Of a stretch of 64,000 nucleotides of DNA, positions 1-64,000 are shown in pieces (positions within the stretch are counted from its first letter, which is position 1; each line of letters opens with the position of its first letter). The stretch spans positions 620,001-684,000 of the forward strand of contig JAPNXP010000017.1 in NCBI GenBank assembly GCA_028753945.1, read 5' to 3'. The position numbers were made by a program, and so were the translations under genes. Under the pieces are notes generated by a model. The model had not been told where the DNA came from and did no database searches. It saw nothing but the letters and a program-made list of their open reading frames with translations. This stretch comes from Hexactinellida sp. DTS-2022. Taxonomy: Eukaryota; Porifera; Hexactinellida.

Positions 1-10
1 TCTAGATATA

Positions 11-575
11 CACTAACCAGCCAAAAGTATTTGAACATTAGGGATTTTAATGCAGACGCATTACTTCTCCGATTACTTATTAACGGCTATCTGAACTACT
101 CTGAAATGACTATAAATATATTATTATAGATATAAATTACAAAATATTGTGATTTCTATTTAATTTTGAAAAATTCACGAAGTGGCATAAGTTTTTCTGC
201 CACGTGCCACTTGTGGCATAAGTGGCACAAATGGAAATGTGGCTGTATCACAGCAGAAAATATTCGGATTGATTTGAAATTAAGCACTTAGAGTAATTTA
301 ACCATGTGGAATTCAAATCTGCAATCAGAATTAATATATTAACATTGCATCTTAATGATCACAAATTAATTATTTAATTAGCTAATTATATATTTAATGA
401 GTTTAACACCTCCATAAAAATGATGAATTTCGTAAAATTTGCTGTTATATTATTCTTTACACATCGTTTCATGTAAATAGCCATTTTGTAACATCTACTA
501 ATGTTATTATGCTGGTATAACATCAAATGTCGGAATACCAATTATTGCTGTTCAAATACTTTTGGCCGGTTAGTG
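11..575. mobile_element. Tc1/mariner-like MITE with TA duplication
   Basis: The two ends are inverted repeats: CACTAACCAGCCAAAAGTAT at the left and its near-complement (ending CCGGTTAGTG) at the right, each bordered by TA. No transposase is present. The interior holds a GTGGCA-rich segment that recurs near 19980-20090 and 30780-30850, so this is one member of a family. The TA target and short ends fit the Tc1/mariner superfamily; the name is inferred. Confidence 0.7.
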
Positions 576-1138
576 TACAATCTGACGTTCAAGTTTTGTT
601 GGCCAGCAAGATTTAGCAGTCAGCTTGGGTGCTTGTTCGACTGAGGCAAATGTTCTGATTTGAATCGCAACCTGACATTTTCAATTGTATATGTATTTGT
701 AATAGTTAAGTTATCAAACGATGGATATATGAATGTCCGGTTGTAGTCTGTTTGATTGAGGCAATTGTTTCTGATTATCTTAGTCCTCCGAGTTTAAGAA
801 CTAGAACATTTTTCAGCTGACAATGAATTAAATGCAACCGAGGAAGTAGCTCCGAATATGTAGTTGTCGAATATTCGTCGTGATTTTCTTCGAGATTTGT
901 TATAGACTGAGACAGATTACCCATAGCACTCCTTAAAGCTAGTTCAATGGAATCCAAGGAATAATTGGATAATTATTCAATAAATGAATAGATTTGACGA
1001 ACATCTGATACTTTACTATGGAAAGACCAATTTGAGTATTGTGAAAAAACTGTTTCGTATACAATGAGAATCAATCGTTAAGTAAGATTCGATTGATAAA
1101 TATTCTTGAGAAAGTGAGGGATGTATAATATGTAAGAT
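576..1138. other. unassigned AT-rich interval
   Basis: I see no gene, splice-consistent exon or clean terminal repeat here. The short minus-strand ORF near 775-957 has no recognisable motif and is most likely chance. Confidence 0.4.
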
Positions 1139-1199
1139 TAAAGGCAGTGATTTCAATACTGGACCACTATACTATAGTATAGTATGTACAGTAAAAATA
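1139..1199 (-). repeat. palindrome-core short repeat, copy 1
   Basis: It contains the 18-bp perfect palindrome ACTATACTATAGTATAGT at 1166-1183, preceded by AAGGCAGTGATTTCAATACT and followed by a degraded TGTACAGTAA. This is the most diverged of about 14 copies in the window and the only one outside the malectin intron. Confidence 0.75.
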
Positions 1200-1371
1200 A
1201 TCGAAGAATTTCTAGTTGAGCTTATTTAATGTCGAGTTCCAGGTTATGTGTCCTATAATCAGTGTAAATAGCCAACTGTAGACAGCTGGTGGTGCAAGAA
1301 TCATCAAGGTGCACGCAAGGTTGTCACAAGTTTTGGAATTCAAGTTGAATAATACTGTGTAATTTGAAATA

Positions 1372-1437
1372 CAGTGTACTCCGCTTAATTGGGACACCGG
1401 TTAATCGGGACATCCGCTTAATTGGGACAACTTCCAA
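1372..1437 (+). repeat. pogo-type terminal repeat fragment
   Basis: It begins TA|CAGTGTACTCCGCTTAATTG and repeats the GCTTAATTGGGAC motif, a layout typical of pogo/Tigger ends. A related but same-orientation piece lies at 1807-1842. No matching inverted end was found, so this is probably a remnant. Confidence 0.45.
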
Positions 1438-2210
1438 AGAACCGAATCCTTCCATATTGCTAATGCAAAAAAATTCCGTTTACCGGGACAAACTCAACAA
1501 ATTGGGTCCAAATTGGTGCTCAATGCAAAATTCCTATTGATCAGCACATTCTAATAATCTTGATCAATTTTCACAAAGGTAAACATAATTTCAAAATAGT
1601 GTCGATTTTCTTATTGATTTCTGTAAATCGCAATTTACCAGAGATGATGAGCTTGTGGTTGACGGATGATTACAAACGTTTCACAAAATAATATGGCTCA
1701 TACTATTGAAATGAGTAGGATCAAGGGTCCGCAGGCATTGGATGAATTTTTGTAACAGATTTAAAACTTAAATTGTTGTAAATCGCAGGTAGTTCACTAC
1801 TTTAAATAATTTTTCGCTTAATTGGGTTCTCCGCTTAAGGTGCCGAAATTCGGAGAAATTCGTAGCCCGCAGCCCTAAAACGCTTATAACACCAAGAATA
1901 ACTATCAGAAAGTGCTAAAAATTTCTCAGGGTTAACATATGATCCATACTCAGACCCTTGATTAAGAATTGAAAAAATTTACCGCTAGAAAAGATATTCC
2001 GACATTGGGAAAAAATTCTAGTGCACTAGCGTTATCAGAGCTACTTTTTTATTCCATTATAGAATACAGTAGAACGTCAGTTAACCGAACGCATATCTTA
2101 CCTACCCACTTATATTTCATTCTTTTCTCAAACCCTTTTATACCAATATTATATGTTTACATTTTATTTATATTAGGTTAGGTTTACAATTTATTTGTCT
2201 TACAAAACAA

Positions 2211-3723
2211 TGGCTACTCCTGTTTCTAGTTGTGATGCTTTTTAGGAGGAAAAGAAAAAGAATTGTGTTGACTATTTCTGACAAGCTCAAGATCTGTGAG
2301 ATGGTGAGTAATGGAAGATCTTTGACGAGCGTTGCTAGAGAATTTGATAGATCGAAATCTTCAATTCATGATGTCATAGTGAATAACCAGGATAAGCTAA
2401 AGACTTTCTTACAGAAATTCAGGACGGCGACTGTATTAATAATAGGCGAATAGTTAGAAGAGCTGATCTAGTGCCGCTAGATAAAGTAGTGTATATGTGG
2501 TTCGTTCAGCTGTGTTGCAAGGGAAGTACAATTAGTGGCCCACTGTTGATGGCTAAAGCCTGCAACTTTATCCATTGATATATACTAATGACTCAGATCC
2601 TAGCTCATTCAAAGCAGGAACAGGATGGCTCAAGAAGTTTAAAAACAGGCATGTAATTAGAGCTGTGTCGGTTCAAGGGGAATCGAAGTCTGCATCTTCA
2701 GAAAGTATCAATCCCTTCAAGGAACATCTGCAAAAACTCATTGAGGAGAAGGGCTTATCTTTGAACCAGTTGTTCAACTGCGATGAAACTGGTCTGTATT
2801 GGAAGTTGATGCTGAATAGAACACTTGTTTCATCCAGGGAGAAAGAAGCTAAATGTTTCAAGGGTCCGAAAGATCGCGTTACAGTCATGCCTTGCGCAAA
2901 TGCCACTGGATCGATCAAATTCCTTCCTTTGTTCATTCACAAGTCACTTAATCCACGCTGCTTTAAAAATGTGGCCAAAAATGATCTTCCAGTCGACTAT
3001 TATGCACAAAAGAGCTCCTGGATGGATTCCTCCATTATCACAAATTTGTTCAACGAAAAGTTTCTCCCCCAATGCCAAAAAGCTCTTGGAGAAAAAGTTC
3101 TTCCCAAATGGGCCATTCTCCATTTGGACAATGCTCCATCCCATCCTAATATAAAATCTTTATGCACAAGCTACGGAGAAATATCTTCCCTTACCTTCCT
3201 CCTAATACTACGTCTTTAATCCAACCAATGGATCAGGGGTTAATAATAAACATTTAGCGTCGTTAAAAGCGTGATTTGTTGCTTCGCATTCTTAACAAGG
3301 AGAATGAAGGATTGAACATAGCCGAGTTCACCAAAACCCTTACTATCTTAGATGCTGTTATGATGTCTGCTAAATGTTGGAGAGAGATAGAGGAATCAAC
3401 AATAGCTGGAAGCTGGAGCAAGTTCTTGTCTGCCGGATGTCGCGGAATACGAAGGAACCGATACCAGTAGTATAGAGATATATGCAAATAATGGATGAAC
3501 TTCATGTTCAAACTGAAGAAAATCGGATTGGCTCATGCTCGAGAATAGTACAAAGGCTACCATGAATATACTGATGTTGAAATATTGGCGAATGTTAAAA
3601 AAGAATTGAGGAGATTGACGAAGAAGATGACCATAATTACCCTCGTGCACAAGCCTGCGAGGCATTGGAAACGCTTCTTGCGTATCTGGAGCAGCAACCC
3701 GATGTAGCGTTTGGAACTAAGTG
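2211..3723 (+). pseudogene. pogo/Tigger (CENP-B/jerky-like) transposase pseudogene
   Basis: This is a cut-and-paste DDE transposase remnant. An N-terminal CENP-B-type helix-turn-helix is readable from about 2250 (KRIVLTISDKLKICEMVSNG, then SVAREFDRSKSSIHD). The central DDE_1 domain is open from 2575 to 3219, with FNCDETGLYW carrying the first catalytic Asp and LHLDNAPSHP the second. The following segment (YLPPNTTSLIQPMDQG-like) is in a shifted frame at 3185-3240. A C-terminal part (CWREIEESTIAGSWSKFL) ends near 3723. An in-frame TAG after the presumed start at 2211 and at least three frame changes show it is inactive. The family assignment is secure from the motifs; exact ends are approximate. 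Confidence 0.85.
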
Positions 3724-3844
3724 ATAATCAACTCGCTCCTTAATCAGACTGCCATGAAAAGATTTAATACTCTAAAGCAGTCGAGAGTTAGTGATAATTT
3801 TGAAAAATGTATGGATTAATTTTTACTACACTATTATACTACTA

Positions 3845-4156
3845 CAGTACACCCTCGCTAATCCGAACCCCGCTAATCTGAACAGGAGAAACCAAAATAT
3901 TCTTCTAATAAATGTGGGAAAAATCGTAAATTGCAATGGAAGTATAAAAAATATGTCTCAGGCAAGTATTTTAAGGAGTACACTAGATGTTTAGTGCGGA
4001 TTAACAAGGTTTGTACAAGTTTGGTTCGGATTATCGAGATTCTCATTTATAGATGCCCATAGAAAATGCATTACTTCACTGATCCGAACGAATTCACTAA
4101 TCGGAACAGAAGATTTTTGAATCGGAACATCTGTTCGGATTTGCGAGGGTGTACTG
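3845..4156. mobile_element. TA-flanked MITE with pogo-type ends
   Basis: The left end TA|CAGTACACCCTCGCTAATCC and right end GCGAGGGTGTACTG|TA are inverted copies. It is about 312 bp and has no coding capacity. It lies just downstream of the transposase remnant but has different terminal sequence, so it is probably an independent insertion. Confidence 0.75.
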
Positions 4157-4256
4157 TAGTATTAATATGTTTTCTATAGATTCTTTATAGCGTCAGTTAT
4201 CCGAACAATTCACTTTTCCGAACCCCCCTCGGTCCCATCATGTTCGGATAACTGAC

Positions 4257-4968
4257 TTTCTCACACATACTAAAACTACAATTTGTCCATGCATGCTAAT
4301 ACGCGTTAATCCTATTAGAATTTCCAATAAATTATATTATCTTTCTTGTTTACGAATTAATTTCAGTTATTCTAATGTTGAAAAACTGTGGGGGGGGGGG
4401 GCAAATGCTCCCCAGGAATCCGCCGTTGGATGTACGTCAATTGTATAATACAAAAAGAACAAGTTTAGCCAAGTTAGCTCCTCATTTGACTATGAAATCC
4501 TGTTTTCCGTGTAAGATAGAGCGTCAAAATGTCAAACTGGTTTTCAAAGTCGTTAACGAATTATTAACAATATCTGCGCGACTATCCAGAACGAATTGCG
4601 TTATCCAGAATATAGAAATAATACTCCTGAGTTTGTTGATACCCTTCTTACTTTTGGAAATTATTCACCGTTGATACAACATTTAACATTTGTCATTAAG
4701 TCTAAGTAGTTTATTCGAAACTTCCACTGACTTTAAATTATTGAATAGCTGTATTGTAGTACAGCCCTTCAGTATAACCCTTATCTGCTGTATTACGTGA
4801 TTGTAGGATGGCTATATTTCGTTATATATCTGTTCTTTATTGCATTCTTGTAGCACCAAATTTGGTAGTTATTGTTATAGAATATTGTACTTTTGAGGAT
4901 GAAGATGACTCAAACTTGCGTACTCCGTCCGTTTGACACTAATTATTTTCTTCAATTAGAATTTTACT
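4257..4968. promoter_or_regulatory. 5' flank of malectin, no clear core element
   Basis: This interval should hold the malectin promoter and 5' untranslated region if the ATG at 4969 is the true start. I see a 12-base G run at 4389-4400 and AT-rich sequence, but no convincing TATA box or initiator. The 99-residue ORF over the G run has no recognisable motif. Confidence 0.3.
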
Positions 4969-5334
4969 ATGAATTTGATGTTTCGATTGTCTTATAAGTT
5001 TATATTGGTTTGCTTTTTCTTCAGATTGATTTTATTCTGTAGTTCAAATACAAATCGATTTACTGTTGTATACGCAGTCAATTGTGGAGGTGGTATTCAC
5101 ACTGATTCCAATGGTATTCTCTATCAAGAAGATTCCGTAGAACACGAAGGTATTTCATCTGATTATGGACTTGGAGTTGATATCCAACGCATTTCTCAAC
5201 AAGATCAGTTATTATACCAAACAGAAAGATATTCGACAAGTAATTTTGTATACAATATACCTATATCGGAAGATGGTACCTATGTACTTGTAACTAAATT
5301 TTCTGAAGTATTTTTTAATGAACCAAATCAGAAG
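4969..5334 (+). CDS. MLEC: malectin, exon 1 (signal peptide and N-terminal half of the lectin domain)
   Basis: Malectin is an ER-membrane lectin that binds diglucosylated N-glycans on new glycoproteins. The 122 codons encode a hydrophobic signal segment (about residues 10-26, FILVCFFFRLILFC) and then the family hallmark YAVNCGGG, followed by SSDYG, DQLLYQTERY and FSEVFFN. In vertebrate malectin the equivalent of FF is usually YF, an aromatic pair that contacts sugar, so one ligand residue is conservatively changed. The exon ends CAG AAG|GTACCT, a good donor in phase 0. The open frame that continues past it is intronic and soon stops. The start is the first of two nearby ATGs (the other is codon 4). 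The continuation is at 54572. Confidence 0.92.
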
Positions 5335-5540
5335 GTACCTACTAAGTTTCGAAAATTTGGTGTTTTTAGTTGCCTTTGGAATTTAATTTAAATGCGGAGT
5401 GGGCAAAACAGGTACATCAGCGGTAATAGGCAGTTAGGTACAAGTTAGAAGTAGAAATGTATTAGTTACCTATGGGATAAGTATATGGTATATATAACTA
5501 GTTAATTGGCCGATACAAAAATCGATATGGCTTCTATTTT

Positions 5541-5680
5541 ACTGTGCCGACTATACTATAGTATAGTATATTGGTCCAGTATTGAAATCACTGCCTTTAT
5601 TATTGTATATTATTGTATATTATTGCTGTGTCGACTATACTATAGTATAGTGGCCCAGTATTGAAATCACTGTCTTTATT
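5541..5680 (+). repeat. palindrome-core short repeats, copies 2 and 3
   Basis: There are two same-direction units, ACTGTGCCGAC plus the 18-bp palindrome plus CCAGTATTGAAATCACTG, at 5541-5600 and 5625-5680. They are separated by TATTATTGTATATTATTG. The palindromes start at 5550 and 5634. Confidence 0.8.
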
Positions 5681-5865
5681 TTTAGTGTGCTTCTTCTATT
5701 AAAAAACGTTATAGTAGGGTCCTACTATAGTTTTATGCTATAAGTGCACAGTATTGAATTTATCTCTGTCCGACTTCCGGCCGGCCGGCCGTACGCGATG
5801 GCCTGACTAGACCATTGATGATAGAGATTTCAAATTTGGACAGGAGATATATAATCTCCTGGAGA

Positions 5866-6295
5866 CAGGGTTGTATCAACTCATTTTGAGTTGTCAGAAT
5901 CAACTCATTTTCTTGAACGAGTTGAATGAGTTGGTGACAGCAAAATGAATGAGTTGGTAGACAAAAAATGAGTTGTTTTGCCAACTCAAAATGAGTTGAT
6001 ACAACCCTACTTCCGACCATGGCCAGACTACTTTCACTTTGTCGTAACATTAATGCGTAGGGAGATCCAAATTTGGCCGGATCACTTTTGAGAGCCGACC
6101 TACGCAGCTGTAAATGTATTAGTAAACTGAAGATTTAAGATATACGTTAGTTACAATTAGTTTAATAAAATATGAGTTGGCAGAATCAACTCATTTTCTT
6201 GAATGAGTTGAATGAGTTGGTGAAGGAAATTTGAATGAGTTGGTAGACAAAAACTGAGTTGTTTTGCCAACTCAAAATGAGTTGATACAACCCTG
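5866..6295. mobile_element. hAT-type MITE with internal duplication
   Basis: The ends CAGGGTTGTATCAACTCATT and its complement (ending ATACAACCCTG) are flanked by the exact 8-bp duplication CCTGGAGA at 5858-5865 and 6296-6303, as in hAT elements. Inside, the TGAGTTG-rich terminal segment is present a second time (5866-6006 and again 6170-6295), so one copy may have formed from another by end duplication. Confidence 0.85.
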
Positions 6296-6927
6296 CCTGG
6301 AGATGATCAGCTCGATGCCCGATTTCTCAATTTCGCTTTTGTCCGTCAGTTATATCGAAATTTGTGTTCTGGTCCAGTGACTCTTTAATAATTCGAATTA
6401 GCTATTGAAAATATAGAGGTTGTATTCTCTTACTGATGTTATTTATGTATACGTATCAATTAAAATGATTAGGTCGCTAATCAATTCTACGTTTTATTAA
6501 CGGTTTTACGTAAATCAGCCATCTTCTCCATATTGTAATTACTCTATAGTATAATCTAATACTATAGAACATATTACATAAGCCTACTTTACTTCTCGAT
6601 AATAACTGTTATTTTGATTGGTTGTGTAAAACTTTGTTTCATACAAGTGCAATGAAAATTTCTTGGAACATTTACTTGATGATGATGTCACTTCTATTAT
6701 TCAAAATAGAATAGTAAGGTAAATACTACACGTATTTCTATTTCTATGTGAATTTAAACATTTGAAGTAATCACAATTCAAACATTAATTAAATTATATT
6801 ACACTAAGATGAAATGTAATTTAAATATTGAAATTCTAGTTCATTAAATTCTAGTTCAATCAAACATTCGGGAAGTGCAATCAGAAGAAGCACACTCCCA
6901 TCCCGTCTGTGAGGGTTTTTTTATTTT

Positions 6928-7105
6928 ACTGTGCCGACTATACTATAGTATAGTGGCCCAGTTCTAATCTAACTGCCTTGGTTAGTTAATAATAATACTG
7001 TGCCGACTATACTTAAGTATAGTGGCCCAGTTCTACTCTTACTGCCTTTATTACTGTGCCGACTATACTATAGTATAGTGGCCCAGTATTGAAATGACTG
7101 CCTTT
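6928..7105 (+). repeat. palindrome-core short repeats, copies 4-6
   Basis: There are three same-direction units starting at 6928, about 6997 and about 7053, each ACTGTGCCGACTATAC... followed by GTGGCCCAGT. In the middle copy the core is ACTATACTTAAGTATAGT, still a perfect palindrome although both central bases differ from the other copies. Confidence 0.8.
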
Positions 7106-7135
7106 ATTATTTATATTATTATTTATATTTCTCCG

Positions 7136-7140
7136 TAACC
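7136..7140. repeat. left target-site duplication TAACC
   Basis: It is identical to 10116-10120 and directly abuts CACAGTGGCAC. Five base pairs is the duplication length of Transib/RAG-type transposition. Confidence 0.85.
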
Positions 7141-7358
7141 CACAGTGGCACGAAACGTCAATTTGGTGGTATTGAGTATTTATGTAAACTTTAAGGCTAT
7201 AAAATGTATTATTGACCTATAGGTTATCGAACCTAAAAAATCGATTGACATATTCAGATAATTTGTAAAGCTTATGGTTCACAAGTTATGACGTCATGGG
7301 AGTTATGCTACAATTTCCAAAAAGTGTTAAATACAACATATCCAATAGATGAGATTTT

Positions 7359-9509
7359 TTAATCAAGTTCTGGTAACAGAAGTGAATTAACAAGCAGTTC
7401 TTGATTACTAATATCTTCTTCTAACATGCAATTATCTGGTACTGGTTTCTTTAGCTTTCTATTGAGTAAGAGGACTGGGTCGCTTTGACATAACATTCGA
7501 GTAAAAACATCCTTAATATTATCTTCAAAACTGAACTTACGAGATAAGCGTTCTCTATATCTACGGATTAACTTATTACTCGCCTCAAGACCTTCTTCAG
7601 ATAGTTGTTCCAGCCCTAGTCCATTATTGAAAGCTGAGATTATATTAGGTGCATGTGCCAACACTTTGTGTAACGTAGGCGTAATATTTGCCCAAGGAAA
7701 AGAATTCAAAATCAAGATATATAGTTTCTGGCATACTACCGTTAGTTCTTCTGTGTCTATTCGTCTTCCACAATTATACACTCTCAAGATAGCTCCGAGG
7801 TAGGTATGAATGTCTATTATAGCCTCTTTGGATTCTGTCGGTATTGTTGACAGCACCCAGTATAAGAAATCCTTCTCACTGTTATTTTTTCGTACTAAAC
7901 ATCGCCTAGCTACATTTCCTGTGGTTGAAGTTCCGCCTTGTGAAGAAGCAAAATCAATCATGATATTTAACTTTTCTTTTAGTAATCCACAGAGAAAATT
8001 CTTCGCACTATGGACTTTCGGTGAACTAGGTGACCATTTTCTAACTCCGGCACTCAGATGACCTAACAAATGCATTAACCAACTAAAACATCGAAGATAT
8101 GCGTGTAAAGGTGAACTGGGAATTATGTCTATGTCAGATAACGGGACATGAGTGAGATTAAAACGTTGGTCAGTAGTTAGCGAGAGGAATTGTTCTTCGT
8201 TTACTTCTTGGAATATAACCTTAGCATCACTAATAAACCTATTAATTGGAAAACCATCTCTGACGATATCTACATCATGGATCTGTTTGAATGTGGCAGT
8301 ACAGAACTGGCAGGACGCACCTCCAGCACCGCTAAGAATTCCGGCCATTTTACCATCCAACTGTGAACGTAAGATCACTACGCTGGCATGATGACTATTA
8401 ATTAAATCAAGTCCATTTGCTTCAATATCAGCAGTTTCTTTGTTGATCATTGTTTTCATAAGAAAACTCACATTTTCCTGGTTTTCTGGAAGTGCAAGAA
8501 TTGTGACTGGTCTAATAGAGAAGGGAGAGTTGGGTACAGAGTTTTTCCATACAGTATTATTCTTTTCATCCGAAATAGTTAAAACTTTAAAACCAAAGAT
8601 GATAAAATTCTTCGTAGTGATATCTGGATGAGGTACTGCTTGTTGATAGACACGATGGGATCCAGAACCATCTAAGCCATCTGAAATCCTAACTTTCAGT
8701 GGTAGTTCAAAATCATCGATAGGGATATTCTCTATAATTCGATTAACTGTATGAGTAAGCAACTTGTGGTACGAAATGCCGATGCCAATTGGATAGTCCC
8801 TCTCCACAAAATGCATTTCATCCACTAAGCTAATTTGCCTACGATGAAGAACTACGCGATTATAACCAGGGAGGTTAATGGATTCAGCCAGTAAAATACG
8901 CCTAAGATCAATATACTTAGACTTCCCAATTTCGAGGGAGTCGAACATGAATGCTGACGAATCTAACGAAAGTTTGTTATCGGTTTGTCCGAATTTTCCT
9001 GTTTGGATTAGCTCCTTGGTCAGATTTGCTGTATTTATGTCGTATTCGTCCAAAGAATATAATTTGACTAGGTACATGGATATTATCTTTGGAGAAAAAT
9101 TTTCATGTTGAGCAACAGCTTCAATATGTGACATGATCGTTGCTAGTCGGTTACGAAGAGCTTTGTTTTGTACATCGGAAATATGTTTCAGAAGCTTTCG
9201 ACAGAAATTCTCCGTGAATTCGACTGTTGATTGGCTAGCAGGTAATGGTTCCATGGAGAGGTCTTCATTTGAGTGAGAGCTCACTACTGAATTTACAAGA
9301 GTAGAAGTGAAATAAAAGTTATTCCAGGTGGCTATGTCCTTCTCTTTTGAATAGATCATTCGCTCATTCTTTATGTTAGCAAATTTTCTCCTGAAAATGT
9401 CAAACTCTGATTCATCAAGATTGAATTTGGCAATAAATTCACGAGAAATTTGACTGAAGCTTTTCTGTGAGTTTATTGTGTAGAAGTTAAATGCTTCTTC
9501 ATTGTTCAT
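7359..9509 (-). CDS. RAG1/Transib-superfamily transposase, intact
   Basis: An uninterrupted 716-codon ORF that would cleave at the CACAGTG ends. The ATG at 9509 is chosen because the 9-nt upstream extension begins with TTG. RAG1-core features in order are: LKVRISDGLDGSG (first catalytic Asp about residue 277); a C-x2-C knuckle SCQFC (400/403); PSSPLHAYLRCFSWL; GGTSTTGNVARRC, matching the RAG1 NGNxARKL region; HKVLAHAPNI (zinc His pair 614/619); and SEEGLEASNKLIRRYRE, containing the catalytic Glu at about 642 and the RAG1-like NKLxRRxR. In RAG1 the second Asp follows LHC; here that position is Tyr, with SDIDII just upstream, so the second acid is uncertain. The N-terminal 270 residues match nothing I recognise; no RING is seen. 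It lies alone in its element. Confidence 0.88.
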   Translation of the reverse strand: MNNEEAFNFYTINSQKSFSQISREFIAKFNLDESEFDIFRRKFANIKNERMIYSKEKDIATWNNFYFTSTLVNSVVSSHSNEDLSMEPLPASQSTVEFTENFCRKLLKHISDVQNKALRNRLATIMSHIEAVAQHENFSPKIISMYLVKLYSLDEYDINTANLTKELIQTGKFGQTDNKLSLDSSAFMFDSLEIGKSKYIDLRRILLAESINLPGYNRVVLHRRQISLVDEMHFVERDYPIGIGISYHKLLTHTVNRIIENIPIDDFELPLKVRISDGLDGSGSHRVYQQAVPHPDITTKNFIIFGFKVLTISDEKNNTVWKNSVPNSPFSIRPVTILALPENQENVSFLMKTMINKETADIEANGLDLINSHHASVVILRSQLDGKMAGILSGAGGASCQFCTATFKQIHDVDIVRDGFPINRFISDAKVIFQEVNEEQFLSLTTDQRFNLTHVPLSDIDIIPSSPLHAYLRCFSWLMHLLGHLSAGVRKWSPSSPKVHSAKNFLCGLLKEKLNIMIDFASSQGGTSTTGNVARRCLVRKNNSEKDFLYWVLSTIPTESKEAIIDIHTYLGAILRVYNCGRRIDTEELTVVCQKLYILILNSFPWANITPTLHKVLAHAPNIISAFNNGLGLEQLSEEGLEASNKLIRRYRERLSRKFSFEDNIKDVFTRMLCQSDPVLLLNRKLKKPVPDNCMLEEDISNQELLVNSLLLPELD

Positions 9510-10104
9510 CTTTTCCAACGAAAGGGAAATAATTGATTATGCTAATCACCCATAACATTTAATTTGAGGAATATTTTGTAAAAATTATAATTTAAATAAA
9601 AAACACCTATTATAAACAAACAAAATACCCTTCAGCGCTAACTTGCGGTAACCTAGGAATAATTTTATTACATCCGAGATATTATTTCCTTTAAAATCGT
9701 ATATCGCTTTCAACTGGCAACAGTAGGCAAAAATATATTTTATGGCACGAATTTTACGGTCGTTTTGAAATTTTTATAAACCCAACCAATTATGGAAATG
9801 AACGAATAACTACATTTTATCATATTGTGCATTTTAAATACTTCAAAATAATATCTAATAGTAGGCATAAAGCTCAGAGCATAAGGTGTAACTATTCTGG
9901 ATTCCAAACTCACTTTAATGAAACTACACATTTCAAAATTTCTGTCATTGTGGTTAATTGACTAATAATTCCAAATTTATCCAAGTATCACTATGTAATG
10001 ACATGTAGTTGTAACATTTCTATGTACTCGAATATGGAGGATTCGATAAAAACTACTTTCAGAATCATTTATTGATACTAAATTTCTTGCTAAGACTACC
10101 TACT

Positions 10105-10115
10105 GTGCCACTGTG
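10105..10115 (-). repeat. right terminal inverted repeat with RSS-like heptamer
   Basis: GTGCCACTGTG, the complement of the left end. It directly abuts the right TAACC duplication at 10116-10120. The sequence just inside, TACCTACTGTGCCACTGTG, contains a second overlapping CTGTG. Confidence 0.85.
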
Positions 10116-10808
10116 TAACCGGTGCCCTGTCCACACCTGTATACATTGAGGGCTGAAACTTGGCATGCAGGTGCGGAGTGACCGTCTAATATGCACCTGG
10201 GGTTACGATTTTTGATCAAATTATTTTAACACCTATTTAAACTAATTATGGCTCATAAAATAAAATAATTATTATTGAGCGAGATAAAATTTACATGTAC
10301 GGATAGAAAATAAAATTCTACATCTTTTGGCAAATCACAAATGTTCATTTTGGCCTAGGTTTGTGCCATAATTGGGGTACCGATTCCTGTATTTCCTCAC
10401 ACTTCAGATTCAGTAAAACTGTTAAATCTAATTCTATTGTTTCAACTTGTAATAAATTTATTGATTTACCTTGTTAAATCTTTCACTATTGTTTCAATTT
10501 GCGTAATTATATGTATTTAACTTTTGAATTCGAGCTGGCTTCTATTTAATTGTAGTATTACTATACAATGGATTAAATATAACATAATTATATAAGGAAT
10601 TTATTGACTTTACTCAACTCACCGTGGATAACATTGCTAAAATACATAACTAATAATATAATTTATTTTATCAATACATAATGAATGAATGGTTGTAAAC
10701 TCTAGATAGTTTATGATAGAAACAAACTTCAAATTTATCTACCATTCCTTGTGACTCAGACCAATTAACAAATGGTTCTTGACACCCCGAGGCGTTGATG
10801 ACTTGGCG

Positions 10809-10934
10809 AAAAAAATCCAAAATTGCAGCCTGTGCCGACAGCATGTTCCATTGGAGGCACTATCAATGAACCACCACCAAAATACAGTGCCACAAAAGGA
10901 CCATGCGTCGGCACAGCTCAATTTGAATTTTTTT
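10809..10934 (-). repeat. long hairpin H1
   Basis: The two arms of about 53 nt run from AAAAAATCCAAAATTGCAG to its complement, around a short loop (ACCACCACCAAAATA). The arm carrying CTGTGCCGACAGCATG is opposite GCGTCGGCACAG, giving the same one-base bulge as in H2-H7. The orientation is opposite to H2-H6. Confidence 0.85.
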
Positions 10935-11814
10935 GGTCCGTACATCGTCCACAGAACTGAGTTTAACTAACTAAGAACTGAAATTTTGAGGACAGGTGTC
11001 TCATCGGTTACAGATGTGCACCTGGGGTCACGATTATTAATTATATTTTTTTGGACACATTTTTAAACCTGTTTAATGTTAGAAAAGGAACAATAAATGG
11101 TGCCCGAATATTTAATTTATTGCATTCGATAGAGAATTAAATTCTACACCTTTTCACAGTGCACGGATTTTTCAAATTGTGCTTCGTTTGTGCCACAATT
11201 GAGTTGCAAATTTCCTTTGTTTACTGACACTTCAGTTCAATTGAAAGTCTTATATCTAATTCTATTGTTTCAACTCGTGATTATTATATTGATTCAACTT
11301 GTGAGATCGAGTAGGCTTCTATTTGCTAATCGCAATTAAGATTATATATTCCATAACAGCGACAGATTATGTGATTATATTTCATTCTGCAAGAATACTC
11401 TTGCACCGTTAATATACTGACGTAATTAATTATAATTAATTCAGTCAGTATATGACTTATATAGATGCCTCCAATTTGTTTATTAGGGGTTATCGAGTGT
11501 GCGGGATTAAAATTTGATAGCCAATTTATAATTTAAATTACTATTTATAACAAATAATTGAACTCACTAAATTTATGTTAAGTTGACATTGAAATTGGTG
11601 TTAAATTATTCACTATTAAAATTATTATTTATGCTAATTTGCTAAATAGCATTAATCTCAGAGATGATACAAGATAGAAACAAACTTCCAATTTATCAAT
11701 TGATCCTTATGCCACGTAACACCTCTACAAATGGGTGTTTACACCTTGAGGTGATGATGACATTGTTAAAAAAATGTGTTTACAATTTTGTGAATTATAT
11801 ATTTGATATTATAG

Positions 11815-12065
11815 CTTAGTCCTGTTGCATGATATTTTGAGACGCGTGAGATTTTGAGACATTGTATTAGCAACCATGGATGTGCTATTAGAATTTATAC
11901 AGTGATATTTTGAGACGCGTGAGATTTTGAGACACTACTATAAAAGTAATTTTCTACTTAATATCACTTTTTATTATGAATTTACGATTCTTGCAATTTT
12001 GAGACGATAGTATAGATTAACCATCGAGACATAGAGTGCTAATATATATTGTTTTGAGACGCTGG
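11815..12065 (+). repeat. TTTTGAGAC repeat cluster
   Basis: The motif GATATTTTGAGACGCGTGAG followed by ATTTTGAGAC occurs at about 11830 and 11913, with further TTTTGAGAC copies to 12060. A complementary cluster lies at 21985-22085, next to the start of the forward modular array. The two clusters therefore border the same kind of repeat in opposite orientation. Confidence 0.7.
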
Positions 12066-12895
12066 TATATAACAATTTCTGACTTGATTACCTGTTTTGA
12101 ACGTCTTTCACTCTATTTATATTCTATGGGAATCTATCCGCAATATTTATCCCTTTTTAATTAATTAACTTAATTACTGATAATTAAGGCAAGTTATACC
12201 AGTAACCCAATTTCCAGTGTATATAACTGATTTGACTAGTTTTTCCTAATCTAATAATTTCCCAATTCAGCAAATGGTTATAATATTAACAATTGCAGGG
12301 ACACAACTTTAATTAACTATAAATATAAACAAAAACAACTATTACAAACAAATAAAATAAATATTCTAAATTAATTTAAATGAAACATAAACTAAATAGA
12401 TAAACTAAATATAAAATCTTCCTCCTGCTCCTCCTGCTCCCCCAAATAATCCTCGTAGAGTAAAAAGGTGGGTTCTGCAACCCACCTAGTTCGAAACGAA
12501 TTGTAGAAATGCGGAAAAGCAACAAATCTGTTAACCAGCCCATCAGTACTATCGAGACACATAAACCCGTAAATAGCGCCACTGTAGCTCTCTCAAAGGC
12601 TCCACCTTACCCGAAGGTTATCCAAAAGAGCTCAATGGACACACGCATTACCTCAGTCGCTGATAAAGGCACACCCTCTCCTCCATCTCCCTCCTCTCCC
12701 CTTCTCACTTCCGAAAATAAAATAGTAGTAAATAAAGAAGTAACATATAAATTAGATAGGTTTGTTAGCTATTACTTATAGTTATTAACTTTGATAGCAA
12801 CATACGTAATTATAATTCACAGTGTCATTTACGTCAATAGCCAACTCTACCTTATCTGATTACGATTAACAAATATTAGAAACAAAATTTGTTGT

Positions 12896-13014
12896 TGAGA
12901 AATAAAACGATTTTTCTTAAATGTTTATGTTGCAGTTTATGGAAAGTCCTGGTGTGCACGCGGGTACACCAGGCACGTTCCATAAACTGTAACATTTAAA
13001 CCATTTTATTTCTC
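12896..13014. repeat. imperfect inverted repeat (hairpin)
   Basis: GAGAAATAAAACGATTT and GCAGTTTATGGAAAGTCCTGG on the left pair with CCAGGCACGTTCCATAAACTG and AAACCATTTTATTTCTC on the right, around GCACGCGGGTA. The arms are about 55 nt. It lies just outside the left duplication of the next element. It is probably a small MITE; no target duplication was confirmed. Confidence 0.6.
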
Positions 13015-14107
13015 CTGAATTTCAATAATATATTCCTTGATTTCTTACGACTTATGGTTACTATCCACGAGTGTTATCCTAGCAGCGGATTCAGCAGCGG
13101 ATTCGCAGACCTCACGTTTATGCTAATAACTCAAAAAGTTTACGCTGTACGTGAAAAAATTTCACATCAGCGGAAAGATGAGAGTTGGGACAACCCATAT
13201 GTAATCCCAAAATGTCAAAATTCCTTAAGATGACTCAGCAATTTTCGCTCAAATTTAGTCCTCGGTTTTTCCATAAAAACTCAAAAACTATTCATTTTAT
13301 CAAATTTTCCTTTTAACCACATATATATCTCACTTGGGACATCGTGTCATCTAAATTTCAAAACAAAATATTCATTTTTGAAAAAATATTTTTAACATAA
13401 ATTTCACTAAAATCGGCTTACAATGATGATTAGTATACCTATCCTGTATTCACAATGCAGAATATGTTGTCTAATAACTATTGATCATAATTTATTATAT
13501 CCTTTATTTATAATTCAATTATTTCTCACTATAAATGGTACACTGCCTTTCTTCTACTTGATTTTCCTCATTTTTTTCATTTTTTCAAAACACTTTTCAA
13601 GTTTTTTCAAAGATCTTTTTGACTTTACAGCATATTTCTCATTTCCATTTCTTCTCATTTCAATTTCTGCTCTCTTCTTTATTCCTCCAAGTCGATTCTT
13701 CCAATTCAAGTGAGTTATTTATTTTATTTGCCTTTTAGCTACTTTTTTATTTATTTTAATAATACCAGGGCAGGCCATGGCCGGACCGATATTTTTACCA
13801 CTACATTTTGAATGATCAGATCTAAAATTTAATTTACAATAACGTGGCCTTCAAGGTTTTGATGCCCAAGGCCGGCGGAAGGAAATACCGCTGGCCTCGA
13901 ATACTAATATAATTACTATATGCGGTCGATACCAACGGACGATAAAAATTTGTTCGCTTTATTCGGAGTTCGTATTAACCGGAGTAATACCCATTCAATC
14001 GCCATTGTTGGGACCTGATTTTGTGGAACTGTTCTTCTTATCCGGAAATTCGTATTAATTAAACGTGTTCGTACTAACGAGGTTCTACTGTAGTAGTATA
14101 TATGTAT

Positions 14108-14322
14108 CAGGCTTTCATCCAGGTAAAATTTATCGCGCTCCTAGATTTAGTTTGAGCTCGTTCATTTTTAATTTTGTACGCCTAAATTACTAATTATGTA
14201 TTAAGTCTATCGGAGCATCTCTCAATATTTTACGCCTAGACTCAATTTTTGTACGCCTAGATTTAAATCCTCCTAAAATTACGCGCCTCCAGGCGCGCTC
14301 AGCACGCCTGGATAACACCCTG
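14108..14322. mobile_element. hAT-type MITE
   Basis: The ends CAGGCTTTCATCCAGG and CCTGGATAACACCCTG are inverted, and the exact 8-bp duplication ATATGTAT lies at 14100-14107 and 14323-14330. The GCGCGCCT-rich interior matches the element at 32658-32838. It inserted about 50 bp upstream of the ATG of the ORF at 14372, so it may now lie in that gene's leader. Confidence 0.88.
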
Positions 14323-14371
14323 ATATGTATGTATTGAATAATTAAAATAATAATAATAATTTCATCTAGTA

Positions 14372-15571
14372 ATGACTTCAATAGAGCAATTCGTGGAAGC
14401 TCTCCAGAAACTCGGCTATGAAAGCTTCGATAGCGTAAGAGATGCTTTGAACAAAGGAGACAAACATAAGCCAAAATCTGTCTGGGGAAAATTATCAATT
14501 ATTCTTTTTGGAAAAAACAAGGCTACTAAGCGCGATTCTCTCAGCTCCAAATGGAGATTGAATAGAGGAAACTTTCAGCATCTCGTTAAGCAAATGATCA
14601 GTTCGCGTAAGTCTATCATTACCAATGATGTATCCCAATTGGCAGTAGAGCATATCAGTACTCAGTTAGTATCTGCTAGCTCATATCCTGACACTATAGA
14701 ACTCAGTAAGAGGAGTTTGGATGAAATCGATTTAAGTTTTCCTAGTTTACAGCGAGACGTAACGAATAACAGTTTGTTAGGTTTATTGGCATCTGGTTGC
14801 GATGACTGCCAGCTTTACGGTCTCATGTCTAAGATAGCTTCTCCTCCTCCCCAAACAGGGAGGACTGATAGCCATTTTTGGTCATTCATTAACTGTAATA
14901 ATAGTCTATGGTTAGATGCTATGAAATTTTTCAGCTTAGAGTGTCCGCTTGTTAGTGGTGAGTTCATGCTAGTGGATGACAAACTCCACGACCAGTCGAA
15001 AAAGTTTAGTTGCTGTCTAATGGAGTCAATGCAATGGATTCGACTAATTAGGCGAAATTGTAACTTAGTGGAAGCATGGATTTTAGTTGAAAACATTAGT
15101 TGTAGGATATTAGAGCTATTCGGGAATTCATATATAGCTATCACAGTCCAACAACTAGATTTATTCACTAGCTTTATTATATCGTGTCGAGAAAGATCAG
15201 ATACTTTAAGCTCATTTCATGAATCTCTGTGTCTAAAATTGCATCATACCTCTTCTTCTTCAAATCAACAAGTCCCGGTATTGTCATCTACCGATGACCC
15301 GCAACCTGAAATTGTTATTACCTCTAATATCCCTGAGTCCAAATTGCTAGTGCCATCAGTAGATGACAGTACTCTGGGTAATGAAGTCATAGTTGAACAA
15401 TCCATGTTTAGTGAGGAAATCTGTGGTGAATTTTTGCTAAGTGGAATGGAATGGAATGGATCAACTTTTGAAGAGTTAATGAAGGCGCCAACCCCAAATG
15501 GGATATATATACGAAATATTGGGAATCATTATGAACCAATTATTTCTGTTAAATTCGAAAATAATAGTTAA
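14372..15571 (+). CDS. unrecognised 399-residue protein inside the MULE-like element
   Basis: An uninterrupted ORF from a true ATG to TAA. I do not recognise its family. The N-terminal 35 residues (FVEALQKLGYESFDSVRDAL) look helical and polar. A basic stretch follows (KNKATKRDSLSSKWRLNRGN, about residues 49-68). The middle is Cys-containing (GCDDCQLYGL; FSCCLMESMQW; VENISCRILELF) and ends in a Ser/Thr-rich linker at about 290-340. The C-terminus has WNGSTFEELMKAPTPNGIYI then NHYEPIISV, vaguely like the end of an OTU protease, but no catalytic Cys context is visible. It is the only long ORF between the long inverted ends. It could be a self-encoded transposition factor or a captured host fragment; I cannot decide. 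Confidence 0.6.
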   Translation: MTSIEQFVEALQKLGYESFDSVRDALNKGDKHKPKSVWGKLSIILFGKNKATKRDSLSSKWRLNRGNFQHLVKQMISSRKSIITNDVSQLAVEHISTQLVSASSYPDTIELSKRSLDEIDLSFPSLQRDVTNNSLLGLLASGCDDCQLYGLMSKIASPPPQTGRTDSHFWSFINCNNSLWLDAMKFFSLECPLVSGEFMLVDDKLHDQSKKFSCCLMESMQWIRLIRRNCNLVEAWILVENISCRILELFGNSYIAITVQQLDLFTSFIISCRERSDTLSSFHESLCLKLHHTSSSSNQQVPVLSSTDDPQPEIVITSNIPESKLLVPSVDDSTLGNEVIVEQSMFSEEICGEFLLSGMEWNGSTFEELMKAPTPNGIYIRNIGNHYEPIISVKFENNS

Positions 15572-16329
15572 TTATTTTTTAAATTGAACAGGCAGAGTTT
15601 TAGAAGAGTTGCAATAGTTTTACCACAATTTGTAGATGTACTATCCTGTTATATTTAATGGCGCCCTTTTAATATCGTATCAGTGAAAGGAATTAATGCA
15701 TATTATGATTAATATGTTAAATCCTAAACCAATAAACTAGTTCTCTCTATATTTCCATGTTCTACTAAGTAGTTCTCTTACTTTTTTAGGATAATTTGGT
15801 TATCTCGATCTTTCTTATCTCATATAAGCATTACTAATATTTGTCACCATTTTAATATCATGCACTCGTTTTGGTAAGTCATATTCTGAGATAATATGTT
15901 GCTTTACATTTATATGAGATTCACCCTCTTTAAAGGCAAATACGTATATTTGGAGAGAAGGAACATGGCCACAAGTAAGATCATTCAGATAGAAGTTACG
16001 CAGATTATGGAATTGGAAAAACCTGGAGATGCTTAAAATACCTAACATTGTTGTATTAATTAACCATAATATTGTTTATATGTCTGAATCTATTCTCTTA
16101 ATGAATATTGCATTCCAAATATATTTGTATATGAGGTGTTTGTATTATGTAAGGTATTGCAATCGTGTTTACAGAAAGTAATCACTAATCCTTGATATAA
16201 TTAGGAATGCAGTCATTAATTATTCTACAGAGGTACCAAAAACTTTAATTCCTGTGAACACTGTGACGCATATCAAATACATTCTTATCAATAGTTTTAT
16301 TAGAGTTGACAACATGAGATATCTTATTT
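15572..16329. other. non-coding interior of the MULE-like element
   Basis: AT-rich sequence without motif-bearing ORFs. The 77-residue minus-strand ORF at 15815-16048 has no recognisable domain. Confidence 0.4.
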
Positions 16330-16492
16330 GTAGACCGTCTAGAAATAGACCAGGTTTTATTCCCTATACATTAGTATTACCCATAAAAAGCAGGGCAAGT
16401 GGTCTACAGAATTTATAGACGGTCTACAAATTTTTGGCTTATTTGTATGGGCTTATATAGACCGTCTATTTCTAGACGGTCTACATATAAGG
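16330..16492. repeat. small palindromic element
   Basis: TGTAGACCGTCTAGAAATAG at the left is repeated as its complement at the right end (CTATTTCTAGACGGTCTACA). A further internal TAGACGGTCTACA is also present. No target duplication is clear. It is nested in the MULE-like element. Confidence 0.6.
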
Positions 16493-16527
16493 ATGCTCTG
16501 ACAACATATCCAACATTATGGATATTG

Positions 16528-17230
16528 GAAATCATCATTGTAAGCCGATTTTAGTGTAATTTATGTTCATAATATTTTTTTCAAAAATGAATATTTTGTT
16601 TTGAAATTTAATGGCACGATGTCCCAAGTGAGATATATATGTGGTTAAAAAGAAAATTTTATAAAATGAATAGTTTTTGAGTTTTTATGGAAAAACCGAG
16701 GTCTAAATTTGAGCGAAAATTGCTGAGTCATCTTACGGAATTTTGACATTTTGGGATTATATATGGGTTGTCCCAACTCCCATCTTTCCGCTGATATGAA
16801 ATTTTTTCACGTACAGCGTAAACTTTTTGAGTTATTAGCATAAACGTGAGGTCTGCGAATCCGCCGATAAGATCATGAAATTTAATTTAGTGAAATTTAT
16901 GTTAAAAATATTTTTTCAAAAATGAATATTTTGTTTTGAAATTTAGATGACACGATGTCCCAAGTGAGATATATATGTGGTTAAAAGGAAAATTTGATAA
17001 AATGAATAGTTTTTGAGTTTTTATGGAAAAACCGAGGTCTAAATTTGAGCGAAAATTGCTGAGTCATCTTAAGGAATTTTGACATTTTGGGATTATATAT
17101 GGGTTGTCCCAACTTTTCTCTTCCCGATAATGTGATCACTTTTCATGTGCAACTTATACTTTTTGAGTTATTAGCCTATTAGTGAGGTTTGCGAATCCGC
17201 TGCTGAATCCGCTGCTTAGATAACACTCGT
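16528..17230 (-). repeat. duplicated right arm of the MULE-like element
   Basis: Two direct copies, at 16528-16870 and 16872-17230, of the sequence that occurs once, inverted, at 13067-13425. Both run from the ATATTTTTTTCAAAAATGAA region to a GCGAATCCGC-type motif. Only the outer copy ends in the tip GATAACACTCGT. Confidence 0.8.
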
Positions 17231-17549
17231 TTACTATCCTACCAATTTAATTGGTTAACTTCTTTCTAAATGTATCATACTTAAACGAGGAGAATGTCTA
17301 GAAAGAGATATACATATATTTATAAGATAAATAGAAGGTAAACTATTTTTTCAATCAGTTTTGATTGTATTAGCTTACTTTGGGGGGGGCCTCCTCCTTT
17401 TTCCCACTTAGCCGCCCTATCCTCTCCATTCATACAGTGGAAACCGCATATCTATATCCATTCAATCGTCCCAATTTTTAATTAAATTAGCCTTCGTTCG
17501 TTTGTGTGTAACGACATAACAGAATTGCAGAATGAGCATCGCATTGTGT

Positions 17550-18222
17550 TTAGATACTGCATTCCCTAAAATATTAATTTGTTTATAATTTAATTAATAT
17601 AAGAATGATTTTGATGTCATAATCTGCTTTCATATACTAAACAAACATACTAATTTTAATTGAATTGAGTTGTATGAGTGTATTGTTAGATTATTTTAAC
17701 TTACCACGAAATAAGTACTTTGTGTGTGTATCTAGCACGTTGGGAGTCTGTATAGCTGGGGTAGAGATCTGTTGTCCATCCTAGTGTAATCTCCATAACA
17801 TCTCTCTTCTACAATAAATGGGTAAAATGATAATTTGTAGTTATTGTATGAATCATTGTTAACTTACTTCCTCTTCTTTTCCATCATCCAAATACTCGAA
17901 TAGCATCGTGTTGGGAGTGTAGTCGTGCGCTTTGTATAACAAGTGGTGCAGCTCTTCATGTAGAGGAGTCATGAAGGTCTGCCCACTTATATTCTGCTTT
18001 AGGATTTCCTACAAATGACAACATTGTAAGAAAAATATTACTGGATGTTACAAATATTCTGGATTGACGTCAATTGAAGGTGTAAAGCGAAAATATGAAT
18101 GAGTGTCAATAAAGATGAAACTCAATTAATTAGACTGTAGAGGTGAGAACGGAACCTTACTTTTAAGTTATTAAGGTGTTGAATATAGACTCCGTAGAAA
18201 ATCCGAAAAGATTCTGGTACAT
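17550..18222 (-). CDS. spliced gene of unknown function, four 3' exons
   Basis: Exons on the minus strand: 18161-18222 (VPESFRIFYGVYIQHLNNLK), 17868-18008 (47 codons, including HEELHHLLYKAHDYTPNTML), 17705-17808 (KRDVMEITLGWTTDLYPSY...) and 17550-17565, which finishes WECSI and stops. All internal boundaries are GT-AG with strong donors (GTAAGG, GTAAGT, GTAAGT) and the phases agree throughout, which chance would rarely give. No family is recognised. The next upstream exon must end one base into a codon; the integrase exon at 19058-19331 ends in phase 0, so direct joining fails unless the sequence has an indel. It is a host gene nested in the malectin intron on the opposite strand, or a captured fragment. 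Confidence 0.55.
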
Positions 18223-18487
18223 CTAAAAAAGGAATATTTACTATTAAGACCTTAAGGGCAACCGCTAGTGAATTTTAAAATTTGAAATTGCCATTAATTT
18301 GCTCTAATACTATCTAGTAAATATCCATAATATTAGAAGTTGCGAATTCATATATCCTCGGTTATAGCTTATTCAAATTTATATACTATACTGATCCATA
18401 CTAGCCAATTATCGACAATTCACTATCTAGAATTATGATTTTGAATAGTAACCTCAATTATGAAATGTTCCTTACTCTATTTAGCGA

Positions 18488-18633
18488 TGTCTGTCCGGTT
18501 TAGAATTTTGGTTTTAGAATTTAAATTAAATATATTTTATTTTAGTAATTTAGTAGAAAAATTATATATATTTTGCACTAAAAAAATTATTGGTCAATAA
18601 AACTTAATAAAATTTCAAATTCTATCCGGACAG
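18488..18633. mobile_element. short MITE with GATGTCTGTCCGG ends
   Basis: GATGTCTGTCCGG at 18488 and CCGGACAGACATC at about 18621-18633 are perfect inverted repeats around AT-rich filler. No duplication was confirmed. A related TATGTCCG motif lies 40 bp further right. Confidence 0.55.
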
Positions 18634-19057
18634 ACATCAGTTTAGGTACATATACTCCTTTTTTACAATGTATGTCCGTTTCAAAAAATTTTAGTTTTCT
18701 TGCACCGTTATTAATGAAAAAGTGTCTTTTATTAATATTGAAATTTTGTATTAGTTTTCTAAAAAATTCAGAATGATCAAAAACAACAACATTTACGGCA
18801 GAAATTTTTATTAAATAATTTTAAATTTTTAAAAAAAATTTAAATTTTTTCCCGAAGTGACCTCAAGGGTGAAATTTTTTGAATTTTTTTCGGATTCGTT
18901 TTCTTGACATTTCTTCGGACTTTATCGATTCTATTGTATATTGTCTATTAAAATATTTCTTCCTTTTGCAACGAAATTGCGCTAAATTCAATAGCGGTTT
19001 TCCTTAAGTTAACACTATTTTATCTTTTAAATAACAACTCAATCATAATGAATTTAC

Positions 19058-19968
19058 CTGTGAGGTGTTGATTCTGATGCTAGTATCGAGGCTTACTTTC
19101 TTCTTAGTATTCTTGGGACTAGAGGATCTTTCGAAGTAAGGTCTTGATATGGATTGGAATCTTTTGTCCTTCTTCGTTCCTAATTCTGTTTGAAAAATTG
19201 TAACATGGCTTTCTGTTGCTTTCGACACCGTGTAAGGCCCGAGATGTTTCGTTTGCTTCTTTGTTTTGGGCATATGTTTTAGTTTGGGCATGTTGGTATA
19301 GATTATCTTATCATCCTTCTTTAGAGGGGCACTAATTACAGAGAGAATAATTATGAAAATAATTATAATCGAAAGAATAAATCGAACATTAGTAACAAGA
19401 TAGACTGTGTGTTATGTATGAATTAAATATCGTCATCAGTTCAACTAACCGACTAGTGCTAATTAATTAATTAACTTTATCATATTGTATCTTCTGCTTG
19501 AGTTGTTCAAAATTGATGCAGTCCATAGCTGATTGCTGTGTAGAAGTTCGAGATTCATCGATGTTGCTAACTGCTTCGAGGGGCTTATCAGGAGGTGGGC
19601 AAAAAATGTCGATTATCCCTTCGATATCATCTAGTGGATCTGTGAGTTCAGAGAAAATCGATTCTTCCAAATCAAAAAGTCTTCCTCATCGTTGGTATGC
19701 AGGTTGTTAATGGTGGACAAGAGATCTTGATGCCGGGACTCTCTTCCCCCACATAACCTTGAATGGAGCTTGTCCGAGGGATCTTTTCTTGCAGGAGTTC
19801 ATTGCAAGCACAGCCTGTTTCAGCAGTTTGGACCAATGATCCCCTATCTGGCTCTCAATTTTAATCAGTTTTCTATATGGATAATTCGTAAAATGGGTCT
19901 AAATTTAATATTACAAAATACTAACTGTTTCAGAATCTTGTTGTGCGCTTCGACTATTATTTTCCACT
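19058..19968 (-). pseudogene. retroelement-type integrase gene with introns (KRBA2/GIN1-like), frame-broken
   Basis: Minus-strand exons are readable as the C-terminal part of a retroviral-type integrase. 19926-19968 gives WKIIVEAHNKILK and ends CA|GTTAGT. 19476-19872 opens after ATATAG, giving IGDHWSKLLKQAVLAMNS then APFKVMWG, and continues to an acidic region (LTDPLDDIEGIIDIF). 19058-19331 gives KKQTKHLGPYTVSKATESHV and ISRPYFER, the usual integrase tail, and ends CACAG|GTAAAT. The reading frame slips at GGGGG (after VMW), TTTTT (EEDF) and possibly CCCC at the third exon start. Introns inside an integrase suggest a domesticated gene rather than a fresh retroelement. The slips mean decay or homopolymer errors. 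Confidence 0.6.
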
Positions 19969-20162
19969 GAGATACAGGCATACAGCCACATTTCCTTATG
20001 TGCCACTTGTCCCACAAGTAGTACGTGACAAAGACACAGATGCCACTTCATGGATATTGGATAAACATGACTTAAGGCTCGACTCGCAATCTCCAGACAA
20101 AAATCCCAAAGTAGACAACTTTTTAGTTTAGTGCATATTTAGCAAGCTTTATAAGTCTAGTG

Positions 20163-20422
20163 CAGTGGTTCCCAACCTGGGAGGAATTTCACATAGGTAT
20201 ACTTAGATATATTAATGAAATTTTCTGGATTACTTTGTCTTACTGAATGATTTAATCACTGAGTAATTATAAATACCTTGTATTGATAATATTGACTTAG
20301 TTTTCCAGTTATTTCCATACCAAAATTGTACATGAAGACAGTAGTGCTTTGGGGAATTATAGAAAATATAGGTTAGGGGGGTAATATCCTGATATTTTTT
20401 TGAAAAAGGTTGGGAACCACTG
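20163..20422. mobile_element. hAT-type MITE
   Basis: The ends CAGTGGTTCCCAACCTGGGA and AAGGTTGGGAACCACTG are inverted. The exact 8-bp duplication GTCTAGTG lies at 20155-20162 and 20423-20430. A related element is at 33971-34092. Confidence 0.9.
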
Positions 20423-20433
20423 GTCTAGTGATT

Positions 20434-20960
20434 TGTTGCAGTCCAAGTGCGTTTCAACGCCAAACGCGTTTGGCGCATTTTAGTTCAGCCTAACGCGTCT
20501 GGCGTGTTTATACACGCCATTCGCGTTTCTAACATTATTTCTTTTTATTTGTTGTTATTTAATTTAAACAATACTAATAATTTTGAGTTACATATTCGGA
20601 ATTATATTTCCCTCTAAGTCTAAGGCGAGGTACATATAGTTCAACTGTTCAAGTACATATTACTTAGTTTGAACGTGAATTGTTTTTAATTCACGATGGT
20701 TTTAAATATTTAGTATAAGTCGCAATGGTATTATTTTAGTACACAGATGAAATTACCAGTAAATATTGTAGAACAGATATTTGAATATTAATTAGATACT
20801 CTGTTTGTGAATAATCTAACTAGCATTTTAATTAATTAACAACAAATAAAAAGAAATAATGTTAGAAACGCGAATGGCGTATATAAACACGCCAAACGCG
20901 TTTTGCTGAAATTAAATACGCCAAACGCGTTTGGCGTTGAAACGCACTTGGACTGCAACA
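20434..20960. mobile_element. long-TIR element with TGTTGCAG ends
   Basis: Inverted ends of about 130 bp start TGTTGCAGTCCAAGTGCG and are rich in AACGCGTTTGGCG-type short palindromes. The extreme ends resemble those of the element at 38183-40810 (TGTTGCAGCCCAAATGCG), so the two form one family. A target duplication is not clear here. No gene is present. Confidence 0.75.
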
Positions 20961-21660
20961 TATTCACTGAAAGTTTCATTCAGAAATTCCAAATACTTTG
21001 GGAAATATCAACACCGGAAGTACATTCTGCTCCAATAAATGTAGAAAATTTTAAAATATTTAAAAAAATAAGTGATGTCACATGCGCAAGCATGAAAAAA
21101 ATCCCATCAAGTATTTGATGTTTTCTGTATTCAGGATTATTAAAATCATAATGTTATGATATATATAATTATATTACAAGAAAAAGTCATTTGAGAGTAA
21201 TTCAGCAGGCTTATTCGCAAACGAGAAGTATATTGTAATACAGGAATAAAACTTCAGCTGTTTAGAATGTTCAACTGAAACGAGATAGGTAGGTAATTTT
21301 TATAAAATATGAACAAAATGCAGAAGTGGTCCGGACAAAGATGGACTATCCTTTATAATAATGTCACTGTAAATGGCAAGTGGTCCGGCCATGACCGAAC
21401 CACGTGCTACCTAGGAAAGTATACCGGATAATTAAACTCACATATTCTTTAACGTCTTGGGAAACGCCTGCCCATGTGTGTCTTTGCTGAACTGAATGTA
21501 GGGTCGAGTCGTATTTATTCCGGGATGACCGACTTGGTCATGGAACTTCTCATAAATGTTGTCCAACTAAGACTGCAATGGAACTGCCAAATCTGTCTCT
21601 GTACCTTCCACTTTTACTCTCTAAAGGGAGAATTCAATTAAACAATGGGATATTTAAAAT

Positions 21661-21984
21661 GGTCTAGGGGAATAAGGAAGTCAATATTACCTTGAAAAGT
21701 ATGTTGGTATCTCCAATAAAATAGGAAGACCATCTTCTTTTGTAGTTCCATTTTGTCTGACGTGAAGCTTGAGATGCCTCAGGATATTTTTCTTCGCGAA
21801 TAAAATGAATGATTTCGTCATATTCATTTGGATTCATTTCAAAATAAGAAAGGATTTGATTGTTTATTTGTTGTAAATGAATAAGACAATTAATGCATAT
21901 ATTAAGTTTCTTATTTCTCAAATCATAGTATTCTTAAATTAAATCCTTAATAATAAGTAAAAATAAGCCAAAATTTCCTTTTAT
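21661..21984. other. unassigned interval left of the modular array
   Basis: The minus-strand 85-residue ORF (NICINCLIHLQQINNQ...) has no recognisable domain. Nothing else is supported. Confidence 0.3.
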
Positions 21985-22085
21985 AGCGTCTCAAAATATC
22001 ACTGTATAATTTGTAATAGCACATCCATGGTGTATAGAGTGTTTCACATGGGCGTCTCAAAATCTCACGCGTCAAAATATCATGC
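21985..22085 (-). repeat. TTTTGAGAC repeat cluster, inverted copy
   Basis: GCGTCTCAAAATATCAC at 21989 and GGCGTCTCAAAATCTCACGC near 22050 are the complement of the cluster at 11815-12065. The cluster sits directly left of hairpin H2. Confidence 0.7.
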
Positions 22086-22100
22086 AACAGTCCTATGATC

Positions 22101-22225
22101 AAAAATCCAAAATTGCAGCCTGTGCCGACGCATGTTCCTTTGGTGGCACTATATTTTGTTGGTTGTTTATTGATAGTGCCTCCAAGGAACATGCTGTCGG
22201 CGCAGGCTGCAATTTTGGATTTTTT
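22101..22225. repeat. long hairpin H2
   Basis: Arms from AAAAATCCAAAATTGCAGCC to its complement pair over about 53 nt around TTTTGTTGGTTGTTTA. The bulge (GACGCATG opposite CATGCTGTC) and the one mismatch match the other copies. Confidence 0.85.
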
Positions 22226-22945
22226 CTCCCAAGTCATCAACGCCCAAGGTGTGAAGAACCATTTGTTAATTGGTCGGAGTCACATGGAACGGTAGATAAA
22301 GTTGAAGTTAGTTTCTATCATAAACCATCAAGAGTTTAATGCCATTCATTCATTATGTATTTATAATAAAATATAGTAATAGTAATGTATTTTAGCAATG
22401 TTATCCACGGTTGGTTGAGTTGAGTCAACAAATTCCTTATATTATATTATTTTATTTAATCCATTGTATAGTAATACTACAATTAAATTCAAGCCAGCTG
22501 GAATTTATAAGTTAAATCAATATAATTATCTCAAGTTGAATCAATAGAGTAGGATTTAACAAGTTAAATCAATATAATTATTACAAGTTGAAACAATGGA
22601 ATTTGATTTCACAGTTTTACTGAAATTAAAGTGTGGTAAACAAAGAGATTTCAACCCCCATTTATGGCAGAAATAAAACTCTTTATTGAAAATTTTCTTC
22701 TCCCATCAGACGCAGAATTTTACGGTGAATCCAAATATGAAATAAAAATTTAGGGTTTAGTAGAACATTTTTTGAGTTATGGACCAGACAAATTTTGAAA
22801 GGTGTTAAAGATGTGTCAAAAATTTGTTAATCAAAAATCGTAACCCCAGGTGCAAATTAGACGGTCCCATCGCACCTACATGCTAACTTTAAGCCCATCA
22901 ACTATAAAGCTCTGGCCAGGGCACCGTCTGCGGAGAAAATAGGAA

Positions 22946-23071
22946 AGAAAATCCAAAATTGGAGCTGTGCCGACGCATGTTCCTTTGGTGGCACTATATC
23001 TTGTTGGTGGTTTATTGAAAGTGCCTCCAAAGGAACATGCTGTCAGCACATCTGCAATTTTGGATTTTTTT
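22946..23071. repeat. long hairpin H3
   Basis: This copy lacks part of the stem base (TTGGAGCTGTGCCGACG opposite TGTCAGCACATCTGCAA), so pairing is a little poorer than in H2 or H4. The loop is CTTGTTGGTGGTTTA. Confidence 0.8.
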
Positions 23072-23823
23072 CGCGATGTCATCAACGCCTCAAGGTGTGA
23101 AGAAGCATTTGTTATTTGGTCCGAGTCACAAGCAACGGTAGATAAATTTGAAGTTTTTTTCTATCATAAACCATCTAGAGTTTAATGCCATTCATTCATT
23201 ATGTATTGATAATAAATTATATTATTAGTTAGTTATTTTAGCAATGTTATCCACGGTGATTTGAGTTTAGTCAACAAATTCCATATATTATTTTATTTTA
23301 TTTAACCATTGTATAGTAATACTACAATTAAATAGAAGCCAGCTGGAATTTATAAGTTGAATCAATTTAATTATCGCAAGTTGAAACAATAGTGAAAGAT
23401 TTAACAAGTTAAATCAATATAATTATTACAAGTTGAAACAATAGAATAAGATTCAATATAATTATTACAAGTTGAAACAATAGAATTAGATTTAACACTT
23501 TTACTGAATCTCAAGTGTGAGGAAACACAGGAGATTGGCACCCCAATTATGGCACAAACCTAGGCTAAATTGAACATTTGTGAATTGCCAAAAGGTGTAG
23601 AAATTAATTCTCTATCCGTATGTGTAAATTTTATCAAGCTCAATATTAATTATTTAAAGTTATGAGCCATAATTAGTTTAAATAGGTGTTAAAATTATTT
23701 GATCAAAAATCGTAACCCCAGGTGCAAATTAAGCGGTCACCCCGCACCTACATGCCAAATGTTAGCCCTTAATGTATAAAGGTGAGGGCAGGATACCGTC
23801 TACGGAGAAATAATAATAATAAT

Positions 23824-23954
23824 AAAAATCCAAAATTGCAGCCTGTGCCGACGCATGTTCATTTGGTGGCACTATATTTTGGTGGTGGTCTATTGATAGT
23901 GCCTCCAATGGAACATGCTGTCGGCACAGGCTGCAATTTTGGATTTTTTTTTTT
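23824..23954. repeat. long hairpin H4
   Basis: The arms are near-perfect (CAGCCTGTGCCGACGCATG opposite CATGCTGTCGGCACAGGCTG), with the loop TTTTGGTGGTGGTCTA. It directly follows AATAATAATAATA. Confidence 0.88.
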
Positions 23955-25029
23955 CACCAAGTCATCATCACTATAAAGGTGTTAAATTATTTCAGAAAGG
24001 TGTTTCAGAAGGCTACGACCCTTAGAGTGGTGGAAGTTTCCATTTTGCTCACTTCGTTTCAAAGATATTCAAGTTTCAGTAGAATATAATAAGTGATGAA
24101 TCAGCATTTTTTATGTGAGTGTTGGGTCATCACCCAACTCCAACTAACCCATTTTAATAATATAATTCACAAAATTGTAAAAATACATTTTTTTGACGAT
24201 GTCATCATCACCTCAAGGTGTCAAGATCCACTTGTCTAGGTGGTACGTGCCATAAGGACCAATTGATAAATTTAAAGTTTGTTTCTATCTTGTATCATTT
24301 CTGAGATTAATGAAATTTAGATAATTAGTATAAATATTTAATTAATCTAAGATAATTTAACACCAATATTATTTACATCAAAATAAATTAAGTTCAATTA
24401 TTTGCTAAATAATTAATTTAAATTTAATTTCACTATCATATTTGAATTCAGCGCACTCGATACCCCAATAATCTAATTGGAACCGTTTCTCTGAGTTAAA
24501 CACAGAGCGAATTAATTAGAATTAAATATCTCATGTATCCATTGTTCAAGAATATTCTGAGCAGAAATAAATATAATCACATAATCTGTTGTTGTTATGG
24601 AATGTAAAATCTTAGTTTTCAATTAGAAAATAGAAGCCTACTCGATCTCACAAGTTGAATCAATGTAATTATCACAAGTTGAAACAATAGAATTCGATTT
24701 AACACTTCAATTGAACTGAAGTGTTAGTAAACAAAGGAAACTTGCAACTCAATTGTGGCACAAACGAAACTCAATTTAAAAATTCGTGCACTGTGAAAAG
24801 GTGTACAGTTTAATTCTCTATCGAATGCATATAAATTAAATATTTGTGCACTATTTATTGTTCTTTTTCTAATATTAAACAGGTGCAAAAATGTGTCCAA
24901 AAAAATGTGATCATAAAACGTGACCCCAGGTGCACATCTGTAACCCATGAGACACATATCCTGAAAATTTGGGCTCTTAGTTAGTAAAACTCTGTTCAGT
25001 AGAGAGGCTACGGACTAATAACTAACCAA

Positions 25030-25139
25030 AGCACTAAGATTAGAACTGGGCCACTATACTATAGTATAGTCGGCACAGTAATAATAAAGGCAGTGATTCC
25101 AATACTGGGCCACTATACTATAGTATAGTCGGCACAGTA
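25030..25139 (-). repeat. palindrome-core short repeats, copies 7 and 8
   Basis: Two units (…GGGCCACTATACTATAG…GTCGGCACAGTA) sit head to tail, directly before hairpin H5 with no spacer. The first has the GCACTAAGATTAGAACTG variant on its left, the second GGCAGTGATTCCAATACTG. Confidence 0.85.
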
Positions 25140-25266
25140 AAAATCCAAAATTGCAGCCTGTGCCGACGCATGTTCCTTTGGTGGCACTATATCTTGTTGG
25201 TGGTTTATTGATAGTGCCTCCAAAGGAACATGCTGTCGGCGCAGGCTGCAATTTTGGATTTTTTTT
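25139..25266. repeat. long hairpin H5
   Basis: It fuses directly to palindrome unit 8: the unit's final CACAGTAA runs into AAATCCAAAATTGCAGCC. The stem and bulge are as in H2. Confidence 0.88.
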
Positions 25267-25982
25267 GGCCAAGTCATCAACGCCCAAGGTGTGAAGAACC
25301 ATTTGTTTATTGGTCGGAGTCACAAGGAACGATTGTTGAATTTGAAGTTTGTTTCTATCATAAACCATCTAGAGTTTAATGCCATTCATTCATTTTGTAT
25401 TGATAATAAAATATATTAGTAGTAATATATTTTAGCAATGTTATCCACGGTTGGTTGAGTTGAGTCAACAAATTCCTTATATTATTATATTTAATTTAAT
25501 CCATTGTATAGTAATACTACAATTGAATAGATGCCAGCTGGAATTTATAAGTTAAATCAATATATTTATCGCGAGTTGAATCAATAGAGTAAGATTTAAC
25601 AACTTGAATCAATTTATTCATTACAAGTTGAAACAATAGAATTAGATTTAACACTTTTAGTGAAACTGAAGTGTGAATAAACAAAGAGATTTCAACCCCT
25701 TTTTATGGCATGAATTAAACCGTTTATTAATACTTTTCTTCTCCCATAAAACGCAGAATCTTATGACGAATCCAATCGTGAAATAAAAATTGGGGGTTGA
25801 GTATAACATTTTTTGAGTTATGGACCGGACACATTTTGAAAGGTCTTAAAAATGTGTCCAAAATTTGTTAATATAAAATCGTGACCCCAGGTGCACATCT
25901 GTAACCCATGAGACACCCATCCTAAAAATTTGGGCTCTTAATTGATACAACTCTGTTCTGTGGAGTGGCTACGGATAAATAA

Positions 25983-26111
25983 TAAAAAAATCCAAAATTG
26001 CAGCTGTGCCGACGCATGTTCCTTTGGTGGCACTATATTTTGGTGGTGGTTTATTGATAGTGCCTCCAATGGAACATGCTGTCGGCACAGCTGCAATTTT
26101 GGATTTTTTTT
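25983..26111. repeat. long hairpin H6
   Basis: It has a shortened but still complementary stem (GCAGCTGTGCCGAC opposite GTCGGCACAGCTGC): both arms lack the same two bases compared with H4, a compensatory pair of changes. Confidence 0.88.
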
Positions 26112-27197
26112 CGCCATGTCATCATCACTATGAAGGTGTTAAATTATTTCAAAAGGGTGTTACAGAAGGCATCGACCCTTAGAGTGGTGGAAGTTTCCAT
26201 TTAGTTCACTTAATTTTAGAGATATTCAAGTTTGAGTAGAATATAATAGCTGATGACTCAGCATTTTTTATGTGAGTGTTGGGTCATCACCCAACATCAA
26301 CTATCCCATTTTAAATATCGAATTAACAAAATTGTAAAAACACATTTTATTGACGATGTCATCATCACCTCAAGGTGTCAAGACCCATTTGTAGAGGTGT
26401 TACGTGGCACAAGGATCAATTGATAAATTGGAAGTTTGTTTCTACCTTATTTGATTTCTGAGATTTCTGATATTTAATTAATTAGTATAAATAATAATTA
26501 ATATTATTTATAATTTAACACCAATTTCAATGTCAACTTACAATTATTAAGTTTAATTATTTTGTCATAAATAATTAATTAATTAATTTGGCTATCAAAT
26601 TTCAATTCCACACACTCGATAACCCCTAATAAACAAATTGGGAGCATCTATATAAGTCATATACTGACTGAATTAATTATAATTAATTACGTCAGTATAT
26701 TAACAGTCCAATAATATTCTCGCAGAAGTAAATATAATCACATAATCTGTCGTTGTTGTGAAATATATAATCTTTTTTTTCAATTGGAAAATAGAAGCCT
26801 ACTCGATCTCACAAGTTGAATCAATATAATAATAACGAGTTGAAACAATAGAATTAGATTTAACACTTTCAATTGAACTGAAGTGTTAGTAAACAAAGAA
26901 ATTTCAACCCCAATTTATGGCATGAATCAAACCTATTAGTAAAAACATTCATCTCCCATCAGATGGAGAATTTTATAGTGAATCCAATGGTGAAAATAAA
27001 ATTGGGGGTTTAGTATAACATTCTTTGAGTTATGGACCAGACAAAATTTGAAAGGTGTCAAAAAAAAGTCCAAAATTTGTTAATAAAAAATCGTGACCCC
27101 AGGTGCACATCTGTAACCCATGAGACACCTGTCCTGCAAATTTGGGTTGTTAGTTAATTAAACTCTGTTCTGTGGATGAGCTACGGAAGAATAATAA

Positions 27198-27597
27198 TAA
27201 CTAACCAAAGCACTAAGATTAGAACTGGGCCACTATACTATAGTATAGTCGGCACAGTAATAACTAACCAAAGCACTAAGATTAGAACTGGGCCACTATA
27301 CTATAGTATAGTCGGCACAGTAATAATAACTAACCAAGGCACTGAGATTAGAACTGGGCCACTATACTATAGTATAGTCGGCACAGTAATAATAATAATA
27401 ATAACTAACCAAAGCACTAAGACCAATACTGGGCCACTATACTATAGTATAGTCGGCACAGTAATAATAAAGGCAGTGATTCCAATACTGGGCCACTATA
27501 CTAAAGTATAGTCGGCACAGTAAAAATAATAATATTAAAGGCAGTAAGATTAGAACTGGGCCACTATACTATAGTATAGTCGGCACAGTAAAAAGAT
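27198..27597 (-). repeat. six palindrome-core short repeats, copies 9-14
   Basis: Six units in one direction are separated by (TAA)n. Four carry the AACTAACCAA...CACT left flank and two an AAAGGCAGT left flank. They occupy the place after CTACGG where a hairpin stands in the other joints. The fifth has a one-base break in its core (ACTATACTAAAGTATAGT). Confidence 0.88.
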
Positions 27598-27779
27598 TAA
27601 TTTAGTATAGTATGAGTACTTCAAAAAATTAGTTTTATTGTATTAATTTGAATTGATACTATTTTTAGAATTTTAAAAAATTCAATACTATAGAAACAAG
27701 ATAAAGGCATTCTGATATTCCTCAATTACTTTACATACACTGGTAGTTTGGTTCGCTTAGTAAAACATTTCTGCTTAGA

Positions 27780-28310
27780 TATTGCTCTATAATACAAGGC
27801 TTCCATGCTATTGGTGTGCACTAGCCTTAATCTCGGAGATGATACAAGATAGAAACAAACTTCCAATTTATCAATTGATCCTTATGCCACGTAACACCTC
27901 TACAAATGGGTGTTTACACCTTGAGGTGATGATGACATTGTTAAAAACATGTGTTTACAATTTTGTGAATTTTCTATTTCGAATGGGAAGGTTGGAGTTG
28001 GGTGAACACCCAACACGCACATAAAAATTCCTGACTCATCACCTATTTTATTCTACTGAAACATAAATATCTCTATTACGAAGTGAGGTAAATGGAACTT
28101 CCACCACTCTAAGGGCAGTTGCCTTCTGAACACCTTTCTGAATTTATTTAATACCTTCATAGTGATGATGACATGGCGAAAAAATCCAAAATTGCAGTTA
28201 CAGCATTTTCCTTGGAGGCACTATCAATTACCCAACCAGTAGCACCAAAAGATAGTGCCACCAAAGAGAAATGCGTCGGCACAGCTACAATTTTGGATTT
28301 TTCTTGTATT
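27780..28310 (-). repeat. inverted module B with hairpin H7
   Basis: Sequence from CTCGGAGATGATACAAGATA onward is nearly identical to 11655-11790 and is the complement of module B in the array. It ends in hairpin H7 at 28179-28302, whose stem has more mismatches (GCAGTTACAGCATTTTCC opposite AAATGCGTCGGCACAGC). The array is therefore closed by an inverted copy. Confidence 0.75.
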
Positions 28311-28984
28311 AGGCGCTTAGAATCCTAATTTTCAGTAATAAAATGATATGTTTTTACATCTTGAATGACACCAATTTGCTAAATCACTTGCTAAAATATT
28401 CTTTGGCGTAACAATTTGACTTTCGTAAGCTCACTACTACTTGACATCAAATCCCCTTATTATAAAATGTTGAAATTTGTTGTGGACTGTCGTGGCCACA
28501 TAATTTAAACTTTTCTATTATACGTTTATATACAGACTATCGACTATATAATAAATTAAATTCCATCCCCGCGAAAAGGCGCGACGGTGAACATGTATTT
28601 TGTTTAAGAACTGGCTTGGATTTTCGACATTTTCATTAAATGGATTATTATATTTGTTACAGTTTTCCCATACTTCCTTGTATCTAAAAATAAACAACAA
28701 ATAATATGCCATCTATTAAGTACAAAACCATTAACCAGGCAACAACCTATTAACTCTACCAGGCTCTCGAAATTCCAATAAATTGATTTTATATGCTTGG
28801 TAGCAACGTTCGGTTAAACTCAATGATTTGAATTATTTATGTCAAAATATTGCACCAGATCATTTTCGAAATGGTCATCAGATCATTCAGTTCAATCATT
28901 TTCCCTTCTTCCAATCAATCAACTCAATCAATTCATTATTTAACCTTTCATCAGATCATGTATTCAAACCCGGCAGTGCGGGAA

Positions 28985-29250
28985 TCAATCAAATTAATAA
29001 AATAAAATAAAATCAATTCAATTCATTTCAATTCAACTAAATTTAATTAATTCAATTCAATTCAATTCAATTCAATTCAATTCAACTCATTCAATTCAAT
29101 TCAAATCATTCAATTATATTACATTCACTCCAATTGAACTCATTCAATTCAATTCAATTCAACTCAATTCAATTCAACTCATTCAATTCAACTAATTCAA
29201 TCAATTCAATTCAATTCAATTCAGTTCAATTCAAATCAGTTCATTTCAAT
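28985..29250 (+). repeat. TTCAA-type microsatellite
   Basis: Interrupted runs of TTCAA/TCAAT (for example TTCAATTCAATTCAATTCAA) with CTCA and ATCA variants. Diverged TCAAT words extend leftward to about 28890 and rightward to about 29350. The ORFs here are by-products of the repeat. Confidence 0.9.
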
Positions 29251-29360
29251 TCATATAAAATTCAGATCATTCAAATCATTAAAAAAAACTCAAGATCCAC
29301 CAGCAATTCAATCAATTCATTCATTTTCTATTAACAAACTCAATCAATTTAATTCCAAAA

Positions 29361-30085
29361 ATGAAGTTTTTTTTAGTCCAAAGCGATCTGACTTCGTCCT
29401 GCCGCAGTGAAAAAGTTGGTAGGATATTTAGTGATCTAGCTATAATCCAAAACAGAGAAATATGTTATAAATTTTTTCTAAGATTGCTAAGAATGCATAT
29501 ACTTGCGAGAATCTCTCCCAGTATACATCCACCCTTCTTACATTCGTTGCAATATAATATTTCCTGTCTAAAAACTATGGTTTTAGTTATTTTCCCATGT
29601 TAACATACCTATTCAATAAAAATGGATGAATAATAAAGGACTGTTAACCATTCAATAACTTAATTATTTTTGAAATCACCTTTCATCCAGAACATTATTA
29701 GGAGACTAGATGCATAATTTTCTATGATGCCATTAATTTCCTAGCTATCAATAACCTATCTGTCAATAATACTTCATCATTGCTACTAAAATTCCTATTT
29801 GACTATTTCCCCTAAATTGTTATTATCGCCCACTGTGCATTTCTTTGATTCTTGTTGCCCAGAAACATATACATTCAACAACGCTAAATAGCGGTACGTC
29901 GGGATCAGGTTTCTTTGACCGATTATGCGGAGAAATATATTAAGCCAAACTGTCTTTCCGTCATATAAACCTGTGAAATTTTTCCCCCATTAAGCGGATA
30001 AATATATTAACCGGTGGCTCTATTAAGCGGAGTTGACTGTATATACAAACTACAGTACATAATAGATATAGTGATATTGTATATA
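29361..30085. other. unassigned interval with one pogo-type end
   Basis: Near 29970-30045, ATTAAGCGG and AACCGGTGGCTCTATTAAGC followed by GGAGTTGACTGTA look like a decayed pogo-type terminus. The 80-residue ORF at 29361 has no recognisable domain. Confidence 0.35.
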
Positions 30086-30272
30086 CAGTGGAGCCTCCCA
30101 TAACGGACACTCCAAATAGCGGACAACCTCTAAATAACGGACAACCCTCGTGGCACGGATTTATTTATTTAGCATATGTCTAATAGAAAAGCAACCTCTA
30201 AATAGCGGACAACCTCTAAATAACGGACAACGGTTCCGGTCCCAAGGTGTCCGTTGTTCAGAGGCTCTACTG
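30086..30272. mobile_element. pogo-type MITE
   Basis: TA|CAGTGGAGCCTCCCATAACG at the left and TTCAGAGGCTCTACTG|TA at the right. Internal direct repeats of AGCGGACAACCTCTAAATAA are present. It is 187 bp and non-coding. Confidence 0.85.
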
Positions 30273-30337
30273 TAGTGATAATTTTACCGCTCTAGGTGTG
30301 TCCTTTAGCAAATCCCATACAAATTTTATTGGTTATA

Positions 30338-30505
30338 CAGGTAAACCTCCGAAATGCGACACTTTGGGAGCAGCGCTTGTGCCGGTTATTCGGAGGTTGC
30401 CCCCACATGCATTATTTATGTTGGAAAGTCAATCGGGTGAATGGTTTTGTGCCGTATCTTGGAGGTTGTCGTTTTTCAGAGGTGCCGCTTTTAGAGGTTT
30501 ACCTG
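30338..30505. mobile_element. pogo-type MITE
   Basis: TA|CAGGTAAACCTCCGAAATGC at the left, and TTTAGAGGTTTACCTG|TA at the right. Its ends differ from the neighbour at 30086, so it is a separate family member. Confidence 0.8.
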
Positions 30506-30754
30506 TATTGATATCATTATTAAATATAGTGATAATTAGTGCAGAGATTATACAAGAATATTGAATTTTTTGACTTTCCTTGGCCCGATAAATTCATATT
30601 TTATTGTATAAATATCGTTACCAGTTGAATTCGATGAGGAATTTGATTATACTTATGAGAATATAAGTATTGAAAATGTATACAGTCAAATATTAGATAC
30701 AGTGATACAGTGGATGAAATGATATAAGGAATATACTGATATATTGGATATAGT

Positions 30755-31011
30755 GATAATTTGGCCAAAAATCCCATGTCCCCACCATACAGCCACATTA
30801 CCATTCGTGCCACAAGTGGCACGTGGCAGATTGATGCCACTTCATGGATATTGACTTAAATGACATGAAATAAAAATATCTTTAAATTGATAATGGAAAG
30901 TAACATATTATAGTCACTTCAGTGTAGTTCAAACAGCCATTAATAATTTACCAGGAGAATATTGTGTCTGCACAAGAATTCCTGTTGTTCAATTACTTTG
31001 GCTGGTTAGTG
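30755..31011. mobile_element. partial copy of the element at 11-575
   Basis: It shares GTGCCACAAGTGGCACG-type interior sequence and the right end TTTGGCTGGTTAGTG|TA with the first element of the window. The left terminus is missing or too diverged. Confidence 0.55.
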
Positions 31012-31109
31012 TATATTAGGGGATTGAGGACTGGAGAAAAACATTAAAGCACTGTTGAATTGGAGTGTCTTGCGATTGACGGAGCTGTGAAATGATTTCA
31101 ATATTATAT

Positions 31110-31350
31110 ATTAGGAAGGCAGTTCGAAATACTCACTGATCTTGCCCCTTGCGACTTCTGTCTGTTCGCTAGGATTAAAAAAGAGCTTGATGGGAAGCAT
31201 TTTATGAACAGGGTATATCTCCCTAAAATCCCTAAAGTCACCTCCAGAGGACTACCAACAAGAATATTTTTATTGGCTTTCGCGTTTGAAACGGGTTATT
31301 GATAATAAGCGTGTTATATCAAGAAAGTGTACGATTTTAGAATGATATTT
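31110..31350 (+). pseudogene. mariner-type transposase C-terminal fragment
   Basis: TDLAPCDFCLFARIKKELDG from 31137 matches the mariner signature around the last catalytic Asp (usually SPDLAPCDFFLFPKLK). A later piece in another frame (YFYWLSRLKRVID) corresponds to the C-terminal tail. Frames are broken and no N-terminal half is present. Confidence 0.75.
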
Positions 31351-31685
31351 AGCGTATTTCCCAAAGCCAAGAACATATTGATCGCCCGTTGCAAACACAT
31401 TTATGATAGAGTTAAATTGGTTAATGTTAATCGATTACAACCAGTGTTTGCATGCGCTGTTTGCAGCGCTACATTGACTTCCAGCGCAGCGCTATCTTGA
31501 TTTCCAGCGCAGCGCATTTCAGGATTCAAGCCCTTGAACAGTTCTTTGAAACATGAGGGGGAAATAGCCAAATACCTATCAATTATTGAATTCAACAATT
31601 AAAGAGAATATCCATAAATCCTTCAATAGTTTTAATGTGTTTTCCCCTATATGTTGGCCAAAATCCCTGTACACCCCATACATTT

Positions 31686-31949
31686 CTAGGGCGCCGGCGA
31701 CCCGCCGGAGCAACGGGTGCACGAGTAGAAATGATAAACCAAAATCGGGGGGGCAAAGCCCCTGCACCCCCCTTCATGCACCGTTAAGATAATATATTTA
31801 TTGATTTAATATGTTGTTGAATTATATAAGAGTTATTGATTATTATGGTAGTTTGTTAGTTAATTTTGAGTCAGATTTTTTGGGAAAAAAAATTGACCGG
31901 AGCAACTGGTGCACCGTGCACCCGGTGCCCCGTTCCGCCGGCGCCCTAG
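31686..31949. mobile_element. GC-rich MITE
   Basis: CTAGGGCGCCGGCG at the left and CGCCGGCGCCCTAG at the right are inverted. CCGGAGCAACGGGTGCACG near the left is echoed by GTGCACCCGGTGCCCCGTTCC at the right. No target duplication is clear. Confidence 0.65.
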
Positions 31950-32657
31950 CATTTTTATCGTTGGTTGCGCTCGTTCATCTAAGGAATTCATCTACACTTA
32001 TACTAAGAGGAATTACACAAACCAAGAAAATTCAATTTGTGGTTAATGCAAAATGCATGGCAAAGCTACAATAATGTTATTTATATTTAATAAGGTTGCG
32101 GTTGACTCAAATCTAATTTCTTTGGTAAGGAGAAACATTGAATTATATAGAAAGTATAGGGAATCTATGGACGCTTGAATCGGAACTGTTAATTCACATA
32201 AATAAATGCTATATTTTAGGTGTAGCATGTAGACATTTGAGGTATTATTATGCTCACAATCAATATTTTTCTCCTTACTAAAATCACTGTACGCCTGTGC
32301 AGTACAGCCTTGTACCCTTGGCAGGGATGTCTAACCCAAAAATAATCGCAAAAATACACAACCTAGATATTTTCAATTAAAAATTGTTTCCTTCTCATTC
32401 CTAGACTAATTGTGCCCACCCCTGGCAATTTTGTTGCTAGGTCCCCCATTCCAACACTCTGTTATTGAAGGCCCTTACTCCTTAAACTTCTTATTAAGTA
32501 TGTCTGGCCCTTATTTGTGGGACCCTGTTTCCCTGCCCTAATTCGGCCCTGCTAAGTAGGTAATAGATTGCTTTCCAATTGCACATTTTCTTCCTCTTAA
32601 AGTCAATTTGTATTCACGAAGCCGTCGAAAACTTTCTTTAAATCTCGTCTATGTGAT

Positions 32658-32838
32658 CAGGCTTCATCTAGGCAAAATTTCTGCGCGCCTAGATTAAGTT
32701 TGAGCTCGCTCACACGCGCCTAAAATACTCAATTTGTATTACGTCTATTGGAGCATCTCTCTATTTTCGCGCGCCTAAAAAAATTCTTCCAAAATTAGGC
32801 GCCTGGAGGCGCGTCGCTTACGCCTAGATGAAACCCTG
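32658..32838. mobile_element. hAT-type MITE, sibling of 14108-14322
   Basis: CAGGCTTCATCTAGGC and GCCTAGATGAAACCCTG are inverted ends. The 8-bp flanks TATGTGAT and TATGTGAC differ at one base. The interior is rich in GCGCGCCT. Confidence 0.85.
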
Positions 32839-32849
32839 TATGTGACTCC

Positions 32850-33200
32850 AGATTAGGTGAAAATACTAGTATATCATCAATAAAATTGTCTTCCCAATAT
32901 TCATGTCCTCATAAGACCTGTACCATATTCTCTGAAAATTGCTTGGTCCACACAAATGGCAAGACTTTCAATTCATAAAGTCCCATTCCAGGTCCTGGAG
33001 AAAACGCTGTTTTTTCGCGATCCATTTCAATAAAAAATTTTTCTTCCAATGCTCCGTGTTCAATTTAAGCTTTGTGAAGTATTTATTTAATTCCCCTGTT
33101 TTGTCCTTCACTTGATCTGGTAGCGGCAGCGGGTATGCATCTTTCTGAGTTACTTTATTTAAGTTTTTATCGTATATTTCCATCTTTTCAACTACCACCG
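32850..33200 (-). pseudogene. Gypsy-type reverse transcriptase fragment
   Basis: Reading on the minus strand from about 33200: LNKVTQKDAYPLPLPDQVKD, then KLKLNTEHW, then in a shifted frame EKTAFSPGPGMGLYE and finally FIDDILV, the YxDD-type active site. This order is that of Gypsy/Ty3 reverse transcriptase palm motifs. Stops and frame changes make it non-functional. Together with the protease and gag pieces at 35.9-37.8 kb it probably formed one element, now split. Confidence 0.8.
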
Positions 33201-33594
33201 TTTGGGTAAGCTAGGGGCTGCTTGAAACTCGAATCTGAAACTTCATCTCCTGTTAATATGCTTGTGGAATCATTCGCGGAGAGATTTTCACCAGAGCCGC
33301 TCCTTGTACGGATTGGAAGAGGATTGACCTTTACAACGCCAAGTACAAAAACAAATATATTTTGAAACTTCAGTATTATTCCTCTTCTTCTCTGTCTTGG
33401 TACTCAATCAAAGGGGAGCAGTCAAACCTAGGCTCCAAACACTAACAATCTTCTTCTACTTTTTGATTTGTCGATCATAATACTGCATAAGATTCGGGGC
33501 ATTTTTTTATAACCATGTATTGGACAAGAATGATTCACGCTTTCCAAACTATCTTGATGATCAAATACTTTATTAAACCAAGGTTTGTTGCCGT

Positions 33595-35775
33595 AGCAGG
33601 GTATGCGGAATATGTCCTAAACAAGCCCCGTATTTGTCCTACAAGCTCAATAGTAAGAATTTGTCCTACAGACTATTAAATCTAGGAATTTGTCTTACAG
33701 CAATTCCGGTGTAAGAACATGCCAAATAATAATTCTATAGTTGATATTAAGATTAAGTAAATTAAGTAATCTTAATTAAAATACAGTTTGAAAAGGATAA
33801 ATTTACTAAAAGATTAAAATATTAAATTTATTAAATTCTTATTTAGTAAAAGCTATATCTATTTGACTATGATAATTCATTCAATGATTTGTATGATTTC
33901 TTTTATATTTATCTGCAAATGGGACATCTAGCCTTCATATTTAATAGTTGTCTTGCAATACTTTTTACAGCAGTGGTTCCCCACCTTTTTATCCGTGGAC
34001 CGCCTATAGTCATTCTGTGGACCCCTCCCATTGAGCGTAGTATATCTTGTGGATCCCCAAGTGGTCCATGCACCCCAGTTTGGGAACCATTGCTTTACAG
34101 AATCCTCCATGCATACATACATCGTGTAACAGTACGATTTTTCCACCCTGCTAACAGGAAAACTTCCATTGGTTTCCGGTGTTCTCATCATCCTCAGTTG
34201 GACAATCTGTAACCGTTGGCGGACAATTCGTCGCCGACCAATTTGTAGTACGAATTTGTTATGGAACATAACAACGAATGAGTTTGTGAATGGTAAATTG
34301 TTTATTTTCCCACTCTGGAAATTTGGCGTTCCCACCTCATTGTTAATTGTTATCTACTATAACATACATCAGAATAGAGTATATAATACGAAATAGTCAA
34401 TAGTAATGACTTAATTACAGAAAATCATATTTACAAGAACCTATGGCTACTTCCTTAACTTATTTTTGATTGAGAGGATTACGAGTGAAAATAATAAAGA
34501 TAAAGCAACTATACAAAGTTTTATTTATAATCTGAATAGGAAATCTCACGATATTGAAGGGAGTCTGTGAAAACCGCGGGATCTGCAAAGCGAGGTTTCT
34601 CACAAATAATAATCAAATAATAAAACCTACAGATCTTCCACAATAGCTCCCATAGATCTGAAGTAATTAGGGTCGATGAGCTCTAAGGGTATACAAACCT
34701 CAAAGGCATTGCTCGTATTTCTGATTCAAGTACCCGCACTTTCCTTGCTAATTCAGTGGAGGGAATGACTGCAGAATGTATTAACACGTCACCTAAACTT
34801 GATTATGTTGAGAAAACTATTAGATGGTGTAAGAGAGTAGAAGAAATATACTATGGGAATCCAAGCTCTTGTGCTGAAATAATAATACCTGATAGATATA
34901 AATTTCACTCAATGGTAACTGCTTGCTATTGTTTGATTCTGGAGAAGGCGATATGTATGGAATGATGCTCTTTGGAACTACGAAGTTTCTATAGGTAATT
35001 AAATAATTAAATGACTGGTACTGTCATGTTACATTTAAAGTGGTTCCATAACATTTTTTTCCCACTCTACACTATCCATGCACAAAGAGATGCATATATA
35101 TTCCCTTGTGTGTATGCCTTGTTTCAGGCTAAGACTGAATTCAGTTACGAAAGGATGCTCTCTAAACTAATCCAGCTAGAACCAGAATTAAACCCACATC
35201 TATAATGGTGGATTTCGAAAAGGAGGACGCCACTACTCTCGAAGGACGCCACTATTTTCTATACCTATAAGAATGTGGAACATGCATCAAAGAGTGATGG
35301 ATCAAATGCCTATAACAAATAATAGTGTAGAAGGCTGGAATATAATACACATACATAAAATAATATATGTATGTGCGCTTTATATCTAACAACATGTTTT
35401 TGAGACTAATTTGCTATGCGACTAATTGTCCGCCATTCATCATATATAATAGACTCCGATTCCCATGCTTTCACATAACGAAAACCTTCACCAAATAATT
35501 TGATAAATATCACTTTACATAATATTATATTGTATTGATTTTTTTTAAATCTTAAGATTGTTTGGTGGAATTAACATATAATTACAAATGTGTTAGTGTC
35601 AAATTAATGCATAGATACACATACTTTGTTTCTTAGTGATAAATATCAAACAATCACCAATAATGGTTGTTGGATAAATTCCTACCGCTAGATAAATGTA
35701 GGACAATTTCCTAATTTGATGTAGGATATTTTCCAATTTTGATTAGGACACATTCCACTTTTCCTCGTAGCAGCT
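33595..35775. mobile_element. MULE-like element with subterminal repeats
   Basis: The left end has AATTTGTCCTACA-type repeats (three or four within 33610-33710). The right end has their complement (TGTAGGACAATTTCC, TGTAGGATATTTTCC) within 35690-35760. This layout resembles the ends of the MULE at about 57830-60160. The interior has only short ORFs, none recognised. It splits the Gypsy remnant between protease and reverse transcriptase. Boundaries are approximate and no duplication was confirmed. Confidence 0.5.
33971..34092. mobile_element. hAT-type MITE
   Basis: CAGTGGTTCCCCACCTTTTT at the left and TTTGGGAACCATTG at the right. The flanks TTTTACAG and CTTTACAG are an 8-bp duplication with one difference. 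It is related to 20163-20422 and nested in the MULE-like element. Confidence 0.8.
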
Positions 35776-35869
35776 CTAATAAAAAATCCAAGTTAATTCG
35801 ATGTATTCCTAAAATTTCACGCCGTGTATGCGTATGCAATCCATTATTAGGAAAGGTTTTTTTGTAGAT

Positions 35870-36060
35870 TTTTGTGTCGAATGAAGTTTTCCAATTATAA
35901 ATTCCAATTCTACTTCACCCAAGGATTCCATTGTATTTTCAGAAGCACTAAATCACTACTGTCCTGTAGGGGTTTTCTTAACTCTTCGAAATATTATATT
36001 TGAAATAGGGCTTAGTGATGAGCCACTATCCAGCATAACGTTGCAATTAACTCTTCACTA
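35870..36060 (-). pseudogene. retropepsin fragment of the Gypsy remnant
   Basis: CNVMLDSGSSLSPIS on the minus strand at about 36010-36055 contains the D-S-G active site of a retroviral-type aspartic protease in the usual hydrophobic context. Stops follow within about 20 codons. Confidence 0.6.
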
Positions 36061-36229
36061 TAGCCTTTAATGGTAAGTAGGTCGGAACAATACTAAAATT
36101 GATTCCCTGGAGTATTGATTTATGGATTCAGCCATATTTTAAATCTGTGGGACCTTGTCTCGGCTCTCCCAATCGGTTTCAAGGAGTTTAAACTTTTTCC
36201 AGTCGCGGGTTCATTACGGTATATCATTG

Positions 36230-36775
36230 TGTCCTAAGCAATTTCAATTGTAACAACGTACTTGTGTAATTCGACGGTTACAACTCGGCTGGTTCGTAGT
36301 TCGTCTGGAACTTGGACAGATTTGAGCGTAAGATTTGAGCTTTCTCCACATAGGTAGCTCTTAATATTGCCAGGTTTCTTATTTTCGGCGAACGATCGCC
36401 CTCCTGCTCCTCTCTGTAAAGTATATGTAATTTTATCAAATATTGTCCTCTACTTTTCTTTAATAAGCTTAACCGCTTCATTGAAAGCCGCTTGTGATTT
36501 TTCACTCTCTTCTTTATTCGCTGTTTCTTCTGGCAAACTATCTATCGGAATCCTAGAGCTAACAACAGCCAAGTCTTCAGAGCTTCGAAATGGCGCCTCT
36601 TCATGCATTCGAATTGAGCCATTTGCATTACATCCTCACTTGTTTTGACATCTAGCGATGTTAATAAATTAGATATACCACCGGTCCGACGAAAACCCAT
36701 AATTTGTGGATTTGCATTGTTTTTGACAAATGTTATAGATAATACATGAAGTTCAATAATTTTTGAGTTATTCAA
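36230..36775 (-). pseudogene. probable gag/linker region of the Gypsy remnant
   Basis: Minus-strand coding-like text in two frames (SLPEETANKEESEKSQAAFN, later VQVPDELRTSRVVTVELHKY) leads towards the protease fragment. No domain is recognised; the assignment rests on position and strand. Confidence 0.4.
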
Positions 36776-37379
36776 TCACAAAAGTTCTTCCCAAATACCT
36801 CCCCCCAAAATAAATCATTTATTATTTCCCCCCCCCCCCAAATCTTGTGGCTCATGTGAATTTTTTACCTCAAACTATCCCCTAACATTGCATAGTGCTT
36901 ATATTTTCAGTATAATGCTATATCTAATAAATATTTTACAATCATTTGTGCTACTTTCGTCCAAATTGTGACTTTTCATCAGAAAATCTTTGCCCGGTGT
37001 ACCTCCTATTTTTAATGTTAGCTTCAAATTTGTGGGAATTTTTTTTCATAAATATTGAAAACTTGAACTACTTAATAGTTTTATTTATTGATAAATAAGC
37101 AAATTCTGAAGTTAGATATATTAATTTAAAATTTTTCAAAATGTCACTATCAATTTTCAAAACATTTTATAGTTTTTCTAGCGTTATTTTTTTGCAGATT
37201 TGGCAGTTTCTATATGATTTAAATAACAGTAAAATTTAATCTGAACCGGATGAAAACTGAGTATAGAACTGCAATATGGTATACCAATAAATAATACCAG
37301 ACCCTTAAGATTTTCTTGTTTAAAACCATTTTTGTCGATCCGCTTGATGTTACCATACTCTAATTCAGGGTTTTTTTTA
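36776..37379. other. unassigned interval inside the Gypsy remnant
   Basis: AT-rich sequence with C runs (36829-36839) and no motif-bearing ORF. Confidence 0.3.
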
Positions 37380-37540
37380 AGGCCGATCATGGTGTAAAAT
37401 TTGCACCAAGATTTTTTGGAGTTACACCACGATTCGGGTCGGCCTGGGCCTGTGCAGTGTTGAGTTACACCACGATTATGGGTCGGCTGTGGCCACTGCA
37501 GTTTGAGTTACACCAAGGCCGCGCTGAGTTCCATCAAGGT
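37380..37540. repeat. short direct repeat, GAGTTACACCACGATT type
   Basis: GAGTTACACCACGATT followed by GGGTCGGC occurs at about 37420 and 37461, and a third, decayed GAGTTACACCAAGGCC at about 37505. The unit is about 42-45 bp. Confidence 0.65.
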
Positions 37541-37574
37541 CTCAACCTTTAAAAAAATCCTGCTCTAATCATTC

Positions 37575-37769
37575 TCAAGAGACTTCTACACTTAAAGTGC
37601 CTCCTTTCAGGCATGTTGCTATCATCACTGACTTACTTTCAATTGACCATTCGTTAGCTAGAGAACAAATCTCGAAGTGGTCCATAAATTCGTCGATATC
37701 TTCATTCTCAAATTTGTCGACTTGTACATACTGAGCCATGTATCGACCACAACCACTTCCTACTACCAA
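37575..37769 (-). pseudogene. Gypsy-type gag fragment
   Basis: The 64-residue ORF contains the capsid-like pattern IDEFMDHFEICSLANEWSIE followed by ATCLKGGTLS. This corresponds to the F-x2-FE...W...K...L...L-x-G pattern of retrotransposon gag. It sits upstream, on the same strand, of the protease and reverse transcriptase pieces. Confidence 0.65.
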
Positions 37770-39085
37770 TATAACAGTGTAGGTTCGTAGATGATAATTA
37801 GCAATTAGCCATTAAATATACAATAGTTTAATAACACATTACTTAAAGTTTACAAATTTCCTTTTATGTAGTCTAAGAATATTATAGCTGATTTGGTGCT
37901 TAACAATTTGCAATTACAGTGGAACTCGGTTAGTATGTACTCGCCTAAGACTTACTATCGGATATCACGTACTTTTCACTAATAACCGATTTTTCCTCCT
38001 ATCTGATCCATTACATATTATTCGATTAATACGTACAAATTTCTATTCCAAAGTGGATAAAATGTATGTAGTTTAATTCCGTTAGAACGTACTCTAGAAA
38101 AGTATCACAATACTCAGTTATATTAGGTTTAACTGAGTAGATGACAACTAAAATACATCAATCATATCGTTAAGTATGTAAATGTTGCAGCCCAAATGCG
38201 AATTTGGCCCGTTCGCGAATGGGCTGGCCCTTTTGCAATTTGGCCAACAAATTGGTCTATTCGCGAATGGGTCAAGCTAGCTTGGCCCATCTGCGAAATA
38301 TTCTAAAATATTATCATTTGGTTTATTGATAATATCCTAACTCTGATCCAAATAGCAACACTTAACTATTACGTATTATGCTGATAATATTATTACCGAA
38401 TCCGGATACACCCCGGATCGCGGAGTAATCATGAAGTTAGTCAATTTACAGACGGTGGTACCGGTATTCCTTATTATTCGTCCCATTTAATAATTATTGT
38501 TACTAGTATATCGAAAAAGTTTATTATGCTTGTATTTCGATGACTACTAAGGTACACAAAACTAAATTAGTAATACGTCAATAATAAGATGAATACACGG
38601 AAACTTATACTAGATAGTATCTACTGCATTTAACTCTACGAGCCCTTCGGTCTCGGTCGCTTCGCGACGGATCACTCTCTCACAAAAGTCGCTTCGCGAC
38701 TTTTGTTCGTTCGTGTTAGGCACTACGCGATGCAATTAACGCCGCTTCGCGGCCTTTCCCTTCCCAAAAAGCTATAATATTACTAATGAGTTCACCTGTG
38801 GCTAGTGAATTATACACTATTATTTAATAATGCGTGCCTAAAATTCATTTTGGGTTGTGATTACTGTAATTTGTTTGGGAATTATGTTGAGTAAGTTATT
38901 CTCATTGCTCAATAGTTATAGTTAATTAATAGCTCAATAATTCTTAAGGATAGCTCGTTCAGCTATATTAAAGGTTCAGCTTGTTAGCTCAAATAAATTG
39001 AGACCTGTGGTTGGTATATTATACGCAATTATAATTTCAGTAAAAATTGTATTGCAAAGTAATTACTACTAACTTTGGGTGTAAT

Positions 39086-39167
39086 CTCTCCATAATAATG
39101 GTTTAAAGATGAGAATAATACATCTTCGCGGTCTTATTCTCACCATTAAACCATTATTATGGAGAGG
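39086..39167. repeat. hairpin
   Basis: CTCTCCATAATAATGGTTTAA pairs with TTAAACCATTATTATGGAGAG, and AGATGAGAATAA continues the stem against TTATTCTCA. The loop is TACATCTTCGCGGTC. Confidence 0.75.
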
Positions 39168-39407
39168 TAAATCCAGGGTTGCAAAATATTTGATTTATAA
39201 ATAGTATTAAAGTTCTACATCTCAATAAACAATTCTTTTTGCAGGAGCTGGGTTAGCAATAATTAACATAATAAATCTCATCGTTAGGCAGAACCAAAAT
39301 CCTAGATTACTTAACTTAATTTCATTTCTAGTAGAAATCCTGTTTAGAAAAGGAGGCAGAACGGATTTTTTTTTGTATTAGCCATCTAAGTCAAATAAAT
39401 TCAACCC

Positions 39408-40405
39408 AATATATTGTTTTGCAGAAATTGTTCCCCCCCCCCCCCTATAAAATTCTTCCGGCGGGATCAATTTCTGCAAATTCAACTTTCAATGCAGCTA
39501 TTGATCCCTTCTTGCAGAATTCGTTCCAACTTTACATGCATAGTTTAGACCGTCATCGAAAGTGACTGTATATTTTCAGAACTGAGCATGTCTATTATTA
39601 GTTTTCCTTTAACATATTACAGACAAGCTACTGTTAAATCACCAATTAAATCATTGACGCAATATAATATTGTACTGATGGTAACTGTGAGCGGGAGTCT
39701 CTTGTAGATTGATACCCTGTATTTGCTCGAATAGTAACCGCCTTGACTGAACATAAGTATAAGAACTTTAGAGTTTTCATATACCCTAGGAGGGCAGATA
39801 TATCCACACGGCCACATATATCTATATTATTAAAACTCGATTGTTGTGTTTGTGTGTGTGTTTGTTTGTCCGGATTATATTAAAGTGATGGATTTATATT
39901 TGAAATACAAACTAACTTCCAAAAGTTATAATAGGTAAACACTAGCATTGGCGTCGTAAATACGAGGGTTGGCCCTTTGAGCCGCCCGATCAATCTAATC
40001 TAGGGCCGTGCCAACCGCTTGAGGACCATAGTTCGATCCAAAACTATATAGGTTACTATATCCCGGAATTTACCCGGGCTTCGGCTAGCTCCTCTGGACC
40101 CGGACATGCCCGAGTGCTCGGGTGGTTTAAGGCGTCTATGACCACTAGCTTGTATGTATTGCTTAACGTGTTGGAATACTCACTAGATAAATTAATTAAA
40201 GGAAAACTTTGAAGTATAGTAATAGTCATGCTCAGTTCTGAAAATATATAAAGTCACTTTCAATGGCTGTCTAAACTATGCATGTAAAGGTGGAACAAAT
40301 TCTGCAAGAGGGGATCAATTTCTGCATTGAAAGTTGAATTTGCAGAAATTGATCCCGCCGAAACAATTTTATGGGAGATGAATTTCAGCAAAACAATATC
40401 ACTAA
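39408..40405. mobile_element. inverted-repeat element nested in the TGTTGCAG element
   Basis: The left arm (ATATTGTTTTGCAGAAATTG, then GGCGGGATCAATTTCTGC) and the right arm (its complement, ending GCAAAACAATAT) are about 190 bp. Between them is unrelated sequence, including a TATATTATTAAAACTCGATT segment that recurs at 47570. No duplication was established. Confidence 0.65.
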
Positions 40406-40932
40406 ACCAAGGTTGAAATCGCTCGAACCGACGAATATCAGTATTCATGAATAGTTGCCCTACCGAATACGAATACTGATATTCGGCTGAGTAACCGAAT
40501 AAGAATACTGATATCAGGGCAACCAAATATCAACTATTCGGCAAATAATATTCGGTTCTACCAAATATCAACTATTCGGCAAATAATATTCGGTTCAACC
40601 AAATATATCAGTATTCGGTTGCAACCTTGTTTTAAAATCATTACCAATACAGTTAGGATATTATTAATAAACCAAATGAAAATATTTTAGAATATTTCGC
40701 AGATGGGCCAAGCTAGCTTGACCCATTCGCGAATAGACCAATTTGTTGGCCAAATTGCAAAAGGGCCAGCCCATTCGCGAACGGGCCAAATTCGCATTTG
40801 GGCTGCAACATAAATACTTATATACCATACATCGTATTCATATCATTCAAAAAGTCAGTATTTCGACTTGTTGATTATGCATACGGATAGGACCTATCTC
40901 GGTTAGTATGTACTTTTTCTTGTCTCCAAGGG

Positions 40933-42258
40933 CAGTGGCGGCGCCAGGGGCCGCCACTGGTGGGGCACCAGATGGGCAAACCTGAACCCAGGGGGGGCAC
41001 ACCTTTTAGAAAAAAACGCAGGAGTTCATTGTTGCCGTCGAGACTCGAGAATCCACATATTTTCCCAGTAAATAGTTAGGGAATTTTAACTCAAAACCTT
41101 GAAAAAGATTGTTACCAAACAATTTCTACACTACTGTCTTCTTCTGGACCCAAATAAACATAGAAAAAAAGTTGCAAGCCCAAACCCGTGAGGAAAATTT
41201 TTTACACGGGTTGCGGTTTCTGATTTTCCATAGTAAATCGCCGACATTTCTGGAGTTAACTTTCTCAAACCAGCTCCAATCAAATTATTATCACCATATT
41301 GGTACTCTGCGTTAAATTTCCAGCAATTTGATATATCACATGTCCATATTTGGAAGAATTTTTCCATAGCAACGCTGGAATGTCTTAGGAATGTGTAAAA
41401 ATTCCATTATCAAATTGTGTTCCCACTTAATCAAGTGACCCCTCATTCGACTCCATTCAGCTACCTGAGTAAAATTATACACATACCGACACTCTAAAAT
41501 GTGATTTTATAAAATTATTCGAGATTTACAGTTAATCTCGAAAATCTCGAATAATTTTATAAAATCACATTTTAGAGTGTCGGTATGTGTATAATTTTAC
41601 TCAGGTAGCTGAATGGAGTCGAATGAGGGGTCACTTGATTAAGTGGGAACACAATTTGATAATGGAATTTTTACACATTCCTAAGACATTCCAGCGTTGC
41701 TATGGAAAAATTCTTCCAAATATGGACATGTGATATATCAAATTGCTGGAAATTTAACGCAGAGTACCAATATGGTGATAATAATTTGATTGGAGCTGGT
41801 TTGAGAAAGTTAGCTCCAGAAATGTCGGCGATTTACTATGGAAAATCAGAAACCGCAACCCGTGTAAAAAATTTTCCTCACGGGTTTGGGCTTGCAACTT
41901 TTTTTCTATGTTTATTTGGGTCCAGAAGAAGACAGTAGTGTAGAAATTGTTTGGTAACAATTTTTTTCAAGGTTTACCTATAATTTGAGGTAAAATTCCC
42001 TAACTAAAAGTATAGAAAACTAATCCCAATTTTCCCAAAACTCCAAGAATCGCAAGCCGTTCGCATTCAAAACTGGTCTAATAACACTGTTGCATTTAAC
42101 ACTTAACATTTGATTGGGCATTCATGTTTGAAGACTCTGATGAATCTTGTTGTTCATGTTCAATATTGTTCATATTTCGCTAAAAATATCTGAGAATATT
42201 TGTTTTCCAAAGAAGCTTTCAAAAGTGTGCCCCCCTGCCCCCCCTGGCGCCGCCACTG
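40933..42258. mobile_element. hAT-type fold-back element with long arms
   Basis: CAGTGGCGGCGCCAGGGG at the left, CCCCTGGCGCCGCCACTG at the right. The exact 8-bp duplication TCCAAGGG lies at 40925-40932 and 42259-42266. Most of the body is two near-identical inverted arms (about 41010-41540 and 41541-42050), meeting at CGAGATTTACAGTTAATCTCG. The peptides read from the two arms are almost the same, a sign of recent arm homogenisation. A diverged arm copy lies at 52195-52520. Confidence 0.88.
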
Positions 42259-42494
42259 TCCAAGGGTGGTACGTCTTAACCGAGTTCTACTGTATTAATA
42301 TGCTATATATCAGGCTTGTCCAACCTTTTTGGTTCGCGGGCCCATTAAGGGATCCTTGAGCTACCTGAGGGCCGCACGACCTTAGACTTGCCAAGGTAGC
42401 ATGATGACTGACATTTATTTGGGGATTCCGTTTAACGTGGTCCGGAAGATCATATATGAGACACTTTAGGAAGGTCACTACATATTTAATTTAA

Positions 42495-44832
42495 TTATAA
42501 AAATATAATCTACTGCGATATTTGACATAGTTTTTGTTTGCACAAAAGTCAATGTCTGCTCGTATACTTGATGTCGCAATTCGTAAGATTCCTGATAGAT
42601 GATTCTCTGTTAGAAGTGATCTAGATTTGCTTTTGACATTTTTCATCACTGAGAAAAGCTGTTCTGTTCGCAGGAATATGTGCTGCCAAATAAGGAAATA
42701 AATTTAAGGACGTGTTGCGATAAATTTGGAAATAGATCTGATTGAACATATTTACCATAAAATGTCACAAGGTCAGTCTCTGCAAAAGCTCTCTATTTCT
42801 CAGAACTATTTTGGATTTCAATTAGTTCTAGTTGGAACATATCAGGAGCATTAGTGGCATCAGTTCCAAACGGATCTGCAAACAACTTCATTTCATTATA
42901 TCTGTCACTCAAGTCCGAAAATCTTCGTTCAAATTCATTCATTAAGTTGTTGATCAGTGCTGAATACTTAACATGGTTCACTGTTTCACTTTTTTTTGTA
43001 GATAAGGTTGAGAAATGTATAACCTTTTTCAAGATAAATTGTTGATGAAATAATTGTAACTTGTTAATGAACGCTTTGACATACTCATACAGGTTGTTAA
43101 CGAATTGCTTTTTCCTTGCAGTTTTAGATTTAAATCTCTGAGATACTTAGTTATGTCAACTAGGTATGCGAGATCATTCAACCACTGATCATCATCCAGA
43201 AAGCTTACATCTCTTCCTTTGATAGTCATGAATGTTTTTATTTCTTCAAGTAGTGACCAGTATCTGGCTAGAGTAGACGCTCTACTGAGCCAGCGAACTT
43301 GGCTAAAGTAAATAACATCTTTACTTTCTGATCCTACCTCTGCAAGAAACGCTTGAAATTGTCTGTGATTGAGTCCCTTCGACCTTATGAAATTGACTGT
43401 ATTGACAACATTTTCCATCACATGTTTCATTTCTAAGGTCTTGGCACAAAGTTGTTCTTGGTGAATAATGCAATGGTATGCCATGACAGGAAAGTGCATT
43501 GATTTGAGCATTAGGCTAACAAAGCCTTTATGCTTTCCTGTCATAGCAGGGGCTCCATCAGTTGTTAGACCAGTTAATTAATCATCTGCAAGGTTGAATT
43601 TCGTGAAGACACGTTTTACTTCATTGAAAATATCTTGTCCGGTGGTTGTGTCTTTCATTGGACATAAGTCGGGCAGTTCCTCGATTACTTCAAAGTTTTC
43701 TGTGCACCTCGTACAATAATTGTCAATTGAGCTGTATCGCTTACACCGTTACTTTAATCAAAGGCCAAGTTGTAAAATCTGCATGCATTGAGCCGTTTAA
43801 TTAGTCAAAATTCGATGTTGGATGCAGGGTTGGGGCCGATTACGATTACAATCGTAATCGATTGTAATCGATTACACATTTCGCTGAATCGTAATCGTAA
43901 TCATAATTAGATGATTCTATTAGAGCCCAATTATATCGTAATCGTAATCATGCTATTTTATTAGCGTATTTATCTTTGAAATTAAGGATATATTATCAAT
44001 TCGTAGGATTGCACCTGCGAAAGTGCTTTTATTCAATAACTGTCACATTAATTTGAATTCCATCATAATATATACAGTAACAGTGAAATAGACACTTTTC
44101 ATTATTGTTAGTACTTTTAGATTCGAATTTATCAGACTTGGCCAGACCGCATTTAGTATACAGTTTGGGTTATTTTCATAATTGTAATCATATACAAGTT
44201 TATAGTAATTGTAATAGTAATCGTAATCACTTAAAAATTATAGAACGTAATCGTAATCGTAATCATAATCGTTTAAAAAATATAAATCGTAATCGTAATC
44301 GTAATCGTAATCATCTGAAAGTAATCGGCCCCAACCCTGGTTGGATGATAGATCATTCATTCTTCTAGCAACAGTTTGGTGTGAAAGATTGGTGCTCTCA
44401 ATATTGACTTCTTATCTGGGCATGCCACAGATGCAAATATGTCTGACAGTCTTTTACAAATTCCCCTTCAGATAATTGTTTTCCACTCTTAGCTATGGCT
44501 TCTGTTATTAGAAAGCTGATCTTAGTTGATTGCTCAGAACTTAATTTAACAGCTTTGAAGAAAGATTGTTGACTGATTATTCTATTTTTCAACAGATTCA
44601 CCCGATCGATTCTCACCTGCTCTGTAAGCTTGTCAAATTTATCTGCATGTTTAGTAGAATAGTGTCGTTTGACATTAAATTCTTTAAATACAGCTATCTT
44701 CTCCTGACATATCAAGCACAATAAGCCCGCGTTGTGTTCTACAACGAAAAAGTCGAATGCCCATGAGGATTTGAAAACTCGACATTCACTATCAATTTTC
44801 CTTTTCTTTCCATTAATTACGGGAGTGGACAT
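42495..44832 (-). pseudogene. hAT transposase (GTF2IRD2/ZBED-like) pseudogene
   Basis: From the minus-strand start at 44832: a BED-like zinc finger (CLICQEKIAVFKEFNVKRHY then STKH), a helical region ending near 44398, then a MITE insertion. The core resumes at about 43600 with LTTDGAPAMTG, the catalytic-Asp motif of this family. It continues through 43544-43029 (HCIIHQEQLCAK; QVRWLSRASTL; DDDQWLNDLAYLVDITKYL). The C-terminal dimerisation block (EQLFSVMKNVKSKSRSLLT; HLSGILRIATS) reads at about 42500-42680. Several stops and frame changes make it inactive. Confidence 0.85.
43825..44339. mobile_element. hAT-type MITE rich in AATCGT repeats
   Basis: CAGGGTTGGGGCCGATTACG and AGTAATCGGCCCCAACCCTG are inverted ends. 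The exact 8-bp duplication GTTGGATG lies at 43817-43824 and 44340-44347. Both halves are made of runs of AATCGT/ATTACG, so the whole can fold. It interrupts the hAT transposase. Confidence 0.92.
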
Positions 44833-45074
44833 ATTTGTTTGTAAATTTTGAATATTGTTTGAGTTGGTTTACTTTTATTTGGAATTTATGGAATTTATAT
44901 GAGTTATTCCAGTTGAGAGAACACCTTATGTGCTAGATAAATATTTGATCAAAACCCCACTAAAAGGTTATACAAGGAGTTTATTAGTTATGTAAATCAC
45001 ACCATTGTTGAAAATGGTTTCATTCAATTTTGTTTTGCATAATTAAGTTTCTCTTTATTGGGTTCGCTCAAATA

Positions 45075-45405
45075 CAGTAGAACTCGGTTAAGACGTACCC
45101 CCTTGGGAGACAAGAAAAAGTACGTACTAACCGAGGTAAGTCTTATCCGTATGCATAATCCACAAGTCGAAATAATGACTTGTTCAATGATGTGAATCGA
45201 TGTATGATATACAAGTATATAACATACTTAACGATATGATTAAAGTATTTTTGGTACGTCTTATCCGAGGTACGTCTTATCCGAGTACGTATTAACCGAA
45301 TCATTTATATTGGATCAGATAGGAGGAAAAATCGGTTATTATAGAACAGTAAGTAATATCCGAGAGTACGTCTTAAGCCGAGTACGCACTAAGCGAGTTC
45401 CACTG
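45075..45405. mobile_element. pogo-type MITE (same family as 53007-53434)
   Basis: TA|CAGTAGAACTCGGTTAAGAC at the left and AAGCGAGTTCCACTG|TA at the right. It is an internally shortened, inverted relative of the 428-bp copy. It is nested near the right end of the hAT element. Confidence 0.88.
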
Positions 45406-46236
45406 TAGGTTTCAATCAATAATTATCATCCGAAACTGGTAAAGTTCCCCAACATGTCGGCGGGCCGGATAGAATCCTCTCGCGGGCCGTAGGTTGGCAA
45501 ACCTGCTATATATGGTTGCAGTTGATAGCAGGTTTTAGAATTCCTATTAAATCATAGTGCATTTCGATGTCCTATATACTGCCATTCTTGCGCGCCAAAT
45601 GTTTCTAGTCAGAACTTTACAGTAATCATATTTATTACAAATGGTTAATATACGTATAGAAGTGAGTCATTGCTATAGAATGCTATGAATCATGGCCTCA
45701 AAATATACGGCTATTTATGTCCCCGAGAGCCATCAAACAAGAAGGCCAGTTTTTATATTTCATTATAAGCTAAACTAAGCCTCCTATTGTTATAAATTGG
45801 ATTGTATATGGGGTAATCAACTATTGCGAGTCGATTGGAAACAATTTTGAAATTCTCACATTTGTGGTTGATCCGATTAGGCGCCAATTAATGATGACGT
45901 CAGCAATTTTAAAAAATTTCATATACTGTATTCTATGCTTAACTTTTGTAGTCAACTGATGTTAGATAACTTGTACATGCATTGTGACTTTGTTTTAAAC
46001 CCATCTAATAGATTATTGAGCATATAATCTTATTATTATCACATGTCATTAATGCTTGTTTTTATTATAAGCACCCTTAATTAGTTTTTTGTTAACTACA
46101 TAATGTTCAAACTGATGTTAAAACAATGCTAATATTTGTTAATTTACTACAAGTATACATTCAGAATTCAGTATTTACTCCTATTTTTCAGCTATTTAAA
46201 TTCTTTTAAATTGTCTGACTTGGTCCCTTATCCTAG

Positions 46237-46746
46237 TTATGTTATATCCCTAGCTAAATTGTTCAAATTGTCTTTCTGACGCCCGACCATAGAGTGATCA
46301 TGGCAGACAAATGAATCCTCCCACTCGGAAGATAAGTGATTCAGGATGCCATGTTCCAAGACTTTAGAGGGAGCGTCTACTTCAAGAATCCTTTGTTCCA
46401 GATTATTAAGTGTAGATAATGCACATTGTGTGTAGCTATTCAGTGCAGAGGTTGGTATATTGAGGCCATCAATATAAGTGCAGGACACAGGATCGTTAAT
46501 GAGGGCTATTTTCCTCTTCATAGTCAATACTCTTCAGTAATGAACGCGATATATAGCCTGAACAAATATTAACACTTCAACAGTATCTTGAGATATGGTT
46601 ATGTTGTTAAAGTTTTCTTCATTGATTGTCTCCACAAAATCTTGGAGAATGGCCGATTCTTCGTAAGTAATGGATAGTCCAGCAATATGGAGCAGGAAAT
46701 GGTCGAATTGTGCATTTTCGAGATAAAAGTGCCAAATTTTGCACAA
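46237..46746 (-). pseudogene. unrecognised ORF in the P-like region, one in-frame stop
   Basis: Two minus-strand ORFs (IAGLSITYEESAILQDFVET...; KIALINDPVSCTYIDGLNIP...) are in the same frame, separated by a single TGA after RVHY. Read through, they give about 165 residues with no domain I recognise. Confidence 0.35.
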
Positions 46747-47710
46747 TTGTAGTATTATTGGTTCTGATCAACTTCAGCTATGGCACATAGCAAAATTTTT
46801 GGAAGAAATTTTTTTCAGGGGGTCAAAAATTGGTGCCCAATCGAAATCGCCGACAGTATAAATACAGGATAGATCATTCAAATGAATTCTTAACGACTTT
46901 ATATTGTCAGATTCGTGCTCAGCACTTAATTTCCAGCATTTTGATAGGTATATTGACTATATTTGGTGATAATATTTTTTGGTTTTCCATAGCAAAGGTA
47001 AGAATGTGATAACATTCCGATCTCCCAATTTGGAGTAACCATATCGAGTGACCCCTTGTTTTTCTCGGGTATGCGTACTGAGTGCGAATATACTATTACA
47101 AACACTCTAAATATTAATTGTCGATCCAAAAGTATGCATTTTCATATCCTGCTATTTGATTCGCCATTTTAATACCTTGATCCCTCAATATTTTGTCCAT
47201 AAATAAGTGAACCATTTCAGTAATTGTATTTATGCAACTAGGGCGGACTGAGACAGTTCCAAGGGCACTGTCGGTAGGGCCGTTTTGTTCGTGAGCTAGC
47301 CATAAGCCTGCTATTTGGAGGGATCTGCCAACTTATTTCCATATGTGGAGTTGCGTCACCCTGCAAATATTTATATGTGGTTTTAAATAGTTACCATTTA
47401 GTTATTAGACCGTTATAATTAGTCACATTTATGACTAGTATTTATGTTGTTGTAACGCCATCAGATATTAGTGTTAAAACTTACGCAGCCGCTTCTCTCT
47501 TTTTATCAAACAAATGTATTAGCGAGATATCTCGTTCTTTCTGGCTGCATGGGACGATAAATTTATATTATTAAAATTCGATTGTTGTGCTTTTTTTTGT
47601 TTGCTTGTTTGTTTGTTTTTCCCGATTATATTAGAGTGATAGGTCGATATAGAACGGATTTATTATTGAGATAGAGACTCACTTCCAATGTTATAAGAAG
47701 TAATCATGTA

Positions 47711-47856
47711 CAGTGGCGGCGTGTGCTTCACCACTAGGTGGTCACCCATGGGTCAGTATGGATATTTTTGGGTCAAACACCAAATATGGTATAGTCAGGA
47801 GGGTGGTCAAGCACTTTGATAGGATGGTCAGCTGACCACCCTTGGCGCCGCCACTG
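47711..47856. mobile_element. hAT-type MITE (CAGTGGCGGCG family)
   Basis: CAGTGGCGGCG and CGCCGCCACTG ends with the exact 8-bp duplication ATCATGTA at 47703-47710 and 47857-47864. It shares its tips with the fold-back element at 40933-42258. Confidence 0.92.
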
Positions 47857-48069
47857 ATCATGTATACTGAATCCGATTTTCGTATTTACAAATTCCATTT
47901 TGAATCATAGCTGAACAACCAACCTCAGAACAACTATGAGAGATGAGAGACTTGCGGACTTTGGGCGATTCATAGACAAAGGGCCATCGCTTGAATTGGA
48001 GGAAGTTCTGTATAAAAACTAGAATTGAATCCAGAGTTAGGTCGAATTTTATCACTTCAATATATTATA

Positions 48070-48104
48070 AGTACAGTAGTGAAAAGAGTTTTCACTACTG
48101 TACT
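48070..48104. repeat. perfect small hairpin
   Basis: AGTACAGTAGTGAAAA and TTTTCACTACTGTACT pair over 16 bp around the 3-base loop GAG. Confidence 0.8.
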
Positions 48105-49228
48105 AATAGAATGCTTAGACGTCATTAGCTTAACAGTAATTAAATGGAGGGAAGCCAAGTTGGGTCAGAGGTAGTGCCAGAGTATCTCAAGGGGCAAGGG
48201 TGTAGATCTGGGGAGCTAGGGGTATTAAGTCCTCCCAGAATTTATATAAACAATATGTAAACTATATACTCGTACTATTTATATCACTCCGCATGCGGTG
48301 TTAGCCCCATCTACAGCCCTGAAAGGGTGCCATGGTCCTAGCTAGCCTCCCCTTGCGTGCGCTTTTTTAATGCAAGTTTTATTGTCTAATTAGTGTAAAT
48401 GGGTCAATGAGTTCGAATTATTGTTTGGACTGGAGTAAATGCGTCTCATACCATATAGATACTTAATAAATCATAAAGGTCCATTTGATTCAAGAACAAA
48501 AGATGCATATGTTGCAACATCCAATATTTTGACGATATTGTGAGTAAAATGAGTGAAAATAGTAATAAAATGTTGGTTGAGACTGAAAGAGCTAATCATT
48601 TACCTTGAAGCAGGATTAGAATCCCCTATCTTTGGGGTGGTGCCATTAACTGACTAAGGGAGGGGCAGGTTAACAAATCACTATTACACAAGGCAGGCCT
48701 GTAGCCAGAAAGTAGTGGGTGAGGCTATGAGGATTGAAGGGGAGCTGAGTATAATAATTTAATATGAAGACCCTGGATAGGGGTGGATTTAGGATTTGCT
48801 ATAAGGGGAGTTGTGGTTTCTAAAACATCGCATCGCCAGCTTGGGGTCTGGGAGAGCAGTTAGCTCCCCAGTTGGATCCAGGGCGAAGCCCTTGGAAGCC
48901 AGATACAATGCTACTAGTACTATTCACCCAAATTTCAATACCTACGTACAAGTGCGATACAAGATTATTCGAGGGTACAGTATTAATACAAAATTTGAGC
49001 AGGAGGAAATTGAAACTCCAATAATATACAATTCAACAACAAATCCAAATGTCAGATATATCACAAAAGTTAACCTAGCCGGGGAGCCTCCCCCTAGCTA
49101 CTGGCCTGACACAAGGACGAATAAATGGGGGAGCATGTGCATTGCACTATGGAACTATGGCCGGTCCAAGCAACTACTACTTTTTATCTTGGATAAATCT
49201 TGGCTTTGAGCAGGAATATGATAAATAC
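48105..49228. other. unassigned centre of the palindromic region
   Basis: The 132-residue plus-strand ORF at 48811-49209 has no recognisable domain and its composition (PPPSYWPDTRTNKWG) suggests chance. Nothing else is supported. Confidence 0.3.
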
Positions 49229-49715
49229 AACTTTTGGATCGACAATTAATATTTGGAGTGTTTGTAATAGTATATTCGCACTCAGTACGCATACCCGAGA
49301 AAAACAAGGGGTCACTCGATATGGTTACTCCAAATTGGGAGATCGGATTGTTATCACATTCTTACCGTTGCTATGGAAAACCAAAAATATTATCACCAAA
49401 TATAGTCAATATACCTATCAAAATGCTGGAAATTAAGTGCTGAGCACGAATCTGACAATATAAAGTAGTTAAGAATTCATTTGAATCATCTACCCTGTAT
49501 TTATACTGTCGGCGATTTCGATTGGGCACCAATTTTTGACCCCCTGAAAAATTTGTTCTTCCAAAAATTCTGCTATGTGCCATAGCTGAAGTTGATCAGA
49601 ACCAATAATACCACAATTGTGCAAAATTTGGCACTTTTAACTCGAAAATGCACAATCTTGCACGGTGCACCATATTGCTGGACTAGGAGGAACTATCTGA
49701 AGTGAGTTCAATATT

Positions 49716-51016
49716 CTAGATAGAAATGTTTTCAGCTTTAAAATAGATTATGAACGATAGACCTACTAAAAGTCTGCCCCCCGCATTCTGCCTGTACTGT
49801 GAAAATCTTCGTTCAAGAGGATCAGTCTTTAAGCGTCCAGTTAGAATATATTTGTATCCCACTTTAAGTAGATCAGAGTATAGCCCGATTTGTAGATATG
49901 AGAGCATCAAATGATTGCCTGGAGAGACCGTGCTTCTTTGATTCTCTACAATCACTCAACCAGTTCGAAAATATATTCAAAAACTCTTTTCTCCATCACT
50001 TGCGATTAGTGCACTCCCGAATGCATCCGGATGAAATCTTTCTTTAGCATTTACTACCAACCACCAAATGTGAATTAAGTTTAGAAAATATGACGTTGGT
50101 GTATCTTCACAAAATATGGGCGAATTGCTGTGATGGTGGTTGGATGGAATATTGATAGTGCTAGGGGGACATTCTGTTTATTGTTTCCGGGGTGCAAAGC
50201 TTGATAGAAAATCTTAGGGGACTTTCTCACATGACATTCAATTGTTAAAACTTTATCACTACACGATAAAAAATTGACCAATAGATAGGCCTTGGTGAAA
50301 TATTAATGGAGACATCCACAAGAGTTGTTTCCAAGGCTGGTATTTGGAAAAAATTAGCGGATAAGAAGTGTAATGCTGTAATACAGTTTTCACTTATTTC
50401 TAGTTGAAAGCCGCAATACTCCTTTTACTGTTTGATGTGCCTCGCTACATCTGCATATGACCTTATAACGAATGTCGATTTGAAGGACTAACCCATCTTG
50501 CCGAAAGATTCGAACTGCTGGGAGTTTTCGAGGTTCACTTGGGACTGTTGCCAGTCTAAAAGGAATGAGATGTGGATGAATGGTAGGAATCGGTTTCATT
50601 GAAGTAATTGAGGGTTATTTTTTTGGGATGATGAATCCCCAAAAAACCTCTCTTCAAAATGATTAATGCAATGTACCTCTCTTCAAAATGATTAATGCAA
50701 ATCACCTAATATTGGCTGAATTGATAATGTCCCCGATTCAAGAATGCTACCCACTTATTTGACATCTCAGGCTCATCTGGAAATTTGAAGCCTGGTCTGC
50801 TTGGACCATCCTGGTAGTTAGTGCGACAACCTGTCAGGGACGTGCTGGAGTTGGGGGCCCATGCGGGATACCATTCAGAAAGTAATCGCAGTGGGGGCTT
50901 GCGGTCCCATAAGTGAGGCCCCTAGGGCGCCCCAAAAGGGATCCCGAACGGGAATCCCGCATCAAATGTATGGCCAGCACTTCCCTGCAACCTGTTACGC
51001 AACACTTGTTGGGCAT
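49716..51016 (-). pseudogene. P-element/THAP9-like transposase pseudogene
   Basis: From 51016: MPNKCCVTGCR starts a THAP zinc finger. After a 153-bp MITE it resumes with CRTNYQDG and FKFPDEPEM, ending near 50700. Further pieces are PTIHPHLIPFRLATVPSEPR (about 50590), then KIFYQALHPGNNKQNVPLAL and SIFHPTTITAIRPYF (50281-50081), a signature of the central P-type domain. The last is YILTGRLKTDPLERRFSQYR with GGRLLVGL (49955-49716), the C-terminal block. The order is that of animal P/THAP9 transposases. Frames are broken by stops, indels and a short direct duplication (CCTCTCTTCAAAATGATTAA at about 50640 and 50677). Confidence 0.82.
50835..50987. mobile_element. hAT-type MITE inside the THAP domain
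   Basis: CAGGGACGTGCTGG and CCAGCACTTCCCTG ends; the exact 8-bp duplication CAACCTGT lies at 50827-50834 and 50988-50995. It separates the first THAP Cys motif from the rest of the finger. Confidence 0.92.
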
Positions 51017-52194
51017 GTTAATTAAGTGCAGATTTCGAAACTTAATTATGGTGAATTGATGAGTTCTGAAAGATGTATTATTATAATATACTCATTGTGT
51101 TTGATTACTCAAGTGATTCAACATTACAAAAGGAATTAATGGTTTGAGATATGTTGGAAACGTTGATTTTACATTCCATGAACTCCTTCAAATACTTAGA
51201 GGTTAATTATGTATACTATGACAATTTCCGGAAAATTATTATTGTAAATTTTAGAATTACGTATTTCATAAGGCTACTCAACCTAGTATATACGAAGTTA
51301 TCAGATAATACAGTATAGTATTACATGAAGTGCAATCTGTTAACGTCATCATTAAATGGCGCCTAATCGGATTAACCACAAATGTTAGAATTTCAAAAGT
51401 GTTTTCAATCGACTCGCAATAGTTGATTACCCCATATACAATCCAATTTATAACAATAGGATGCCTTAGTTTAGCTTATTATGAAATTTTAAAAACTGGC
51501 CTTCTTGTTTGATGGCCTCCTCGGGGACATATATAGCCGTCTATTTAGTAGGCCATGATGCACACTGTTTTTTCTTCACTTTCCCATCTAACTAGATTTG
51601 CCTCCTATTGCTCATGTTGTAGGTGCATTAAAGAGCTTTAGAAACCTTAGCTTTGAACAAGCAATTCCTGATTGAAATCATTATACCACTCTTCGATTGA
51701 ATTGTAGGTTTGGAGTAGTCTGCATCTTACTCGTGGAAACATATACCAAATTCGAATCGGAAAAGTGGTATACGTCTACTTTGATCTAAAATTCTCTTAC
51801 CGAAATAATTAGATTCAAAATATTCAGCTATCTCTTTTCACAAATCCGGAAAATATCCCATCAGTATTATGAAGCAGTCAATCACGTCATGCTCCGGTAC
51901 AAAAGCTAGACTTACTAGCATTTCATTTCATTGTAAATTCCTCATCTTCGAGATATAGTGCAGCATGCAGACTGTGCAGTCCATGTTCTATATTTATATT
52001 ATGTAATTAAATCATACAATTTGATATATAGAACGAAACTAATATAACAATGTAACAAATTTAATTACATTTATTAATTAACTAGTATAATCTGGTCGTT
52101 GAAATCCCAAAATGGGTCATACCTAGAAAAAATTCATACAAACGTATTTTAGTATCACTAGAAGCGGAATTTTTCGTAGAATAACATATCCAAA

Positions 52195-52520
52195 ATCCGC
52201 TAAAATCCGTTTTGAGGAAAATATTTTACACGGGTGGCAGTGTCGGCCATTTCATAGTAAATCGCCGACATTTTCGTAGCTAACTTTCTCAAATCAAATC
52301 TAATCAACTTATAATCACCATATTTGTACTCAGCGTAAAATTTCCAGCAATTTGATATATCACATGACAACATTTGGAGATTTTTCCATAGCAACGCTGG
52401 AATGTATCAAAAATATGTCAGGAATGTGCGAACATTTCATTCTCAAATTGTAGGCCTATCCAATCTAGTGCCCCCTCGTTCAACTCCACTAGTATAATTA
52501 AGCACATATCGACCCTCTAA
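52195..52520. repeat. diverged arm of the 40933-42258 fold-back family
   Basis: TATTTTACACGGGTGGC, AGTAAATCGCCGACATTTTC and CCATAGCAACGCTGGAATGT are shared with the arm at 41200-41400, with scattered differences. No second arm or terminal GGCGGCG end is present. Confidence 0.75.
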
Positions 52521-53006
52521 AATGGGATTTGACGAGATTATTCGAGATAAACCTAAATTGAAGATTTTCAGATAAATCTCGTCAGATGGCAACTTAATTT
52601 TAATAAATTTATATTCGGGCGCCCTCCGGTGGGTGAAATGTTAAGTTGATTTGTTATAAAATTAACCAAAAATGATAAAATATACAGTTAACAACTGGCA
52701 ACTGCTGGCAACTTTGAAATCCTCTCCTCTGAAAATATAATATTAATTTATTGATTTTCAATAAACCACCTTGGAAAAAATAAATCGACTAGATACTTAA
52801 ATGAGACAAACTTTCAAAAGAATAGTGTTAAGAAAGAGCGATTAAAATGCTATGAATATAGACAAAGTCAGGGAGTCTAGAGTTATTTTAGAAACAAAGA
52901 AATGCAAATCTTAAAATGTTTATTATTATGAATACCTTATAAATACCTTTGCTTACTAAATATTGTCATAGCTATGACATATTCTTGAGCAATAAGCAAT
53001 TCTATA
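52521..53006. other. unassigned AT-rich interval
   Basis: No gene or complete repeat is seen. Confidence 0.3.
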
Positions 53007-53434
53007 CAGTGGAACTCGCTTAGTACGTACTCGGCTTAAGACGTACTCTCGGATATTACGTACTGTTCGCTAATAACCGATTTTCTCTCCTATCTGATCC
53101 ATTATAAATGATTCGGTTAATACGTACTGGATAAGACGTACTAATTGATATTCCCAAGTAAACAAAATGTATTTATTTTAATTCGGTTAGTGCGTACTCT
53201 AGAAAAGTATCAGCAGAACACGGTTATTATTTGGTTTAAGTAAGCAGGTGTCAACTAAAATACTTCAACCATATCGTTAGGTATGTTATGTACTTGTATA
53301 CCATACATCTTATTCATATCATTGAACAAGTCAGTATTTCAACATGTGGAATACCCATACGGATACGACGTACCTCGGTTAGTACGTACTTTTTCTTGTC
53401 TCCCAAGGTGGTACGTCTTAACCGAGTTCTACTA
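53007..53434 (+). mobile_element. pogo-type MITE, full length
   Basis: TA|CAGTGGAACTCGCTTAGTAC at the left, ACCGAGTTCTACTA|TA at the right (last base of the tip mutated from G). It is the uninterrupted reference for the split copy at 37917-42292 and the short copy at 45075-45405. Confidence 0.88.
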
Positions 53435-54571
53435 TAGTATGTATTTGAATCATTTAATGGATTTCAGAATCTGCACAAATTTCTCCTATAATGACCACTG
53501 TGTATACTGTAAGTCATTCCTATAAGGACCAGTGCTCTACAAAATGAAATTCTGATGGTGGCTAATGAATAAACAATGGCCGGTTTAACAAATCATTGAT
53601 GGCTTTAACAAACTTTTGATCTTGTAAAACAACATTAATATATTAATAACAAATAATGGTACGAAAATTATGATCTACATAAAGTCAAATAATCCACAAT
53701 TTAAGATGGATTTGTTATCCACTGAAGTTAAATTGGTGGCTAACGAAATGGTTTGGTGGCTAACTCCACCAAACCACCTAATATGTCGAGCACAGAAAAA
53801 GACATTGATTGGTTTAATTTATGAAAGTCAATTGCGAATTCTCGTATTACAAATATTTTATTGCTATAGTAACTAAACATTGTTACAAATAAAATTTCAG
53901 GATTCGCCATCATCTTGCTTTTATCTAATTTGCTTGATGAATCTTTTTCCAGCTGATATTACCTAATTAGTACCATCATAAATTACACAATAAATATAGC
54001 TAGTTTGTGTTTTTGTACAATGCACCTTCCCTAATCTGAAAAGCTCTAGTCCAATTAAAACAATCCAACTGATTAGTGTACTAATCCCCATTCTAATGCC
54101 TATCATAGGATTATGCATACAGTGGATGCCGGTTATAAGAACATCGACGGGAACTGCACATTATGTTTTTATAACTGGCATATATTGTATAGGAGTACGT
54201 ATATGCCAAAAATGTTCTTATATCCGTATGCATTAATTTTAATCAAATGTCGGCACTTAAGAAGAATTCACTAATTCGGACCCTAGGCACTTACTATATA
54301 TGCCAATGTGAGTAGACAGTATGACGAATTTTAAAGAGATATCTGGCCCATCAGTTCCGATTAGCCAAGTTTCGGAAACTTACCGAGGGATTACTGTACT
54401 TAATGTACTTAAATTAGTAAGATATGATTTAAAAGGATTTTCTTTTATAATATAATATATTCAACCGATTTTTGATTATGTATCAGTCTGTACTATTCAA
54501 AACTTTGATTATTATGACTCATTATCCTCTCTCTTTGTTATGCCAATTTGCTCATTCTTTGAAACCTTTAG
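53435..54571. other. MLEC: 3' end of malectin intron 1
   Basis: No clear transposon terminus or gene. A pogo-like pattern of GGTTATAAGAACATCGACGG and ATAAC near 54120-54230 may be a decayed MITE. The acceptor tract CTCATTCTTTGAAACCTTTAG ends at 54571. Confidence 0.4.
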
Positions 54572-54751
54572 GTATTTGATGTCCGTCTTAATGGACATAC
54601 TATCATTATTAAGGATCTAGATATATTTTCAAAAGTCGGCAGAGGTACTGCGCACGATGAATACACTGAATTTGAACTACACAATGGTCAATTATATATA
54701 TATTCAGAAAGTTTTGTTTTCAATGGTGTTCTATCTGTTGAATTTATTAAG
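54572..54751 (+). CDS. MLEC: malectin, exon 2 (middle of the lectin domain)
   Basis: Exactly 60 codons between TTTAG| and AAG|GTAATG, both in phase 0. The text VFDVRLNGHTIIIKDLDIFS continues malectin exactly where exon 1 stops, followed by VGRGTAHDEY and GVLSVEFIK. In vertebrate malectin VEFVKG is followed by a YYDNP motif with a ligand-binding Asp; that part must lie in exon 3, which I do not find before 64000. It is too short and too spliced to appear as an ordinary ORF, but similarity and splice sites agree. Confidence 0.92.
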
Positions 54752-55690
54752 GTAATGTTTCTATTTATTCTTCAGAATATTCTCTCTGCTATTTTACATT
54801 ATTTTAGTGATTATCTGGTAGTTATAATGGCTTATTATTACGTATTTATTGTCTGCTCAAGGGTTCCTTAAACCATCGCCAAAAGATTTTCTTCGCCAGA
54901 TAGTCTATGAAAAAATATTAATCTTAATTTTATTGTTCTGTATGAATATTTGGACTCGCCAAGAGTAAAGACGGGAAAATGATTGCCGCGAAAGGAAAAT
55001 GCTCGTATACCTAGAGTTTCCTTTATCTGGCCCAATTTATCTGAACGCCACATTTCTTGTTTTGAAATGTAGACTAATTTATCGGCAAACAGTCCAAATG
55101 GAGTTAATTCTCTATTAAGTATACTACCAACATAGCATCGAAATCCTGAGTGCATATGAAACAAACATTTGCTTCTAGATGCACCTTAGAAATTTTGGAA
55201 ATATTAATTTTTATATAATTCTACTATTAAATGTCTATGTATCCTGCAGACAGTGGAACTAAATGTCTATTAAGTGGAAATATCCTTTTAGTTAGAAAAC
55301 GGTTTGTGTAATTGACATATAGGTTATTGATAGCTACAGATTAAATGCAATCACACAGAAAAGGATATATCTAGTCTCATAAATGAAGTTCTGGACGTTT
55401 GGCGGTGATTACACTAATAATTATAATTTAGTTTTTAAAATATTCATTCATTATTCACCCATGATCATTAATCCTAAATCTTATACACTGGAGAATTTCT
55501 AAATTCCTAACATTACTTAATGGAATATTGGATTACATTGTATTAATAGCGGATGGTTAGTTATTGATTGTAATTACAGCAAGTACACGTATTTTTAGGC
55601 ATTAAATCGTTTTCTAGTATAGGTGACTATATTGGGTAATAGTTTTTGTATATACTTATTATTAGATTTCGTTGTTTGGTTGATTGATGG
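54752..55690. other. MLEC: 5' part of malectin intron 2
   Basis: The 98-residue minus-strand ORF at 54868-55164 has no recognisable domain. No terminal repeats were found. Confidence 0.35.
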
Positions 55691-56150
55691 CCGATGGTGC
55701 CTCAAGAAAAAATGTCGGCTTAGCTGTAATTTTTGATTTTTTTGTCATTTCATCATCACTATATTTCTGTTAACCCATTTAGATGGTGTTTCAGATTCAT
55801 TAATAATTTTTAAATACGAATTTCCTCAAACTTATTTCAATTCCTATTTATTCGAGTTTAAGCCACAGTAATTATGTATTGAGTCAGCATTTTCAGTACA
55901 TGTTGAGTGTTCACTAACTCCAACGAATAGTTGGGAATATCGACAACTAAAATTGTTGACGATGTCATCATCACCTCAAGGTGTTAAGTCCCATTTGTAA
56001 ATGTTGAGTGCCATATTGAACAATTTTATAAATTTTCTCCGTCTCTGTTATGAAAAATATTTAGTTAATTAATATCTATTATATTTAATTATTTTCTAAT
56101 TTAACACCAATACATTTACTCAGTTATATACATCAAGTTTAGTCAGCGTT
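55691..56150 (+). repeat. diverged module B copy
   Basis: A hairpin remnant (GGTGCCTCAAGAAAAAATGT, CGGCTTAGCTGTAATTTTTG) is followed by module B words: TTTCATCATCACTAT, GATGTCATCATCACCTCAAG and CCCATTTGTAAATG. It shows that the modular repeat is older than the near-identical copies at 11.7 and 27.9 kb. Confidence 0.7.
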
Positions 56151-56302
56151 TAGTAGGTTTAAAACCAGGTGATTTAAACCGGGTTTAAACCGGCCTGTCC
56201 AAAACCTAAAAATTGGACAAAATTGGTTAAAACCTTAAATATTAAAATACAATTTGTGTATTTACTTTTAGAGAAATTGTCACTACCCAGTATAATATTC
56301 TA

Positions 56303-56816
56303 CAGTAGAACCCCGCATATCGGGGCATGCGCGTATCGGGGCAGTAGGTTGGGAATTTGCTTTTTTCCCTTTAAAAATAACCCCGCGTATCGGGGCGCCA
56401 TTCACTTATCGGGGCACTCCACCGAAGATTATTTTCTCTTGAGTAACATGCTTTTTACTTTTGAGCAGCTTATATTCTTTGTAAAGGCCGCTATACGTCA
56501 CCCACTCACGCTAGACACTCGTGCTGACGTTTTCGAGGAAGTTTTTCAAAAAGAAATATTCCGGGAATATCATAGATTTTTGACTCCTAGTGTAGGTAAA
56601 GTATAATGTGAAATTGTAATGTTTAGTACAGCTTAAATATTAGCCTTAACTCTAGGTTTTGACTATTTGTGAATGATTTGTTATGTAGGTGCTAACTTGA
56701 TTGTTTTAACCAAACATATTGGAGTTCTCTTAGAATCCCGCATATCGGGGCACTCCCTCGTATCGGGGCTCTGAGCGTTTGGACGGAGGTGCCCCGATAC
56801 CCCCGGGGTTCCACTG
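56303..56816. mobile_element. pogo-type element with TATCGGGGC repeats
   Basis: TA|CAGTAGAACCCCGCATATCG at the left and CCCGGGGTTCCACTG|TA at the right, each followed inward by two or more TATCGGGGC repeats. About 230 bp of interior (TFEQLIFFVKAAIRHPLTLD in one frame) could be a host or transposase remnant but is not recognised. Confidence 0.82.
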
Positions 56817-57344
56817 TAGTATAATCTAATAATCAAATACATGTGTACTATAACAATGTAATTACATGATGCTAACATGGTGTATTTTATTACTATTCTA
56901 GCTCCTGACACCCTCTTAATTCCCTATAACAGATTACAAGCTTAGTAGTACTTTAATTTATCCAAAACCCATACGAATGTTTATTAATATTACCATATGG
57001 ATCATACAACAGCAATTATATTCTTTGAAACTACTTCAAGGTTTCATTTAGATTTTCTGCCAAGATTTTTCTGGTTATAACCGCGTTTTGTAGCTGGAAG
57101 TTAATTTAACATTAACTGCCTCCGAAACAGAGCGTAACAATTATTTTCCTATAAGTTAATTATTGGCTGCTATGCAAATTCCAGATTAACTAATTGTACT
57201 ATGTAATTTGATCATCATACCTAACAACTCAAAATGGCAACACAATAATTATATTTATAGATATAGCATGTATATATTTCGAGATGTAGTATTTGTTGAT
57301 AAATCTATTTGTATATTCCAAACTTTTAACAATCATCAATAGTT

Positions 57345-57762
57345 GAACAATTGACCCCCAAATCTCGCCTTTATTTTCAAGAAGGCCAATGATAACTGCA
57401 TCCCCACAACTCTACACCAACTTGAACAAATACTCGAATTCGACGTCGAAAAGAAGAAAACTTTGGAATCGATGTTTCGCAGGTTTAGAGATACGCTGAG
57501 AAAGGCAAACAAGTCCTTGGAATCCTTAGATGGTGATTGGTGGAATTCTTAACCCTGCTTGGATTTGATGAGAAGAGGGACCGTCTTTCTCTTCCCTTGG
57601 TCTCCTAACTATTTATGTGCACCATATTGAACATTTTATTGATCTTTCCTATGAACAACAGCATTCTCGTCTCTCGAGTCTTTTTGATTCTATCAAGTTA
57701 TTATCAGATACTCTGAAGATTCCTGAAATTATTATAGCGGCACTTGCCTTTCAACTCCTGTG
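57345..57762 (+). pseudogene. coding-like remnant of unknown family
   Basis: After TTTTCAAG the text reads TTLHQLEQILEFDVEKKKTL and SMFRRFRDTLRKANKSLESL. In a second frame it reads LGFDEKRDRLSLPLV, and in a third IEHFIDLSYEQQHSRLSSLF then LKIPEIIIAALAFQLL and stop. The three pieces have coding-like composition and could be one protein with two indels. I do not recognise it. Confidence 0.4.
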
Positions 57763-57829
57763 AAATAAGGCAGACGATCGAAAACCGGCACAGGTTTCCA
57801 AGTCTATTGTGCGATAGCTTTCCAGGGAA

Positions 57830-60160
57830 ATTCGGGAACGCGGAATTTGACCTACGACCTACTAGGAATTTGACATACAAATAAAGTAGGAATTTGACCT
57901 ACGTATGATGTAGGAATCTGACCTACGTAGATTCCGAAGTAGGAATTTGACCTACGGTACCCACATTTAAGACTTAGATCAACAAAAGTGATTACATTAA
58001 GTACTATTCTTAACGCAGACATTTGCTAATCTACAAATTATAACAAAGATACACATTTTCAGTGATTATAATGTATTTTATTGTATTGTAGATAACGAAG
58101 TAATTACGAATGAATGAATTATAACAAGATAACTGCTAATTATTGAAAGATTTGCATAATAGTAACTATTTCATTGCGACATATTGGACATGGTTTCTGT
58201 TCATCTATAAAGTGTTGCCCACAGTTTTTGCATAAATTCGCGTGACCACATGGAACTAGCGCGAACGTTACTTGTTTAGTTTTGCAACATATTAAGCAAA
58301 TATTAATAGTTCCTTCATTTGCATCATTTTCATCATTTCTCGTTTCCTCATTCTCAGTTTCTGTATTATTTATGGTGATGTACTGTGCAGAATTCTATTT
58401 CCCTATGTAGCCGATTGTGAGTGATATAGAATTGAGGTATTGCTGATTCGAATATATTCCATTCTTTAATTTATCTTTACATTCCTTCCTAAATTGAGCA
58501 TTTACAATATGCTTTCTCTTTGGGTTTCGGGTAATATTGAGCCCTTGTTCTAACCTCTGGTACTCACTTTCAAAATCAATTATTATCTTGTTCATATCTG
58601 ATACGAATTTCCATGAGTTTGGGTGATGAACTTTAACAACGGATTTCAATGTTTTATGGAAAGAGTCTGCACCATTGTTTGTTGCATGTTCATAAGAAAA
58701 TATAGATAAATTCTTTTCTCCAAGAATCCAAGTCTTTTTGTAATATCTTTTAAAAGTGTTGATTAGGTTGTTTACAATTTCACCCATTTCAAAATTTTGT
58801 GCTTCCAATTGAGAAAATATTTCTATGATCTCACTCTCAGGTAACCAGGGTAATGCCATCAACTTTCTGAGCCAGCTGGAAAATTCAGAATCCCTTTTGT
58901 AAACTGTTGAACTCCTAAAACTTGCGCTTTCTTCCAGATTGCCTGGGTGAAATGAAACCAGCAGCCAGTGATCTGTATTCCTGGGAATAATCGTTTGAAA
59001 ACATTCCTAGGTGCCTTTTCGAAATCGCTGATGGCCATTTTGGAGAAAATTCAGGAATTATTTCGAGTAATTTCACGAGAACTGTAAAGTATAGCTCTTC
59101 GATCTTATTTTGCATCAAAATGTGAACAGCAGGAACACTGTGTCGATTAAATGATATGAAAATTGTGAATAGCTGGTAAAATAAACGCGGTACTGTGTAG
59201 AATGTGCCATCAAATTGAATTTGTTGAGCTACCTTTAGCTTCTCGAGCATGAAGTCTGATGCTAGAATAACTGCTGACCCTCCATTAATATTAACAGTTG
59301 CCTTATACAAATAGGAATATGGAGTTTCAATAATTAGTTGGCAGAAATCTTGAATATCCTTTGGGAGAGGTGGGAGTAATTTTCTTCTTCTTTTGCACAT
59401 GCTACTTTCTATTTCTTGAAATGATACCAATGTGCTAGCAGGATCTCCCCGACATGTATTATTGAAAACTTCGCGTAATTTTTCTGAGTCACATTCAGCG
59501 GCTCTTTTCAACTGATTCCGTAAAGCGATTTTGGGACGTTTGTATGCATTCTCATCATGGTGGTGTTCCCGTGTTAACCTTAAAGTATTAGCAACATGAT
59601 CAATATGAACATATCCTGGACATCCTGAGGCTCTATTGAGTATGCATTTAACGTAGGAGCAACTTTGGGAGGAGCGAACTTTCACGTATAAATAATCTCC
59701 TGATTCGTAATTAAGAGAATTAACCTTTTTCCCTTCAACCATATAATATTCCATTTGGCAAACAATAGTAAACAATAAATATCCAATATTTTTTCCGTTG
59801 AATATGAGTATACTATATACGTATATATATATCGCATATATATATATATAAATATGACATGCAGCCATTCAAAGAAGTGGTTAAATTTTATTATTTCCCA
59901 CTTCACTTGAACAATTGAAGTATTTTTTATCACTCTTCTCGATTTGTTTAATGCATTGTTGTTCGCCATCTACTTTTAACAATTGTGTGAGAATAAATTC
60001 GTACCTCAAAAGTGCAAAGGTTTCTCATTACTTAGATCAAATTCCCACGTTGGTCATATTCCTAAATCGGAATATGTGTAGGTCACATTCCTACACCGGT
60101 ATATATGTAGGTCAAATTCCTACTTTGATGTAGGTCAAATTCCGGCGTCGCGGGAAATTC
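57830..60160 (-). mobile_element. MULE with subterminal GGAATTTGACCTACG repeats
   Basis: The left end (57838-57957) has four copies of a GGAATTTGACCTACG-type motif. The right end (60050-60150) has three in complement (TGTAGGTCAAATTCC). GCGGAATTTGACCTACG near the left tip and GCCGGAATTTGACCTACATC (complement) near the right tip mark the termini. A MULE transposase pseudogene lies between. No exact 9-bp duplication was resolved, so the edges are approximate. Confidence 0.7.
58140..59754 (-). pseudogene. MULE transposase with FLYWCH-like finger and C-terminal RING
   Basis: The start is put at 59754 (MEYYMVEGKK) because the upstream extension is low-complexity TATA. An FLYWCH-like finger follows (YLYVKV; YVKCILNRASGCPG; HHHDEN). 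The MULE domain has QFDGTFYTVPRLFYQLF, then, after a frame slip near 59035, ISDFEKAPRNVF and GCWFHFTQAIWKKAQ. A second slip near 58905 precedes WLRKLMALPWLPESEI, open to 58395. In-frame TAG at 58395 is followed by 84 more codons to 58140 with a C3HC4 RING finger: CLICCKTKQVTFALVPCGHA, NLCKNCGQHF, CPICRNE. Without the TAG the RING would be the transposase C-terminus. Inactive in this copy. Confidence 0.78.
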
Positions 60161-60372
60161 GTCAATTTAGTCACTATCAGTTTCCGAATCATTATTCTGG
60201 GGCAACAAACTATGACTCCATATATGAAGCTTTACGATCTAGGATTTTGTATGCCATATATGGAAGTTTCATGTGTACAATTTGTTGACGTAGGCAAAAT
60301 TCAAAATTCCCCAGACCTTAGTTCTAACTTCCGGACATTATCAGCGGGTGATTTTAGAACGCTTTACTATAG

Positions 60373-61844
60373 CAGGGACTTCTTTAATATAGGGACTGTA
60401 AACTTCGTTTTACGGTAAAATTAGCGTAGGCCTAAAACAGTATTGATACTTATTGATATCCCGTAATCCGCTAATGCTAGACATAGGAAATGTATTATTG
60501 TCGTATAGGAAGTCATATTTTGGGAGTCCAACGGTAATATTGGTTTATCGAAAATATTTGTGGAATCTAAGTTATGCGATTTTCACACCCTTCCATATAT
60601 GGTAATTTTGTTAAAATCTCGAGATTACTTAACTTTATACATATGAAATGTATCATTTTCGTACAGGAAATCATATTTTGGGAGTCCAACGGTAATATTT
60701 GTTTATCGAAAATATTTGTGGAATGTAAGTTATACGATTCTCACACCTTTCCATTTATGGTAATATTGTCAAAATCTCGAGATTAGTTAGTTTTATACAT
60801 ATGAAATATATTATTGGCGAATGGGAAATGGGAATTCATATTTAGGGACTCAGTAGATCACATTGATTTACCTAAGGCGTTCCCATTAGCCTATATTATT
60901 ATTTTGGCACTCTCCACAGGAGGATTGCCCCGACCCTGTTTTGTAGTTTAGCTAATTCTTACATTATTAAAAAATCTTGATAAGTTTCTTTCAAATCTAT
61001 ATTTAAATCAATGTTGTCCAATAAAATGTATTAAGTGGTGATGAGAAATGGATTTAGGACTACATATTCAGATAAAATTCAAAAAATTTAATACTCTATA
61101 CATTAATTTCCCAATAACTCTACTGTTATTCAACAGACCGGCTAACTGGTTAATAAAATCTCTAATCGTTAACCGATGTCAGCAACGGTAACCGGTTAAC
61201 CGAATCCAGCCTTGTTTTTTTTTAATAAACAACATAATGACAGATATCTGATATGTAAGTATTAGCTAAACTACAAAACAGGGTCGGGGCAATCCTCCTG
61301 TGGAGAGTGCCAAAATAATAATATAGGCTAATGGGAACGCCTTAGGTAAATCAATGTGATCTACTGAGTCCCTAAATATGAATTCCCATTTCCCATTCGC
61401 CAATAATATATTTCATATGTATAAAACTAACTAATCTCGAGATTTTGACAATATTACCATATATGGAAAGGTGTGAGAATCGTATAACTTACATTCCACA
61501 AATATTTTCGATAAACCAATATTACCGTTGGACTCCCAAAATATGATTTCCTGTACGAAAATGATACATTTCATATGTATAAAGTTAAGTAATCTCGAGA
61601 TTTTAACAAAATTACCATATATGGAAGGGTGTGAAAATCGCATAACTTACATTCCACAAATATTTTCCATAAACCAATATGATCGTTGGACTCCCAAAAT
61701 ATGACTTCCTATACGACAATAATACATTTCCTATGTCTAGCATTAGCGGATTACGGGATATCAATAAGTAACAATACTGTTTTAGGCCTAAGCTAATTTT
61801 ACCGTAAAACGAAGTTTACAGTCCGTATATTAAAGAAGTCCCTG
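60373..61844. mobile_element. fold-back element with about 590-bp arms
   Basis: Arms 60373-60965 and 61265-61844 are inverted copies, starting CAGGGACTTCTTTAATATAG. ACTATAG flanks both ends (60366-60372 and 61845-61851), a 7-bp duplication or an 8-bp hAT duplication with a lost base. Each arm holds direct repeats of about 160 bp (AGTCCAACGGTAATATT, CTCGAGATTA). No gene is present; the near-identical ORFs in the two arms are repeat by-products. Confidence 0.82.
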
Positions 61845-62035
61845 ACTATAGTTACCAATATACAACAAGTGTATTTACATCCGCGATAAATTTCTATTGC
61901 CATGTGGTCATAGTGACTATTTGTCCGTTCAGTGGGCTAAATTCTGCTACATTTTTGTTCACCCTAACAACAAAATAGCATATAATATTGCAGAGTAAAT
62001 TTTGAACGACTAATTATGAACTTCCACCCATGAGC

Positions 62036-62400
62036 CTACATAAATTTGAGCGTTCTAGATAAATTTTTTCGGGCATACAAAGATCTCGCTAAAATGAAGC
62101 GATTACTCCTTAATTTATTTATTACCACTTGAATAATAGGAAACCCAACATCACCATTAATCAAAATGTAAATTATATTAGTTGGAACTCTAGTCCAGGC
62201 AAAAACTGATTTAAAGATCGACCAGCCTGACCCAAAAGAAGGGACGACGCTAGCAACGTCAAGACACGAGAAAAATCGCTTCCCCTCAAGCTTGTCCAAA
62301 ATCGATTGTGGGTTTGGGGGACCATATTCGTCCTTTATCGTTACCGAATTTAACGGACTGTAATTAACTGCAAAGCGCATTCGACCGTCCTTCTTACGCC
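62036..62400 (-). pseudogene. Gypsy-type reverse transcriptase fragment
   Basis: KKDGRMRFAVNYSPLNSVTI then LDKLEGKRFFSCLDVAS on the minus strand are reverse transcriptase motifs 1-2 of Ty3/Gypsy elements. Similarity ends after about 60 residues. It is opposite in strand to the integrase fragment beside it. Confidence 0.8.
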
Positions 62401-62611
62401 TGGAGCTGCTATAGGGAGGTTGTCTGCCGGAAAGAGATGCGAACTGTTCTCTCAGGAATGCATAATATGTCAGCGAGTTAAGCCATCGCGTTGATCGAGG
62501 GAACCAATAGAATCGATTTCACTCGGAAAGGATTGTCCTGGAGCTGCTATAGGGGTTGAGAATATAGATATTTTCTAGTGAGGGTCGACTTTCACACGCC
62601 ATGTTGAGTTA

Positions 62612-63408
62612 ATGCCACCTCACGACCAATCAGCTGGTAGTGTAATCGCTCCCTTTGAACAAGGTTGGATTTATAAGGGCCATGGCTTTCCGGAAATCGT
62701 GGTTACTTACCAAGGTTCACAGCTCAATGACTCCGAGTTCCGGAAAGTAAGTACACCTCTAAATATTGATAAACGCCACACCACTCCCTACCATCCGCAA
62801 TGCGATGGTATGGCGGAAAGGAACGTCGGGTTCATCAAACAAGTATTACTTTGTTTGATGTTGGGTCGACAATTAGCAAAGGGTTCTTGGCCAGCTTTCA
62901 CTGTAACTGGATGGCAAATGCGTCCAGTAGAGTTTCACCGTATAAATTGACATACAGCAGACAACTTCGGTCACCTATAGACTTGTGGTGTAGATACCTT
63001 GGAAGTGGTACTCAGAATTCACATGGTGAATACCTTGATACGTTAAGGACGAATCAGACAGAATTGCACGCCTTGGTAAAAGAAAACATTGAACGAACTT
63101 TAACAAATGCTAGGGAGTCGTTGAATGCTGGAAGGTCGATTCAGTACATAGTTGGAAAGGGAGGCAAAGTGATGCTACGAAATTGGGCCAGACATGACTC
63201 TTTAGACCAGAGATACGAGGGACCGTACGAAGTCTTAGACAGAAAAGGACCTGACGTGAAGAACAAAATTCAGAGACAGCTCCGAAACAGAACTTGGGGC
63301 GCTCGAATTCAGCATCGCACAGAATGGATCCATCTGGATAGGTGCAAAGTGTATCATGGAAGTTCTTCAAGTCAGTGGATGCCCGGCTCTGGGACAGGTA
63401 GACAATGA
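62612..63408 (+). pseudogene. Gypsy-type integrase fragment
   Basis: KGHGFPEIVVTYQGSQLNDS holds the region of the second catalytic Asp, here replaced (VTYQG where SDQG is usual). TTPYHPQCDGMAERNVGFIK holds the catalytic Glu motif. The next part continues in another frame (62800-63408: LTYSRQLRSPIDLW; VMLRNWARHDSLDQRYEGPY), ending in the integrase tail HRTEWIHLDRCKVYHG. Frame shift plus the Asp loss make it dead. Confidence 0.82.
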
Positions 63409-63479
63409 ACGAGGGGAGGAGATAGCCCCCAACGAGGAGAACGAGTGTGAAGTTGGCTTAGTATTCGACCAGACTCACT

Positions 63480-64000
63480 TCTAGTTATCAGATTTGAATA
63501 AGTTTAGTGTCATTCGAAAGAGAATATACAGAGGTATTCCGTAATATGATTTATTTTCAAATTTTTTAACTTTAGTTGGTTATTTTTAGCATACAAACTA
63601 CAAAGCCGCACTGGTATCTCATCAAAAATCACTATCTCTAAATTTAATTAGATTTCTGAAAAATTGGCATTATACTTTTGAGAGATGGAGGTTTATGTGA
63701 TTAAAATATTATTTCAAAATTCCCAAAATTTTGGAGTTATCAACATTCAAACTTTAAGTTGGGAAAATGAGTGGAAGTCGAAATTAGAAAAGTCAACTTA
63801 GTAGGATTAGTTCAAAGTGTCAATTCCTATCCAATATCAAACTGAATCTAGTTTATTTGGTATCATTCGTTAGAGGAGACACGGAAGTTTACCTCAATGT
63901 TATTATATTATCGAATATTCCCTAAATAACAGACAAATCAGTCTTTAGAAAATGGCGTAAATCTCTGTTTTTATGGTGTTCTCTTTTCCAACTTTGAACT
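63480..64000. other. unassigned right edge
   Basis: AT-rich sequence without a supported feature. No malectin exon 3 is seen. Confidence 0.35.

Follow-up and report, generated by a model that had tools for sequence, protein, structure and literature searches.

The window analysed here, a stretch of 64,000 nucleotides, belongs to a genome of 112.4 Mb in 18 contigs. It contains a transposon of 2975 bp at positions 7141-10115. The sequence CACAGTGGCAC begins at 7141 (left tip, 7141-7151, plus strand) and its exact reverse complement finishes at 10115 (right tip, 10105-10115, minus strand when read inward), giving perfect 11-bp inverted tips. The first seven bases of the tip are those of the vertebrate recombination signal (RSS) heptamer CACAGTG, without any mismatch and at both ends, and the terminal inverted repeats start with CAC and resemble the RSS heptamer, as those of Transib elements do. 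The left end, on the 3' side of the gene described below, is called the long end, and the right end, on the 5' side, the short end. The same five bases, TAACC, stand at 7136-7140 and at 10116-10120, an exact target-site duplication of the length typical of Transib. The inverted tips, their identity with the heptamer and the TAACC duplication had all been recorded in the initial annotation, and reading of both ends confirmed them.

Within the element a single open reading frame (ORF) of at least 150 aa is found, an uninterrupted Transib transposase of 716 aa at 7359-9509, identified by ORF reading, Pfam, alignments and a structural model. It lies on the minus strand, with its ATG at 9509 and its stop at 7359. 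The uninterrupted 716-codon ORF described initially is real and intact, with the correction that its strand is minus; the plus strand of 7359-9509 is riddled with stops. The sequence landmarks then listed are present as DGLDG at residue 277, CQFC at 400, GNVAR at 531, HKVLAH at 614 and GLEASNKLIRRYR at 640. The DDE triad is formed by D280 (8670-8672), D385 (8355-8357) and E642 (7584-7586), and the zinc site by the CxxC at 400-403 together with HKVLAH at 614-619, all on the minus strand. A RAG2-like partner had been reported as missing, and 7141-10115 contains no other ORF that reaches 150 aa; the 218 and 606 bp that lie outside the transposase ORF leave no space for RAG2L.

Several other features were seen in the window. 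A palindromic unit (CTGGGCCACTATACTATAGTATAGTCGGCACAG plus a linker) is repeated in tandem at 6930-7109 and 27192-27600, with periods of 56-75 bp. The unit includes GGCACAGT, which is found too in the right end of the element, and the first array stops at 7109, near the insertion site of the element. A long imperfect fold-back repeat spans 25978-28310, the four longest arm pairs of which are 56-154 nt long and 81-91% complementary. A CAC-ended pair at 26126-28164 was considered as a second element of the window and rejected, because the repeat continues outward past the supposed duplication as part of a long fold-back repeat. A DDE_1 transposase fragment (PF03184, 67.9 bits) lies at 2575-3219 on the plus strand. 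The 317-aa ORF at 58915-59868 (minus strand), with weak, sub-cut-off matches to MULE and FLYWCH, is perhaps another transposase, and a 399-aa ORF at 14372-15571 (plus strand) gave no Pfam match at E 0.01.

A profile search had been suggested for the RAG1-like protein, and the window transposase matches Pfam RAG1 with 27.2 bits (cut-off 25), which bears out its RAG1-like nature. As is characteristic of the Transib superfamily, the element has one transposase only, with homology to the RAG1 core. Sequence searches with the window protein gave E-values of 3.5e-28 for HzTransib, which we take to be an element of Helicoverpa, 1.3e-7 for BbRAG1L and at best 2e-6 for RAG1; the corresponding values in a profile search were 8e-87, 2.3e-28 and 5e-19. 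By similarity, the element falls with Transib, a known RAG2-less superfamily, and not with a hitherto unknown RAG1-only branch as initially suggested.

Two regions of the protein have counterparts in RAG1. Residues 103-150 (9060-9203, minus strand) are homologous to the nonamer-binding domain (NBD) of RAG1, according to a slice profile and alignments. The profile, made from 16 slices, matches the RAG1 NBD 3gna among PDB sequences with E 1.4e-5, the best 16 of the 24 PDB matches listed are all RAG1, and the same residues pair with the NBD region of RAG1 in further alignments too. Modelled alone and with no alignment, the region gave a poor fold (pLDDT 64). Residues 404-466, between CxxC and PLH (8112-8300, minus strand), are by alignments and model the equivalent of the alpha11-alpha12 region of RAG1. 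In the alignments this region is about 60 residues long in the window protein and only a short stretch in HzTransib, and the predicted structure of the window transposase has helices between residues 407 and 449. The window protein (P0001) ends in ...NRKLKKPVPDNCMLEEDISNQELLVNSLLLPELD and carries neither the CTT1 tail (C-x2-C-x3-GH-x4-C) nor the CTT* tail with a CCGHC motif that is characteristic of RAGL/ProtoRAG. Scored with 3-7 residues ahead of the last C, a CCGHC-type tail (C-x2-C-x3-GH-x(3-7)-C) is present in 10 of the 24 fetched proteins that are at least 640 aa long, and in 0 of the 10 rows of the window's clade. P0021, P0107 and P0108 have a degenerate form of it, and the motif is also found at locus L037 of the sponge's own genome.

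Every named match in the protein searches, among the matches listed (in one search the best 120 of 122), is from the glass sponge Oopsacas minuta, which makes a glass sponge the probable host, and among the other matches listed only P0068 and P0069 stand clearly apart. Pattern matches on prokaryote contigs (34) and on viral contigs (27) yielded none that was confirmed as a relative. In a tree of 34 rows, 29 rows (O. minuta relatives, other relatives and two proteins of the sponge's own genome) fall on one branch with support of 95/94. HzTransib and P0069 form a pair (100/100), lancelet RAG1L and mouse RAG1 form another (100/99), and P0068 stands apart. The tree is rooted at its midpoint only, with no outgroup and with long branches, and so does not say which came first.

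The element has relatives elsewhere in the genome. A DNA search returned at least 51 matching stretches, several of them belonging to one element; the numbers of families and copies are lower bounds, since DNA searches score only the best candidates. Full and internally deleted copies both exist, and the sample comprised 40 loci and short end stretches. The copies were sorted into families A, A2, B, C, D, E1, E2 and F, a grouping of our own in which the window copy belongs to family A. Left out of the counts were copies with one readable end (for example L010, L011, L013, L014, L016, L018, L020, L023 and L028) and a family-F copy with a degraded short tip (C11:7192690-7195680, L075/L076). A copy whose tip starts TACAGTG (L067/L068) was kept, the five bases ahead of that T being taken as its flank. 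Both ends were read in 27 elements, and among these the 5-bp duplication is exact in 18, one base off in 4 and more off in 5; the flanks of different elements, paired crosswise, agree exactly in 0 of 702 pairs and with at most one mismatch in 12. The search for other copies that the initial annotation had proposed thus found the same tips and the same duplication length again, and the recurrence of the tips places those of the window copy beyond chance.

Some of the copies show peculiarities of their own. In the family-F copies L049/L050 and L043, two extra bases stand between an apparent 5-bp duplication and one tip. The truncated copies L013 and L014, 14 kb apart on C11, have the identical left flank GAAAT and are probably a segmental duplication, not two insertions. 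At about 1293-1507 of L041, within a family-D element and upstream of the gene for its transposase, lies a repeat, about 215 bp long, that matches both strands; it occurs in dozens of places with identity of up to 100% and is probably a recently active miniature element. A near-identical dispersed repeat of about 216 bp lies in the flank of L043 (about 4572-4789), just outside the family-F element.

A comparison within family A is that with L009, a full-length 97% copy that is broken by 3 stops and 3 frame-shifting gaps. It has the same ends as the window copy, sits at a different site and shows 1.1% synonymous difference. Against the window ORF, dN/dS was 0.24-0.28 for family-A2 copies (n=4), 0.08 for family-B copies (n=2), 1.05 for L009, 0.42 for L010 and 0.24 for L018. 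The values for L013 (1.68) and L011 (12.9) are based on 7 and 16 changes, and L024 and L027 are saturated and have no value. L027, a copy of family C, has an open ORF. The dN/dS values show that purifying selection acted on the transposase in the past; once inserted, copies would have drifted neutrally.

Past the CAC tip, six of the eight families (B, C, D, E1, E2 and F) carry a second element at both ends, which at the gene-3' end is set further in, by 9 bp in five families and by 10 bp in one. Family B has GGTGGAAATA at 24 and 15 bases in, with CACAATG as its short tip, and the E1 copy on C1 has AGGTCGATTAGGTA at 24 and 15, with 14 identical bases. The motifs of family E2 (ACA.CGATTA.GT) and family D (ACA..CATTAGG) are likewise at 24 and 15, that of family C (TGGAA.TAG) is at 26 and 17, and that of family F (GTGGAAATAGG) at 26 and 16, or, in one of ten copies, at 25 and 16 (a 9-bp difference). 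All ten family-F copies with paired ends have one long and one short end, and wherever both ends and gene direction could be read, the long end is the one next to the 3' end of the gene and the short end the one next to its 5' end. A 12-base match at shift 9 or 10 arose in 0-2 of 2000 shuffles in each of the six families. When any shift from -12 to 19 was allowed, matching shuffles out of 2000 numbered 7 in B, 36 in C, 33 in D, 0 in E1, 39 in E2 and 1 in F. In these six families the ends form a two-part, asymmetric signal comparable to the 12/23 RSS. Since the second element varies among families while agreeing between the two ends of a given copy, the simplest reading is a putative binding site recognized at both ends. 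The heptamer is followed by GG in E2 and F and mostly by GC in the other families read.

The window copy itself departs from this pattern. A candidate second element at its long end, GGTGGTATTGAG, lies 24 bases in from the tip (7165-7176, plus strand) and is kin to the family-B motif; the candidate at its short end, GGTAGTCTTAGC when read inward, lies 15 bases in (10089-10100, minus strand) and is degenerate. In family A the two agree at 8 of 12 bases at shift 9, which is not significant (163 of 2000 shuffles at shift 9 or 10, 1380 of 2000 at any shift), and when wider stretches were compared a shift of -2 scored higher, with 9 of 12. Family A2 has no second-element match between its ends (5-6 of 12). 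The results for A and A2 count against extending the second-element claim to the window copy. The initial statement that there is no nonamer is correct in that ACAAAAACC is not found at 12 or 23 bp at the ends of the window copy. It needs amendment for the sister families, which share an asymmetric second element, GGTGGAAATA-like or of the ATTAGG type, whose distances from the tip are about 15-17 and 24-26 bases and not 12/23; in the window copy such an element is weak at best.

With a probability of roughly 85%, the element is an autonomous cut-and-paste Transib transposon in which, by homology, a long end would be paired with a short end without RAG2. In HzTransib and RAG, two subunits act on a long and a short end, which are nicked, cut through a hairpin and joined with a 5-bp stagger. 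By homology to these systems, a long end and a short end would be bound by two transposase subunits and nicked on the 5' side of CAC; a hairpin formed on the flank would complete the cut, and the liberated ends would be joined to the target with a 5-bp stagger. The region homologous to the RAG1 NBD may read the second element, and the long end would pair with the short end as a 12-RSS does with a 23-RSS, no RAG2 being needed.

Other explanations were considered. A domesticated RAG1-like host gene lying between repeats by chance would agree with one long intact ORF and with past purifying selection on the family; the tips, the exact duplication and the dispersed copies with the same tips make it extremely improbable. 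Equally little weight is given to the shifted second elements being chance matches. The sequences are short, the window family is not significant, and in single families as many as 39 of 2000 shuffles match once all shifts between -12 and 19 are allowed; against this stand the shifts themselves, 9 bp in each of five families and 10 bp in the other, which so few shuffles reach at 9 or 10, and the 14 identical bases of the E1 copy on C1. A recent immobilization of the window copy, with its ORF intact but the second element of the short end lost, so that it would no longer move itself, is unlikely, although clearly less so than the preceding two. The degenerate short-end element in A and its absence in A2 would fit, as would the stops or frame-shifting gaps of longer near-identical copies. 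The identical tips and exact duplication of the window copy speak against it, and the ends and small synonymous difference that it shares with L009 at another site indicate that family A moved fairly recently.

The sponge elements might also derive from a RAGL transposon, with RAG1L and RAG2L, in which RAG2L was lost, an order of events raised as an alternative in PMC7204232, and not from Transib stock. Such a descent would explain why the alpha11-alpha12 region, a RAG2-contact region missing in HzTransib, is kept, why an NBD homologue is present and why sister clades have a RAG1L-like tail. We regard it as improbable. In bit scores the window protein is closer to HzTransib (101) than to BbRAG1L (33). 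The sponge proteins share with HzTransib and P0069 a G-T-[ST] stretch before GN.AR, which BbRAG1L and RAG1 are without, and do not have the 4-residue insertion common to BbRAG1L and RAG1. PMC9435367, moreover, explains the same regions as ancestral features that Transib Subgroup I has kept.

An autonomous Transib transposon being the preferred reading, its place among known systems can be described. HzTransib (PDB 6pqn/6pqx), which has 25% identity to the predicted model of the window protein in a structure alignment, is without the alpha11-alpha12 region that the window protein keeps. As described in PMC9435367, this region is kept by Subgroup I Transibs and lost in Subgroup II, to which HzTransib belongs going by the described features, and an NBD equivalent is reported in both subgroups. 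The sponge elements agree with the description of Subgroup I in the alpha11-alpha12 region, present in the window protein by alignments and model, and at the family level in the asymmetric TIR pair (six of eight families, the window's family A not significant). Subgroup I has CTT1, and a CTT1-like tail occurs in the sister sponge clades but not in the window clade. The words 'sponge' and 'Porifera' are absent from the main text of that paper. Asymmetric insect Transibs (Drosophila Transib5, Anopheles Transib2, N1-N3) are described in PMC8355894 with 12/23 +/- 1 spacers and RSS-like nonamers. Like the sponge families they are RAG2-less and have ends in which the second element stands at unequal distances from the heptamer; the sponge families differ by their 9-10 bp difference and other second elements.

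AanRAGL of Aureococcus anophagefferens, with a 13-bp element, a 4- or 13-bp spacer and a 10-bp element according to PMC9435367, resembles the sponge families in its two-part asymmetric ends, 9-bp difference and 5-bp duplications; unlike them it has RAG1L and RAG2L and another end sequence. ProtoRAG/BbRAGL of lancelets, as described in PMC8289069 and PMC7204232, is unlike the sponge element in its two genes, its CACTATG heptamer (ends of 27/31, PMC8289069) and its CTT* tail, besides the low score of BbRAG1L given above. The lancelet RAG1L CTT* binds end DNA, and the authors propose that invertebrate RAG1L leans on CTT* over the nonamer (PMC7204232). The vertebrate RSS consensus is given in PMC9723617 as CACAGTG-N12/23-ACAAAAACC. 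Vertebrate RAG1/RSS and the sponge elements are alike in CACAGTG, a second element, unequal spacing and an NBD homologue, and the CCGHC tail is absent in vertebrate RAG1 and in the window protein alike. The sponge elements differ in having no RAG2, a second element that is not ACAAAAACC and a difference of 9-10 rather than 11. By alignment reading, neither R nor E stands at the sponge positions corresponding to R848 and E649 of mouse RAG1, the first of which lies beside a gap. In a RAG1/2 cell assay, CACAGTG followed by GG, as at the E2 and F ends, was the lowest-ranked of the consensus heptamers (PMC9723617), which calls for caution on a link to V(D)J recombination. Because the tree has no outgroup, any bearing of the element on the origin of V(D)J recombination is one that we infer.

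The main interest lies in the surrounding radiation, in which sponge transposons combine an NBD homologue with RSS-like, asymmetric two-part ends and no RAG2. Asymmetric ends without RAG2 have a precedent in the insect Transibs of PMC8355894, and asymmetric two-part ends are ancestral in the view of other authors, as given in PMC8289069 and PMC9435367. A literature search by title or start of the abstract, with subscription papers mostly and transposon databases outside its scope, returned no report of Transib in sponges, and the word Transib is missing from the main texts of two glass-sponge genome papers. What the sponge adds is transposons with a single gene and a heptamer identical to that of vertebrates, in which the second element comes in several sequence versions, covaries between the two ends and keeps a fixed asymmetry of 9-10 bp. 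We tentatively propose, at slightly less than even odds, that glass sponges hold a radiation of RAG2-free RAG1-type transposons with a heptamer and a second element that stands at two unequal distances, differing by about one helical turn, and is read by the NBD homologue, and that the window branch lost the CCGHC tail like vertebrate RAG1.

The origin of the 12/23 rule is debated; according to a review (PMC8355894) the rule may hinge on later vertebrate RAG2 evolution, and 12/23-type asymmetry occurs in some insect Transibs. The sponge elements would allow a test without RAG2. If the proposal is true, the branch that lost the CCGHC tail would offer an independent parallel to vertebrate RAG1, and asymmetric two-part pairing and the NBD would be older than RAG2 or independent of it, reaching back to sponges. 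The sponge would then also offer a single-protein study system with several naturally different second elements.
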